Below, piece by piece: positions 1 through 55,808 of a stretch of 55,808 nucleotides of DNA (positions are counted from its first letter, which is position 1; the number at the start of each line of letters is the position of its first letter). The notes under the pieces were generated by a model. That model saw only the letters and a list, made by a program, of their open reading frames with translations, was not told where the DNA came from and did no database searches. A program made the position numbers and the translations under genes. Origin of the DNA: an uncultured Oscillibacter sp. (GTDB lineage: Bacteria; Bacillota; Clostridia; Oscillospirales; Oscillospiraceae). The stretch covers positions 12,878 through 68,685 of the forward strand of contig CATNDT010000001.1 of assembly GCA_950097035.1 (NCBI GenBank). The letters are read 5' to 3'.

Positions 1-24
1 GGGCCGATCCTTTCCAGAAAAGAG

Positions 25-1542
25 GTGGGTTTTATGTCCGATGACCAACAGCGGTTTGGCGATGGGCAGGACGATTATCTAAAGGGAGCACAGAAAGCGG
101 CGGAGGTGGCCAGGAAAGCTGGCGGGACTGCCGCGAAAACAGCCGGCACAACAGCGGCAGGAGAGAATACAGCCAATGCGGCAGCGGCGGTGACCCAGGC
201 GGGCGCTGAAGCCGGAAAGGCAGCGGCGAACATAGCCGCCGGTACTGCCGCTGGCGGGCCTTGGGGCGCCATTCTCTCTGCGGCGTGGTCCCTGCGGCAT
301 ACGCTCTTTAAGGTCCTGATCTTCATTTGCCTGTTTCTCTTGTTCATTGTGGTGGCTGTTGTATCACTGCCCTCCATCGTGTTCAATAACATCTTCCAAA
401 CGGATCCGAGTAGTGTGGATCCTAACGCACCCACAAGTATCACCGCCAACTTTGACGATGTATCCAGTGTGGTATCCGACTGTATTAAGGGCGGCTACGA
501 TATGGCCTTGGCCGAGGTGGAGAACATCATCACCACCGGCGGCTATGACCATGAGCTGTCTATGGAGGCATTGATCAACAACGGCCTGATCTCCACCGAT
601 TATGATACCTGCTACACGTTGGCGGCCTACTCGGCCTCCATGCAGCAACGCGGCACCACCAAGGCGGACATGAAATCAAAGCTGGACGCCGTTGCCGGTC
701 AGATGTTCGCTGTCACCTATGAAGTGAAGGAGACCACAAAAACGGTGCAGCTGGAGACTGCGGAAGGCGAGGAAGCTGGGGAACCGGAGGAAATCACCGT
801 CCAATATGTGGTCTGCACCATCCACCCCTTTGACCAGTCAGTCATTCTGACCGCTTTCGGAATTGATACATCCGCCCAGTATGACCAGTTTGGCATCACC
901 TATGGTGAAGCGATCACCAATATGTCCAATGCCCTGAAGATGACCATGTACGGCACACTGTCCAACGGCATGGTCCCCCCGATCACCGATGCAGAACTGA
1001 ACGCCTATTTGGACAGCCTCACCTGCAGCGGCACACGGAAGGAACTGATGCGGGTGGCCCTGTCCCTGGTAGGCCGTGTCCCATACTTCTGGGGCGGCAA
1101 GAGCGCACCTGGCTGGAACGAGGCATGGAACACACCCAGGCTGGTGACCGCAGCAGGCTCCAGCAGTACCGGCACCATCCGTCCCTACGGTCTGGATTGT
1201 TCGGGGTACACGGAATGGGTCTATCAGACGGCGCTGGGTGTGACCTTATATGACGGCACCTGGAACCAATGGGACGCCACCTATGCCATCACCGAGGCAG
1301 AACTGCTGCCCGGTGATCTGGGCTTCATGGCGGCGCCGGGTACGGTGCCTGTCAACCATGTGCTGCTCTATGCCGGCAAAGATGCCGATGGCAATCAACT
1401 CTGGGTCCACTGCTCCAGCGGGGCCGGCGGCGTGGCGCTCAACTCCCCGGATTATGTGACTCAGTTCCGTCGGAGGAAAGACATCGACTTGGAGGCGGAC
1501 TTTACGCCTGCGACCATAGAACAAGGAGTCAATAATGACTGA
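25..1542 (+). CDS. Conjugative-transfer cell-wall hydrolase, NlpC/P60 C-terminal domain, one TM segment
   Basis: TM segment (LFKVLIFICLFLLFIVVAVVSL); C-terminal RVPYFWGGKSA...GLDCSGYTEWVYQ...PGDLGFM...NHVLLYAG fits NlpC/P60; immediately upstream of PrgI/VirB4 genes. Confidence 0.85.
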   Translation: MGFMSDDQQRFGDGQDDYLKGAQKAAEVARKAGGTAAKTAGTTAAGENTANAAAAVTQAGAEAGKAAANIAAGTAAGGPWGAILSAAWSLRHTLFKVLIFICLFLLFIVVAVVSLPSIVFNNIFQTDPSSVDPNAPTSITANFDDVSSVVSDCIKGGYDMALAEVENIITTGGYDHELSMEALINNGLISTDYDTCYTLAAYSASMQQRGTTKADMKSKLDAVAGQMFAVTYEVKETTKTVQLETAEGEEAGEPEEITVQYVVCTIHPFDQSVILTAFGIDTSAQYDQFGITYGEAITNMSNALKMTMYGTLSNGMVPPITDAELNAYLDSLTCSGTRKELMRVALSLVGRVPYFWGGKSAPGWNEAWNTPRLVTAAGSSSTGTIRPYGLDCSGYTEWVYQTALGVTLYDGTWNQWDATYAITEAELLPGDLGFMAAPGTVPVNHVLLYAGKDADGNQLWVHCSSGAGGVALNSPDYVTQFRRRKDIDLEADFTPATIEQGVNND

Positions 1543-1981
1543 AGAAAGAGAATACAGCAACATTTACACGATACCACCCAACTATACCGACTCGGGCAAG
1601 CTGCTGGGCGGGATGCTGGAGCCCCGTAACACGGTAGAGGCCGGCCTGCTGCTGATCGTAGTCGGCTATCCGGAGCTGATGTGGCTCCACCTGCCGGTGA
1701 CAGCCAAGGTGGTAGTTATGACCATAACCCTGCTGCCGCTGGGCGTGTTTGCCCTTATGGGCCTGGGCGGCGACTCGCTGCTGCAGTACATCTCCCACAT
1801 GGTGCTTTTCTGGGTGCGCAGGCGGCAGCTCCACTATAGGAGGATCGGATACCATTATGGCACAGTCACGCACAAAAGCCGCCCCGCAAAGAAACCGCCG
1901 GGCAGGCCACCCACAAAAAGACAAGCTGGAGTTCGTTCAGAACTTCATTCCCCTCAAAGAGATCAAAAACGGCATCATTGA
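1535..1981 (+). CDS. PrgI-family-like conjugation membrane protein
   Basis: Small protein with two hydrophobic segments directly before VirB4; 8-nt overlap with previous CDS. The C-terminal basic tail overlaps the VirB4 start in another frame. Confidence 0.65.
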   Translation: MTEEREYSNIYTIPPNYTDSGKLLGGMLEPRNTVEAGLLLIVVGYPELMWLHLPVTAKVVVMTITLLPLGVFALMGLGGDSLLQYISHMVLFWVRRRQLHYRRIGYHYGTVTHKSRPAKKPPGRPPTKRQAGVRSELHSPQRDQKRHH

Positions 1982-4439
1982 AACAACTGATGGGCGGTTC
2001 CTCAAGATCCTGGAGATCGAGCCCATCAACTTCCTGCTCCGCTCCGACGAGGAGCAATGGGGCATCATCTCCACCTTTGCCAGCTGGCTGAAGATCTCAC
2101 CCATGCGCCTGCAGTTCAAGTCCGTCACACGCAAGGCGGATTCGGACAAGTATGTTTCCGGACTTCAAGCCGACCTGGAACAGGAGGACGTGGAGGCCTG
2201 CCGCAAGCTGGGGGATGGGACCATCCGATTTATCCGGGAGGAGGGCAGCCGGGAGGCGTTATCCCGGCGTTTCTTTTTGATCTTCCAGTATGAGGCCCCC
2301 ACCGGCCGGCGGCAGATGGATTCCGATTACAGTGAGATCTACGCCGCTTTACAGACGGTAACGCAAAATGCCCGCACCTACTTCGCCCAATGCGGCAACA
2401 GCATTGTGCAGCCCAAGGACGAGGATGCCTTTGCAGCGGAGGTACTGTATATGTACTTCAACCGCCGTTCCTGTGTGGACGATCCATTCATGAACCGGCT
2501 CAACCGGGTGGTGCTGGACACCATGGCGGCCAAAAAGCGCGTGGTGGGCGTTGACCCGGTGCCCCATATCCCGGCGGTCAATTTCGTGGCCCCCAGGGGC
2601 CTTGACCTGACACATCCCGGCTATATCGTCATGGACGGCACCTACTATACCTACCTCTATATCCGCAAGAATGGGTTCCCCCAGACGGTGCGCGGCGGGT
2701 GGATGTCCTCACTCATCAACGCCGGCGAGGGCGTGGATGTGGATCTGCACCTGCGCCGTGAGATCCGCGGCAAGACCATCGACCGGGTGGCCCAGCGCAT
2801 CCGGCTCAACCGTACCAAGCTGCGGGAACTGCAGGACACCTCCACCGACTACGAGGAGCTGGCGGGTTCTATCCAGGCCGGGTACTACATCAAGCAGGGG
2901 TTGTCCAGCCGGAATGAGGACCTTTTCTATATGTCGGTATTCATCACCCTGTCCGCCGCCAGCTATGAGGAACTGCAATGGCGCAAGCAGCAGATGACCG
3001 ACTTCATGAAATCCATGGATATCCAGGTGTCCGACTGTATGTTCCAGCAGGAGGCCGCCCTGCGTTCCACCATGCCGTTCCTCACCATGGACTCCAGCCT
3101 GGAGCGCAAGTCCAAGAGGAATGTGCTGACCAGCGGGGCGGCTTCCACCTATATGTTCACCAGCTTTGAGCTCTCCGACGACAACGGCATCCTGCTGGGC
3201 CTGAACCGGCACAACAACTCCCTGTGTATTGTGGATCCGTTCAATACCAAGGTGAATAAGAACGCCAACTTTACCATCTGCGGCACCTCCGGGGCCGGCA
3301 AGACCTACACGATGCAGGTCATGGCTTTACGCATGAGGATGCGCGGCATTCAATGTTTTATTTTGGCGCCGCTCAAAGGCCACGAGTTCAAACGGGCCTG
3401 CCACAAGGTAGGAGGCGCCTATATCAAGCTGGCCCCCGGTTCCTCCGCCTGTATCAATGTCATGGAGATCCGCCCCACCATCACCCCGGAGATGGAGTTG
3501 ATCGACGAGTTGGATTACAGCGACATCGACTCCATGCTGGCCAAAAAGGTCCAGCAGCTCATGATCTTCTTCTCCCTCCTGATCCCTGATATGTCCAACG
3601 AGGAGGAGCAAATGCTGGACGAAGCCCTCATCAAGACCTATGCCCAGTTCGGCATCACCCATGACAATGCATCCCTTTATACCGATGCTGGCAGGACGGC
3701 CATGAAGCCTATGCCCATCCTGGGCGACCTCTATCAGAACCTGAAAGAAAACCCGCTGACCACCCGGTTGGCCACCATCGTCAGCCGGTTCGTCACCGGC
3801 AGCGCTCAGAGCTTCAACCGGCAGACCAATGTAGATCTGAGCAACAAGTACATTGTTCTGGACATCTCGGAACTCAAAGGCAAGCTGCTGCCGGTAGGCA
3901 TGATGATCGCGCTGGACTATGTCTGGGACCAGGTCAAGGCAGACCGAACGAAAAGAAAAATGGTATTCATTGATGAGATTTGGAAGTTGATCGGCGGCGC
4001 GGCCAACAAGCAGGCGGCGGAATTCTGCCTGGAGATTTTCAAAATCATACGCGGCTACGGAGGAGGCGCCCTGGCTGCCACCCAAGACCTGTCCGACTTC
4101 TTCGGGTTGGAAGACGGCCGCTATGGCCGGGCCATCCTCAACAACAGCAAGACCAAGATCATCCTCAACCTGGAGCCGGACGAGGCGGAGTATGTCAAGG
4201 ATGTCCTTAAACTCACCCGGACAGAGATCCGCAGCATCACCCAGTTCGAGCGCGGCGAGGCGCTTATTTCCAGCAACAGTAACAAGGTGCCGGTCATTAT
4301 CAAAGCCTCCAAAGAGGAGCAGCAGATGATCACCACCGACCGGGCTGAACTGGAAGCCATGCTGAAGGAGATGCGGGCAGTAGCCGACCTGGCGGAGCAA
4401 CCCCCAGTCCCGGCCGAGGGTGATGGCAAAAACGTTTAA
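1857..4439 (+). CDS. virB4: VirB4/TraE-type conjugation ATPase
   Basis: Walker A ICGTSGAGKTYTMQ, Walker B KMVFIDEIWKL, ALAATQDLSDFF. ATG at 1857 follows TAGGAGG; the tracked start at 1749 lies inside the upstream gene. Confidence 0.92.
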   Translation: MAQSRTKAAPQRNRRAGHPQKDKLEFVQNFIPLKEIKNGIIETTDGRFLKILEIEPINFLLRSDEEQWGIISTFASWLKISPMRLQFKSVTRKADSDKYVSGLQADLEQEDVEACRKLGDGTIRFIREEGSREALSRRFFLIFQYEAPTGRRQMDSDYSEIYAALQTVTQNARTYFAQCGNSIVQPKDEDAFAAEVLYMYFNRRSCVDDPFMNRLNRVVLDTMAAKKRVVGVDPVPHIPAVNFVAPRGLDLTHPGYIVMDGTYYTYLYIRKNGFPQTVRGGWMSSLINAGEGVDVDLHLRREIRGKTIDRVAQRIRLNRTKLRELQDTSTDYEELAGSIQAGYYIKQGLSSRNEDLFYMSVFITLSAASYEELQWRKQQMTDFMKSMDIQVSDCMFQQEAALRSTMPFLTMDSSLERKSKRNVLTSGAASTYMFTSFELSDDNGILLGLNRHNNSLCIVDPFNTKVNKNANFTICGTSGAGKTYTMQVMALRMRMRGIQCFILAPLKGHEFKRACHKVGGAYIKLAPGSSACINVMEIRPTITPEMELIDELDYSDIDSMLAKKVQQLMIFFSLLIPDMSNEEEQMLDEALIKTYAQFGITHDNASLYTDAGRTAMKPMPILGDLYQNLKENPLTTRLATIVSRFVTGSAQSFNRQTNVDLSNKYIVLDISELKGKLLPVGMMIALDYVWDQVKADRTKRKMVFIDEIWKLIGGAANKQAAEFCLEIFKIIRGYGGGALAATQDLSDFFGLEDGRYGRAILNNSKTKIILNLEPDEAEYVKDVLKLTRTEIRSITQFERGEALISSNSNKVPVIIKASKEEQQMITTDRAELEAMLKEMRAVADLAEQPPVPAEGDGKNV

Positions 4440-4492
4440 GGGGTAAAAAGCGTATTTCCTACAATATGCGTACAGAAAAATGAGGTGACCCT

Positions 4493-5032
4493 ATGCTTTT
4501 ACAGGAAGAACAGCACATTGTGCATTGGCTGACCCAATATGGAGTGCTGACCAAAACACAGGTCATTCGGCTCCTGAAAGACAAGCCGCCCCAGACTGCC
4601 GAGAAAATCATCCGCGGTCTGAAGCGAGAACTCATGATCCATGAGATCGCCGGCGGCTATTATTTGGGCGTTGACCCCATGTGCCAGCCGGATCAGCGCA
4701 TCATTCTGGCAGTGTGGGTGCTGCTCCAATTCGCAGATCAGTTAGAGCCTATGGCGCACTATCCGGCAACCTATCCCTCCCAGCTCTTTTTTCTCAAGGA
4801 GAATATGGGCTATGAGATCGTAGTCCTCTACGATGGCGAGCAACATCTGGCACGATTGCTCCAGCCCCAGGAGGAACTGAGGTATATCTTTGTCCTGCCC
4901 AGGATCTCTATGGCGCAGGAATTGGTGCTGCCCTCAGTCCCCTGCCTGTTCGCTACGGTAGACTATAACGGGCAAGAGGTGCCGGTGGTCAGGTTTTATT
5001 CGGAAGGAGGACAGCAGGATGCCGCAGTCTGA
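4493..5032 (+). CDS. Winged-helix-like accessory protein of conjugative element (DUF5697-like)
   Basis: ORF with N-terminal HTH-like segment (TQYGVLTKTQVIRLLKDKPPQTAEKIIRGLKRELMI); good RBS; collinear with transfer genes. Confidence 0.6.
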   Translation: MLLQEEQHIVHWLTQYGVLTKTQVIRLLKDKPPQTAEKIIRGLKRELMIHEIAGGYYLGVDPMCQPDQRIILAVWVLLQFADQLEPMAHYPATYPSQLFFLKENMGYEIVVLYDGEQHLARLLQPQEELRYIFVLPRISMAQELVLPSVPCLFATVDYNGQEVPVVRFYSEGGQQDAAV

Positions 5033-5699
5033 TTTTCTGCGCAGCGTGTCACAGGCACAGAAGCGGTTGAAACAGGCCGGGGTGGAGTTGGCCCGCACCC
5101 AGGCGCTGGCTGAGCAGCATGATATGGCCGGTGCCTTTGGCGCCGCTTTTGCCTTCGAGGCAGAGGTAGAGAAGCTGGCTCTGCTGGCCAGGGCCATGCC
5201 GGCTTACACCGGACATCCAAAGGCAATGGATCTGACGCAGACCCTGCTGGGGGAGACCATTCCCATTGCGATGGGATACACAGAGCAGGGTTGGTTCTGC
5301 CTTCGCATCCCTGCGCTCCTCCCCAAAAAGGGCAGCGGTTCCCCTATCTATATCCAGCAGGCTCTCTACCCGGCCATGCAGAAATTCTTTGGGAATAAAG
5401 TACCGGCCAGCTATTCTGACTGTGTACTGGTCTATCGTCATGTCTATGATGCGGCCCGGCCGGAACGAGCTTATCGGGATCACGACAACATCGAGCAGAA
5501 CATGGTCACAGATATCATCGCGCTCTACCTGATGCCTGATGACGCACCTCTGCGGTGCGCCCATTTTTATTGCAGCGACGTTGGACAGGGCGACCGCACC
5601 GAGGTCTATGTGATCCCAAAAGAACAGTTCCCCACCTGGCTGTATGCCTCATTCCACGGCAGATTAAAGGAGGTGACGCTATATGAAAACCGGCCATAA
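5019..5699 (+). CDS. Conserved hypothetical conjugative-element protein (DUF6100-like)
   Basis: 226-aa ORF, RBS GGAGGACAG, 14-nt overlap with upstream gene. Confidence 0.6.
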   Translation: MPQSDFLRSVSQAQKRLKQAGVELARTQALAEQHDMAGAFGAAFAFEAEVEKLALLARAMPAYTGHPKAMDLTQTLLGETIPIAMGYTEQGWFCLRIPALLPKKGSGSPIYIQQALYPAMQKFFGNKVPASYSDCVLVYRHVYDAARPERAYRDHDNIEQNMVTDIIALYLMPDDAPLRCAHFYCSDVGQGDRTEVYVIPKEQFPTWLYASFHGRLKEVTLYENRP

Positions 5700-5877
5700 C
5701 GGCGGAAAAAAGATAGGTATGAAAGGCCGATTTTTGCCGCCCGTTTCCCGCCCATGTTCCATACACCGGAAAATCCCCCGAAAATCGGGGAGTTCCCGGC
5801 GGGTGGAACGGCCGGATTGCGGCAAAGAGAGGAGAAACGATGCCGCAATCTCTGATGAGGTGGAGGAGGCACAATGA
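5683..5877 (+). CDS. Small basic hypothetical protein (64 aa)
   Basis: Strong RBS AAAGGAGGTGACGCT; overlaps the next gene at ATGA. Confidence 0.5.
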   Translation: MKTGHNGGKKIGMKGRFLPPVSRPCSIHRKIPRKSGSSRRVERPDCGKERRNDAAISDEVEEAQ

Positions 5878-7046
5878 TCACACTCCGCCCCGGCAGTCAT
5901 GCGTATCGCCTCCTTCTGCTCTTGGCCGCTGCCGGGGAGTTTCCTGCACATTCATTGCATCTGCTGGGGAGTGTTCGCTCTTTGGAAACACTGGTTCATC
6001 GGCTGGAGCGTACCCAGCAATTCCGCACAGAGGCGGGGGCAGACCTTGGGTGCTGTAGAATGCTCTCAGTCAGCGGCAGACGGAACAGGAGGACCATCCG
6101 CCTTTATAAGAGCGCGCTCCCTCTCCTGAATGCCCTCGACCCAGCTGCATTGGAACAATACCTGGCCCTGACAGGCGGCCATCGCTTCTCCGGCAGTGAT
6201 GCCCATATCCAGCGAAATCACAGGGTGGCAGAGACACTGGCCATGTGCCAAAGCGCAGGGATCGAGTTCCGGCCCTACGCCTTGCCGCCGCTGCAGAAGC
6301 AGCAGATCACCCGGGTGGTACCTGCATCACCTGCTTTTTACATCGCACGTTCTCTAAAAAAACTGGACAGCACCGAGATGAACAAGACCATCTTCACCAG
6401 ATTGACCGGGGCCCTGTTCACCCATGAAACCTGCTACGCCGTCTACAATACCCGCAGCGCCGCGATGAAATGGAGCGGCATGGGTGAGTTCAAAACAGCC
6501 CAGCATCTTTCTGAACTGGCCCGGATGAACGCAGGCATCCCCCGGGCAGACCATGCGCTGCTCTTGGGTGAGTGCATGGATGTCGCGTTTCAGACCATAC
6601 AGGAGTCGGACAAAGGACACCGTATGGAACTGCGGTTTGACCGCATCTATCCCCATATCCACTTTATCCCCATGGACCGGCAGGGCATCCGCCTGCTGCG
6701 GATCCTGTCGCTCCCAGACTGGAACGAGCAAATACTCTCTGCGGCATTCCCATCGGAGTGGCGCTCTGATGGCCCGGGGATCATGGAGTACGACGCCCGG
6801 CGGGATGGGACTTTTATTCTCTCCCATCTGGATGGCGACCTCGCCCGGCTTGTCCGGCTGCGTCAGGCGCTGGAACATACTGATCTCCCATTTGAAGTAC
6901 TTTGTTTCTCCTGGCAATCGGCCTTTCTGCGAGACTATCTGGGGAGCCGCGTTGCTCTCAGGGAACTATCTCTGGAAGCATTGGAGGCCTCTTTGGGGAT
7001 AGGTACGGGGGATCAAGAACCACAAGAGGAGGAAATCGTGATGTGA
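5874..7046 (+). CDS. Hypothetical protein, replication-relaxation-like winged-helix layout
   Basis: 390-aa ORF with N-terminal wHTH-like region; RBS GGAGGAGG; stop overlaps virD4 start. Confidence 0.6.
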   Translation: MITLRPGSHAYRLLLLLAAAGEFPAHSLHLLGSVRSLETLVHRLERTQQFRTEAGADLGCCRMLSVSGRRNRRTIRLYKSALPLLNALDPAALEQYLALTGGHRFSGSDAHIQRNHRVAETLAMCQSAGIEFRPYALPPLQKQQITRVVPASPAFYIARSLKKLDSTEMNKTIFTRLTGALFTHETCYAVYNTRSAAMKWSGMGEFKTAQHLSELARMNAGIPRADHALLLGECMDVAFQTIQESDKGHRMELRFDRIYPHIHFIPMDRQGIRLLRILSLPDWNEQILSAAFPSEWRSDGPGIMEYDARRDGTFILSHLDGDLARLVRLRQALEHTDLPFEVLCFSWQSAFLRDYLGSRVALRELSLEALEASLGIGTGDQEPQEEEIVM

Positions 7047-8947
7047 GAACGAAACAGACGCGCACAGCCGCTATCATCATTGCCATCATACTGGGTCTGG
7101 CGGCGCTGTTCTATCTGGGCGGGCTGGTCTGTCAGCTTCTTGAACAGTACCAACTGTGGCTGGCAAGCGGCGGACTCTCAGGCAAGGCCCAGATCGGTGA
7201 TATCCAATTCGGCCCGCTATCGTGCTGGAGCCAGGCAGTTACAGTCTCAGGACTGAAAAGCACTGCCATTGTGGCACTTCTGTGTGGAAGCGTGTACGCC
7301 TATGTCCGGCTCCACGACCGGTTTGGAAGCCGGGACTTCGACGAGCGCAACTTTGCCCGCAGCCAGTGCGGCACTTATGGAACTGCCGGATGGATGGGCG
7401 AAAAAGAGCTACGCTCCGTTCTGGAGGTGGCCAGTCCGCAGAGGGCCAGGGGCATCATACTGGGCCAGAATGAGCGTGGAAATGTCATCTGTCTGCCAGA
7501 GAATACCCGGCTCAATAAGCACATCGCCGTGTTCGGCGCCAGTGGAACCATGAAGTCCAGAGGTGTGATTCGCCCTGCGCTGTTCCAAAGCATACGCCGT
7601 GGGGAATCCGTCTGCTGCACAGATCCAAAATCAGAAATTTACGCCGACACGGCGGAGCTGTTTCGGAAAAACGGCTATACCGTCCGCGTCTACAACCTGC
7701 TTCACCCGGAGTTGGGCGACTCTTGGAACTGTATGTTTGATCTGAATGGCGACACCCTGATGGCCCAGGTGCTGACCGATGTCATCATCGCCAACACCAA
7801 AGGAGATGGAAAGGGCGACCACTTCTGGGATAATGGTGAGGCCAACCTGCTCAAGAGCCTGATCCTCTATGTGGATCTGGACGCCACCCGCCGGCCGGAG
7901 GAGCGCAACCTGCCCGCTGTCTACCAGATGCTCACCCAGAACACAGAAAAACAGCTTACAGCCCTCTTTGACCGGCTGCCGCTGGATCACCCGGCCCGGG
8001 CACCCTACAGCCTGTTCAGTCAGTCAAGTGATACCGTTCGGGCAGGGATCGTCCTGGGCCTTGGCACTCGGCTGCAGGTGCTCCAGAGCGAGGCGGTCCG
8101 GCGGATCACACGCCGGTCTGACATTGACCTTGCCCTCCCCGGGCAGACCAAATGCGCATATTTCATCATTCTGGACGACCAGAATTCCTCACTGGAATTT
8201 TTGTCGTCCCTTTTCTTTGCGTTCCTGTTCATCAAACTGGTCCGCTATGCCGACAGCACACCGGAACAGCGATGCAAGGTGCCGGTCAACATTGTGTTAG
8301 ATGAGATGAACAATATTGGCGTGATTCCGGATTTCTCCCGGCGGCTTAGTACGATTCGCTCACGCTCGCTGCAAGTCCTGATGTGCTGTCAAAACCTTCC
8401 TCAGATTCAAAACCGATACCCAGATAATCTCTGGGCGGAGTTGATCGGCAACGCAGACACCCAACTGATGCTGGGCTGTACAGATGATGTGACGGCCGAA
8501 TACTTCAGCGCCCGCAGCGGCGACATGACAGTAGAGGTGAACTCCACCATGACTGTCCGGCAGAGCATCGCCATTGCCCAGATCATTCCCCAATACCGCT
8601 ACACCGAGGGCCTTGGCCGGCGGCGCCTCCTCACCCCGGATGAAGTGCTGCGCCTGCCCAATGAGGAACTGCTTATCATCATCCGCGGCCAGAAGGTCCT
8701 GCGGGCCAGGAAGTTTGATTACACCGGCCACCCCTACGCCAGGGAGTGTGTCAAGGCCAGCATCCAGGATTATCGGCAATTTCGGTCAGCACCCGATGAA
8801 GAACCGGCTCCATTGGCTGAGCAGGTTGAAGATCAGAAACACCCCGCCGCCGAACAAACTCCCGAACCGGTACCGCAGCAACACCACAAGCCCGTCAGGC
8901 GGAAACCGACGCTCTATGAGAGTTCCCGCCCGCCCGTAGATTTTTGA
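7043..8947 (+). CDS. virD4: VirD4/TraG-type coupling protein
   Basis: TM N-terminus; FGASGTMKSRGVIRPAL P-loop-like; CTDPKSEIYADTAE; NIVLDEMNNIGVIPDFSRRLSTIRSRSLQVLMCCQNLPQIQNRYP. GTG start at 7043 after AGGAGGAAATC. Confidence 0.9.
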   Translation: MRTKQTRTAAIIIAIILGLAALFYLGGLVCQLLEQYQLWLASGGLSGKAQIGDIQFGPLSCWSQAVTVSGLKSTAIVALLCGSVYAYVRLHDRFGSRDFDERNFARSQCGTYGTAGWMGEKELRSVLEVASPQRARGIILGQNERGNVICLPENTRLNKHIAVFGASGTMKSRGVIRPALFQSIRRGESVCCTDPKSEIYADTAELFRKNGYTVRVYNLLHPELGDSWNCMFDLNGDTLMAQVLTDVIIANTKGDGKGDHFWDNGEANLLKSLILYVDLDATRRPEERNLPAVYQMLTQNTEKQLTALFDRLPLDHPARAPYSLFSQSSDTVRAGIVLGLGTRLQVLQSEAVRRITRRSDIDLALPGQTKCAYFIILDDQNSSLEFLSSLFFAFLFIKLVRYADSTPEQRCKVPVNIVLDEMNNIGVIPDFSRRLSTIRSRSLQVLMCCQNLPQIQNRYPDNLWAELIGNADTQLMLGCTDDVTAEYFSARSGDMTVEVNSTMTVRQSIAIAQIIPQYRYTEGLGRRRLLTPDEVLRLPNEELLIIIRGQKVLRARKFDYTGHPYARECVKASIQDYRQFRSAPDEEPAPLAEQVEDQKHPAAEQTPEPVPQQHHKPVRRKPTLYESSRPPVDF

Positions 8948-8991
8948 TGCTGCAGTCCCATTCCATCATCACTTTAAGGAGGATACAAACC

Positions 8992-10320
8992 ATGGCACGA
9001 ACCAAGAAAGACCAGACCGTTGAGACCCCGACCGATGAGCTGCTTGCCGGCCAGCCTGCAGCTGGGGCAGATCTGCCCCAGACTGAGATGGAATCGGGCG
9101 GAACACCCGGGGACACGGCGCTGCCCGATTTGGAACTGGCCGCCGCCGCATCGCTGGATCCCGACCGTTCCCAGACTGACCTGGAAGCTGATGAAGGTGG
9201 AGAGCCCGACCAGGATGACCTCGTTGAAGGCTCCCAGACCGATCTGAAAGCGGCAGGAAATTCGGAAGACGGCGCAGATCCGCTGAAAGAATCTGTCCAT
9301 CTCCAGACTGACTTTGAATTGCCCTCTGATGGGCGCCCGACCGAGTCGCCGGATGAAGAATTGGACCCCGCGCCCCAGACTGACTCCAAACAGCCCGGGA
9401 AAAAGCTCCGGATGCCTGGCCGGCGCGGTCCGCGTGTGGTATCCATCGACGCTGAGCGCACAGTGGAGACCGATGCGGATAAGCTGCGCAATGATCTGCT
9501 GGATCTGGTGGAGTCGTTAAAGAGTAAGAAAATCCTTACTGGCACCATTCAAGGTGTGGAACGCTTGGCGGATAATCCGGAGATGTCCTATGCCGTCACC
9601 TACCACGGCGACTACAAGATCATCATCCCGGTGCTGGAGGCGGTGGAGGAACCGGAGGACTACCGCGGCCAGCCCAAAGGCGATGTCCTCCACTACCTGC
9701 TCAACAAGCGGCTGGGCGCCGAGGTGGATTACATCGTCAAGGGCATCGACCAAGAGAGCGGTATCGTGGCCGCCAGCCGTCTGGAGGCTATGGCCATGAA
9801 GCGCCGTGAGTATTACTTCCGTACCGACCGGGATGGCAATTACCAGATCTACGAGGGTATCCGGGCCGAGGCCCGGGTGGTATCGGTCATCCGGGCAGGC
9901 ATCTTCGTGGATCTGTTCGGCGCAGAGTGTTATATCCCTCTGCGGGAGTTGTCCTACCAGCGCTGGGTGGACGCCACCACCCACTACCAGCCTGGCCAGC
10001 GTGTGCTGGTGAAGGTGCTGGGCGTAGACCGCACCGACCGGAACAAGCTCCATGTCTCCGCCTCCATCAAGCAGGCGGGGGAAAACCCCTATGAGAAGGC
10101 CCTGAAGAAATACTCGGTGGGCAACCGCTATGTCGGCACCGTCAGCATGGTGGACACCACCGGCGTATTCGTTTCTCTGGACGGCATCGACTGCCTCTGC
10201 ACTTATCCCAAGCGCGGCCGCCCGCCTCGGGGCAGCCGGGTCACTGTGCGGATCCTGGGCATCAACCACGAGAGCAACCGGATCTGGGGTACCATCACCC
10301 ATATTTCTACCGCTTGGTAG
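8992..10320 (+). CDS. S1 RNA-binding-domain protein with QTD-repeat N-terminal region
   Basis: Two S1-like segments (EGIRAEARVVSVIRAGIFVDLFGAECYIPLRELS; VGNRYVGTVSMVDTTGVFVSLDGIDCLCTYPK). ATG 8992 after AAGGAGG. Confidence 0.7.
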   Translation: MARTKKDQTVETPTDELLAGQPAAGADLPQTEMESGGTPGDTALPDLELAAAASLDPDRSQTDLEADEGGEPDQDDLVEGSQTDLKAAGNSEDGADPLKESVHLQTDFELPSDGRPTESPDEELDPAPQTDSKQPGKKLRMPGRRGPRVVSIDAERTVETDADKLRNDLLDLVESLKSKKILTGTIQGVERLADNPEMSYAVTYHGDYKIIIPVLEAVEEPEDYRGQPKGDVLHYLLNKRLGAEVDYIVKGIDQESGIVAASRLEAMAMKRREYYFRTDRDGNYQIYEGIRAEARVVSVIRAGIFVDLFGAECYIPLRELSYQRWVDATTHYQPGQRVLVKVLGVDRTDRNKLHVSASIKQAGENPYEKALKKYSVGNRYVGTVSMVDTTGVFVSLDGIDCLCTYPKRGRPPRGSRVTVRILGINHESNRIWGTITHISTAW

Positions 10321-10329
10321 AATAAATCA

Positions 10330-10366
10330 ATGTGACAAAACCGAAAACTGACGAAGTTTGTCACAT
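10330..10366. promoter_or_regulatory. Inverted repeat ATGTGACAAA-N17-TTTGTCACAT
   Basis: Perfect 10-bp arms at 10330-10339 and 10357-10366 between two CDSs. Confidence 0.6.
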
Positions 10367-10440
10367 AAATGCCGTCAACCTTACTTTTGAGGAGGGGGAA
10401 GCTGATGCGCGCTCCCCCCTCCATTTATGGAGGAATATAC

Positions 10441-10986
10441 ATGAAACGACCTGCAAAAGGCATACAGGCTGGCAGGCCTGTGTTCATAGGGCTGAGCATC
10501 CTGCTACTGATGGCTTTGCTATGTCCCGCGGCCCTCGCCGATACCGGTGCGGATACCCCGCAAATCACCCAGCAGCCCGATCAGCTCATTCTGCAGCTGG
10601 GTACCCGCTGGGCCGGTGTGGAGTTTGAACTGCGCACCGATGCCGGCGTCTTCCCGGTCCCTGTGGTGGTAGATGAATCGGGCGTCCTGACCATGGACTT
10701 GGGCGGCAGCACCACATATACCCTCAGCTGTATCAACTCGACCGTTCCCATCCCTGACCCTGGGCCGGAACAGACGGATACAGATCAGCCCACCACCCCG
10801 CCTGCGGTAGAACCTGAGCCGGATGATCGTCCTGCATCCGAGCCCCAGGGGATCCGACCACTCTATGTAGCAGTGTTTCTCATCGGTCTGATCGCTGCCG
10901 TAGCCGGCCTGACCGCGCTTCACATCTCTCAGAAGCGCCGGCAGGCCGCCTATGACGAGTGGTATGACGACGAAGACGAGCCCTGA
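10441..10986 (+). CDS. Exported single-TM-anchored hypothetical protein
   Basis: Signal peptide (VFIGLSILLLMALLCPAALA), Pro/Glu-rich linker, C-terminal TM and charged tail; RBS GGAGG. Confidence 0.6.
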   Translation: MKRPAKGIQAGRPVFIGLSILLLMALLCPAALADTGADTPQITQQPDQLILQLGTRWAGVEFELRTDAGVFPVPVVVDESGVLTMDLGGSTTYTLSCINSTVPIPDPGPEQTDTDQPTTPPAVEPEPDDRPASEPQGIRPLYVAVFLIGLIAAVAGLTALHISQKRRQAAYDEWYDDEDEP

Positions 10987-11059
10987 AACCGACTTTGTAC
11001 TCCCAGACCGACTTTGGCCCAAAAAGTGTGAATAAACCGTGTATTTTCAAGGCTTTTCG

Positions 11060-11088
11060 TTGACTTATCGAGCCTTTTATGCTATCAT
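11060..11088 (+). promoter_or_regulatory. Sigma70-type promoter TTGACT-N17-TATCAT
   Basis: Hexamers at 11060-11065 and 11083-11088, 17-nt spacer. Confidence 0.65.
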
Positions 11089-11094
11089 TTTATT

Positions 11095-11341
11095 ATAGCA
11101 AGACGCTGTGCTCAGGCTTTCGATATGTCGGGGCGCCTCGGCATCAGACCTGCTGAAAGTACGGCAGGAAATCGTTACGGATCCGCTGCGCGGTCGGTTC
11201 CACAAAGCGCACGTCTTGTGTCTAAAATATGTAGCCGGAAGGCTGCTGAAATACAGTACAGAGTCAATGGCTGGATGCGACCCCACTATTCCAGCACTTG
11301 ATTCTGTATTGTCTTTTTTCGGCAGTCTTCCGGCTTTTTTT
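11095..11341 (+). ncRNA. Candidate structured RNA/leader upstream of the zinc-finger protein
   Basis: Starts just after the promoter; long-range stem CAAGACG 11099-11105 / CGTCTTG 11212-11218; hairpin CCTGC...GCAGG; ends in nested terminator-like stems with two T-tracts. Confidence 0.5.
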
Positions 11342-11361
11342 GTCTTTTGGAGGTTTTGACT

Positions 11362-11844
11362 ATGAAATACAAAGCAAATCGAGGCCGGGCCAGCACCATC
11401 CCAAAGCCCGGCCAGCTGAAGTGCCACTGCGGCCGGCCGGCAGTCCTGCGCAGCGCCGAGGGCATCTGCAAGACCCACCGGCCAGGGGCCATGGTCTATG
11501 TCTGCTCCGACTACCCTGCGTGCAACTCGTTTGTCATGGCGCATTCAGACACCTTGGCGCCTATGGGCAGCCTGGCCGGCCCGGAACTGAGGCGGCTGCG
11601 GTATGAGGCGCACCAGGAGTTTGACCGGCTCTACAAGACCGGGCTGATGACCAGAAACGAGGCGTACCGCTGGCTGAGCTATATCGTACAGGCTCCCATG
11701 TCCCATGCCCACATCGGACATCTGGGCGAGTATTACTGCAGAATGGTGATCCGGGAGAGCAGGAAACTGTTGTCCCAGAAGCTGGGGTCTGAAATGGCCT
11801 TGGCAAAAGCAGCAGGAGGTGAATATTATGCTGCCGCTCACTAA
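11362..11844 (+). CDS. Zinc-finger-containing protein (DUF3268-like)
   Basis: CHCGRPAVLRSAEGICKTHRPGAMVYVCSDYPACNSFV; RBS TTGGAGG. Confidence 0.65.
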   Translation: MKYKANRGRASTIPKPGQLKCHCGRPAVLRSAEGICKTHRPGAMVYVCSDYPACNSFVMAHSDTLAPMGSLAGPELRRLRYEAHQEFDRLYKTGLMTRNEAYRWLSYIVQAPMSHAHIGHLGEYYCRMVIRESRKLLSQKLGSEMALAKAAGGEYYAAAH

Positions 11845-12361
11845 AGAGCAGCGGGAAAAGGTCGAGGCAAATATGGGCCTGGTAGGGAAAGTCATCAAGG
11901 ACTGTGTCCATACGCTGGATAAGGGCTGTATCTACGACTATAATGACCTGTTCCAAATCGGGTGCATCGGCCTGTGCAAAGCCGCCCAAACCGACCAGTC
12001 TGGCAAGGGCGCATTCTCCACCTACGCCTATCTCCTGATCCGCAATGAGATCTACACCCAGTTGGAGTACGCCACCCGGCGCGGACGTGAGCAGGCTACG
12101 GACCCGGCGGAGCTGCCCTGCTGTGTGGAAAATCGCGTCCTGGAGCAGACTGAGTCCTGCGCCGCGCTGATGGGCCTGCTGGACCGGGCGGAGGAGGCGG
12201 CGACCGGTGTTACGCTGAAAGGGATCCAGGCCATTCGCCTACTGGCGGATGGGTACAGCAACCGGGAGATCGGCGAGCGGTTCGGTGTGCCGGCCAACCA
12301 TGTGACGGCTTGGGTGGCTAAGGCGAGACGGATGATTGCGCAGCAGGCGGCGTGTTCTTGA
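11828..12361 (+). CDS. Sigma-70-family-like factor of the element
   Basis: DYNDLFQIGCIGLCKAAQTDQSGKGAFSTYAYLLIRNEI region-2-like and C-terminal HTH YSNREIGERFGVPANHVTAWVAKARR; RBS GGAGGTGAAT. Confidence 0.75.
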   Translation: MLPLTKEQREKVEANMGLVGKVIKDCVHTLDKGCIYDYNDLFQIGCIGLCKAAQTDQSGKGAFSTYAYLLIRNEIYTQLEYATRRGREQATDPAELPCCVENRVLEQTESCAALMGLLDRAEEAATGVTLKGIQAIRLLADGYSNREIGERFGVPANHVTAWVAKARRMIAQQAACS

Positions 12362-12467
12362 ACTGACGCTCCATGTGGCAAGGATCACGAATGCCACAAA
12401 GAGCTCCCCTCACCCGAACAGGCATATCTTGCCGCCTCTTTTATGCAATATATGTCAAATATTGTGG

Positions 12468-12565
12468 CCTTGTTAGGCGGGAATTTTCAATAAAGAGATT
12501 GTTTCTTTGCGGCAAGTAGGGTATAATATTGGAGAGCAGAACCTTGTTGGGCGGAAATCTTCAAT
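12468..12565. repeat. Imperfect 24-bp direct repeats flanking the ATPase promoter
   Basis: CCTTGTTAGGCGGGAATTTTCAAT (12468-12491) and CCTTGTTGGGCGGAAATCTTCAAT (12542-12565), 3 mismatches; TTGTTT-N17-TATAAT (12499-12527) between them. Confidence 0.65.
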
Positions 12566-12580
12566 GGAGGGAATGGTTTT

Positions 12581-13870
12581 ATGGAGATCCAACGAGACAG
12601 CTATCTGGAGCAGCTGATCGCATACCGCTGGGATGGAATGGTAAAGGTCATCACGGGGATTCGGCGGTGCGGGAAATCCTATCTCCTGAAAGTGTTGTTC
12701 AGGCGCTACCTGGTGGAGCAGGGCGTCAAGCCTGAGCAGATCATTACGATTGAGCTTGACTTGGCTAAGGATATCAAGTACCGCAACCCGCTGGAGCTTG
12801 CCGCGTTCGTCCGAGGGCAGGTGGAGGGGAAAGCGGAGCAGTTCTACCTCTTTGTGGACGAGATCCAGATGTCCGACCAGGTGGCCAACCCCTACAATCC
12901 GGAGGGCGCCAGGATCACCTTTTACGACGCGCTGAACGACCTGCGAAGCCTGGAGAACCTGGATGTCTATGTGACCGGCAGCAATTCCAGGATGCTGTCC
13001 TCGGACATTCTGACGGAGTTCCGCGGCCGCAGCGACGAGGTGCGGGTCCATCCCCTGAGCTTTTCCGAATACTATTCCGCTGTGGGCGGCGACAAGAACG
13101 AGGCTTTCGATGACTACGCCTTCTACGGCGGGATGCCGCTGATCCTCTCCCGCCCGACGGACGCCGCGAAGATGAATTACTTGAAGGCGCTGTTCTCCGA
13201 GGTCTACCTCAAGGACATCGTGGAGCGAAAGCATATCGAACACCAGGACGTGCTGGAGCAGATTCTGGACCTGCTGTGTTCCTCCATCGGCTCGCTGTCC
13301 AATCCCAACAAGATTGCGAATACCATGAAGAGTAAAATGAAGGTCACTGTGGCCGCCAACACCATACGCGCTTACATCAGCCATTTGGAGGACGCGTTCC
13401 TGTTTTCAGAGAGCAAGCGGTATGACGTGAAGGGCAAGGCGTATTTTGACTCCCCCCTCAAGTATTACTGCGAGGACATCGGCCTTAGAAACGCGCGGAT
13501 CGGGTTCCGGCAGCAGGAGATGACCCACATCATGGAGAATATCCTCTATAACGAGCTGGTCGCCCGGGGCCTATCCGTGGATGTGGGCGTTGTCTACGCC
13601 CGGACGATCAATCCAAATGGGAACTCCGTCCGGGTCCCCCGGGAGATCGACTTCGTGGTGACTTCAGGCAGTAAGAAGACCTATATCCAGTCCGCCTATG
13701 CCATGGACACGGAGGAAAAGACGGAGGCTGAGACCCGCCCCTTCGCCCTGACGGGAGACTCCTTCCCCAAGATCGTGGTACGGAAGGATATGGGCAGGCG
13801 CTGGTATGACGACAGTGGTATCTTGCATATCAACGTGATCGACTTTCTCCTGGATAAAACGCTGGTCTAA
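12581..13870 (+). CDS. AAA-family ATPase with DUF4143-like C-terminus
   Basis: VITGIRRCGKSYLLK P-loop, YLFVDEIQM Walker B, VTGSNSRMLSS, FRGRSDEVRVHPLSFSEYY. Confidence 0.85.
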   Translation: MEIQRDSYLEQLIAYRWDGMVKVITGIRRCGKSYLLKVLFRRYLVEQGVKPEQIITIELDLAKDIKYRNPLELAAFVRGQVEGKAEQFYLFVDEIQMSDQVANPYNPEGARITFYDALNDLRSLENLDVYVTGSNSRMLSSDILTEFRGRSDEVRVHPLSFSEYYSAVGGDKNEAFDDYAFYGGMPLILSRPTDAAKMNYLKALFSEVYLKDIVERKHIEHQDVLEQILDLLCSSIGSLSNPNKIANTMKSKMKVTVAANTIRAYISHLEDAFLFSESKRYDVKGKAYFDSPLKYYCEDIGLRNARIGFRQQEMTHIMENILYNELVARGLSVDVGVVYARTINPNGNSVRVPREIDFVVTSGSKKTYIQSAYAMDTEEKTEAETRPFALTGDSFPKIVVRKDMGRRWYDDSGILHINVIDFLLDKTLV

Positions 13871-13900
13871 GCAGAGGTTTTTTCCCGCTGTCTGAAAAGA

Positions 13901-13945
13901 CTACCCGCTGCGGGTAGGGCGGAGAAAGATTCTCCATGGTATCAT
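13901..13945 (+). promoter_or_regulatory. Palindromic operator box 1 plus -10-like element
   Basis: CTACCCGCTGCGGGTAG 13901-13917; 22 nt; TATCAT 13940-13945. Confidence 0.8.
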
Positions 13946-14019
13946 AAAGCTGGATAAGACTGCTTATCCGCATATCATGTGATGTATTTTGGACCGCTTG
14001 TAAAGCAAAGGTGAAGAAT

Positions 14020-15399
14020 ATGGCAAACAGGAAATTGACATGGCTTTTACTCGGTGCGCTGATCCTCTCGCTCTGTGTGGGCTGCTCTGGTTCACCCAGG
14101 CAGGAGGATACGCCCACCACCATCACCGTCTGGCATGTCTACGGCGGCCAGACGGACTCCCCCCTCAACGACTGCATCGCTCGGTTCAATCAGACGGTGG
14201 GCAAGGAGCAGGGGATCAATGTGCAGGTGACCTCGGTATCCAACACCAACACCATCCACGAGGCGGTGCTGGCCTCCGCCAACGGAGAGCCCGGCGCCTC
14301 GGAACTGCCCGACCTGTTCATCTCCTACCCCAAAACGGTGCTGGCCCTGCCGGATGACAGCATCCTGGTGGACTATCGGGACTATTTCAGCCAGGAGGAG
14401 CTGGCCGCGTTCATCCCCGCCTTTTTGGAGGAGGGCGAAGTGAACGGCCGTCTGGTGGTGCTTCCGGTGGCCAAATCCACGGAGATCATGTATCTCAACC
14501 AGACGGCCTTCGACCGCTTCTCCGAGGCCACCGGCGTGACCATCGACGCTCTGGCAACATGGGAGGGGCTGTTTGAGGCGGCAGAGATCTACGCCGCCTG
14601 GACTGACGCCCAGACGCCAGATATCCCAGGGGACGGTAAATCCATGTTCGTCCACGACTACTACTTCAACTATTTCCAGGTGGGCGCCGAGTCCCTGGGC
14701 GAATCCTTCTTTGATGGCAGCCGGCTGGCCTTCGGCCCCGCATTCAGACAGGCGTGGGATGTGCTGGCCCGGGCGGCGCTGAACGGCGGTGTGTGGCTCC
14801 GGGGCGGATACGCTACCGAACCCATCCGCACCGGCAACTGCATCGTCAGCGTGGCCTCCTCCGCCAGCATTCTGTACTACTCCGACACCGTGACCTACTC
14901 GGACAACACCTCGGAGGAGATCACCATCAATTCCTACCCCTGCCCGGTCTTTGCTGGCGGCGAGAAGCTGGTCATGCAGCGCGGAGCCGGGTTCTGCACC
15001 GTCAAATCCACCCCGGAGCGGGAGCGGGCTGCCGTCACATTCCTAAAGTGGCTGACGGAGCCGGAGCGCAATGTGGACTTCGTGACCAAGGTTGGTTATA
15101 TGCCAGTGACCCAGGCCGCCTTTGACGACTATCTGCCCCAGGCCATCGAGACATTGGACAGTCCCAAGTACGCCTCCCTCTACCAGGCGTTCCTGGACAC
15201 CCAGGCGGCCTACGAATTCTATGTCCCGCCCCAGGTGGAGACTTATCTGGAACTGGAGACCAGCCTGGAGGATCAGGTACGGGCGCAGCTTACCCAGGGG
15301 CGACGAGAGTACCTGGACGCGGCGGAACCCGGATCGGCGCTGCTGGAGCAGATCAGCGAAGAGCGTTATTCCACATTCAAGCAGCTCCTGGGAAACTGA
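14020..15399 (+). CDS. Extracellular solute-binding lipoprotein (ABC family-1-like)
   Basis: Lipobox LSLCVGC; ITVWHVYGGQTDSPLNDCIARFNQ; MYLNQTAFDRFSEATG. Confidence 0.8.
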   Translation: MANRKLTWLLLGALILSLCVGCSGSPRQEDTPTTITVWHVYGGQTDSPLNDCIARFNQTVGKEQGINVQVTSVSNTNTIHEAVLASANGEPGASELPDLFISYPKTVLALPDDSILVDYRDYFSQEELAAFIPAFLEEGEVNGRLVVLPVAKSTEIMYLNQTAFDRFSEATGVTIDALATWEGLFEAAEIYAAWTDAQTPDIPGDGKSMFVHDYYFNYFQVGAESLGESFFDGSRLAFGPAFRQAWDVLARAALNGGVWLRGGYATEPIRTGNCIVSVASSASILYYSDTVTYSDNTSEEITINSYPCPVFAGGEKLVMQRGAGFCTVKSTPERERAAVTFLKWLTEPERNVDFVTKVGYMPVTQAAFDDYLPQAIETLDSPKYASLYQAFLDTQAAYEFYVPPQVETYLELETSLEDQVRAQLTQGRREYLDAAEPGSALLEQISEERYSTFKQLLGN

Positions 15400-15423
15400 C
15401 AAACGGAGAGGAGGACAGGCCAA

Positions 15424-17016
15424 GTGCTGAAGAAACTGAAAGAGCTGCGGGCACTCAATGCCTTTGCGAAAAAGCAAAGTGTTGGGATGCAGCGCAAGCT
15501 GATGCTCTACTGGCTGTCCATGATCCTGGCGGTCTTTGCGCTGGTCATGCTCCTCCTGTCCGTGGCCGGCACATTCTCCAGGGAGGACGACCGGCTCAAC
15601 CAGGTGCTGAATATCCAGATGCAGAACGCCGACGACCAGCTGACCGGCTGGCTGGATCACCTGACCGCCCAAGGCCTCAGCATGTCCAAGACGCTTAGCC
15701 GGGAGATCGAAACATTCCTGGCGGAAAAAGGTGTGGCGCTGGAACAGCTCAATGACCGGCCGGAACTGCTGCTGGAGCTGCAGGAGACCCTGTACGCTCA
15801 GGTGAACACCACGCTCCAGACGGCGGATTGCAGCGGGGCCTATGTGGTGCTGGACGCCACCACCAATACCGGTGCCGATACCGCCGGCCACTCCCGCAGC
15901 GGACTCTACCTCCGCTATGCCAACCTCAGCGCCACCAGCCCGGTGGACCCATCGGTGACCTACTTCCGGGGCATTCCCGACGTGGCCTGGCAAAAGGGAC
16001 TGGAGCTGCATAACCGCTGGAGCCTGGAGTTTGACATTGACCAGATCGCCGGATACGCCGACCTTGTATCCGGGCCGGTCAGCCGTCCGGCGGATCAATA
16101 CTACTGGACGGCACGGACGGGACTGAAGGACACCTGGGAGTCCGCCATGCTGCTGTGCGTCCCCATCGTAGGCAGCGATCAGACCGTTTACGGCGTGTGC
16201 GGCGTGGAGGTCAGCGCGCTGTACTTCCAGCTGTCCTGCCCGGCGGTGACGGGACAGTTCGGCTCCGCTGTGACGGTGCTGGCGCCCATTCAGGACAACC
16301 GGCTGGTGCTGGGCCAGGGCCTTGTGGGCGGCGTCAGCGGCACCTATCTGGAGGGACAGGAGACCTTCTCCATCCATCAGGGCCGGTATTTCAACACCTA
16401 TCTCTCTGAGAGCGGGCAGTACATCGGCCTGCAGACACCTATTCCCATCTCCAAGGAGGATACACAGGGGCTGCAGTGGGCGGTAGCCATCCTGCTGCCC
16501 CAGGAGAGCTATGCGGCATACAATGCCAATGTTCGTCAGACGTGGATCATTGCCGCACTGGCCTTCCTGCTGGTGCTGCTGGCCATTTCTTTCTTCCTAT
16601 CCCGGCGGTTTGTCCGGCCCATCGTCCGCACCCTCAGCCAGCTCCAGCAGGGGGAGGCCGCAGAGGGTACGATGCTCTCCGGCATCTCGGAGATAGACGA
16701 TCTGGCCCAGTTCCTGAGCACCAGGGATCAGAGCCTCAAGCTGGCCCAGGGCGAGCTGCCGCCCAACATTGCGGAGATGTTCGACCACTTTGCGGAGCGG
16801 AAATCCACGCTGACGGAGGCGGAGCGGAACATCCTGCGCTACTATATCGAGGGCCATGAGATCGCCGAGATCCCCGATTTGGCCTTCATCAGTATGAGCA
16901 CCGTGCGCAAGCACAACCGGAGCATTTATGAGAAGATGGGGGTAGCCTCGCGGGACGAGCTGATGCTCTATATCGACCTGTTCCGTCGATGCGGCCGCCT
17001 TCAGGAGCTGCTCTGA
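15424..17016 (+). CDS. Membrane receptor with CACHE-like extracytoplasmic domain and cytoplasmic LuxR-type HTH
   Basis: Two TM segments around a ~310-aa sensor region; HAMP-like linker; C-terminal LTEAERNILRYYIEGHEIAEIPDLAFISMSTVRKHNRSIYEKMGVASRDELMLYI. Confidence 0.75.
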   Translation: MLKKLKELRALNAFAKKQSVGMQRKLMLYWLSMILAVFALVMLLLSVAGTFSREDDRLNQVLNIQMQNADDQLTGWLDHLTAQGLSMSKTLSREIETFLAEKGVALEQLNDRPELLLELQETLYAQVNTTLQTADCSGAYVVLDATTNTGADTAGHSRSGLYLRYANLSATSPVDPSVTYFRGIPDVAWQKGLELHNRWSLEFDIDQIAGYADLVSGPVSRPADQYYWTARTGLKDTWESAMLLCVPIVGSDQTVYGVCGVEVSALYFQLSCPAVTGQFGSAVTVLAPIQDNRLVLGQGLVGGVSGTYLEGQETFSIHQGRYFNTYLSESGQYIGLQTPIPISKEDTQGLQWAVAILLPQESYAAYNANVRQTWIIAALAFLLVLLAISFFLSRRFVRPIVRTLSQLQQGEAAEGTMLSGISEIDDLAQFLSTRDQSLKLAQGELPPNIAEMFDHFAERKSTLTEAERNILRYYIEGHEIAEIPDLAFISMSTVRKHNRSIYEKMGVASRDELMLYIDLFRRCGRLQELL

Positions 17017-17037
17017 AAATTGAAACTGACTTAGCAG

Positions 17038-17077
17038 AACGCACAAAATCGGATGACCGATTTTGTGCGTTTTCTAT
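17038..17077 (+). terminator. Intrinsic terminator
   Basis: AACGCACAAAATCGG-ATGA-CCGATTTTGTGCGTTTTC perfect stem. Confidence 0.85.
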
Positions 17078-17194
17078 ATTATCCAATGGATACTTTTGCA
17101 GAAATCCCGAGAATAGTATCCGGCGGACCATATACGCGCGCCTGTTTTTCCTGGTATAACAGTACCATAGAACATCAAAAGGAGGAGAGGCAGC

Positions 17195-17548
17195 ATGACG
17201 GAACTGTTGCTGAGCCATCTGGAGGACTGCTCCACACCCCAGTATTTCTGCTTTGCCATCCGCTGTGAGGAGTGCGGGGAGTACTGGTACAGCGCCACGA
17301 CCCCATTCTCCAAGGCGGATGCGGCGGCGGAGAACCAGGAGAAGAAGGAGCTTTACGACGCGCTCTACCAGCGGGAGAAGGAACGGGCCCGCAAGGCCGC
17401 CGGCCAGGAGGGCAAGGAGTGGTTCAGCGTATGTCCCATCTGCCGCCGTCTGGTCTGCGACACTTGCTTTCTGATCTGTGAGGAAGTGGATATGTGCTGC
17501 GCCTGCGCCAAGCGGCTGAAAGAGGATGGGGAGCCGGTGGCCCCATGA
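17195..17548 (+). CDS. Small Cys-rich (zinc-ribbon-like) protein
   Basis: CEECGEYW...CPICRRLVCDTCFLICEEVDMCCAC; RBS AGGAGGAGAGG. Confidence 0.6.
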   Translation: MTELLLSHLEDCSTPQYFCFAIRCEECGEYWYSATTPFSKADAAAENQEKKELYDALYQREKERARKAAGQEGKEWFSVCPICRRLVCDTCFLICEEVDMCCACAKRLKEDGEPVAP

Positions 17549-19959
17549 AGAAAACCGTCATTTTCCTGTTGTTGTGCCTGTTTCTGACCGGCTGCGCGGC
17601 AGAGGAAGCGGAGCACAGCTTGATTGCGAATTTGGATCTGTTTTCACCCTACGCCGAGACAGTCCTCCAGACTGTCCCGGACTATGAGTTGCGGGCGCAG
17701 ACGGACGGCCTCTATACGGAACTGTCACAGGGCAACGCTGCGGCGTGTTTCGACGTCCAGGCGATCCCCGCCATGGAGCAGGGGGTGGGGCGGTACTGGT
17801 ACCCCCACTGTCTGGCCACTGTGGTGATCGCGGTGGACCGGGCGCAGACCGACGCGGACATCTCCCGCTGGCGTGACTTGCTGGATGCCGGAGCAGTCGT
17901 GGGCATGACGACGGATGCACCCCAGAACCGGCTGATCCTGGGGGCCATGTCCTACGGACTGGAGGGCCGGGAATACACAAAGTCCGAGGCCCTCGACCTG
18001 CTGGAACGCCTGTACAGCCAAGGTGAACTGCGCCTGGACGACCAGATGGCTCCCATCCAGCTCTGCTTTGATTACCAGGCGGCCGCATGGAACCGTGCCG
18101 GGCAGAACTGGGAGATCATTGTGCCGGAGGAGGGGACGCTGTCCTTTGATCTGGGGCTGCTGTCCGATACGCCGTTGGAGTTTGAGCGGGGGCTGGATGA
18201 AACGCTGCTGGCCGCGGGTCTGCCTTTGGCGGACGGCCGCAGGCCGGATGGGTATCCCGATAACAGGGCCTACCGCGACGCCGTCCATCCGGAGGACTTC
18301 GCCCGGCTCCTCTCCGTGACGGAGGACACGGACAGAGACATCCGGCGGTCGGTATGCCATACCCGTCTTTACTCTTCTGCAGATCATCGAGAACATACAC
18401 TGGCGGCCCTGCTGGTATCCGCTATGGCGATCTTTTGGATGGGTACGGTGTCACAACGCATCCTGCGCCGGGATATCCGGCGGACGGCGGCGCTGGTGGG
18501 CTGGCTGGTGGTGGGATGGATCTTCCTGCGGCTGCTGAAATACCAGATATTTGAGATCTGCCTTTTGACCCGGCTGTGCTGGTACGGCTATTATGTGTTC
18601 CAGCTCGCCTTGCCCCTGGCTATGCTGCGCCTGGCGGATATCGTGGATAAACCGGAGGACGCCAAGCGCCTGTTGCGCCCTATCTGGTGGCCGATGGCGG
18701 CTTACATCCTCTCTGTACTGCTGATATTCACCAACGACCTGCATCAGATGGTCTTCCGTTTTGATTTGAGTGGGGACTGGTCTCACGACTACCAGTATGG
18801 CCCCGGTTATTTTGTAGTGCTTCTGCTCTCTCTCACCTTCCTGGTGGCAGCGATCGTGCTGCTGTTACGAAAGAGCCGGCACAGCCGTTATCCGGGGGCC
18901 AGAGTATTCCCTGTATTGTTCATTGCGGCCATTTTAAGCTACATACTGGGCTATCTGTTCAAAATCCCGCTGGCCCGGGACAGCGACTATACCATTACCG
19001 TCTGCGTTCTGGCGATGCCGTTCTTTGAGTCGTTCCTGCACACAGGCATGATCCCGGTCAATGTCCGGTATGGGCCGCTGTTCGCCGCGGCGCCCCTCAA
19101 TCTCCAGCTTTTGGACGAGAAGGGCCAGACGGTGCTGTCCGCCCATGGGGCGTCCCCTATCCCCAAATCTGTGTGGCGGCGTCTGCGGGCGGATATGAGC
19201 CGGCCCCTGCTGCGGGATCGGGACACCTTGCTCCACGCCGCCCCCATCCGTGGGGGCATGGTGGTGTGGCAGGAGGATATGACAGAGCTGAACCGCGTGC
19301 GGCAGGAGCTCCAGACTTCATCTGCCCGGCTGGAGGCCGCCAACGCCCTGCTCAGCGAGGAGGGCGAGGCCAAGCGACGGCTGCTGGCGGCGGAGGCCAA
19401 GGCCACCCTGTTTGATGAACTGGAGCGGGAACTCCCCCGGCGGGTCTCGGTGCTGGTCCAGCTGATCCAGTCGCTGCCCCAGGTGGAGGACCGCCAGCAG
19501 CAGACCGCCTACATCACCCTCTGTCTCTGCCACATCAAGCGCAGGTACAACCTGTTCTTCCTGACCCGGCAGGGGGAGCCTATCCTGGGCGACGAATTGG
19601 GCATCTACCTGGACGAACTGGCGGAGCTGGCCGGGTATGCGGGCGTCAAGGCGCTGGTGCGCTGCGGACTGCGTGGCCAGATGGATGTGCGCAGGGCAGC
19701 TTTGTGCTATGACTTCTATTTCGAGGCCCAGTCCTGGGCGGTGCGAGAAAACTGCTCCACCATGCTGGGCTATCTGGAACGTGAAGATACAGAACTGGCG
19801 TTTAAGCTCCTTCCGGCCTGTTCGCCGGAGAACTGGCATTTCTCGGAGGAATTTCAAGCCGCCGTGGCGGCGGTGGGAGGCCGGATCACCAGCAAGGATC
19901 TGGACGAGACTGCCGGCGTGTGGCTGACCATTCCGTTGGGAGGTGAGGATCGTGGCTGA
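17545..19959 (+). CDS. Lipoprotein-receptor sensor: lipobox, SBP-like region, multi-TM, PAS/coiled-coil and degenerate kinase module
   Basis: MKKTVIFLLLCLFLTGCAA lipobox; several TM helices; DHp-like LFDELERELPRRVSVLVQLIQSLP lacks His; ATG 17545 overlaps upstream stop. Confidence 0.65.
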   Translation: MKKTVIFLLLCLFLTGCAAEEAEHSLIANLDLFSPYAETVLQTVPDYELRAQTDGLYTELSQGNAAACFDVQAIPAMEQGVGRYWYPHCLATVVIAVDRAQTDADISRWRDLLDAGAVVGMTTDAPQNRLILGAMSYGLEGREYTKSEALDLLERLYSQGELRLDDQMAPIQLCFDYQAAAWNRAGQNWEIIVPEEGTLSFDLGLLSDTPLEFERGLDETLLAAGLPLADGRRPDGYPDNRAYRDAVHPEDFARLLSVTEDTDRDIRRSVCHTRLYSSADHREHTLAALLVSAMAIFWMGTVSQRILRRDIRRTAALVGWLVVGWIFLRLLKYQIFEICLLTRLCWYGYYVFQLALPLAMLRLADIVDKPEDAKRLLRPIWWPMAAYILSVLLIFTNDLHQMVFRFDLSGDWSHDYQYGPGYFVVLLLSLTFLVAAIVLLLRKSRHSRYPGARVFPVLFIAAILSYILGYLFKIPLARDSDYTITVCVLAMPFFESFLHTGMIPVNVRYGPLFAAAPLNLQLLDEKGQTVLSAHGASPIPKSVWRRLRADMSRPLLRDRDTLLHAAPIRGGMVVWQEDMTELNRVRQELQTSSARLEAANALLSEEGEAKRRLLAAEAKATLFDELERELPRRVSVLVQLIQSLPQVEDRQQQTAYITLCLCHIKRRYNLFFLTRQGEPILGDELGIYLDELAELAGYAGVKALVRCGLRGQMDVRRAALCYDFYFEAQSWAVRENCSTMLGYLEREDTELAFKLLPACSPENWHFSEEFQAAVAAVGGRITSKDLDETAGVWLTIPLGGEDRG

Positions 19960-21382
19960 GTGTTACTATCTGTCAGGCCAGACGCTCGTTTTGCTCAGCA
20001 TGACCATCGCTCTGTGCGTTGTGTTCCAGGCCCTGGCCGTTACCTACAGCTTCCGCCGCCTGCCCGGGGGCTGGGTGCGCTGGGCGGAAAACCTGCTGGA
20101 GATCGGTGTGCTGCTCCATCTGCTCCTGTGCGCCGCAATGCTCGCCGAGGTCCAGTACAATACCCTGCGGGGCTTTCTGCTGCCAAGCGGCTATGGGGCG
20201 GCTCGCCAGGGCGTGTTTTTGTTCGTGGCCGTATTGAGTGTTTTTGCGGCGATTGGGCTGGAGATCATGTGGCCCGTGGCCGCAGGTGTCGCGGCAGCCA
20301 TCCTTCTGCCCGCTGCGGAGCGTCTGACAGGCGAGGCCTATCCTGTCTTATTTGTGGTGGGTATCCTGTTCTGTCTGATGCGAAGCATCCATATCTGCCT
20401 GTTGAGGAGACAGGAGATGCGCACCCAGCTCTCCGTAAACTCGGTGAAGGAGGCCATAGATGAGCTGCGCACCGGATTGTTGTTTTGCCATCCGGGCGGT
20501 GAGCCTCTGCTGTGCAACCGCCAGATGGAAAAGCTGCTCCAGTGCTGTACCGGAGCGTACACCCAGAATGGAGAGGAATTTTTCCGCCTGCTGCAAGACG
20601 GCGCGCTTGGGCCGGGCTGTGAGCGGGAGGAAATGGGCGGTCAAACGGCGATCCGCCTGCCGGACGATACCATCTGGATCTTCCGCCGCCATGAATTGCT
20701 CATGGGCCGCCGCTGTTGTACCTTGCTCTCGGCCACCGACATGACAGACCAGTGGAACGCAGACCAGGCCCTCTATGAACAGAACCAGGAACTGGAGCGG
20801 CGCGGCGAGGAGCTGCGGCAGACCATCGACAATCTACAGACCGCCTGCAATATGGAGGAGCTTCTGCGGGGAAAGGGCCGCGTCCACGATGTGCTGGGAC
20901 AGCGGATCAGCCTGCTGCTGCGCGCCCTGCGGGAGAACAAACAGCCGGACGAGGCCCTGTTGTCCGCCTTTGCTGAGGGCCTGCCTCGGGACTTCTGGGA
21001 GGACGAGGCCCCAAGCCCCGGCCGTAGACTGGAACTGTTGACCGACATCTTCAACGGTATGGGCGTGAAGGTGCTGATCCGCGGCGAATTGCCCCAGCAG
21101 GAGGAGGTGGCCCTGGACCTCGCGGATATTGCCGCGGAGTGCGTCACCAACGCCGTTCGCCATGGGTACGCCACCCAGGTACAGCTCCACTTCTTCCAAA
21201 ACGACTGCTGGCGGATGTCCTCCACCGACAACGGCATCCCGCCCTCCGGCCCCATCAAGGAGGGCGGCGGCATCCGGGAGATGCGCCGCCGGGTGGAGCG
21301 GCTGGGCGGCGCCATCAAGGTGTACTACACGCCCCGGTTCAGCATTCAAATCTCAGTTCCGAAAGGAGAGCGTCCGGTATGA
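19952..21382 (+). CDS. Sensor histidine kinase (HisKA_3/NarX-like) with multi-TM N-terminus
   Basis: RVHDVLGQRISLLLRALRE; DIAAECVTNAVRHGYATQVQLHF; GGGIREMRRRVERLGGAIKV. GTG start at 19952 with GGGAGGTGA. Confidence 0.75.
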   Translation: MAECYYLSGQTLVLLSMTIALCVVFQALAVTYSFRRLPGGWVRWAENLLEIGVLLHLLLCAAMLAEVQYNTLRGFLLPSGYGAARQGVFLFVAVLSVFAAIGLEIMWPVAAGVAAAILLPAAERLTGEAYPVLFVVGILFCLMRSIHICLLRRQEMRTQLSVNSVKEAIDELRTGLLFCHPGGEPLLCNRQMEKLLQCCTGAYTQNGEEFFRLLQDGALGPGCEREEMGGQTAIRLPDDTIWIFRRHELLMGRRCCTLLSATDMTDQWNADQALYEQNQELERRGEELRQTIDNLQTACNMEELLRGKGRVHDVLGQRISLLLRALRENKQPDEALLSAFAEGLPRDFWEDEAPSPGRRLELLTDIFNGMGVKVLIRGELPQQEEVALDLADIAAECVTNAVRHGYATQVQLHFFQNDCWRMSSTDNGIPPSGPIKEGGGIREMRRRVERLGGAIKVYYTPRFSIQISVPKGERPV

Positions 21383-21996
21383 CAAAAGCTTTGATCGTGG
21401 AGGACCACGTCTCTATGCGGGAATCACTGACGCTGGCCTTTTCCAGCGCCGGTGACTTCCAGGTGGTGGGCGAGGTACCAAACGCCGACTACGCCCTGGA
21501 CTTCTGTGAGCGCCTGCGTCCCGACCTGGTGCTGATGGATGTGTGTACCGAGGGCGGCGCCTCCGGCCTGAAGGCTGTGGGCGCCATCCGGGAGCGGTAC
21601 GCGGACATGAAGATTATCGTGATGACAGCCTTTGACGAGATCACCTACATCCCCCGGGCAAAGGCCGCCGGGGCCAACGGCTTTGTCTATAAGAGCCGGA
21701 GCCTGAGCTACTTTCTGGATGTGGCCCGGGAGGTGATGGCCGGCGGGAGCAGCTTCCCGGAGCCCAAGACCATCCCCATGCCCCAGGGCGAGGCCCCGCT
21801 GACGGACCGGGAGATGGAGATCCTGCGTCTGATGTGCAAGCACATGACCAGCAAGGAGATCGCGGAAGAGCTATACATCAGCGAGAACACCGTCAAATAC
21901 CATAAGGCCAATATGCTGGGCAAGACCGGCTTTACCAAGGCGGTGGATCTGGCCTTCTACATGATCTCCAATGGATGGATCAATCCGCTCTATTGA
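21379..21996 (+). CDS. NarL/LuxR-family response regulator
   Basis: ALIVEDHVSMRESL, DLVLMDV, K105-like FVYKSRS; HTH LTDREMEILRLMCKHMTSKEIAEELYISENTVKYHKANMLGKTG. Confidence 0.9.
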   Translation: MTKALIVEDHVSMRESLTLAFSSAGDFQVVGEVPNADYALDFCERLRPDLVLMDVCTEGGASGLKAVGAIRERYADMKIIVMTAFDEITYIPRAKAAGANGFVYKSRSLSYFLDVAREVMAGGSSFPEPKTIPMPQGEAPLTDREMEILRLMCKHMTSKEIAEELYISENTVKYHKANMLGKTGFTKAVDLAFYMISNGWINPLY

Positions 21997-22010
21997 CAGT
22001 TCCTTTTTCA

Positions 22011-22039
22011 GCAGTCCGGCAGATGCCGGACTGCTTTTT
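22011..22039 (+). terminator. Intrinsic terminator
   Basis: GCAGTCCGGC-AGAT-GCCGGACTGC-TTTTT. Confidence 0.85.
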
Positions 22040-22057
22040 GCGGTTTCAGGGAAAAGA

Positions 22058-22102
22058 CTACCCGCTACGGGTAGGGCGGATAGCAAAAAAAGAGTCTACA
22101 AT
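22058..22102 (+). promoter_or_regulatory. Palindromic operator box 2 plus -10-like element
   Basis: CTACCCGCTACGGGTAG 22058-22074; 22 nt; TACAAT 22097-22102. Confidence 0.8.
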
Positions 22103-22120
22103 GAACTTGGAGTTATCATA

Positions 22121-22531
22121 ATGCCGTCACAATACTTGAAGGAGGTGGGGGCGGTAAAAACAGTAGTTTTGATCATGCGGCGGGCGTCGCTGGCTCAGGG
22201 CCTGATGGCGAAAGTGCGGGACGCCCCAGGAATACAGCTGTGCTATGAGCCGGACTATGCCAACGCGGATGTGGCCATCCGCAGCCATCTGGCCTCTGGG
22301 GCACTGCTGGAGGTCTCCGAGGACGGCGATCACGGCATCGACTTCTGTCTGGCCCTGTGCGCATGGCTGCGGGAAGTCACGCCCGACTGCCGGCTCATGC
22401 TGATGTGCCCCGAAGGACAGCCGGAGGCTGTGAGCCGCGCCATCGAGGCTAAGCGTAGGGGCGAGATCGACGACTTTGTGTTTTATGATGTATCTCTGGA
22501 CTATTTGGCCGCCAGTCTGCAATCCCTTTGA
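22121..22531 (+). CDS. Stand-alone receiver-like protein (no output domain)
   Basis: Paralogous to 46518-46895 (DDFVFYDVSLDYLAASLQSL vs DDFVFYDSSLAYLFAKLAAF). Start uncertain. Confidence 0.55.
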   Translation: MPSQYLKEVGAVKTVVLIMRRASLAQGLMAKVRDAPGIQLCYEPDYANADVAIRSHLASGALLEVSEDGDHGIDFCLALCAWLREVTPDCRLMLMCPEGQPEAVSRAIEAKRRGEIDDFVFYDVSLDYLAASLQSL

Positions 22532-22548
22532 GATAGGCAAAGATCATT

Positions 22549-22598
22549 TTGAAATGGGGGGTACCCCCCATTTCAACGCCTACCACGGTAGGCGTTGA
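22549..22598. repeat. Two overlapping perfect palindromes
   Basis: TTGAAATGGGGGGTACCCCCCATTTCAA (22549-22576) and TCAACGCCTACC-AC-GGTAGGCGTTGA (22573-22598). Confidence 0.85.
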
Positions 22599-22772
22599 TC
22601 CGGCTCTGGTCGATTCGGTTTTATACACAAAGACGGCCTGGCGGCGAACACCAAGAGACAACGGAAAAAGTGCTGCGGTTTTAGGAGGCAGAAGGGAGGA
22701 AAAAAGAGGCCGCACGCCGAGAAACAATGCGCGGACAATGGGCATCCAATCAAAACAGGAGGAAGAAAAAAC

Positions 22773-25700
22773 ATGAGAAAACGAATTACCAGTTTACTTC
22801 TGACACTGGTCATGCTGCTCTCCCTCGTGCCCGCCATGGGCGTGACGGCCAGCGCCGCGGATGATACATTTTACGAACAGGTCTCCATCAGGAACTATCG
22901 TGCGTTTTGGGACTATCTCCGCTCGCCCGATTCAAGAGAGCTCGTACTGGACACAGACATCAATTATACGCTGAGCGGTGAGGACGAAGAAATTGAGGTG
23001 CGCCGTAGCCAAAGGCTGGACCTGAACGGCCATAAGATCAGGATCGACGCAACCAAGCGGGCGAGTTTTTTCTCCCTGATTACAATTTTCAACGGCGAAT
23101 TCACGCTGTACGACAGTAAGGGCGGCGGCGAGATCGCGGTTGAATTTGCGATGGACAGTAAGGAGCACAGCATCATCAAGATGTTCCCCAACAGCGAAGC
23201 GTCTCCCAAATTCACAATGAACAGCGGCACGCTGACAAGGCTGAATCCGATAGACACGCACGCCCAAGGAAGCAACGGCTGCATCAGTGACAGCATCAAT
23301 AGACGCGTCCAGGACGGTGAGCCGCGCCCGCAGATCACGATCAACGGCGGCACGATCAACTGCCCGTACAGCTGGGACAGGAGCGAGCCGCTCCCCATAT
23401 ATTTGTCTCAGTTTATGCCGACGGCGCTGCTGCTGCGCTATTCGAAGCTCACGGTCAACGGCGGTACCTTCAACGGCATGGTCTGGATAGAAGATCTGAC
23501 GCCGAAAAAGGGCGAAACAGAGCCGCGCGTTTTCCTCAACGGCGGTGTGTTCAACGCCTCGTTCGTGGTGGAGGACGTCCCGAAGGATGTGACGCGGATC
23601 ATTATAGACGGGGCGCGCTTCAACGATGGCCTTTATGTTGGCACCAGCTACTTAGAAAGGACATACAATGTGGGGAGCAAGCCGGCTCTGCTGATCAAAA
23701 GCGGTGTATTCGACTCGCCCGATCAGAAACCCAAGCTCGACATTTACGCTGCGATCGGAGAGAATGCGAACTCCTCACAAGGCCGGCAGAAAATGATCGC
23801 GAACGCCATGAAGTGCTTCCCGAACAGCGCGATAAAGATGAACGGGAAGATCTATACTTCCGAGAACCTTGGCTTGCTCGCGAAAAGTGACAGGTATAAT
23901 CACTATCTGAATTTCAACTCGAACACTCCCATCGAGGTCATCGGCAGGGCGTGGGACCTGAAGGAGGTCCTGCTGGACGGCAGCCCCATTGCAGTGCCCA
24001 ACATCCGCGACGGCGCCGCCTTCGGGAAAGCCGGCAGCGTGCCGGTCTACACGGTGAGCACGCTCGGTACGCACGAGCTGGTCTACCGCTGGTATGACCT
24101 TGCGAAGGAGCTCCGTGACGCGGGCTGGTACTATGAGATTGAATGCGGGCGCGGGCCGGGATTGGTCAATATCTACAACGGCAGCTACACCACCGCGAAC
24201 GGCATCTGCGAGTGGCGCTACCGGCTGCCGAATACGCCTGCCAACATCGATGCGGGTCAGATGGCCTTCACGATCAACCTGCGGCACGCCACAGACCCCA
24301 CCAGTATCGTTTACTCAAACCAGTACCTCCTGCGCTATCAGGTGGTGCAGGACAGCGCGCAGATCATCACCGCGGGGCGGCTGAACATGAGCGGCGGCGA
24401 CATCATCCCCTCGGATGCGGTCAGTGCGAACCAGGTCACCCTCGGCGCGATGGAGAACCGCTTCACCGTGTCCGCACAGACCAATTGGTCGCTCAGCGGC
24501 GATACGCGCAGCAAGACGGTGACGCTCAAGGCCGCGAACGGCTACCGCTTCTTGAGTGCGTCCGACTTCTCCGTGGAGGGCGCGAACTGCGTCACGGCGA
24601 AGAGTTCGTCCGTTTCGGCCGACGGAAAGACCTGCAAGGTGCGGGTGGAAGCACGTGTGTGCCGCCTGCTCACGCACATTGCGGGCGAGCTGGAGAACTT
24701 CTATGACGACAGAACCTTCGCCGATGTAAGCATCACGTCATACGATCCGGACAGGTACCGCTTTGAGATCGATGGTGCCGTTGAGAGAAGCTATTCGGGG
24801 GTGTCTCCCTTTACTAAAATTGACGGAAGCTCCTGGTATTATTTCTTCTTGGATATTTACCCCGAGCCCGGCTATGCCGTGCGCAGCAATTCGAAGGTGG
24901 CAGTCTTCATCTCCGGCGGCTATTGGTCTAACGGGAGCGCGATGGAGGATGAGGTGTACACGGCGATATACGGCGACTGGGTCGCCGATGATGTTGGCCA
25001 TACGGTTTACCCCAAGTGCTGGTGCATTGGCAGAGATGCGGCGAATACGGAATATGTCGGCATAGACCCGCGCTATGAGAGCGCCGCGCGCACGCTGCGT
25101 CTCGGCATCAAGATGCCCGTGGCGGGCGAAAGCCCCACGGATGCGAGCTATCAGAGCATCAGCGGCCTGCCTTCTGATGTCAAGGAAAAGATTGAATGGA
25201 AGATGCAGGGCGACACGGTCTTTCAGGCGGGGAAGGAGTACGAGCTCGAAATCTCCCTCGAGATCCCGAAGCAGCGCCCCAATACCGTGTGGCCGGAGGA
25301 CTACAAGACCACGGTCGTGTATATCAACGGCGTGAACGCATGGACATACGACGACAGGTGGGGCGGCCCGGATGGTGGCAAAGCCAATGCAGCGGTGTAT
25401 AACTGGGGCGCGCTCATACCGTACACTGTCCCCGGCGGGAATGACGGCGTCACCGTCAGCGGTAAGATCACAAGCTACAACCCGGGCAACGCCACCACCG
25501 TTGAGCTGCGGCAGGGCGATACGGTGAAGTACAGCACCACCATCACCAAGACCACCGGCAGCGGACAGGTGACGCAGAACTTCACCATTCCCGCCGTGGC
25601 GGCGGGCACCTATGATCTGGTGGTCACCAAGCCCGGCCACCTGCCCTATACCGTCACCGGCGTCGTGGTGGGCTCCAGCGATTTGGATCTCACGACCAAC

Positions 25701-25949
25701 AGCAAGGAGTATATCAGCACCATGACCCTGCTGGCCGGAGATGTGGATGGAGACGGGAACATCAATGAGACGGATGTTTCTATCATCCGCTATGCCAGCA
25801 ACATTAACAAGGATGCCTCCGCCGCCGCAAATCCCCTGACGGACATGGATGGCGATGGAAGTGTCAACGAGTCTGATGTCTCCATTGTTCGCTATTCCAC
25901 CCACATCAACAAGAGTACCAGCCACTGTACCTATGGCTACGCTGAATAA
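22773..25949 (+). CDS. Large secreted protein with C-terminal type-I dockerin
   Basis: Signal peptide; C-terminal GDVDGDGNINETDVSIIRYASNINK ... DMDGDGSVNESDVSIVRYSTHINKS is a duplicated dockerin calcium-loop motif. Confidence 0.8.
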   Translation: MRKRITSLLLTLVMLLSLVPAMGVTASAADDTFYEQVSIRNYRAFWDYLRSPDSRELVLDTDINYTLSGEDEEIEVRRSQRLDLNGHKIRIDATKRASFFSLITIFNGEFTLYDSKGGGEIAVEFAMDSKEHSIIKMFPNSEASPKFTMNSGTLTRLNPIDTHAQGSNGCISDSINRRVQDGEPRPQITINGGTINCPYSWDRSEPLPIYLSQFMPTALLLRYSKLTVNGGTFNGMVWIEDLTPKKGETEPRVFLNGGVFNASFVVEDVPKDVTRIIIDGARFNDGLYVGTSYLERTYNVGSKPALLIKSGVFDSPDQKPKLDIYAAIGENANSSQGRQKMIANAMKCFPNSAIKMNGKIYTSENLGLLAKSDRYNHYLNFNSNTPIEVIGRAWDLKEVLLDGSPIAVPNIRDGAAFGKAGSVPVYTVSTLGTHELVYRWYDLAKELRDAGWYYEIECGRGPGLVNIYNGSYTTANGICEWRYRLPNTPANIDAGQMAFTINLRHATDPTSIVYSNQYLLRYQVVQDSAQIITAGRLNMSGGDIIPSDAVSANQVTLGAMENRFTVSAQTNWSLSGDTRSKTVTLKAANGYRFLSASDFSVEGANCVTAKSSSVSADGKTCKVRVEARVCRLLTHIAGELENFYDDRTFADVSITSYDPDRYRFEIDGAVERSYSGVSPFTKIDGSSWYYFFLDIYPEPGYAVRSNSKVAVFISGGYWSNGSAMEDEVYTAIYGDWVADDVGHTVYPKCWCIGRDAANTEYVGIDPRYESAARTLRLGIKMPVAGESPTDASYQSISGLPSDVKEKIEWKMQGDTVFQAGKEYELEISLEIPKQRPNTVWPEDYKTTVVYINGVNAWTYDDRWGGPDGGKANAAVYNWGALIPYTVPGGNDGVTVSGKITSYNPGNATTVELRQGDTVKYSTTITKTTGSGQVTQNFTIPAVAAGTYDLVVTKPGHLPYTVTGVVVGSSDLDLTTNSKEYISTMTLLAGDVDGDGNINETDVSIIRYASNINKDASAAANPLTDMDGDGSVNESDVSIVRYSTHINKSTSHCTYGYAE

Positions 25950-25963
25950 GAAAGGGGGCTGAA

Positions 25964-27691
25964 ATGAAGAAACTGTTTTTAGCCCTGATCCTCGCGCTGG
26001 CGCTGACGGCGGGGCTGTCCGCCACGGCGCTGGCGGAGGAGCTGGACACGATGAGCCGCGACCCACCTGACGAAATGGTGGAGGCTGACCTCATCTGGGA
26101 GGAGTTTCTCCCGGACCCGGACTGTCTGCCGGACAATGAGGAGATTTTTGCCGCCTATGTCCAGCGAGAGTTCGAGCGAGAACTCTACGGCGAAGTCTCC
26201 ACCTTCGGCACAGCCGCCGGAAACCGGCTCTCCGGGCTGGAAAAGGCTGTATATGATGACCTGAAGGTTCAGCTTACCCAAGTGGCGGACGGGGGCAGTT
26301 CCTCCACGGCGCTTGCCGTGACCGCAGACCTCAGCAGTCTGACCTGGACGAAAGAGCAGCTTGGCGTCAGCACCATTGTCTCCGGCGGCAGCCTTACATC
26401 TGAGGCGCAGGCCGCCGTGGCGGAGAAGTTCAGCCAAGCGCTGGACACGAAAGCACTGCTGAGCTGCCTGCTGGCCGACTGCCCCTACGAACTGTACTGG
26501 TTTGATAAAACAGCGGGCATCCAGACCGGCTACAGTATGTCCGGCAACAGTACGAAAATCAGCATTACCGGCGTCACGGTGTCCTTTTCGGTAGCCTCGG
26601 CCTATGGCAGCGGCTACACCGCCGATATTGCCAAGACCGGCGCCACCAAAAGCGCCATTGTCAACGCCAAAGCCATTGTGACAGCCAATGCCGGAAAGAC
26701 GGACCGAGAGAAGTTGGATGCCTACCGGTCCAAGATCTGCGAGCTGGTGTCCTACAACCACTCCACGGCTGGCGCAGCCTACGGCGATCCCTGGCAGCTC
26801 ATTTATGTCTTTGACGGCAACAACAGCACCAATGTAGTCTGCGAGGGCTACGCCAAGGCATTCCAGTATCTCTGCGACCTGTCCGACTTTGAGGGAGATG
26901 TCACCTGCTATACGGTTTCCGGTCAGATGACCGGCGGTACCGGCTCAGGCGGCCATATGTGGAATGTGGTAAGACTGGAGGGTCGAAATCTCCTGGTGGA
27001 TGTCACCAACTGCGACACGGGCGCCATTGGCGCACCCGACAAGCTGTTTTTGACCGCCGTAGCCGGGACCGACAGCGGCAGAACTCACACCTTTCCCATC
27101 AACAGCACCAATGTGGTCTTTACCTACGATGAGAGCCAAAAGGATCTGTTCTGCAACGGCTATCTGGCTCTGACCCCCACCGGCGTGTCGAGTCCCGGTG
27201 CGGTACAGCTCCGCTTCACCGCCTATGACACCGATACGCCGGCGCTGCTGAAGCTCTATCAGGGCGGCGTTGTGAAGTATTCCAAAGCCTGCTCGGCGAC
27301 AGGCTCCGGCGGGCTGGCGGCGAATGTGGTCCAGTTTACCGATGTGGCCGCCGGCACCTACGACCTGGTGATCTCCAAATCCGGCTGCCTGAACTACACT
27401 GTGCAGAATGTAGTTGTTCCGGCGGAAGGGCTTGACCTCACAAGTCACAGCAATCCGGCGGTCAGCGACATACAGCTTTTGTGTGGCGATGTGAACGGGG
27501 ACGGAAAAATTAACGAATCTGATGTATCCGTTATCCGCTACTCGAGCAACATCAATAAACAGATCGCCGAGGTTGCCAATCAGCTAACCGATGTGAATGG
27601 AGACGGAAAAGTGAACGAGTCAGATGTTTCCGTTGTCCGCTATTCCACCCATATCAACAAGAGCGACACAAACTGCTTTTATTACTTTTAG
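25964..27691 (+). CDS. Secreted transglutaminase-like protein with C-terminal type-I dockerin
   Basis: VVCEGYAKAFQYLCDL...GGHMWNVVRLEGRNLLVDVTNCD (Cys/His/Asp pattern); dockerin GDVNGDGKINESDVSVIRYSSNINK...DVNGDGKVNESDVSVVRYSTHINKS. Confidence 0.8.
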   Translation: MKKLFLALILALALTAGLSATALAEELDTMSRDPPDEMVEADLIWEEFLPDPDCLPDNEEIFAAYVQREFERELYGEVSTFGTAAGNRLSGLEKAVYDDLKVQLTQVADGGSSSTALAVTADLSSLTWTKEQLGVSTIVSGGSLTSEAQAAVAEKFSQALDTKALLSCLLADCPYELYWFDKTAGIQTGYSMSGNSTKISITGVTVSFSVASAYGSGYTADIAKTGATKSAIVNAKAIVTANAGKTDREKLDAYRSKICELVSYNHSTAGAAYGDPWQLIYVFDGNNSTNVVCEGYAKAFQYLCDLSDFEGDVTCYTVSGQMTGGTGSGGHMWNVVRLEGRNLLVDVTNCDTGAIGAPDKLFLTAVAGTDSGRTHTFPINSTNVVFTYDESQKDLFCNGYLALTPTGVSSPGAVQLRFTAYDTDTPALLKLYQGGVVKYSKACSATGSGGLAANVVQFTDVAAGTYDLVISKSGCLNYTVQNVVVPAEGLDLTSHSNPAVSDIQLLCGDVNGDGKINESDVSVIRYSSNINKQIAEVANQLTDVNGDGKVNESDVSVVRYSTHINKSDTNCFYYF

Positions 27692-27702
27692 GAGGCGTAA
27701 GT

Positions 27703-30700
27703 ATGAGGAAAAGATTTCTGGCCATCCTGCTTGTCTGCATGATGGTCGTCGGAATGCTTCCGACGACCGCGCTGGCGGCGGGCACGGCCGAAAACAATAC
27801 GGTGAAGGTGGAGCTGGTAAAGGACAGCACGACCTTCTCCGGCAAGGAAGTCCTGCGCGTGGACTTCTATGCCAAGTCCGGCACGGATACGCCGAATAAC
27901 CATATGGTGTATCTAAAGTACGACGCTACAAAGATGGCACAGCTATCTAATAGCGACGGAAGTGACGTAAGTTCGTATTTAACAAATTTCTCTACAAACT
28001 TTGGCGATAGTTTATCCGCAAATAATTATGTTACATCAGGGTTCGGCGGGGGAACCGCCGAAGTAATGGTTTATGCAGTAATTAAAGAAAACACAGGTTA
28101 TATTTGCTGGAAAGTAACGGAAAAAGGAAACCCTGATCCTTTTTCCGACTATACCCGTATCAGTTCCATCTTCTTTGGACTGAAGGAAGGCACCTCGTTT
28201 GATGCTCTGCCTTCCGATATCATCGGCTACTCCGACCCTAAAGAGGACGACAGCATCACCGCAGCCTCTGTGGCGGCGGAGATCACCGTAAACGGCGGCG
28301 GTGAGGGTAATGTGTTCGTCTATAAGAAAGATGACGGCAGCGCTGACACCATGACCGTCACGCCCACTATCAATGCCGGTGCGGGCGTCACCATCGTCAA
28401 GCCCGAATACTCCGGCGCTGTTTCTGCCCCCTCCGTGAGCAAGAATGTGGGCGGCACCGTGGAACTGAACACGCAGACCATTTCCGGTGAGGATGTTCAG
28501 TACGGTTGGAGCAAGACCAACGATGCCTCCACTGTCGCCAACTGGCAGGATAGCACCACTTTCTCCAGCCTGTCCATTGGGGATACATACTACTTCTTCA
28601 CCCGGGTGAAAGAGAACGGTGACCACCAGGCCAAGGCGTCCACCGGCACCTCTGTCGTGCCTGTTGCCGCTACGCTGACCAGCATCACCATCAGTGGTGA
28701 CACCACGGCCACCGTCCCCACCAAGGATAACACGACCACTGTGAACCTGACCGCTACCGGCAGCTATAACGATAGCACCAGCAGCCCCGTTACCGACTCC
28801 GCCACTTGGAGTATTGATAGCACCTATGACGGCGTGACCGTCGACAAGGGTGTTGTCACCATCCAGCCCTCCGCCGCTGCCGGCTCTGTCACCATCAAAG
28901 CGGAGTGCGGCGGCCAGAGCAATACCCACACCATCACGCTGAGCAAGGCGACCGCCACGCTGACCAAGCTCACCATCAGCGGCAACGACAGCGTCAGCGT
29001 TCCCGGCGAGTACACCTACACCGCCTCCGGCGAGGATCAGTACGGAGAGAGCATTAGTACCGGCTCTGTCACTTGGAGCATTGAAGGCACCGCCCCCACC
29101 GGCGTGTCCATCGGCTCCAGCAACGGCAAGCTGTCCATTACAAACTCCGCTGAAGCGGGCAGCGTGACCATCAAGGCCACTTCCGGTGCTGCGTCCGACA
29201 CCAAGACCGTCACCATTACCAAGGCGGCTTCCGTGGTGGACAGCGTGACTATCAGTGGCGGTGTGTCCAGCCTGACCGTTCCCACCGTGGACGCCATCGG
29301 CGGCTCCAAGTCTGAAAACGCGAGCACCGCGTTTACCGCCGAGCTGAAGGACCAGTACGGCGCCACCATCAGCGGCACCGTGACCTGGAGCGTGTCCGGC
29401 AACCCCGGCGTCACCATCAGTGGCACCGGCCTGCTGAGCATCACCAACGAGGCCACGGACAGCAATGTGACTGTGAAGGCCGAGTGCGGCAGCAAGTCCG
29501 CCACCCAGACCGTATCCGTCACCAAGGCCACCTCCGCTGCCACATTTGTCCAGGTGAGCAAGAGCGGCTCCGCTGTGACCACGGACACCATCATCATTCC
29601 CACCGGCAGCAATACTACGGCTGACTACACCGCTAAGGTCTATGACCAGTTTGGCGCCACATTCAGCGATACTATTAGCTGGAGCATTACCTCTGCTACC
29701 GGCGTATCTGTTTCCAACGGCACTGTGACGGTTGACAGCACCGCTTCTGCGGGCACCGTGACGCTGACCGCTGCCAGCAGCTCCGACAGCAGTAAAAAGG
29801 CTGAAGTGACCATCACCCTGTCCAACAAGCCTGCCCACAATATCGGATCCTTTGCTGAGGCCAGTAAGACCGTCACCTATGGCGATTCCGTCACTGGCCA
29901 GACCGTGACCAGCAGCACCGGCACGGTGAAGTATTCCAGCAGCGATCCCTCCACCGTTGCGGTAAACGAGAACACCGGCGCGCTGACCATCCATAAAGTC
30001 ACCTCCGGCAGTTCCGTCACCATCACCGCGAAGGTGGAAGAGGACGCTACCCATGCCGAGGCTTCCGCGACCTACACCATCACGGTGAATACGAAGGAGC
30101 TGGAGATCACCGGCCTCACCGCCACCGACCGTGACTATGCTGCCGGCGATACCAGCGTGACGCTGACCGGCGGCGAACTGGCCGGCAAGGTCGGTACCGA
30201 TGATGTCTCCGTGACCATGCCCACCACTGGCACGATCTCTGATGCCAACGCCGGCTCCGGCAAGGCTGTTACCGTGACCACGCCCTCTCTGAGCGGCTCG
30301 GCGGCGGGCAACTACACGTTGAAAGCCATCTCCGGCATTACCGTGACCATCAATAAGATCGATCCCGATGTGGGCACCGTCAGCGGGCCTTCCTCTACGA
30401 TTTACACCAGCACCGCGCTGACTGGCATCACCCTGTCCAAGACTGGTACAGCTTCCGGCACTCTGGAGCTGACCGCCGGCCAGACTCTGGTTGTCGGCAC
30501 AAACAGCTACAACTGGACGTTCACTCCCAGCGACAGCACCAACTACAACGCCGTCACCGGCACCGTCAGCTTGACCGTGAATGAGGACACGCTGACCGGT
30601 ATCAGCATCGGCTCCACAACACCCAGCAAGACCAGCTACAAGTTTGGCGAGACCTTTGATCCCGCCGGCCTGACTGTGACCGCCAGCTATTCCAGCGGAG

Positions 30701-32406
30701 CGAGCAAGACCTTGACCAGCAGCGAGTACACCGTTACCAACGGCACCATGACGATGGGCCAGACGGAAGTTACGCTGTCCTACCAGGGCCAGACCTGCAC
30801 CGTCAGCGGCCTCACCGTCAGCAAGGCGGACGCCCCGACGCTGTCCGAGGTGGCCGTGAGCCAGCGGTACACCGTGACCACTGGTGAAAAGGCTCTGGGC
30901 AATGCGGGTATGCCTGCCAATGCAGGTACCTTGACCTATACCAAGGGCAGCGAGTCCAAGACCGGCTCTGTCACCGTCAGCAGCTGGGCTGTGGATACCA
31001 ACGGCAAGGTGACCTACACCCTGTCCGGCGGCGCGGCGGGCGACACCGTAACCCTGTCTGTGACCATCAGATCCACCAACTATGGGGACACCACCGTCAA
31101 TGTGAAGATCACGCTGACGGATAAGGAGACCCCCACCGCGAATGCCAACAACATCACCGTGACCTACACCGGCTCCGACGTCCCCGCCAGCGCCATTACC
31201 GGCACCACCAGCGTGGATGGTGCCTGGAGCTGGAAGACCACCGCACCCAAGAACGTGGCGGACAGCGGCAGCCATACCGTGGTGTTCACCCCCAACGATG
31301 CCAGCGCCTATGAGATCGTTGAGGACACCATCACCGTGACCATCAACAAGGCCACGCCCACCGGAACCCCGACCTACACCGCCATCACTACCAGCGGCAA
31401 GACCCTGGGCGACGCGGCCCTGGCCGTGGGCAGCATCACTCCCGCGGGCGGCTCTATTGCATGGGATCTGGGCGACAGCCATACCGTTGCGGCCAACACT
31501 TCTTACAACTGGACTTATACACCGGCGGACACGGCCAACTACAACAATCTGACCGGCTCCATTGAGCTTTGGCACAAGTCCACCGGCGGCGGTGGCGGTG
31601 GCGGCGGAAGCTACACCCCCACCTACAGCGTGACCGTTGACAAGACTGAAAACGGCAGCGTTACCGTCAGCCCCAAGAATGCCTCCAAGGGCTCCGCTGT
31701 TACCATCACTGTGAAACCCGACAAGGGCTATGAGCTGGACACCCTGCGCGTCACCGACAAGAACGGCGCCCGGGTCAAGGTCACCGAGAAGAGCGACGGC
31801 AAGTTCACCTTCACCATGCCTGGCTCTAAGGTCACTGTTGAGGCCACCTTCGAGGAGATCGAGCCGGAGCAGCCCGTGGTCAAGAATCCCTTTGTGGATG
31901 TGAAAGCGGGTGACTATTTCTATGACGCGGTGCTGTGGGCCGTTGAGAACGGCGTTACCTCTGGCACCTCTGCCACTACATTCAGTCCCAACGCACCTTG
32001 CACCCGTGCCCAGGCGGTCACCTTCCTGTGGAGGGCTGCCGGATCTCCCGCCCCCAAGAGCATGAACAGCTTTGCCGATGTCCCCGCGGATGCCTACTAT
32101 GCCAAAGCGGTGGCCTGGGCCGTTGAGAACGGCATCACCAGCGGTACGGGCGGCGGTAAGTTCAGCCCCAACGCTACTTGTACCCGCGCTCAGATCGTCA
32201 CCTTCCTGTACCGTGCGGCGGGAAGCCCTGCGGTCAGCGGAGGAAGTGTATTCAGCGATGTAAAGGCCGGCGCTTACTATGCCGACGCGGTCACATGGGC
32301 GGCGAACAAGGGCATCACTGGCGGGATCGGCAATGGCCTGTTCGGTTCGGATAACAACTGCACCCGCGCCCAGATCGTCACCTTCCTCTATCGGTATGTG
32401 GAATAA
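27703..32406 (+). CDS. Giant surface protein: possible cohesin-like N-terminus, multiple bacterial Ig-like repeats, three SLH domains
   Basis: Signal peptide; repeated TVTISGGVSSLTVP.../SVTIKAECGG Ig-like units; C-terminal PFVDVKAGDYFYDAVLWAVENGVTSG... x3 SLH. Confidence 0.85.
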   Translation: MRKRFLAILLVCMMVVGMLPTTALAAGTAENNTVKVELVKDSTTFSGKEVLRVDFYAKSGTDTPNNHMVYLKYDATKMAQLSNSDGSDVSSYLTNFSTNFGDSLSANNYVTSGFGGGTAEVMVYAVIKENTGYICWKVTEKGNPDPFSDYTRISSIFFGLKEGTSFDALPSDIIGYSDPKEDDSITAASVAAEITVNGGGEGNVFVYKKDDGSADTMTVTPTINAGAGVTIVKPEYSGAVSAPSVSKNVGGTVELNTQTISGEDVQYGWSKTNDASTVANWQDSTTFSSLSIGDTYYFFTRVKENGDHQAKASTGTSVVPVAATLTSITISGDTTATVPTKDNTTTVNLTATGSYNDSTSSPVTDSATWSIDSTYDGVTVDKGVVTIQPSAAAGSVTIKAECGGQSNTHTITLSKATATLTKLTISGNDSVSVPGEYTYTASGEDQYGESISTGSVTWSIEGTAPTGVSIGSSNGKLSITNSAEAGSVTIKATSGAASDTKTVTITKAASVVDSVTISGGVSSLTVPTVDAIGGSKSENASTAFTAELKDQYGATISGTVTWSVSGNPGVTISGTGLLSITNEATDSNVTVKAECGSKSATQTVSVTKATSAATFVQVSKSGSAVTTDTIIIPTGSNTTADYTAKVYDQFGATFSDTISWSITSATGVSVSNGTVTVDSTASAGTVTLTAASSSDSSKKAEVTITLSNKPAHNIGSFAEASKTVTYGDSVTGQTVTSSTGTVKYSSSDPSTVAVNENTGALTIHKVTSGSSVTITAKVEEDATHAEASATYTITVNTKELEITGLTATDRDYAAGDTSVTLTGGELAGKVGTDDVSVTMPTTGTISDANAGSGKAVTVTTPSLSGSAAGNYTLKAISGITVTINKIDPDVGTVSGPSSTIYTSTALTGITLSKTGTASGTLELTAGQTLVVGTNSYNWTFTPSDSTNYNAVTGTVSLTVNEDTLTGISIGSTTPSKTSYKFGETFDPAGLTVTASYSSGASKTLTSSEYTVTNGTMTMGQTEVTLSYQGQTCTVSGLTVSKADAPTLSEVAVSQRYTVTTGEKALGNAGMPANAGTLTYTKGSESKTGSVTVSSWAVDTNGKVTYTLSGGAAGDTVTLSVTIRSTNYGDTTVNVKITLTDKETPTANANNITVTYTGSDVPASAITGTTSVDGAWSWKTTAPKNVADSGSHTVVFTPNDASAYEIVEDTITVTINKATPTGTPTYTAITTSGKTLGDAALAVGSITPAGGSIAWDLGDSHTVAANTSYNWTYTPADTANYNNLTGSIELWHKSTGGGGGGGGSYTPTYSVTVDKTENGSVTVSPKNASKGSAVTITVKPDKGYELDTLRVTDKNGARVKVTEKSDGKFTFTMPGSKVTVEATFEEIEPEQPVVKNPFVDVKAGDYFYDAVLWAVENGVTSGTSATTFSPNAPCTRAQAVTFLWRAAGSPAPKSMNSFADVPADAYYAKAVAWAVENGITSGTGGGKFSPNATCTRAQIVTFLYRAAGSPAVSGGSVFSDVKAGAYYADAVTWAANKGITGGIGNGLFGSDNNCTRAQIVTFLYRYVE

Positions 32407-32425
32407 TAACAGGATATTCTTACCA

Positions 32426-32456
32426 AGCGGAGCGGCAAATGCCGCTCCGCTTTTTT
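32426..32456 (+). terminator. Intrinsic terminator
   Basis: AGCGGAGCGGC-AAAT-GCCGCTCCGCT-TTTTT. Confidence 0.85.
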
Positions 32457-32473
32457 GCGTTTTGTCCGAAAAA

Positions 32474-32518
32474 CTACCCGCTGCGGGTAGGGCACAAAAC
32501 AGCGGCACCCGGTAAAAT
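32474..32518 (+). promoter_or_regulatory. Palindromic operator box 3 plus -10-like element
   Basis: CTACCCGCTGCGGGTAG 32474-32490; 22 nt; TAAAAT 32513-32518. Confidence 0.8.
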
Positions 32519-32571
32519 GAAACCATAGTAGAGCGCAGAGAAACAAAAACAGAAAGAAAAGAGGTGTCGTC

Positions 32572-32625
32572 ATGCAAGTAACTGCAAACAGGAAAATGAT
32601 GATGTCAAGGTGTGCCGTGAGATGA
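32572..32625 (+). CDS. Possible 17-aa leader peptide
   Basis: GAGGTGTCGTC-ATG; MQVTANRKMMMSRCAVR*, stop overlaps the next start (ATGA). Confidence 0.35.
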   Translation: MQVTANRKMMMSRCAVR

Positions 32626-33956
32626 AACGAGTATGGATGTCTATGCTGGCCTTGCTGTTGGCGCTCTGCCTGACGGCCTGCGGCGGCACCCCCGGCGGCG
32701 GAGAAGAAGGGCCGCCCGAGTCTCCTGATGACACAGCGACCTCCGCCCCTCCGTCCGACCATAACTCCGACAGTTCATTGGGCGGTACCTATTGGACGGC
32801 TGTACAGCACGAGTCCTACAACGATCTCTTTGATCGCACAGAGGTGAGCCAGATGCCCACGGAGCGGTGGTGGGCCGATCTCTTTCTCAACGAGGACGGA
32901 ACGGCGCAATTCCGTGAGGTCCTGGGCGACAGCTTTAACAGCTATCTGGGCAGCGGGACCTGGTGGCTCGGCGCGGATCACACCCTGCGGCTGACAAGTT
33001 CGGACGGCGATGAAGATGGTGAGATGAATGGCCGCATTGAAGATGGCCGCATCATTTTGGAATCCTTCTATGGGGACCGGTTCTATTTTGAAAAAGCGGA
33101 GCGGCCGGGCCCGGGCGGCGAACTGTGCATCGCAAATCTGCATGGGACATGGCACATGACCACAGGCGAGGTGGAGGGCTGGAGCTATAACGCCCGGGAA
33201 GAAGGCCTGGCCTCCACGCTGGTTTTTGAAAGCAGGTGGAGCGACGCCATCGAGGGATATGTACTGAGCGCGGATTATTACTTCGCGAACTTTCTGGATA
33301 CGGATGAGCCGGAATACCGGCAGGAAGCCGAGCTTCGGACGGAGCTGCTGGAGGAACCGCTGTTCCACGGCCTCTCCAACGAGCTTTGGAGCGTCCGGCT
33401 CTTTCACGATGATACCGGCGCGGAGTTCTTTCTCACGCTGACCGATCCGGATACGCTGTATCTCCAGGAGCATTACGAGACGGACGGCGCTCCGGCGGTC
33501 CGCACGGCGGTCTACCAGCGGGTAGACGCATTCCTGCCGGAAACGCTGCAGACGGCTTTGTATGAGGAGCCTTCTGACTGCCTGACCTTCTACTGGCCCA
33601 ACCCACCGGACGATGTATCCGCATGGCTGGAGGTACTGCCGGTCACAAAGCTGGAGCCGGATGGACTGGACAGGCTGCTGGTGGTGGGGCGCTGGTATGA
33701 AACACAGATCCGGTTCTGTACGGGCGAGCCCCTGTGGGATGACAGCGGACGGCTTCTGGATTGGGTCACGGACGAGATCCTGTACGACGAAACGCTCAAC
33801 ATTGATGAGCCTCGGTGGTTTTCCCTGACGATCCCGGAAGGCGTACCGAACCTGTGCCTGCACATCAAGCGCTCCTGGGAGGATTTTTGGTACCTCTGGC
33901 CCATCACCGACACAAACGGGTATCTGGTGGATGGGTGGACATTCCTGACACCATAA
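32622..33956 (+). CDS. Lipoprotein of unknown function
   Basis: MKRVWMSMLALLLALCLTACGG lipobox. Confidence 0.7.
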   Translation: MKRVWMSMLALLLALCLTACGGTPGGGEEGPPESPDDTATSAPPSDHNSDSSLGGTYWTAVQHESYNDLFDRTEVSQMPTERWWADLFLNEDGTAQFREVLGDSFNSYLGSGTWWLGADHTLRLTSSDGDEDGEMNGRIEDGRIILESFYGDRFYFEKAERPGPGGELCIANLHGTWHMTTGEVEGWSYNAREEGLASTLVFESRWSDAIEGYVLSADYYFANFLDTDEPEYRQEAELRTELLEEPLFHGLSNELWSVRLFHDDTGAEFFLTLTDPDTLYLQEHYETDGAPAVRTAVYQRVDAFLPETLQTALYEEPSDCLTFYWPNPPDDVSAWLEVLPVTKLEPDGLDRLLVVGRWYETQIRFCTGEPLWDDSGRLLDWVTDEILYDETLNIDEPRWFSLTIPEGVPNLCLHIKRSWEDFWYLWPITDTNGYLVDGWTFLTP

Positions 33957-33985
33957 CAAAATAAAACAAGAGAGGAGATCGCATT

Positions 33986-35320
33986 ATGGGACTGATCAAA
34001 GCTGCATTGGGCGCAGCCGGCGGCGTGATGGCCGACCAGTGGAAGGAATTCTTTTACTGTGAAGCCATCCCCGCGGATGTGCTGGCGGTAAAGGGAAAGA
34101 AGAAGGCCACAGGCCGCTCCAGCAACACCAAGGGGGATGATAACATCATCACCAATGGCTCTGTCATCACCGTGGCCAACGGCCAGTGTATGCTCATCGT
34201 GGAGCAGGGCAAGGTGGTGGATATGTGCGCCGAGCCGGGCGAGTACACCTACGATATGTCCACCGAGCCCAGCCTCTTCACCGGCGATCTGGGGGAATCC
34301 ATCAAGGGCGTGTTCCAGAACATCGGCAAGCGTTTCACCTTCGGCGGAGAGGCCCCCAAGGACCAGCGCATCTACTATTTCAATACCAAGGAGCTCACCG
34401 GCAACAAGTACGGAACCCCCAGCCCCGTCCCCTTCCGGGTGGTGGACCAGCGGGCGGGTATCGACATCGATATCGCCATCCGCTGCTTCGGCGAGTACAG
34501 CATCCGCCTGAAAAACCCTATGCTGTTCTATACCAATGTCTGCGGCAACGTCAGCGAGGACTTTAAGACCGAGCAGATCGCGGGGCAGATGAAGACGGAG
34601 TTGCTCACCGCCCTGCAGCCCGCATTCGCAAAAATCTCGGAAATGGGTATCCGTTACTCCTCTCTCCCCGGCCACACCCTGGAGCTGGCAGAAGCCCTCA
34701 ACGAGCAGCTCTCCTCCCGGTGGCGGGACCTGCGGGGCATGGAGATCGTTTCCTTTGGCGTCTCCAGCGTCAAGGCCAATGAGGAAGACGAGCAGATGAT
34801 TAAGGAGCTGCAGCGCAACGCGGCCTTTATGGACCCCACCCGGGCGGCGGCCCATCTGGTGGGCGCACAGGCCAGCGCCATGCAGTCCGCGGCCAGCAAC
34901 CCCAATGCCGGTCCCGCTATGGCTTTTATGGGCATGGGGATGGCTGGACAGATGGGCGGCATGAACGCCCAGAATCTCTATCAGATGGGCGCGCAGCAGC
35001 AGGCTCAGCCCGCACCCGCACCTGTACCCACGCCTCCGCCTGCCGCCCCTGGCTGGACCTGCGCCTGCGGACAAAGCGGCATCACCGGAAAATTCTGCCC
35101 GGAGTGCGGCAAGCCCCGGCCCGCAGCGGACGGCTGGACCTGTTCCTGCGGCGCGGTGAACAAAGGGAAATTCTGCGCGGAGTGCGGGGCGAAAAAGCCC
35201 GCCGGCGTGCCCCAGTACAAATGCGACAAATGCGGCTGGGAGCCGGATGATCCCGCCCATCCGCCCAAGTTCTGCCCGGAGTGCGGCGATCCCTTTGACG
35301 ATGGCGATGTGCAGGGATGA
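33986..35320 (+). CDS. SPFH-domain protein with C-terminal zinc ribbons
   Basis: SPFH-like core (FFYCEAIPADVLAVKGKKK...SVITVANGQCMLIVEQGKVVD) and CACGQSGITGKFCPECGKP / CSCGAVNKGKFCAECGAKKP ribbons. Confidence 0.75.
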   Translation: MGLIKAALGAAGGVMADQWKEFFYCEAIPADVLAVKGKKKATGRSSNTKGDDNIITNGSVITVANGQCMLIVEQGKVVDMCAEPGEYTYDMSTEPSLFTGDLGESIKGVFQNIGKRFTFGGEAPKDQRIYYFNTKELTGNKYGTPSPVPFRVVDQRAGIDIDIAIRCFGEYSIRLKNPMLFYTNVCGNVSEDFKTEQIAGQMKTELLTALQPAFAKISEMGIRYSSLPGHTLELAEALNEQLSSRWRDLRGMEIVSFGVSSVKANEEDEQMIKELQRNAAFMDPTRAAAHLVGAQASAMQSAASNPNAGPAMAFMGMGMAGQMGGMNAQNLYQMGAQQQAQPAPAPVPTPPPAAPGWTCACGQSGITGKFCPECGKPRPAADGWTCSCGAVNKGKFCAECGAKKPAGVPQYKCDKCGWEPDDPAHPPKFCPECGDPFDDGDVQG

Positions 35321-36282
35321 CCCGGGGAAGAAAAACCGCCGTATTTTCTGTTGTAGGTCTGTTCCTGCTTCTGGCGGCTGCGGGATATTATTTCAGAGGT
35401 CATCAGGGAGGTGATTCATCCATACAGAAGAAATCTGCCGTGCCGCCCGGCATCTTGACCGGCGTCACATACAGCCACACCAGCGGCATGGTTGCCAGAG
35501 CGGATTTTGCCATCACGCTTTCGCCGGAGGCCATTCTGGAAACAAGCTATTATCCGGCCCTTGATCCGGATACGGCGGAGGACGAGGACTGGTATCATCC
35601 GTCCACCAAAGAGAATGTCCCCATCACCGCGGCTCAGTGGTCGGATGTGGAGCAGATCATTCTGGAGCTCTACCCGCTGATGGAGCCCATCCCGGAAAAC
35701 CGGCGTGAGGTGAAGCTGCCACCGGGGATCGAAGTCATGGATGGCGGGGACTCCACCAGCCTGATCCTGACCTGGAGCACAGAAGACGGAACACGGAGCA
35801 TCCGTTATGATCCGCCAAACGACCGCCGTATCCATACGCTGATCGCTCTGCTGGAGGAGCTGGCCGACCCCATTGGACGGGAGATCCCCCGCTATGCCCC
35901 GCCGGAGCTGAGCGGCTTCTATATGGGGCAGTCCGGGGCTCTCTTTTCCAAGGACTATTCCTTCCAATTCGATCGGGGCCCGTCTGTTGTGTACGGAGAG
36001 GACGCCCCCTATATCCTCTGGGCCAGATTTACCCCGTCCGGTCAGAAGCAGGAGATCTGGAGTGACTGGGCCGTGTCAGATGAGGAGTGGGATGCATTCA
36101 CCGCGTTTGCGGAGGAGATCCGTCTGGAAGAACAGCCGGACGGCAGCTCGGAAAAGCCGGCCTGCACCCTCTATTACTCTGACGGCAAACAGCAGCAGAA
36201 GAAATTGGATCAGGAAACAGCGAAGCAGCTCCGGGCGTATTTTACAGAGCTGGCCCTGTGCCTGCTGGATGAACAGCCATAG
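35317..36282 (+). CDS. Membrane-anchored hypothetical protein
   Basis: N-terminal TM; ATGA overlap with SPFH gene. Confidence 0.6.
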   Translation: MTRGRKTAVFSVVGLFLLLAAAGYYFRGHQGGDSSIQKKSAVPPGILTGVTYSHTSGMVARADFAITLSPEAILETSYYPALDPDTAEDEDWYHPSTKENVPITAAQWSDVEQIILELYPLMEPIPENRREVKLPPGIEVMDGGDSTSLILTWSTEDGTRSIRYDPPNDRRIHTLIALLEELADPIGREIPRYAPPELSGFYMGQSGALFSKDYSFQFDRGPSVVYGEDAPYILWARFTPSGQKQEIWSDWAVSDEEWDAFTAFAEEIRLEEQPDGSSEKPACTLYYSDGKQQQKKLDQETAKQLRAYFTELALCLLDEQP

Positions 36283-36326
36283 TACGCAAATCAATCCATA
36301 AAAACAGAACATAGGAGGTACTACAA

Positions 36327-36728
36327 ATGAAAGGTCAGAAGATTTTGAAAGTCACATCCATTCTCATGATCATCGGCGGCATCATCGCCGCCATCGCCGG
36401 CGTCATTGCCATTCTCGGCGTCAGCGCCCTGGCAGCCCTGTCGGGGAGCGCGGAGGGTACCGGCCTGCTCTATGCCAGCTCCATTCTTGTAACTGTGGCC
36501 TCTGTGATCCAGTTCATCGCGGGCATCAAGGGCATCGGGGCCTGCAGCGCACCCCAGAAGGCCGCTTCCTGCGTCAAATGGGGCATTATCATTGCGATCT
36601 TAGCGATCATCTCCATTATCATTGGCCTTGTAGGCGGAGGCCAGTTCAGCATCACCAGTCTGGTGCTCAATCTTCTGCTGCCGGGATTGTATGTCTACGG
36701 CGCCATGCAGATGAAGGGTACCGCGTAA
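36327..36728 (+). CDS. Small multi-TM hypothetical protein
   Basis: Several hydrophobic segments; RBS AGGAGG. Confidence 0.6.
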   Translation: MKGQKILKVTSILMIIGGIIAAIAGVIAILGVSALAALSGSAEGTGLLYASSILVTVASVIQFIAGIKGIGACSAPQKAASCVKWGIIIAILAIISIIIGLVGGGQFSITSLVLNLLLPGLYVYGAMQMKGTA

Positions 36729-36744
36729 GCGGCTTCAGAAAGGG

Positions 36745-37602
36745 GTGCAGATGATGGGGCTCTTTGGAAAACTATTTGATAAAAAGGAATGCTCGGTCTG
36801 CGGCGGCGAGATCGGGCTGCTGGGCAACCGCAAGCTGGAGGACGGCAATCTGTGCAAGGAATGCGCCGCCAAGCTCTCCCCCTGGTTCAGCGACCGCCGC
36901 CAGAGCACGGTGGCGGAGATCCAGGAGCAGCTGACCTACCGGGAGGCCAATCAAGCCAAGGTATCCTCTTTTCGCACCACCCGTACTCTGGGTGAGCGTA
37001 CCAAGGTGCTGCTGGACGAGGATGCGGGTCTGTTTATGGTCACCTCCGCCAGAAATTGGGAGGAGGCCAATCCGGATGTGCTGTCCTTTTCCGATGTGAC
37101 CGGCTGCAAGCTGGACATCGACGAGCGCAGGACGGAGATCGAATACAGGGATAAGGATGGAGAGCGGCAGAGCTTCAATCCCAAACGGTATGCCTATTCC
37201 TACGATTTCTACATCGTGATCAACGTCAACAATCCCTATTTCAGCGAGATCCGCTTCCAACTCAACAGCAGCTCAGTGGATAACGATGAGGAAACACTGC
37301 TGGATGGGCCCAACGCCATGCGCAGACCCCGCGGGGGTCTCCGGGCTAAAGCCGGCGGAATGGGCGGCGGCTCCCTGACCTCCAACGCGGAGGAGGTGCG
37401 CTCCAGCGTGGAATACCGGCAATATGAGGAAATGGGCTGTGAGATCCGGGATGCGCTGCTGCAGGTCCGGCAGCAGGCGCGGGAGGAAGCGGCCGCGGCA
37501 GCAGCACCCAAGGCGGCGGTGACCTGTCCGTACTGCGGGGCGACCACCACACCGGATGCCAGCGGCTGCTGCGAGTTTTGCGGCGGCGCAATCAACGGAT
37601 AA
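36745..37602 (+). CDS. DUF4428-like zinc-ribbon protein
   Basis: CSVCGGEIGLLGNRKLEDGNLCKECAAKLSPWF; second ribbon CPYCGATTTPDASGCCEFCGG. Confidence 0.7.
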   Translation: MQMMGLFGKLFDKKECSVCGGEIGLLGNRKLEDGNLCKECAAKLSPWFSDRRQSTVAEIQEQLTYREANQAKVSSFRTTRTLGERTKVLLDEDAGLFMVTSARNWEEANPDVLSFSDVTGCKLDIDERRTEIEYRDKDGERQSFNPKRYAYSYDFYIVINVNNPYFSEIRFQLNSSSVDNDEETLLDGPNAMRRPRGGLRAKAGGMGGGSLTSNAEEVRSSVEYRQYEEMGCEIRDALLQVRQQAREEAAAAAAPKAAVTCPYCGATTTPDASGCCEFCGGAING

Positions 37603-37650
37603 GAATATCTTGGAGCAATAGAAAACAACGAAAATGAAAGGAGCTTCACC

Positions 37651-38334
37651 ATGAAGAAGTATGAAATTTTAGGAGAAAATCTGCCGGTCGTCGTATGTGA
37701 ATTGTCCCCAGGCGAATCCATGATCACGGAGAGCGGCAGCATGAGCTGGATGAGCCCAAATATGAAAATGGAAACCACCACCGGAGGCGGTATGAAGAAG
37801 ATGCTGGGGCGGCTGGTGTCCGGCGATTCCGCATTCCAGAACAAGTTCACCGCAGAGGGCGGGGACGGGATCATCGCCTTCGCTTCCAGCTTTCCCGGGG
37901 CCATCAAGGCTCTGAACATCAGTGCCGGCCGGTCCATGATTGTGCAGAAAAGCGCGTTTCTTGCCTCTGAGGAGGGTGTGGAACTATCCATGCACTTCCA
38001 GAAAAAACTGGGCTCCGGCATCTTTGGCGGCGAGGGCTTCATCATGCAGAAACTGAGCGGAAACGGGATCGCCTTTATTGAGATCGACGGTCACGCGGCA
38101 GAGTATGACCTGAGCGCCGGACAGGAGCTTCTGGTCAGCACAGGGTACCTGGCGGCTATGGAGGAGAGCTGCACCATGGATGTGGTTGCGGTCAAGGGCG
38201 CAAAGAACATGCTCCTGGGCGGAGAGGGTATTTTCAATACCGTTGTCCGGGGACCCGGCAAGGTGATCCTGCAGACCATGCCCATCAGCAAGGTAGCCGA
38301 GCTGCTGACGCCGTTTTTCAGCAACAAAAAATAA
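37651..38334 (+). CDS. AIM24/TIGR00266-family protein
   Basis: GESMITESGSMSWMSPNMKMET...FVGEGFIMQKLSGNG-type pattern, GPGKVILQTMP. Confidence 0.75.
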   Translation: MKKYEILGENLPVVVCELSPGESMITESGSMSWMSPNMKMETTTGGGMKKMLGRLVSGDSAFQNKFTAEGGDGIIAFASSFPGAIKALNISAGRSMIVQKSAFLASEEGVELSMHFQKKLGSGIFGGEGFIMQKLSGNGIAFIEIDGHAAEYDLSAGQELLVSTGYLAAMEESCTMDVVAVKGAKNMLLGGEGIFNTVVRGPGKVILQTMPISKVAELLTPFFSNKK

Positions 38335-38352
38335 GAAAGGACAGAGAGGAGA

Positions 38353-39825
38353 ATGGCCATGAAAACCAAGTTCAAGCTGTCGTGCCTGTTCCTTGCGGCG
38401 CTGATGCTGTTCAGCCTCACTGCCTGCGGCAAGGACAACCCGGAGCCCAGCTCGACATCGGAAGGAACCGAGCAGACAAAGCCTCCTGTGGAAGCGGGAA
38501 GCGGAACAACGATCCATACAAATCTGTGGGATCTTACTTACGATGAGGCGGACGGCTGGGTCTATGAGGAGGACGACCTTCATGACGATGAAACATCCTC
38601 CAAGATCATCCTGACGCTTCCCAAGGAAGGCGAGGATGGAAGCATCGTCGATGCGGAGATCCGCGTTTCTGTGGAAGATCCGTATACCTTCCGGGACTAT
38701 CTCACCAGCTACGGCTTTGACGAGTACGAATATGCAGTCGATCAGGCCTATGATCTTACTCCCGTCGGCGGCATCGATTGCCTCAAAGCAGAAGGAAACT
38801 ATTGGGGCTCCCCCTGCCTGCGGTATATGAACCGGGTGGAGGGTGCGGGAGCCACCGTATTTATGGAGATCATCGGCGAGTTCGAGGATGAGCGTGTAGA
38901 CAAGCTGCTCTCCGGCCTGACGATCCATCTGGAGGATACCGGAAACGAGGATGGCCCCTGGTACTGGGAGGGTGAGCCCTTTTCCGCCCAGCCCCGCAGC
39001 GTCATGGTGGGGACGTATACGCTCAGCAGCCAGTGGCTGCCTATTACAGACTGCATCATCACAAAGGAGACCTTCGATCATGCGGCTGCTGTCACAGGAG
39101 ATCAGGCTTACCTTCTGGTGGACGGAGAATTGAAGCGCTTTGATTACGACGGCGCCTCTTTGAAATTTGCGGAAGATATTGTGCTGGACGCGGAATATGA
39201 GGATATTTCCGCCGACACCACAGGGACCCTCTGGCTGGCGAATTTTATGGAGCCGCTGATCAGCTGGAAGGACGGCGCACAGACGGCGTCCTATGAGGGC
39301 CCGGATCACGTCACCATGCACCCATCCGGGACCTGGGGCGTCAGCTGGTTCTCCGGCCCGGAATGTGAAAAGATCACCCTCTCCGGCGGAGCCCTCAAGA
39401 CGGAGCCCATTGTATTCCAGGAAGTGGATATCCTCAGTCATCTGCTGATCGACGACAGCCACATCTATGTCTGCGGGTCTGCCGTGGATGGCAGCGGTCA
39501 CAAGGTGTTTGTCTATGACAGCAATGGCGCGCTGCAAATGACTTTGGCAGATTCCGACGGAAGCGGCCTGGGAAGCATTACCTTTATTACGCAGACCGCA
39601 AATGGCTATCTGGCCCTGGACGGAAATATGCGTGAGGTGGTGCTCTGGACCAAGGACGGCGCCTATCTCGGCGAGGCGGATGACGGCGACCTGTTCGGCA
39701 CGGACTATCCCTGGTTCTGCGGCGGCGCGAAGCTGGCTGACGGCAGCATCCTTGCCATTATGACCGAAGACAGAGCGGACGAGTCCGCAATGGAACTGGT
39801 TGCATTCAAACTCAGTGGCTTTTAA
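38353..39825 (+). CDS. Lipoprotein of unknown function, possible beta-propeller-like C-terminal part
   Basis: Lipobox LFSLTACGK; repeated strand-like segments. Confidence 0.6.
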   Translation: MAMKTKFKLSCLFLAALMLFSLTACGKDNPEPSSTSEGTEQTKPPVEAGSGTTIHTNLWDLTYDEADGWVYEEDDLHDDETSSKIILTLPKEGEDGSIVDAEIRVSVEDPYTFRDYLTSYGFDEYEYAVDQAYDLTPVGGIDCLKAEGNYWGSPCLRYMNRVEGAGATVFMEIIGEFEDERVDKLLSGLTIHLEDTGNEDGPWYWEGEPFSAQPRSVMVGTYTLSSQWLPITDCIITKETFDHAAAVTGDQAYLLVDGELKRFDYDGASLKFAEDIVLDAEYEDISADTTGTLWLANFMEPLISWKDGAQTASYEGPDHVTMHPSGTWGVSWFSGPECEKITLSGGALKTEPIVFQEVDILSHLLIDDSHIYVCGSAVDGSGHKVFVYDSNGALQMTLADSDGSGLGSITFITQTANGYLALDGNMREVVLWTKDGAYLGEADDGDLFGTDYPWFCGGAKLADGSILAIMTEDRADESAMELVAFKLSGF

Positions 39826-39837
39826 GGAGGGCCTGAC

Positions 39838-40848
39838 ATGAAACGCACGAGGTTATTCTGCGTCCTGCTTGCGGCGGCGATGCTGCTCAGTCTGGCCGCC
39901 TGCGGCAAGGACGACCCGAAAGAGTCCAATTCGCTCCAGATCGGGGACTATGCGCTGCTCTACAAGGGGGCCAGCATCATGGAGGACTCAGATGGAAACG
40001 ACGCGCTGGTCCTGACGCTGGATTTTACCAACAACAGCAAGGACAGCGGCTCCTATGTATGGTCCATCTCTGAAACAGCGATACAGAACGGCGCAGAATT
40101 GGCTATCGCCACCGTCTTTGCGAACAGCGACTCCTACGACACGGTGATCGACAGTCAATTTACGGATGTCGCGCCGGGTGAAACCCTTGAACTCCGCACC
40201 GCCTTTGTGCTGGCGGATACCACCAGCAAGGTCGAGGTGACCTTTGAGGAGGCGTTCGGCGACAAAACCGGTAAGATCACCGTCGATCCGTCCACACTCA
40301 GCCGGGAAGCGGCGGGAAGCGGTACGGGTCAGGATACTGGAACCGGAGATATACTGCTGGACTGGTGGAACGGCGACTGGTACGGCTGGTGGATCATGAC
40401 CGGCTGCTCGGGCGACTACGAGGATCTGGAGGGCGCCTGGTGGGACATCTGCGGCGCCATTGACATCGGCGGGGACGGCACGGGCACTGTCACCCTCTGG
40501 GATGAGGACTACACGAAGTCGGAACCGATGGTCTCCGCGTCGGTCAGCCTCAGTGATGATGGGACCAGCATATATGGCACCATGACATCCGAGGGCGGCG
40601 CCTTCACGGATATTGCGCTGGAGCACGGGGACTGGATCGTTGACCCGGGACTGGTGGACTATGGGGACATGATCCACATTGACGGTGATTACGAAAACGG
40701 CGGAGATGCGTTCCACTATGATATCTACCTGCGCCCGTGGGGGACCTATTGGGTGGATGTGGACGAGGAGGATCTGCCCAATCTCTATGACAGCTGGTAT
40801 CTGCCTCTGATCGATGCGGAGGAGCCTATGCCGGACAGCATCGGATGA
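39838..40848 (+). CDS. Lipoprotein with DUF5067-like N-terminal region
   Basis: Lipobox LSLAACGK; GDYALLYKGASIMEDSDGNDALVLTLDFTNNSKDSGSY. Confidence 0.6.
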   Translation: MKRTRLFCVLLAAAMLLSLAACGKDDPKESNSLQIGDYALLYKGASIMEDSDGNDALVLTLDFTNNSKDSGSYVWSISETAIQNGAELAIATVFANSDSYDTVIDSQFTDVAPGETLELRTAFVLADTTSKVEVTFEEAFGDKTGKITVDPSTLSREAAGSGTGQDTGTGDILLDWWNGDWYGWWIMTGCSGDYEDLEGAWWDICGAIDIGGDGTGTVTLWDEDYTKSEPMVSASVSLSDDGTSIYGTMTSEGGAFTDIALEHGDWIVDPGLVDYGDMIHIDGDYENGGDAFHYDIYLRPWGTYWVDVDEEDLPNLYDSWYLPLIDAEEPMPDSIG

Positions 40849-40856
40849 CACCAGAA

Positions 40857-40905
40857 TGGGGATCGTTCCCGCCCCATTTGGGGCGGAGCGATCCCCGTTT
40901 GCGCA
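40857..40905 (+). terminator. GC-rich hairpin, terminator-like
   Basis: GGGGATCGTTCCCGCCCCA-TTT-GGGGCGGAGCGATCCCC-GTTT. Confidence 0.5.
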
Positions 40906-40940
40906 ATGGTATGGAGCAGTGACGTTTGAAAGGAGCAGTT

Positions 40941-42161
40941 ATGAAAAGGACATCAAAACGAGTGATCGCATTTTTTCTAATACTGGTTCTGGTGCTGTCT
41001 CTCTGTGCCTGCGCGCAAAAACAGCAAGCGGGAACAGACGAACCAAATCGAAGCGCCGATGGTGAGACGCTGTCTGGTATGCCCGATCAAAAACTGCCGG
41101 AAAAGCTGCGCCCGGGGGCCGGGGGATCGGATATGCAGCCGACACCGACCGGATTCTCCGCGGAAGCGGAACAATCTCTTGTTTGGCTGCGGGAGAGAAT
41201 GGCTTTTCCGCAGACCATGTTCGGCGCGGCCTTCCTGGGCTATACCGGAGAAGCGTCTGATGGAGATTGGCTGTCAGAAACAGACCAAGCGACGCTGCAG
41301 AAATACCCTTTTATTTCCGAAATCGATACGGGGCATACCATCGGGGACGATGATTATCTGTATTGTCTCGTGCCGCTTGATGAAAATGCCACGGTTTCCG
41401 TCAATCTCATGCGGTGGGATTCGAAATCAGATACTGAAGAGGTCATCGAGGTTCTCTACCGGTCTGAAGTTGGAGATCCGCTGCTGATCTTTGCAGCCGG
41501 CGGGGACGATGCATACGCATACCTGTCCTACATACAGGTCCAGATCGTAGACAACGCAGGCAACAGCTGCGTGTGGGAGCCGCAGCTCTATACATCAACG
41601 GGGCACATCGTGCCATGTTTCTCGGAAAACGGAGACTACCTCTCCTTCGACTTTACGGAATACGGCTGGCAGGGCGTTCCTTCCGAGCTTGCACCGTGGC
41701 TGGCAGACGGCTGGAGCGGCGTCTATGCCTCCGGGCTTGGCGGCAGCTGGACAACGCAGGCAGCGGCATGGGATACGGACCGTATCGCAAATTACTACCT
41801 GTGGTTCTTTCCCGAGGATGAGATGGGAGGAACGGTCGAACTGTATTGGGAATACGAGGGTGCCGATCCTTCTAAAACGACGTGGGAAGAGGTGTGGAGC
41901 GGTTTCTGGACGACCACATCCGTCATGGATGGACCCAGTTATGTGACCGTCAGCCTGTCCCTTGTTGGCGGTGATAACTATGGCGTCACAGACGGCCCGT
42001 ATTATATCTCGGAGACTTATCCGATTTTGATGAGTCCCAGCGGCGAGGAGATGGTGATCGGCGCTGGGGAGAACGAAGTCAGCCTGCCGTTTATGCCGAA
42101 GTACGACGCGCAGCTGTGCGTCCTGACGCTGGACAGCTTGCTCACCGACCCGCTCGGCTGA
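40941..42161 (+). CDS. Lipoprotein, paralog of 44713-45852
   Basis: Lipobox LSLCAC; MAFPQTMFGAAFLGYTGEAS...LVPLDENATVSVNLMRW. Confidence 0.65.
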   Translation: MKRTSKRVIAFFLILVLVLSLCACAQKQQAGTDEPNRSADGETLSGMPDQKLPEKLRPGAGGSDMQPTPTGFSAEAEQSLVWLRERMAFPQTMFGAAFLGYTGEASDGDWLSETDQATLQKYPFISEIDTGHTIGDDDYLYCLVPLDENATVSVNLMRWDSKSDTEEVIEVLYRSEVGDPLLIFAAGGDDAYAYLSYIQVQIVDNAGNSCVWEPQLYTSTGHIVPCFSENGDYLSFDFTEYGWQGVPSELAPWLADGWSGVYASGLGGSWTTQAAAWDTDRIANYYLWFFPEDEMGGTVELYWEYEGADPSKTTWEEVWSGFWTTTSVMDGPSYVTVSLSLVGGDNYGVTDGPYYISETYPILMSPSGEEMVIGAGENEVSLPFMPKYDAQLCVLTLDSLLTDPLG

Positions 42162-42230
42162 TCTTCTGCGGATTACGGCCTGTTTCGGTATAGACCGTTA
42201 CAGCGCCGGCATGGGAAGGAGGAATTTCAG

Positions 42231-43364
42231 ATGCCAACACAGGTAACAAATTATCAATGCCCCAGCTGCACGGGACCGCTGCATTTTTCCGGTGCGTCCG
42301 GCCGGTTGGAGTGCGAATACTGCGGCGCCAGTTATGATGTGGCGGAGATCGAGGCGCTCTACGCAGAGAAAGAAAAAAAGGCGGCAGAAGCCCAGCAGGC
42401 GGCGGAGGAAGGCGGCGCCGGACAGGGCGCGCCGGCCACGGATGGAGGCGCATGGGACACCTCTGACTTTTGCGAGGATTGGGGGGCTGAGGGCGACGGT
42501 ATGCGGGCCTACGGCTGCCCCAGCTGCGGCGCGGAGCTCATCTGCGAGGAGAGCACGGCGGCGACCTCCTGCCCCTATTGCGGGAACCCCACCGTGGTGC
42601 CGGGCCAGTTCTCCGGGGCACTGCGGCCGGATTTCATCGTTCCGTTCAAGCTGAGCAAGGAAGATGCGGTAAAGGCCCTCAAGTCCCACTACAAAGGGAA
42701 GTTTTTCCTGCCGAAAAGCTTTACCGGTGAAAATCATGTGCAGGAGATCCGGGGGATCTATGTTCCCTTCTGGATGTTCGACGGCGAGGCGGAGGGCGAT
42801 GCCCATTATGAGGCTGCCCGCTCCCGTACATACCGTTCCGGCGACTACGAGATCACGGAGACGAAACACTACGATGTCTACCGGGCCGGAACCGTCACCT
42901 TTGAGAAAGTGCCGGTGGACGCCTCCAGCAAGATGCCGGACGGCCACATGGACTCCATTGAACCCTATGACTACAAGGAGCTGAAGCCCTTTTCCACCGC
43001 GTATCTCCCCGGCTTCCTGGCCGATAAGTTCGATGTGACGGTGGAACAGAGCCGGCAGCGGGCGGATCAGCGCTGTGAGGGGACCCTTGCCTCCGCGCTG
43101 CGCGGCACAGTGAAGCGTTATGACCTCTGCGTTCTCAGAGAAAGCAGCGTTCACCTGCGCAGGGGCAAGGTGCATTACGCCCTGATGCCCGTCTGGATGC
43201 TGAATACCAAGTGGCATGGGAAGGACTTCCTCTTTGCCATGAATGGACAGACCGGAAAGCTGGTGGGCGACCTGCCGGTCAGCTGGGGGAAGTTCTGGGG
43301 GCTGTTTGCCGCCATCGCCGTCCCCCTATCTGTGATCAGTTCGGCGCTGGTCCTATTGCCGTGA
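42231..43364 (+). CDS. Zinc-ribbon protein with C-terminal TM
   Basis: CPSCTGPLHFSGASGRLECEYCG; CPSCGAELICEESTAATSCPYCGNPTVVP; C-terminal TM. Confidence 0.65.
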   Translation: MPTQVTNYQCPSCTGPLHFSGASGRLECEYCGASYDVAEIEALYAEKEKKAAEAQQAAEEGGAGQGAPATDGGAWDTSDFCEDWGAEGDGMRAYGCPSCGAELICEESTAATSCPYCGNPTVVPGQFSGALRPDFIVPFKLSKEDAVKALKSHYKGKFFLPKSFTGENHVQEIRGIYVPFWMFDGEAEGDAHYEAARSRTYRSGDYEITETKHYDVYRAGTVTFEKVPVDASSKMPDGHMDSIEPYDYKELKPFSTAYLPGFLADKFDVTVEQSRQRADQRCEGTLASALRGTVKRYDLCVLRESSVHLRRGKVHYALMPVWMLNTKWHGKDFLFAMNGQTGKLVGDLPVSWGKFWGLFAAIAVPLSVISSALVLLP

Positions 43365-43383
43365 GAAAGGAGGCGGACCGGAT

Positions 43384-44700
43384 ATGAAGAAAGCATATAC
43401 TGCTCTCGCGCTGGCGTTCCTGTTGGCGCTGTCCCTCTGCAATCCCGCAATGGCGGCAATGGAGTACGGCGTGATCTATGACGAAACGGAATCCTTGGGA
43501 TCGCAGGAGCTGACCATGCAGGGAGAACAGACCCTCCCCCAGCTCTCCCAGGCGCTGGGCCTTGATCTGCGGGTGGATGTATTGACTCAAAACAGCTATG
43601 ACGGACTTGGCGACGCCGCCGCGGGGATCTATGAGGAATATGATTATGGCTATGGCGAGCACAAGGAGGGCGTAACGCTGACCATTCTGCTGGAACCGCA
43701 GGATGGGGATACCTACAGGATGGTTGACGAAAATGACTGGTGTGTCTACACCAGACTGAGCGATGAGCGGGGCAGCGGCCAGGAATTGTCCGACGCCGTC
43801 TACGATGCGGTACAGCCCTATATGGCGGCGCGGGCATGGAACGGTGAGGACATGACCATGAGCGCCGTGGCGCTGACCCAGGCAGTGGACGCCATGGCAG
43901 AAACGGCGGAGGAGTACATCCGCACAAATTGCCCGCCGGCCGGCTCCGGCGAGGATGCCGGTGTGGAAGAACCGGTGCAGGGCAGCGTCACGATGCAGTA
44001 TGTATTTGATGCTGCAGACCTTCTTCCCTATGAGAAGTGGGAAAAATTGGAGGCTCGGGCCGAAGCTATTTCCCAAAAGCAGGATTGCGGCGTTTATTTT
44101 GCTCTTGTAGATGATTACACGGAATACGGAAACGGCAGTGTCTTTGAGGTCACCTATCAGCTCTATCACGGCAGTGAGCTCGGTATGGGCAACGGGCGGG
44201 ATGGGATCATCGTGCTCCTGAGCATGGCCGAGCAGGACTACGCCATGTTCGTCTACGGCGAGTACGCCGAGTATGCCTTTGATGAATATGGGCAGGAGAA
44301 GCTGAAGGAGCAATTCCTGGGTGATTTTGGGGAAGACGACTGGTATGGCGGCATTTCCAATTACTTAGACGCCTGTGAGGAATATCTGACGAAAGCCGAC
44401 GCCGGCAAGCCGGTGCGCCGTCCTTACTGGATCTGGTTCGTCATTTCAGCAGGATGCTCCTGTCTGGCCGCAGGGACGGTTTGCCTGTGGCTGCTGCGTA
44501 AGATGAAGTCCGTCCATCAAAAGGCGGAAGCCGATGCGTACCTCACCGCTGGCGGCTTACACCTGACAAAGCAGTACGACCGGTACACCCATACCACCGA
44601 AACACGCACCAAGATCCAGAAAGAGAGCTCGGGCGGCAGCGGCGGCAGCACCTACAGCGAAAGCGGGGGCGGCGGCAGCGGCCGCAGCGGGAAATTCTGA
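43384..44700 (+). CDS. TPM-domain membrane protein
   Basis: Signal peptide; YDETESLGSQELTMQGEQTLPQLSQALGLDLRVDVLTQ and DAADLLPYEKWEKLEARAEAISQKQDCGVYFALVDD; C-terminal TM and Gly/Ser tail. Confidence 0.7.
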   Translation: MKKAYTALALAFLLALSLCNPAMAAMEYGVIYDETESLGSQELTMQGEQTLPQLSQALGLDLRVDVLTQNSYDGLGDAAAGIYEEYDYGYGEHKEGVTLTILLEPQDGDTYRMVDENDWCVYTRLSDERGSGQELSDAVYDAVQPYMAARAWNGEDMTMSAVALTQAVDAMAETAEEYIRTNCPPAGSGEDAGVEEPVQGSVTMQYVFDAADLLPYEKWEKLEARAEAISQKQDCGVYFALVDDYTEYGNGSVFEVTYQLYHGSELGMGNGRDGIIVLLSMAEQDYAMFVYGEYAEYAFDEYGQEKLKEQFLGDFGEDDWYGGISNYLDACEEYLTKADAGKPVRRPYWIWFVISAGCSCLAAGTVCLWLLRKMKSVHQKAEADAYLTAGGLHLTKQYDRYTHTTETRTKIQKESSGGSGGSTYSESGGGGSGRSGKF

Positions 44701-44712
44701 GAAGGAGGCCGG

Positions 44713-45852
44713 ATGATGAAGAATTTGCTCTGGCGCCGCTTTCTCCCGGCGATTTTGTGCATGGCGCTGGCCCTTGGCCTGTCTGCCTGCGGAGGAAAAG
44801 ACACACCGCCCGTTGAAACGGAAACGGACGGTGCGATGGGCACCCTTTCCGGCAGCAAGGGAGAAAAAGATTCCGGGGTGGGTGTGTTCTCCGGCAGCGG
44901 GGAAGAAACAGCGGAGGCGGAATTGGCGGAGGAGTCCCTGAACCTGTTGTATGACGCCATGGCATACGATGACCAGTACGCCGGCGCGGTCGCCTATCTG
45001 GGATACAGGAAGCAGGGGGACTCCACCCCACTGTCGGACTGGCTGGTGGAGAATTGTGTCGGATTGGTCGAGGCGATGCCGTTTCTACTGCATATACCGG
45101 CCGAACATATCCTTGGCCCGGGCTATGGTGATTTATTCTGCATCGTTCCCCGGGATGAGAATACCAGCCTTGCCGTGAACCATGTCACCTGGGAATCCCT
45201 CGGTAACGGCGCTTGGCCTGTACCGGGTGAGGTGCTCTACCGGGAAGAGTGTGCCCAGCCTGTACTGATATTCGTAAATTATGAGCAATGGCGGGATGAA
45301 CCGGACACGGAGATCGTCCTTGTGGCAAACGATGGCGTGGAGGTGAAGTGGCTCCCGCTGACCGATGAATACGGCATTCCCATCGTGCCCACCGGGGAGA
45401 ACTACCTTCCCATGCTGATGGATTTCGGCATCTGGGGCTATGTGACCGGGTTGGACTACCCCGAGGACTGGGAGCCGTCCGGGGACGACTGGTGGCTGCC
45501 TCCCACAGACTGGGGGCTGGCTTACACAAATTGGACCTGCGAGCACTGGTACATGGAGTTCGGCTGGGGCGACAGCGACCCGGACTATTCCGGACGCATC
45601 GATCTCTACCATCAGCCGGAGGATGGGCAGGAGTATGCGTACTCGTATTCCGGCATCTGGCGTATGGAGGGCGACTGCCTGCATCTGGACCTCTCGGACG
45701 GCGCGGGCACCCGCATGAGCGGCAGCTTCCCGGTGCTGATCGACCCCTCCGGCGAATCTCTCCATATCCAGCAGGATCGTGAAACCGGTGTGTGTCCACC
45801 CTTTTTTGGCGAGGGCATGACCTGTATGGATCTGATACGCGCCTATGGCTGA
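44713..45852 (+). CDS. Lipoprotein, paralog of 40941-42161
   Basis: Lipobox LGLSACGG; MAYDDQYAGAVAYLGYRKQG...IVPRDENTSLAVNHVTW. Confidence 0.65.
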   Translation: MMKNLLWRRFLPAILCMALALGLSACGGKDTPPVETETDGAMGTLSGSKGEKDSGVGVFSGSGEETAEAELAEESLNLLYDAMAYDDQYAGAVAYLGYRKQGDSTPLSDWLVENCVGLVEAMPFLLHIPAEHILGPGYGDLFCIVPRDENTSLAVNHVTWESLGNGAWPVPGEVLYREECAQPVLIFVNYEQWRDEPDTEIVLVANDGVEVKWLPLTDEYGIPIVPTGENYLPMLMDFGIWGYVTGLDYPEDWEPSGDDWWLPPTDWGLAYTNWTCEHWYMEFGWGDSDPDYSGRIDLYHQPEDGQEYAYSYSGIWRMEGDCLHLDLSDGAGTRMSGSFPVLIDPSGESLHIQQDRETGVCPPFFGEGMTCMDLIRAYG

Positions 45853-45901
45853 GAGAACATCAGGCGCACGAGTGTGGGACAGGCGTGAAAGGAGTATTTG
45901 T

Positions 45902-46468
45902 ATGAGTATTTTTGACAGGCTAAAGCAGTCCGCCGTGGATGCCGCGGCGACGGCAGCCACAGCCATTGGAAACAAGCGGGAAACCTTTACCTTCGCGGCC
46001 CTCCCTGAGAGCCTTGCCCAGCTGCAGGCTCTCCCGGAGGCGGCCCTTGACACCCCCTTTCAGACGGCGGCGCTGACGGTGTGTGCGCTGTGTGCCTATG
46101 CTGCAGATAAGCAGATCGGTACGGATATGCTGAACTGGCTGCGCGGACCCCGTCCGCTGAATGGGCAGGAGATCTCTTTCCTAAATGACCGGTTCCGGGA
46201 CGGAAAGAACTATATCCCGTTCTCCTACTTTGCGGGCGCGACGCCGGAGAATAACTATACCCCCAGGGAGCCGTTCACCCTTGTGATCGAAAGCAATCAT
46301 ACCTCGGGCGCTGAGCAGGGGTATATGAAACTGTTTATCCCCTGCGGCGGCGCGGACAGCCCCCGGCCCATCAAGCTGCGGATGAAAGGCGATGGGAAAT
46401 GGCTCCTGTGGGAGCAGTACCTGTTGACTGGAATCCGTACACCCAAATCCGACGACCCCTGGGCATGA
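45902..46468 (+). CDS. DUF6935-like hypothetical protein
   Basis: 188-aa ORF from ATG 45902; RBS AAAGGAG. Confidence 0.55.
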   Translation: MSIFDRLKQSAVDAAATAATAIGNKRETFTFAALPESLAQLQALPEAALDTPFQTAALTVCALCAYAADKQIGTDMLNWLRGPRPLNGQEISFLNDRFRDGKNYIPFSYFAGATPENNYTPREPFTLVIESNHTSGAEQGYMKLFIPCGGADSPRPIKLRMKGDGKWLLWEQYLLTGIRTPKSDDPWA

Positions 46469-46517
46469 AAAAAGGCGGGCTGTATATCTGCCCGGCATTT
46501 GATAGAAGGTGCAGTGC

Positions 46518-46895
46518 ATGAAGAAAATGCTATTTATCTCAAAAAACAAGGTGCTGGGGCAGGGACTTCTGGCGGCGATCAAAGCGAGGCCGGAGCTTGG
46601 ACTGGAATGGCTGCCCCAGTTCAGCTACAGTGAGGCTGCCATAGGTGCAGATGTGTACCACGCGGATGTGGTGATCCTCGATGTCATGGATGGAGCCGTT
46701 GCCGATCAGGTACTGGAGCTGTGCAGAACGCTGCGGGGAAACAGCGCTGCCATACAACTCCTCCTTTTAGTCCGGCAGGACCACCCCCAGGTCAGAGCAA
46801 TGGCGGTAGGCGCTAAGCAGACAGGGCTGGCCGATGACTTTGTGTTTTATGACAGCTCCCTTGCCTACCTGTTCGCAAAGCTGGCCGCATTTTAG
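46518..46895 (+). CDS. Stand-alone receiver-like protein
   Basis: MLFISKNKVLGQGLLAAI...ADVVILDVMDG...DDFVFYDSSLAYLFAKLAAF. Confidence 0.6.
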   Translation: MKKMLFISKNKVLGQGLLAAIKARPELGLEWLPQFSYSEAAIGADVYHADVVILDVMDGAVADQVLELCRTLRGNSAAIQLLLLVRQDHPQVRAMAVGAKQTGLADDFVFYDSSLAYLFAKLAAF

Positions 46896-46903
46896 AAATA
46901 AAA

Positions 46904-46936
46904 GCAGGACGGTTCAAGTTGCCGCCCTGCTTTTTT
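46904..46936 (+). terminator. Intrinsic terminator
   Basis: GCAGGACGG-loop-CCGCCCTGC-TTTTTT. Confidence 0.7.
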
Positions 46937-46953
46937 GCGCTTTTCTTAAAAGA

Positions 46954-46998
46954 CTACCCGCTACGAGTAGGGTGGAAAAAGCTCCAACCAGTTACGAT
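46954..46998 (+). promoter_or_regulatory. Palindromic operator box 4 (one mismatch) plus -10-like element
   Basis: CTACCCGCTACGAGTAG 46954-46970; 22 nt; TACGAT 46993-46998. Confidence 0.7.
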
Positions 46999-47009
46999 AA
47001 GAGTATAAC

Positions 47010-47072
47010 AAGAACTTTGAGTTTTATGATAGCTATTTCATCTACTTGTTTGCAAAACTGCCCGCATTTTAG
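47010..47072 (+). pseudogene. 3' relic of a receiver-like gene
   Basis: KNFEFYDSYFIYLFAKLPAF* matches the C-terminus DFVFYDSSLAYLFAKLAAF* of the 46518 protein. Confidence 0.7.
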
Positions 47073-47240
47073 AAAATGACTGATTTGCCATAGCCAAAAG
47101 GTCGATTCAAATGAAACGCGCAAAAAAGTAAGGAACAGCCCAGAACGGTAAAAAATAGCTCGCCCTTTCCTCAACTTGGGAGGGTGTGGCCGGCAATGTA
47201 CAAATAGAGAGCGGTGAAAAAACACGATAATACCCTATAA

Positions 47241-47270
47241 ACAACAGAAAAGCCTGAACAGGGTCAGGCT
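47241..47270 (-). terminator. Terminator for the XRE gene (minus strand)
   Basis: Minus strand AGCCTGA-CCCTGT-TCAGGCT-TTTCTGTTG. Confidence 0.6.
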
Positions 47271-47314
47271 CTTCTGACATGAAAGCGCATTTTGAGGAGA
47301 AAGTTTCCAATGAA

Positions 47315-47671
47315 CTATATCCTCCTGTCCAAAAGCGCATCCACTACGGCGGATACCACTTTGCGATCTTCCACATCGCAAAGCTGGATCAGCCGGATAA
47401 GCTGGTCGAGCTCAGGGTCCTCCTGCTCGGCGTCTGGGTAGAAAATCCTGTCTGCGGATAATCCTAAGCCATGAAGGAGAGTACTTAGCACTGTAACACG
47501 AGGTATTTGCCCCTCATTCTCAATCGCGGCAATGTAGCGTTCAGTTACCCCGGTCCGTTCCGAGAGCTGCTCTCTTGTATAGCCCCGTGCCAAGCGGGTC
47601 GCCTTTAATGTCTCTCCCAGCTTGTCCGTTATAGATATTTCCCGTTGTAGGTGGTCGAGAGTAACCATCAA
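47315..47671 (-). CDS. XRE-family helix-turn-helix regulator
   Basis: LGETLKATRLARGYTREQLSERTGVTERYIAAIENEGQIPRVTVLSTLLHGLGLS; RBS GGAGGTGAAGC on minus strand. Confidence 0.85.
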   Translation of the reverse strand: MMVTLDHLQREISITDKLGETLKATRLARGYTREQLSERTGVTERYIAAIENEGQIPRVTVLSTLLHGLGLSADRIFYPDAEQEDPELDQLIRLIQLCDVEDRKVVSAVVDALLDRRI

Positions 47672-47921
47672 TGCTTCACCTCCACTGATATTGTATTATT
47701 TTGGCGAAACATTGGAAATGTAGGCATGGTGTTTGTTTCTTACCACCCACAATGGTACTTCTACATTTATTAATGAAGGGAGTGCAATCATGAGCAACGG
47801 TTATAATACTGCTGAAAGGCACTTGAAAGGGGACTTAATCTAAAGGGATCATCCGCATTCGCCGGGTGTACATAGCCGCGGCGAATGTCCTGTATCATCA
47901 GCATGAACTGCTGGTGGTAGA

Positions 47922-47983
47922 AAAAGGCCAAAAAGAAGCGCATGTCCATGGACGATTGGACGTGCGTTTCTTTTTGGCCTTTT
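47922..47983 (+). promoter_or_regulatory. Long hairpin (27-bp stem) upstream of sigma-like gene
   Basis: Arms 47922-47948 and 47957-47983, two wobble positions, 8-nt loop; second inverted repeat CATTCGCCG/CGGCGAATG just upstream. Confidence 0.65.
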
Positions 47984-48078
47984 CTGCCTTTTCGTGGGCA
48001 GATTTGACCGCCCACACCGGGGAAAGGAGTGAAAGGGGACAAGCAACCGCCTCCGCGGGTACGGAGGGGGGTGAAAAC

Positions 48079-48495
48079 TTGGAACTTTCACCGTCCCAGA
48101 AAACCAGCGTCCGTTATCAGTTTGAGTCCTATTGCAAGAAGGTCATCCGCGGTGAACGCTGTGACTATCTGCGCGAGGTGCTCCGCCGGGCAGAAAAAGA
48201 GGTCTGTTTTTCAGATCTTCCCGAAGGGATCCTGATGCAGATGGGAATATCAGATGATTACCCCGTTGAGCACTATGTGTTCGAGATCCGTGGTCATCGT
48301 ATCTCCATTACGGACGAGCGCCTCGGCGAAGCCCTCTTGCAGGTGGATGCCGATGGCAGAGACCTTCTGCTCCTGGCCTACTGCCTGGATCTGAGTGACT
48401 GGGAGATCGGCTTACTGCTGGGGACCCCACGCTCTACCATCCAGCGCCGCCGCCAGCGATTCCTCGACCAAATGAAACAGTTACTGAAGGAGTGA
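48079..48495 (+). CDS. Sigma-70-like regulator of the conjugative element
   Basis: Possible TTG start (ELSPSQKTSVRYQFESYCKKVIRGE...); C-terminal HTH LSDWEIGLLLGTPRSTIQRRRQRFLDQMKQ. Confidence 0.65.
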   Translation: MELSPSQKTSVRYQFESYCKKVIRGERCDYLREVLRRAEKEVCFSDLPEGILMQMGISDDYPVEHYVFEIRGHRISITDERLGEALLQVDADGRDLLLLAYCLDLSDWEIGLLLGTPRSTIQRRRQRFLDQMKQLLKE

Positions 48496-48499
48496 GTCT

Positions 48500-48742
48500 A
48501 TGAGACCGAAACCCAGAGGTGAAGATCAACTGCTGCCCTTTGAGACCATCGAGGCAGCCACCCGTGGGGACATCACTGCCATCAACTCAGTCCTGGCACA
48601 TTTCGAGGGCTACATAGCCAAACTGGCCACGCGCACCCTTTATGACGAGCATGGCTGTCCGTGTCAGTATCTTGACCCTGAGTTGAAACGGAGGTTGGAA
48701 ACCAAGTTGATCGTCCGCGTCCTCAACTTTAAGATCGCCTGA
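48500..48742 (+). CDS. HTH_16-like small protein (Tn916 Orf8-like)
   Basis: LPFETIEAATRGDITAINSVLAHFEGYIAKLATRTLYDEHG. Confidence 0.75.
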   Translation: MRPKPRGEDQLLPFETIEAATRGDITAINSVLAHFEGYIAKLATRTLYDEHGCPCQYLDPELKRRLETKLIVRVLNFKIA

Positions 48743-48809
48743 GCAAGGGCGGCCGGCATGTCCCCCTTTCCATGCCGGCCGTCCCCTCGTTTTTCAACGC
48801 ATCATAAGG

Positions 48810-48909
48810 TAAATTATGTTGCAAAACGCCCGCGAGATCCGTGTAGTTATAGTGGTGGACGCAACATAATTTATCTGTGCCCGCCGGATTTCCAACGCAA
48901 CATAATTTA
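48810..48909. repeat. Three copies of GCAACATAATTTA upstream of the recombinase
   Basis: Inverted copy TAAATTATGTTGC 48810-48822; direct copies 48861-48873 and 48897-48909. Confidence 0.85.
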
Positions 48910-48931
48910 TAAGAATATGGAGGGCGTTACT

Positions 48932-49771
48932 ATGCTGGAGCAGTTTTGCGCTTTTCTTGTGGATCAGGGGAAAGCAGAGAATACGTTATCATCCTACCGT
49001 CAGGCGGTGGGGGATTATATGAAGTGGTATGAGGCCACCTTCGGGGAGCCGATGGAGCAGCTCTACCGGATCAATGTGCTGGACTATATCTCATACCTGC
49101 GGACGGTCAAAAAACTGGCCAACCGGTCGATTAACGCCAAGCTGTCTGCGCTTAAGAGTTTTAATTTATATCTGAACGAGGCCGGTGTGCAGACCGATAC
49201 CGTCGTCAGTGAGCGGGATCACCTGAAGGTGCAGATCGCTTATGCCAATCCCAGCACCATAAGCCGGGACCAGGTGGAGGCGTTCCGGCAGCGGCTCCTG
49301 GTGGGCAGCGGCACACGGGACTACGCCATTGCCACCATACTGACCTACGCCGGGCTGCGGATCAGCGAGTGCCTGGACCTCTATCCGGAGGATGTGTCGC
49401 TGACTGCCAAGGAGATCACCGTCCGGCATGGCAAGAATGGAAAATCCCGCGTCGTTTTCATCGGGGACAAGGTGGTCAACGCGGTACGGGAGTATCTGAA
49501 GGAACGGCCAGATACCGGCAGCCCCTATCTTTTCATCAGCCGGATGGGGGATCAGCTGACCCGTGGACAGGTCAATCGGATCTTCAATAAGTACTCCAAC
49601 ACGATCAAGCCCCATTCTCTCCGCCACTTCTTTTGCTCTGAAGCTATCGCGGTAGGAGGCTACAGTATTGACGAGGTGGCCAACCAGGCGGGCCACTCCA
49701 ATGTCCACACCACGCTGCTCTATACTAACCCCACCCGAGAGCGGATGAAAGAAAAAGCAAACCGGCTGTAA
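48932..49771 (+). CDS. Tyrosine recombinase/integrase
   Basis: YAGLRISECLDL, KPHSLRHFFCSEAI, AGHSNVHTTLLYTNPT (R-H-R-H-Y). ATG 48932 after GGAGGGCG. Confidence 0.9.
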   Translation: MLEQFCAFLVDQGKAENTLSSYRQAVGDYMKWYEATFGEPMEQLYRINVLDYISYLRTVKKLANRSINAKLSALKSFNLYLNEAGVQTDTVVSERDHLKVQIAYANPSTISRDQVEAFRQRLLVGSGTRDYAIATILTYAGLRISECLDLYPEDVSLTAKEITVRHGKNGKSRVVFIGDKVVNAVREYLKERPDTGSPYLFISRMGDQLTRGQVNRIFNKYSNTIKPHSLRHFFCSEAIAVGGYSIDEVANQAGHSNVHTTLLYTNPTRERMKEKANRL

Positions 49772-49842
49772 GAGTACCTGGTGTAGAAAATAGGCAGCCT
49801 ATATGCTATAATGGAAAAACAAAGCATGGAAGGAGGCAGTCC

Positions 49843-50892
49843 ATGAAAGAGAAGAACAAAATCACCATTCGTTCCAGCGCAGCGGAATACTTGACCTTTG
49901 TGGCCTCCACTGGCGACAACCAGGAGAGTATCGAGATGCGCTATGAGGATGAAAATATTTGGCTGACTCAGAAAATGATGGCGCAGCTATATGGGATATC
50001 GGTTCCGGCTGTGAATCAGCATATTAAGCGAATCTATGATGACAGCGAGCTTGAGGCCGAGGCAACTATTAAGAATTACTTAATAGTTCAAACTGAGGGT
50101 GGCCGTCAGGTAAGCCGTGATGTGGCGCACTACAATCTCCAGATGATCATTGCCGTGGGGTTCAAGGCCAACAATGATCGGGCCGTCCAGTTCCGCAAGT
50201 GGGCCAACGCTATCGTCAAGGACTACACCATCAAAGGCTGGGTCATGGATGAAGAGCGGCTGAAGAACGGCGGCAGCGTTTTGACGGAGAAGTATTTTGA
50301 AGAGCAGCTGGAGAAGATTAGGGAGATTCGCCTCTCTGAGCGCAGGTTCTATCAAAAAATCACCGATATTTACGCGACGGCGCTGGACTATGATCGGACG
50401 GCCAAAACCACAAAGGAGTTTTTTGCGAAGGTGCAAAATAAAATGCACTTTGCCGTCCATGGCAACACAGCGGCCGAAGTTATCTACCGCCGCGCTGATG
50501 CCGATAAGCCCCATATGGGCCTGACTTCCTGGAAAGCGGCGCCGGATGGAAAGATCATGAAAAGTGATGTCAGTATTGCCAAGAACTATCTGACTGAGAG
50601 CGAGCTGCAGTCCCTGGAGCGGATCGTGTCCGCCTATCTTGATCTGGCGGAAGACCGGGCTCAGCGGCACATCCCTATGACGATGGAGGATTGGGCGAAG
50701 CGGCTGGACATTTTCCTTTCGGCGGATGACCGGGCCATCCTCACGGATGCCGGCAGCATCACGGCCGAAATTGCCAAAGCTCATGCGGAGACAGAGTTTG
50801 AGAAGTACCGGATTGTCCAGGACCGTCTGTATGAGAGCGACTTTGACCGCTTTATGGCCCTGGAGGGCGGGGAAAACAGCCTACAGGGGTAA
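49843..50892 (+). CDS. RhuM-family protein
   Basis: IEMRYEDENIWLTQKMMAQLYGISVPAVNQHIKRIYDDSEL...VQFRKWANAIVKDYTIKGWVMDEERLKN. Confidence 0.9.
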   Translation: MKEKNKITIRSSAAEYLTFVASTGDNQESIEMRYEDENIWLTQKMMAQLYGISVPAVNQHIKRIYDDSELEAEATIKNYLIVQTEGGRQVSRDVAHYNLQMIIAVGFKANNDRAVQFRKWANAIVKDYTIKGWVMDEERLKNGGSVLTEKYFEEQLEKIREIRLSERRFYQKITDIYATALDYDRTAKTTKEFFAKVQNKMHFAVHGNTAAEVIYRRADADKPHMGLTSWKAAPDGKIMKSDVSIAKNYLTESELQSLERIVSAYLDLAEDRAQRHIPMTMEDWAKRLDIFLSADDRAILTDAGSITAEIAKAHAETEFEKYRIVQDRLYESDFDRFMALEGGENSLQG

Positions 50893-50910
50893 AAGCAACA
50901 CATCTATGTA

Positions 50911-50960
50911 AGAAAAAGAGAAGGCGCATTACAGAACGAGATCTGTAATGCGTCTTTTTC
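50911..50960 (+). terminator. Intrinsic terminator
   Basis: GCGCATTACAGA-ACGAGA-TCTGTAATGCG-TCTTTTT. Confidence 0.8.
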
Positions 50961-51062
50961 GGATATAGAACGGTTCAGAACAGATACATACATTTGCGGG
51001 CAGGGCGAAGCACCGGCCAGATTCCTCTTGAAATTTTGGCCAGAAACGAATATAATAGTTAC

Positions 51063-51147
51063 ATACAGTATCCGAGATTGCCAATGCAGTCCAAGTATCC
51101 GTGTCACACAGCGTCCAGAGGCCCATTGTGCCTTTGGGCGCTTTTTT
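51063..51147 (+). ncRNA. Candidate small RNA copy A (~85 nt)
   Basis: Promoter TTGAAA 51028-N17-TATAAT 51051; intrinsic terminator AGCGTCCAGAGGC...GCCTTTGGGCGCTTTTTT; homologous to copy B. Confidence 0.65.
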
Positions 51148-51296
51148 CATTTATGGCCGTCTGGTCACAAACGCATGAGCATGATCGCCCATGCGTTTTT
51201 ATATAGATTGGAGCCGAAAGGTTCCCCCAACCTTTTTTATCGGGGAGCCTGCTGGCTCACCGTTATATATAAATCAACACATGAGGAGGAGTGATA

Positions 51297-51563
51297 ATGA
51301 CCGATTTACTTAAACAAGGGGATGTGTGTATCTATTCTTTTGGCAGCAAAAACAAATCCATTGCAATTGTTGAGATCGTAAGGGTGCTGGATGACGTGCG
51401 GGGCGTGGCAGAGATCAAGTTCCTTGACGTGATCATTGATGATACTGGGAACGGTATGTTCAAGTATTTGCATAGGACAGGCAAGACGATGAATGCCAGC
51501 CTCAAGTATCTTCGGAAGAGCGAGAATGAGGATGGCAAAAGCGTGTCAAGGATCGATGCTTGA
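51297..51563 (+). CDS. Small hypothetical protein
   Basis: ATG 51297 after GAGGAGGAGTG. Confidence 0.55.
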   Translation: MTDLLKQGDVCIYSFGSKNKSIAIVEIVRVLDDVRGVAEIKFLDVIIDDTGNGMFKYLHRTGKTMNASLKYLRKSENEDGKSVSRIDA

Positions 51564-51763
51564 GCGCCCCGGTGATTTTCTTTTTGGAGGTGACCGGCAC
51601 GAAAGCAATTCGGATTCAATGGGATGTCGATTGCGACGGCGACGTAGCGTTGCTGCCGGCAGAAATTGAGATTCCAGACGGAATGGAAGATGAAGATGAA
51701 ATCTCAGATTATCTTTCAGATACAACTGGATTTTGTCACAAGGGATATGTCTTGACTGGCTGA
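51560..51763 (+). CDS. Small acidic hypothetical protein
   Basis: Coupled ORF; start may be the GTG near 51587. Confidence 0.4.
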   Translation: MSAPVIFFLEVTGTKAIRIQWDVDCDGDVALLPAEIEIPDGMEDEDEISDYLSDTTGFCHKGYVLTG

Positions 51764-51840
51764 TGCAAGAGCTGCCAGCTTCTCGCCCCAAAGCCAGGGA
51801 TAAGTCTGCCCCAGATCTAAACAGTTGAAAGGAACAGAAA

Positions 51841-52029
51841 ATGAAAAAAGGAGACTATATTGATACACCGCGGTTTTGCAAGGTGAAAATCGAGAAAGTG
51901 TTCGGGTGTGAGGCAACGGCCCGCAAGTTTGGGTTTAGGGAACCAACGCACTACAAGGATGGTGAGTACGGTATCCTCGGAAAGCATACCAGCCCCAACC
52001 AAATGATTTTCGCAGCATATAAACGATAA
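51841..52029 (+). CDS. Small hypothetical protein (62 aa)
   Basis: ATG 51841 with GAAAGGAAC; followed by terminator hairpin. Confidence 0.5.
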   Translation: MKKGDYIDTPRFCKVKIEKVFGCEATARKFGFREPTHYKDGEYGILGKHTSPNQMIFAAYKR

Positions 52030-52049
52030 CAATTTCCGGCCTCAAAGGA

Positions 52050-52091
52050 AGCGCACAAGCAGTAACATCAACTGCCTGTGCGCTTTTTCCA
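52050..52091 (+). terminator. Intrinsic terminator
   Basis: AGCGCACAAGCAGT-AACATCA-ACTGCCTGTGCGCTTTTT. Confidence 0.75.
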
Positions 52092-52145
52092 TATCAAGCC
52101 CCACCTGCAAGGACGCAGGAAAATATATTAAGGAGTGTTGGATCT

Positions 52146-52562
52146 ATGCAAAAGAACGACTACGACTATCTGAAACCCTTTTTTCCCGACATGGAGCAGG
52201 AGAAAGTATTTTGGAGCTTTATCTGCTTCTCGCGGCAGGACTATGCCAGCAAAGTACCGCTGGGGTGCGAAGACGAGATCATGCTTGCGCTCCAGTGTGC
52301 AGACGGCGGCTGCGTTACCGAGATGGCCATTCGCTGGCACAACTTGGGTAAAACGGTCTCCCCGCGGCTGGAGTGCTTTGATGAGGCGTGGCCAATGCTG
52401 CTTGCGCCAAGCTGTGCAAAGGTCATGCAGATGCTGGCTGCGCGGCATGATCAGGACCTGTCTCCCGATGATGTGACACAGATTTTGCTGGAGTCCGGGT
52501 TCAAGGACCTGTCCGACCACCCGTGGAAGGGGGATGGGAAAGGCGGTGAAGGATGTGATTAA
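52146..52562 (+). CDS. Hypothetical conjugative-element protein
   Basis: 138-aa ORF; AAGGAGTG upstream. Confidence 0.55.
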   Translation: MQKNDYDYLKPFFPDMEQEKVFWSFICFSRQDYASKVPLGCEDEIMLALQCADGGCVTEMAIRWHNLGKTVSPRLECFDEAWPMLLAPSCAKVMQMLAARHDQDLSPDDVTQILLESGFKDLSDHPWKGDGKGGEGCD

Positions 52563-52728
52563 GCCAAGGCCGCGACGCTGCAGGATCTTCAACTGCGACC
52601 GGCGGCACGGCAACTTCTGCTGTGCAGACTGCGGCTATAAGAAAAGCGGCGGCTGTAAAAACCCCTGTTTGAATGGCCCTGCACGGTGCGGCCAGGTGGC
52701 GCGAGACAAGGGGGTGGCGGGAACATGA
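52534..52728 (+). CDS. Small Cys-rich protein
   Basis: CRIFNCDRRHGNFCCADCGYKKSGGCKNPCLNGPARCGQ. Confidence 0.5.
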   Translation: MGKAVKDVIKPRPRRCRIFNCDRRHGNFCCADCGYKKSGGCKNPCLNGPARCGQVARDKGVAGT

Positions 52729-53171
52729 TCCCAAAGATCACGCAGCAAGGCCCCAACATTATGGAACGGTTCTGGTGCGGGAAATGCGGCGCCGGCCTGC
52801 CAAACCCCCATCGAGCCGGCGGCAAGGAACCTGCACCCGCTTGGCGTTTCTGTCCCATCTGCGGCGAGCCTATTGAGTATGACAAGGCCGAGCCAGTCCA
52901 ATGGGCGGAGCAAAGCTGTGAACGGTGCGGCTGCAAGCTGATCATGGAGATCCAGCACACACCTCGGAGCTACTTCATAGCTACCAGTGACTATGTGGGC
53001 GGGCCCATCTGCCGCAGCTGCTTGGAGGAACATTGTGCGCAGACCAACTGCCTGCAGTGCGAAATCGGTACATGGCCGGGCTGCCCCTATGAGTGGGGCA
53101 AGAAGTTCGCCTTGGATACTGACGACATCAATGCAGGCAATACGAAAGAAACGGGAGGTACAGCTAAATGA
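52725..53171 (+). CDS. Zinc-ribbon hypothetical protein
   Basis: CGKCGAGLP...FCPICGEPI, CERCGCKL...ICRSCLEEHCAQTNCLQC; ATGA overlap with previous gene. Confidence 0.55.
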   Translation: MIPKITQQGPNIMERFWCGKCGAGLPNPHRAGGKEPAPAWRFCPICGEPIEYDKAEPVQWAEQSCERCGCKLIMEIQHTPRSYFIATSDYVGGPICRSCLEEHCAQTNCLQCEIGTWPGCPYEWGKKFALDTDDINAGNTKETGGTAK

Positions 53172-53324
53172 GTGAGCAAAACAAAGTCCATAGTGGCCGT
53201 TTTTGTGGGTTCTGGCCCGGAACGTGAAGTCCTGAGCGCCAACTGGGACAATGATGCAGAGATCCTGCGCATCATCCATGAGCTGAACTTCGGGAAATTC
53301 CGAATGCCGCCGCAAAGGGGGTGA
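53172..53324 (+). CDS. Small 50-aa protein, GTG start (not in ORF track)
   Basis: GTG 53172 after GGGAGG; (M)SKTKSIVAVFVGSGPEREVLSANWDNDAEILRIIHELNFGKFRMPPQRG. Confidence 0.45.
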   Translation: MSKTKSIVAVFVGSGPEREVLSANWDNDAEILRIIHELNFGKFRMPPQRG

Positions 53325-53330
53325 TTGAGC

Positions 53331-53894
53331 ATGGATTTTTGGCCTATACTGGAAATGCGCTTGGATTATTGGTCAGTCTTAGACCGGCTTTCTGAAATCG
53401 AGTCATATCCGTGGGACGGTGTGAAAAACGAGTATTATGACGACTATGCTGACCTATTCAATGAAATGGCAGGCCTGTCTGCCGAATTCTACAATGAGTT
53501 TGAGCGGCTGATTCGTGATCTGGAGTACACTTGGAGCCTACCGAAGCGAAAGTTGGAGAACACTGGCATGGAAAATGCACGCGGCGCGGCATGGTTTGAC
53601 ATGGCGGTCTCACTGCTGAATGAAACGGACATGAGTGTTTTATTGGAAAACGAGGGCGTCTATGATCCTGACGATATTGATCGGGAAAGGCAAAAGCGGC
53701 GTAAAGCTGTTCTGGCGCTGACCAAGGAGCAGCAGTTCTCACTCTTTACGCAGGTGTTCCATTTTCTGATGCGGTTCATCCAGCTTTCTCTGGCATTTGA
53801 AACGGTCAAGGGCTCCATTGACGAGCTGGAGCGGCTGAACTCCCTTCGGGAAACGAATGGGCGGTTACAACTGCCGTCCTCTGCCTACTTGTAG
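53331..53894 (+). CDS. Hypothetical protein
   Basis: 187-aa ORF, mostly helical; follows AAAGGGGGTGATT. Confidence 0.5.
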   Translation: MDFWPILEMRLDYWSVLDRLSEIESYPWDGVKNEYYDDYADLFNEMAGLSAEFYNEFERLIRDLEYTWSLPKRKLENTGMENARGAAWFDMAVSLLNETDMSVLLENEGVYDPDDIDRERQKRRKAVLALTKEQQFSLFTQVFHFLMRFIQLSLAFETVKGSIDELERLNSLRETNGRLQLPSSAYL

Positions 53895-53966
53895 AAAGAA
53901 ACAGGATGGGATCACATTTCTCAAAACACCCTTGCAAATGCCGACGGGAGCAGGTATAATACTGCT

Positions 53967-54050
53967 ATAAAGTATCAGTAGATTACATCTGTAGTCAAAG
54001 TAACCGTGTATCAAAGCGTCTGAAGGCCTATGGCCTTTAGGCGCTTTTTT
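53967..54050 (+). ncRNA. Candidate small RNA copy B (~84 nt)
   Basis: Promoter TTGCAA 53932-N17-TATAAT 53955; terminator AGCGTCTGAAGGCC...GGCCTTTAGGCGCTTTTTT; homologous to copy A. Confidence 0.65.
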
Positions 54051-54131
54051 ATTATATATGGCCCTTCGGGGCAAAGTTTGGGACGCTGGAAGGCGTCCCT
54101 TTTTTATTTCACGAACGAGGAGGTGAACAAC

Positions 54132-54452
54132 ATGGACATTCCACAGCATCTGGAATGTGATACACCAGACTGCATTTACTGGAAAGATGGCGCCTGTGTC
54201 AAAGGGACATCCGTCACGATCCAGGAACACCGCTGTGTGGACTATGAAGAACGTATTGTACTTTCACCGGCGACCGTGACCATCGAATGCAGCGGCGGCG
54301 TGGTTCAGAACGTATATGCCAGCCCGGACCTGCCGCCCATCAGCGTCGACCTGATCGACTTTGACAACCTGCGGGATGCGCCGGAGGAAGAACTGCTCCA
54401 CAGCCAACAGCAGTTGAAAGCGGTAGCCGAGGCCCACACACACATTTTCTGA
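54132..54452 (+). CDS. Hypothetical conjugative-element protein
   Basis: ATG 54132 after GAGGAGGTGAAC; CDTPDCIYWKDGACVKGTSVTIQEHRCVDY. Confidence 0.55.
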   Translation: MDIPQHLECDTPDCIYWKDGACVKGTSVTIQEHRCVDYEERIVLSPATVTIECSGGVVQNVYASPDLPPISVDLIDFDNLRDAPEEELLHSQQQLKAVAEAHTHIF

Positions 54453-54466
54453 AGGAGGAGCACAAT

Positions 54467-55808
54467 ATGACCGAACAAATGAAAACCCTGATCGCCCGGC
54501 TGCTGGAGGCGGATGAAGCCTATTATGGCAGGGATGATCCCATTATGAGCGACTATGAGTATGACCGGCTCTACGACGAACTGATCCGGTTGGAGAAAGA
54601 GAGCGGCATCGTTCTCGCAACCTCGCCCACTCAGCGGGTGCCTGGCGAGGTGCTGGATAGCCTGGCCACGGTGACGCACACCAAGCCCATGCTTTCAGCC
54701 GGCAAAACCAAAGCCATCAATGAGGTCTTCAAGTTCATCGGTGGACGGAAAGTCATCCTCAGCTGGAAGCTGGATGGGCTTACCCTGGTGCTGCGCTATA
54801 AGGAAGGCAAGCTGGTGCAGGCCATCACCCGCGGTGACGGTCTGAAGGGCGAAGATGTTACCCATACCGTGCGGGTCATGGGGAATGTGCCTCTGACGAT
54901 CCCTTGCACTGACCCCTTGGAGGTGCGCGGTGAGGGCGTTGTCAGCTGGCAGAATTTCCGGGCACTCAATGAAACGTTGGAGGATCCCTACTCCCACCCC
55001 AGGAACCTGGCGGCGGGCAGCATCCGGAAGCTGGATGCCAACGAGAGCCGCAAGCGCCGGTTGGAGTTTCTGGCCTTCGACCTCATCAGCGATACGCTGG
55101 GGGGCGCCACCAAATGGGAGCAGCTGCGCTTCATGGCCCAGATGGGCTTTACCACTGTTGGCTATTCCATTCTGGCTGCCAATGCGCCGCTGGAGGCTTT
55201 GGAACAGGCTGTAGCCTGGTATCGCCCAGAGGAATATGCCTATCCTGTGGACGGCTTGATCTTCGAGTATGACGATCTGGATTATGGCCGTTCTTTGGGC
55301 GCTACCGGCCACCATGAAAACCGGCTCATGGCCCTCAAGTGGAAGGATACGCTCTATGAAACGGTGTTCCGCTCTCTGGAGGTAGCCACCACCAGGACTG
55401 GTATGGTCAGCCTTACCGGGGTGTTTGACGACGTAGAGATTGACGGCACTACCGTGAACCACGCCTATCTGCACAATCTTGATATTTTCAAGGCGTTGGC
55501 GCTGGGGCCGGGAGATAAAATCTCCGTTTACAAGGCCAACATGATCATCCCCCAGATCGCGGAGAACCACACCAAGAGCGGCGGCTGTCCCATCCCCTTT
55601 GTCTGCCCCTGTTGCGGGGAGTCATTGATGATCCACAAGAGTACCGGCGGCACAAGACAGCTTTATTGCGAGAACCCCGCCTGCCCGGCCAAGCTGGTAC
55701 GCAAATTTGTCCACTTCTGCAGCAAGACCCGGATGGAGATCGAGGGACTAGCAGAGCAGACGCTGGAGACCTTTGTGGACCGCGGCTGGGTCAAGAATTT
55801 CGGGGACC
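54467..55808 (+). CDS. ligA: NAD-dependent DNA ligase, truncated by window end
   Basis: Read directly: ATG 54467 after GAAGGAGG; YYGRDDPIMSDYEYDRLYDELIRLE, TSPTQRVPGEV, SWKLDGLTLVLRY adenylation motif, CPCCGESLMIHKSTGGTRQLYCENPACPAK zinc finger. Open to the window end, so absent from ORF track. Confidence 0.9.
   Translation, partial: MTEQMKTLIARLLEADEAYYGRDDPIMSDYEYDRLYDELIRLEKESGIVLATSPTQRVPGEVLDSLATVTHTKPMLSAGKTKAINEVFKFIGGRKVILSWKLDGLTLVLRYKEGKLVQAITRGDGLKGEDVTHTVRVMGNVPLTIPCTDPLEVRGEGVVSWQNFRALNETLEDPYSHPRNLAAGSIRKLDANESRKRRLEFLAFDLISDTLGGATKWEQLRFMAQMGFTTVGYSILAANAPLEALEQAVAWYRPEEYAYPVDGLIFEYDDLDYGRSLGATGHHENRLMALKWKDTLYETVFRSLEVATTRTGMVSLTGVFDDVEIDGTTVNHAYLHNLDIFKALALGPGDKISVYKANMIIPQIAENHTKSGGCPIPFVCPCCGESLMIHKSTGGTRQLYCENPACPAKLVRKFVHFCSKTRMEIEGLAEQTLETFVDRGWVKNFGD

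Follow-up and report, generated by a model that had tools for sequence, protein, structure and literature searches.

The right-hand part of the 55,808-nt window (the whole stretch of DNA analysed here, from an uncultured Oscillibacter sp.) carries two similar short transcription units, each with its own promoter and terminator and each followed by a small gene. The question that they raise is whether these ~85-nt RNAs are products in their own right or the beginnings of the transcripts of the genes behind them. The first-pass annotation had described two paralogous stand-alone small RNAs of a class that it could not name. Paralogy, promoters, termination and the lack of a name all stand, but the stand-alone role is not supported: the units are probably cis-acting 5' leaders of ICE operons, terminated by default and opened by antitermination, as judged from their anatomy and placement.

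Both copies are encoded on the forward strand. The promoters are TTGAAA-17-TATAAT for copy A (51028..51056, 11/12 consensus matches) and TTGCAA-17-TATAAT for copy B (53932..53960, 10/12); a promoter scan ranked them as the top two promoter-like sites within 50500-55000, confirming the 17-nt spacing reported earlier. The leader RNAs, which we term class I, extend through the first terminator (T1) at 51063..51147 in copy A (82.2 bits, E=2.3e-19 with covariance model R2) and 53967..54051 in copy B (88.2 bits, E=4.7e-21), both being seed sequences of R2. Each contains box 1 (AGTATC; 51067..51072 in A and 53971..53976 in B), helix 1 (GATTGC-CAAT-GCAGTC, 51076..51091; GATTAC-ATCT-GTAGTC, 53981..53996) and box 2 (AGTATC-CG-TGTCAC-AC-AGCGTC, 51094..51115; AGTAAC-CG-TGTATC-AA-AGCGTC, 53999..54020). 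The final unit of box 2 is the 5' foot of T1 (51110..51148 in A and 54013..54050 in B), which the terminator calls place at about 51110-51142 and 54013-54047, with a T run behind each. The described ~85-nt units ending in intrinsic terminators thus exist in both copies, as does the compensatory C-G to U-A change in the T1 stem. Both RNAs fold better than 200/200 shuffles (z = -4.5 and -5.6). Allowing up to three mismatches, a search of the window's assembly for the shared core GTCnAAGTAnCCGTGTnnnnnAGCGTC finds exactly two sites, against 0 matches for the control.

A second terminator (T2) followed by a small gene had also been seen correctly in both copies. In copy A, T2 is located at about 51170..51199 and is followed by another, weaker hairpin that also has a T run (about 51217..51240). 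In copy B, T2 is at 54080..54105, the terminator call covering 54080-54099. The first gene behind leader A encodes 88 aa (51297..51563, forward strand) and the one behind leader B 106 aa (54132..54452, forward strand), neither belonging to a family; ligA (NAD-dependent DNA ligase; 54467..55807, forward strand) is the second gene behind leader B. Because the T2 hairpin of copy B stops ~30 nt short of the 54132 start codon, this gene and ligA would be readable from the copy B promoter only through T1 and T2. The leader also precedes other ligA genes of the ICE family.

Relatives were collected by pattern and covariance-model searches, expanding from the two copies as the first-pass annotation had suggested. 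The pattern search identified two copies in the cultured Flintibacter muris DSM 110149 (L119), together with relatives in Bacterium 1xD42-67 (L103) and in a genome of the Oscillospiraceae (L044). Their alignment with the window's copies shows conservation of the promoter, T1, an intervening GCCC..GGGC hairpin and T2, up to the RBS, so that the ~85-nt unit is real but sits within a wider conserved block. These three loci were the only real matches of a core pattern with 16 specified bases in the genome contigs, the rest being mostly chance matches. Since the pattern search was too strict across the family, we used covariance models, R1 built from 6 sequences and R2 from 15, and ran them on family, order, class and phylum samples. 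In all, 41 class I copies were located, spread over Oscillospirales-level genomes and those of other Clostridia; of these, 37 reach E<=1e-7 at the fetched loci and four more come from further loci; the model-building sequences match R1 or R2 by construction, the remaining copies do not, and copies within one element are not independent. Two of those four, at L255 (32 and 29 bits), were accepted because promoter and boxes are present. R1 matches at L173 and L174 are ordinary terminators, without boxes or promoter.

Copies can recur within a genome. The window's own assembly has a third, more diverged copy (G000:C169, L162), which precedes an ssb-like gene, and the family there is therefore not restricted to two. 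In genome G578, one contig bears five copies, all on the same strand and inside 29 kb, and a second contig bears two more; G474 has four and G764 three. The genomes sampled are a fraction of those that exist and are partly fragmented. Across 150 genomes sampled from the phylum, only the window's own genome gave a convincing copy. Plasmid and phage collections yielded no DNA relatives; one leader there, in MT837680.1, was reached via its ssb gene. Pattern searches of viral contigs returned chance matches or none, except for one leader of the second class described below (L284). The first-pass view that the RNA belongs to no named class was borne out: class I copies match none of the 4227 models of Rfam 15 at the gathering cut-off, sub-threshold matches over the leaders are chance-level miRNA/sRNA only (E 0.06-3), and our literature search found no published account of this leader RNA family.

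The leader has a real RNA structure, in which helix 1 and T1 covary strongly. Among 37 aligned copies, 91.2% of cells are paired compared with 35.5-47.5% for slid structures, two-sided changes occur in 16/20 pairs (helix 1 6/6, T1 10/14), and the covariation score of 0.574 (0.217 when shuffled) was reached by 0/500 shuffles; since the structure of the model guided the alignment, these figures lean towards that structure. The pair types GC, AU, CG and UA at the same positions are directly visible in the sequences. Helix 1 is variable in sequence and the upper stem of T1 varies freely. T1 is strong in all copies (MFE -16.6 to -30.8 kcal/mol).

A promoter was found before 39/41 copies, mostly with 17-nt spacing and with an extended -10 in 29/41. 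Box 1 (consensus AGUWUC) begins AGTATC or AGTTTC in 37/41 copies and, by scripted measurement, is 8-10 nt from the -10 in 39/41; this near-fixed short distance places it at the extreme 5' end of the predicted transcript. Box 2 reads AGUNNC-NN-(N)GUNNC-NN-AGYGUC (consensus AGTATCCGAGTTACAAAGTGTC), and its final unit forms the first six bases of the T1 5' arm, being AGTGTC, AGCGTC or AGTGCC in 38/41. The distance between the boxes ranges from 17 to 43 nt. A hand count found equal unit length inside box 2 in 30/41 copies, a weak and phylogenetically non-independent pattern that we do not use as evidence.

The genes behind the leaders belong to one ICE family, whose backbone includes DUF5697, DUF6100, VirD4/TraG, an S1-repeat protein, DUF3268 and a sigma-like protein. 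In 39 copies the first open reading frame with a ribosome site begins ~63-421 nt past T1 in the leader's own direction, the only direction searched, so that orientation is not an independent test; behind L172 and L169 no such frame was called. The downstream genes are ssb-like genes, ligA, PcfK/PcfJ, a DNY-motif protein followed by YqaJ and RecD2, LPD11 and small orphans. The five same-strand copies of G578 head the LPD11, PcfK/PcfJ, ligA, SSB/AAA and YqaJ/RecD2 operons. By consensus-based calls, the gap between leader and gene contains at least one additional terminator in 28/41 copies, compared with a mean of 2.1 in dinucleotide shuffles, and has no promoter-like site in 37/41 under a lax criterion. 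The units have the features of an intrinsic-terminator attenuator leader, namely promoter, leader RNA, intrinsic terminator and a same-strand gene, with no further promoter-like site in 37/41 gaps. Operon-head position, tandem terminators and promoter-free gaps lead us to read the units as attenuator leaders and not as trans-acting small RNAs, although the downstream genes could also draw on upstream transcription or on promoters missed by a consensus scan.

A related ICE revealed a second leader class. The Vescimonas fastidiosa element in NZ_AP023417.1 has a similar backbone (DUF5697, DUF6100, VirD4, S1 at 34% identity, SSB, ligA, PcfJ, RecD, exonuclease) and no class I leader. It carries two class II leaders, before the ssb and the exonuclease/RecD operons, built from a promoter, TGTAATTGTTnTTTGTGCAnCGCCTAT, a stem closed by UGUGC/GCACA, a second box (CACACGTT.GTTAAGnTTGTAnTTT) and a terminator. 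A third copy is on the viral-collection contig L284, bringing class II to three sequences, and the class II pattern was absent from the 251 family genomes searched. The same plan with a different sequence at the same operons would be expected if leaders had diverged together with an element-encoded factor, as far as three sequences can indicate.

We weighed these observations against other readings. As a stand-alone regulator, the ~85-nt RNA itself would be the product, its single-stranded boxes would pair with mRNAs of the element or host, and T2 would only insulate. The discrete promoter-RNA-terminator unit, the conservation of the single-stranded boxes and the ability of T2 to block read-through all suit such an RNA. 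This account leaves unexplained why the copies are placed at the start of operons, with 37/41 gaps free of promoter-like sites, why one element has up to five near-redundant copies, and why a related ICE has, before the same operons, an RNA of this plan but of unrelated sequence. The proposed pairing with element mRNAs also failed to appear: a weight-matrix search over both strands of the element loci (573 kb) turned up, outside the leaders, only four near-threshold, chance-type hits to box 2 or its complement. We therefore regard a trans-acting role as decidedly unlikely. The conserved blocks could instead be DNA operators for a repressor or activator just behind the promoter, the RNA being functionless, as the nearly fixed distance from box 1 to the -10 and the near-palindromic form of some box 2 copies (GTAACCGAGTTAC) might suggest. 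Covariation of helix 1 as RNA in 6/6 pairs, a box spacing that varies without helical phasing and the extension of box 2 into the T1 stem make this scarcely credible.

Two further readings accept a leader and dispense with an element protein. A riboswitch-like attenuator sensing a ligand or host signal, or attenuation by RNA alone, fits the conserved nucleotides around a hairpin with a terminator adjacent. However, the T1 foot has no conserved alternative pairing (with the 3' arm not yet made, its mean paired probability is 0.32), which speaks against RNA-only attenuation, and boxes that repeat one unit fit repeated protein binding better than a ligand pocket; we consider this highly improbable. 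Alternatively, the leader might be a factor-independent antiterminator RNA (put-, EAR- or canT-like) that modifies the polymerase itself, with no ICE factor. canT of Tn916 is thought to act in this way, as a cis RNA without other genes of the element (PMC11658703), and no factor was found here. Against this, T1 abuts box 2 and shares its last unit, suggesting a switch and not a constitutive bypass, the leader sequence classes differ between related ICEs, and conservation lies in the repeated single-stranded boxes and not in the variable helix 1. This sub-variant of the leader reading seems rather unlikely to us.

We return to the preferred reading, regulated leaders, in which antitermination is most likely processive and dependent on an element-encoded factor. 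What we infer for the cell from this arrangement, namely termination in vivo, antitermination, its processivity, a trans factor and coupling to ICE activation, would proceed as follows. The strong sigma-A-type promoter would start a transcript with box 1 first, then the hairpin, then box 2. By default, RNA polymerase would stop at T1 (or T2), leaving the ~85-nt RNA. On activation of the ICE, a factor, most likely element-encoded, would recognise the boxes on the nascent RNA; bound to these repeats, which overlap the T1 foot, it would block T1. Where T2 or a third terminator follows, the factor would travel with the polymerase so that these too are passed. With the same leader on several operons, the genes for DNA processing and the accessory genes would be switched jointly. 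Placing one to three terminators between a promoter and its gene is sensible if termination is regulated, and T2 behind T1 would imply a polymerase that must stay modified past T1. The anatomy of 28/41 copies thus suggests processive antitermination; in the 13/41 leaders with T1 alone, local, non-processive relief of T1 would suffice.

As a weak candidate for the factor, we noted by association the S1-repeat protein encoded in the transfer region (8992..10320, forward strand), whose repeats resemble those of ribosomal protein S1. A close homologue was detected in 11/15 leader-positive and 0/20 leader-negative genomes; four of the latter 20 have only distant (29-34%) relatives. In G578, the two copies are found on the two contigs that carry the leaders. 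This association with leaders is shared by the entire ICE backbone, and the S1-repeat protein is thus only a lead. The leaders of LoaP, a NusG paralogue, represent a specialised leader-dependent processive antitermination in Bacillota. The link between a NusG paralogue and leader operons does not extend to class I carriers: 12/15 leader genomes have a single NusG-family protein, and the second copies in G721 (C3), G685 (C58) and G983 (C205) are off the leader contigs.

Taking factor and leaders together, we tentatively suggest that a widespread gut-Clostridia ICE family may have a bipartite, regulon-wide system. The tandem AGUNNC boxes might be read by a single RNA-binding factor encoded by the element, possibly the S1-repeat protein, which would open several operons together, with ICE lineages carrying sequence-different leaders of the same plan at the same operons.

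To our knowledge, there are very few models of antitermination in conjugative elements (pLS20, Tn916), each with one antiterminator at one operon. The conAn system of pLS20-family conjugative plasmids is bipartite, consisting of the ConAn1 protein and the conAn2 RNA (PMC8955417). It shares with class I a Bacillota conjugative element as its setting, an RNA that opens a conjugation-related transcript, many internal terminators and the need, predicted for class I, to bypass them for expression; conAn was described at one conjugation operon, whereas class I leaders precede several. R2 had no credible match in positions 1-45000 of pLS20 (65.8 kb; best 17.2 bits, E=0.083, at 39965), a result that holds at the sensitivity of R2. 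canT of the ICE Tn916 is a cis-acting antiterminator RNA that allows read-through of T1, T2 and T3; the fragment used to study it, 452 bp long, lies between the main promoter and T1, and each element has a single canT (PMC11658703). Class I would likewise act in cis in an ICE, but is far smaller and repeated.

The device, an antitermination leader of a conjugative element, is thus of a known kind, while the RNA family, its repeated use within one element at several operons and the existence of two alternative classes appear to be new. Across a gut-Clostridia ICE family, the switch points of many operons are marked by one compact leader that is used repeatedly, and its recurrence at operon heads defines a regulon from sequence alone. 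How ICE genes can be silent yet jointly activated becomes a directly testable question, and the gain includes an annotatable RNA family missing from Rfam together with a same-plan second class for comparison. The same ICE also contains the Rfam DUF3268 RNA (RF02966; 11097-11214 of the window), which lies upstream of a backbone gene and is a different family from class I.

In a related ICE, that of Vescimonas fastidiosa (NZ_AP023417.1), the ssb and exonuclease/RecD operons are preceded by a second class of leader (L282:4288-4459, plus strand; L283:35704-35870, minus strand), and a third copy is found in a viral-collection contig (L284:1185-1350, plus strand). The second-class leaders have the class I layout of promoter, box, stem, box and terminator, and their sequence is unrelated to that of the class I leader. 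MT837680.1 (L239), deposited as 'Bacteriophage sp.', contains a class I leader and an ICE ssb gene; this record is probably an ICE fragment and not a phage.

Several class I leaders have TATATAGATYGGAGYC..GGCTCCCC..CGGGGAGCC in common 3' of T2, the second terminator (window 51200-51260; L228, L232, L236). These sequences could fold into either of two hairpins that exclude each other, perhaps as an additional control step. RNAs of Rfam families were also detected: a pemK RNA (RF02913; L172:4472-4536, minus strand) downstream of a class I leader, at a distance of ~0.9 kb, and a DUF3268 RNA (RF02966; window 11097-11214, 77.8 bits) upstream of the DUF3268 zinc-finger gene of the window ICE.

Two small ICE proteins with similarity to sigma-70 region 2 (L225:10300-10854 and window 11828-12361), one of them fused to a Cro-type HTH, are encoded inside or close to putatively leader-controlled operons. 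The RhuM-family (PF13310) gene (window 49843-50892) is flanked by the integrase and leader A. The ICE also encodes a ribosomal-protein-S1-like protein with S1 repeats (window 8992-10320), whose close homologues are 58-83% identical from element to element; many distant relatives are present on Bacillota plasmids.
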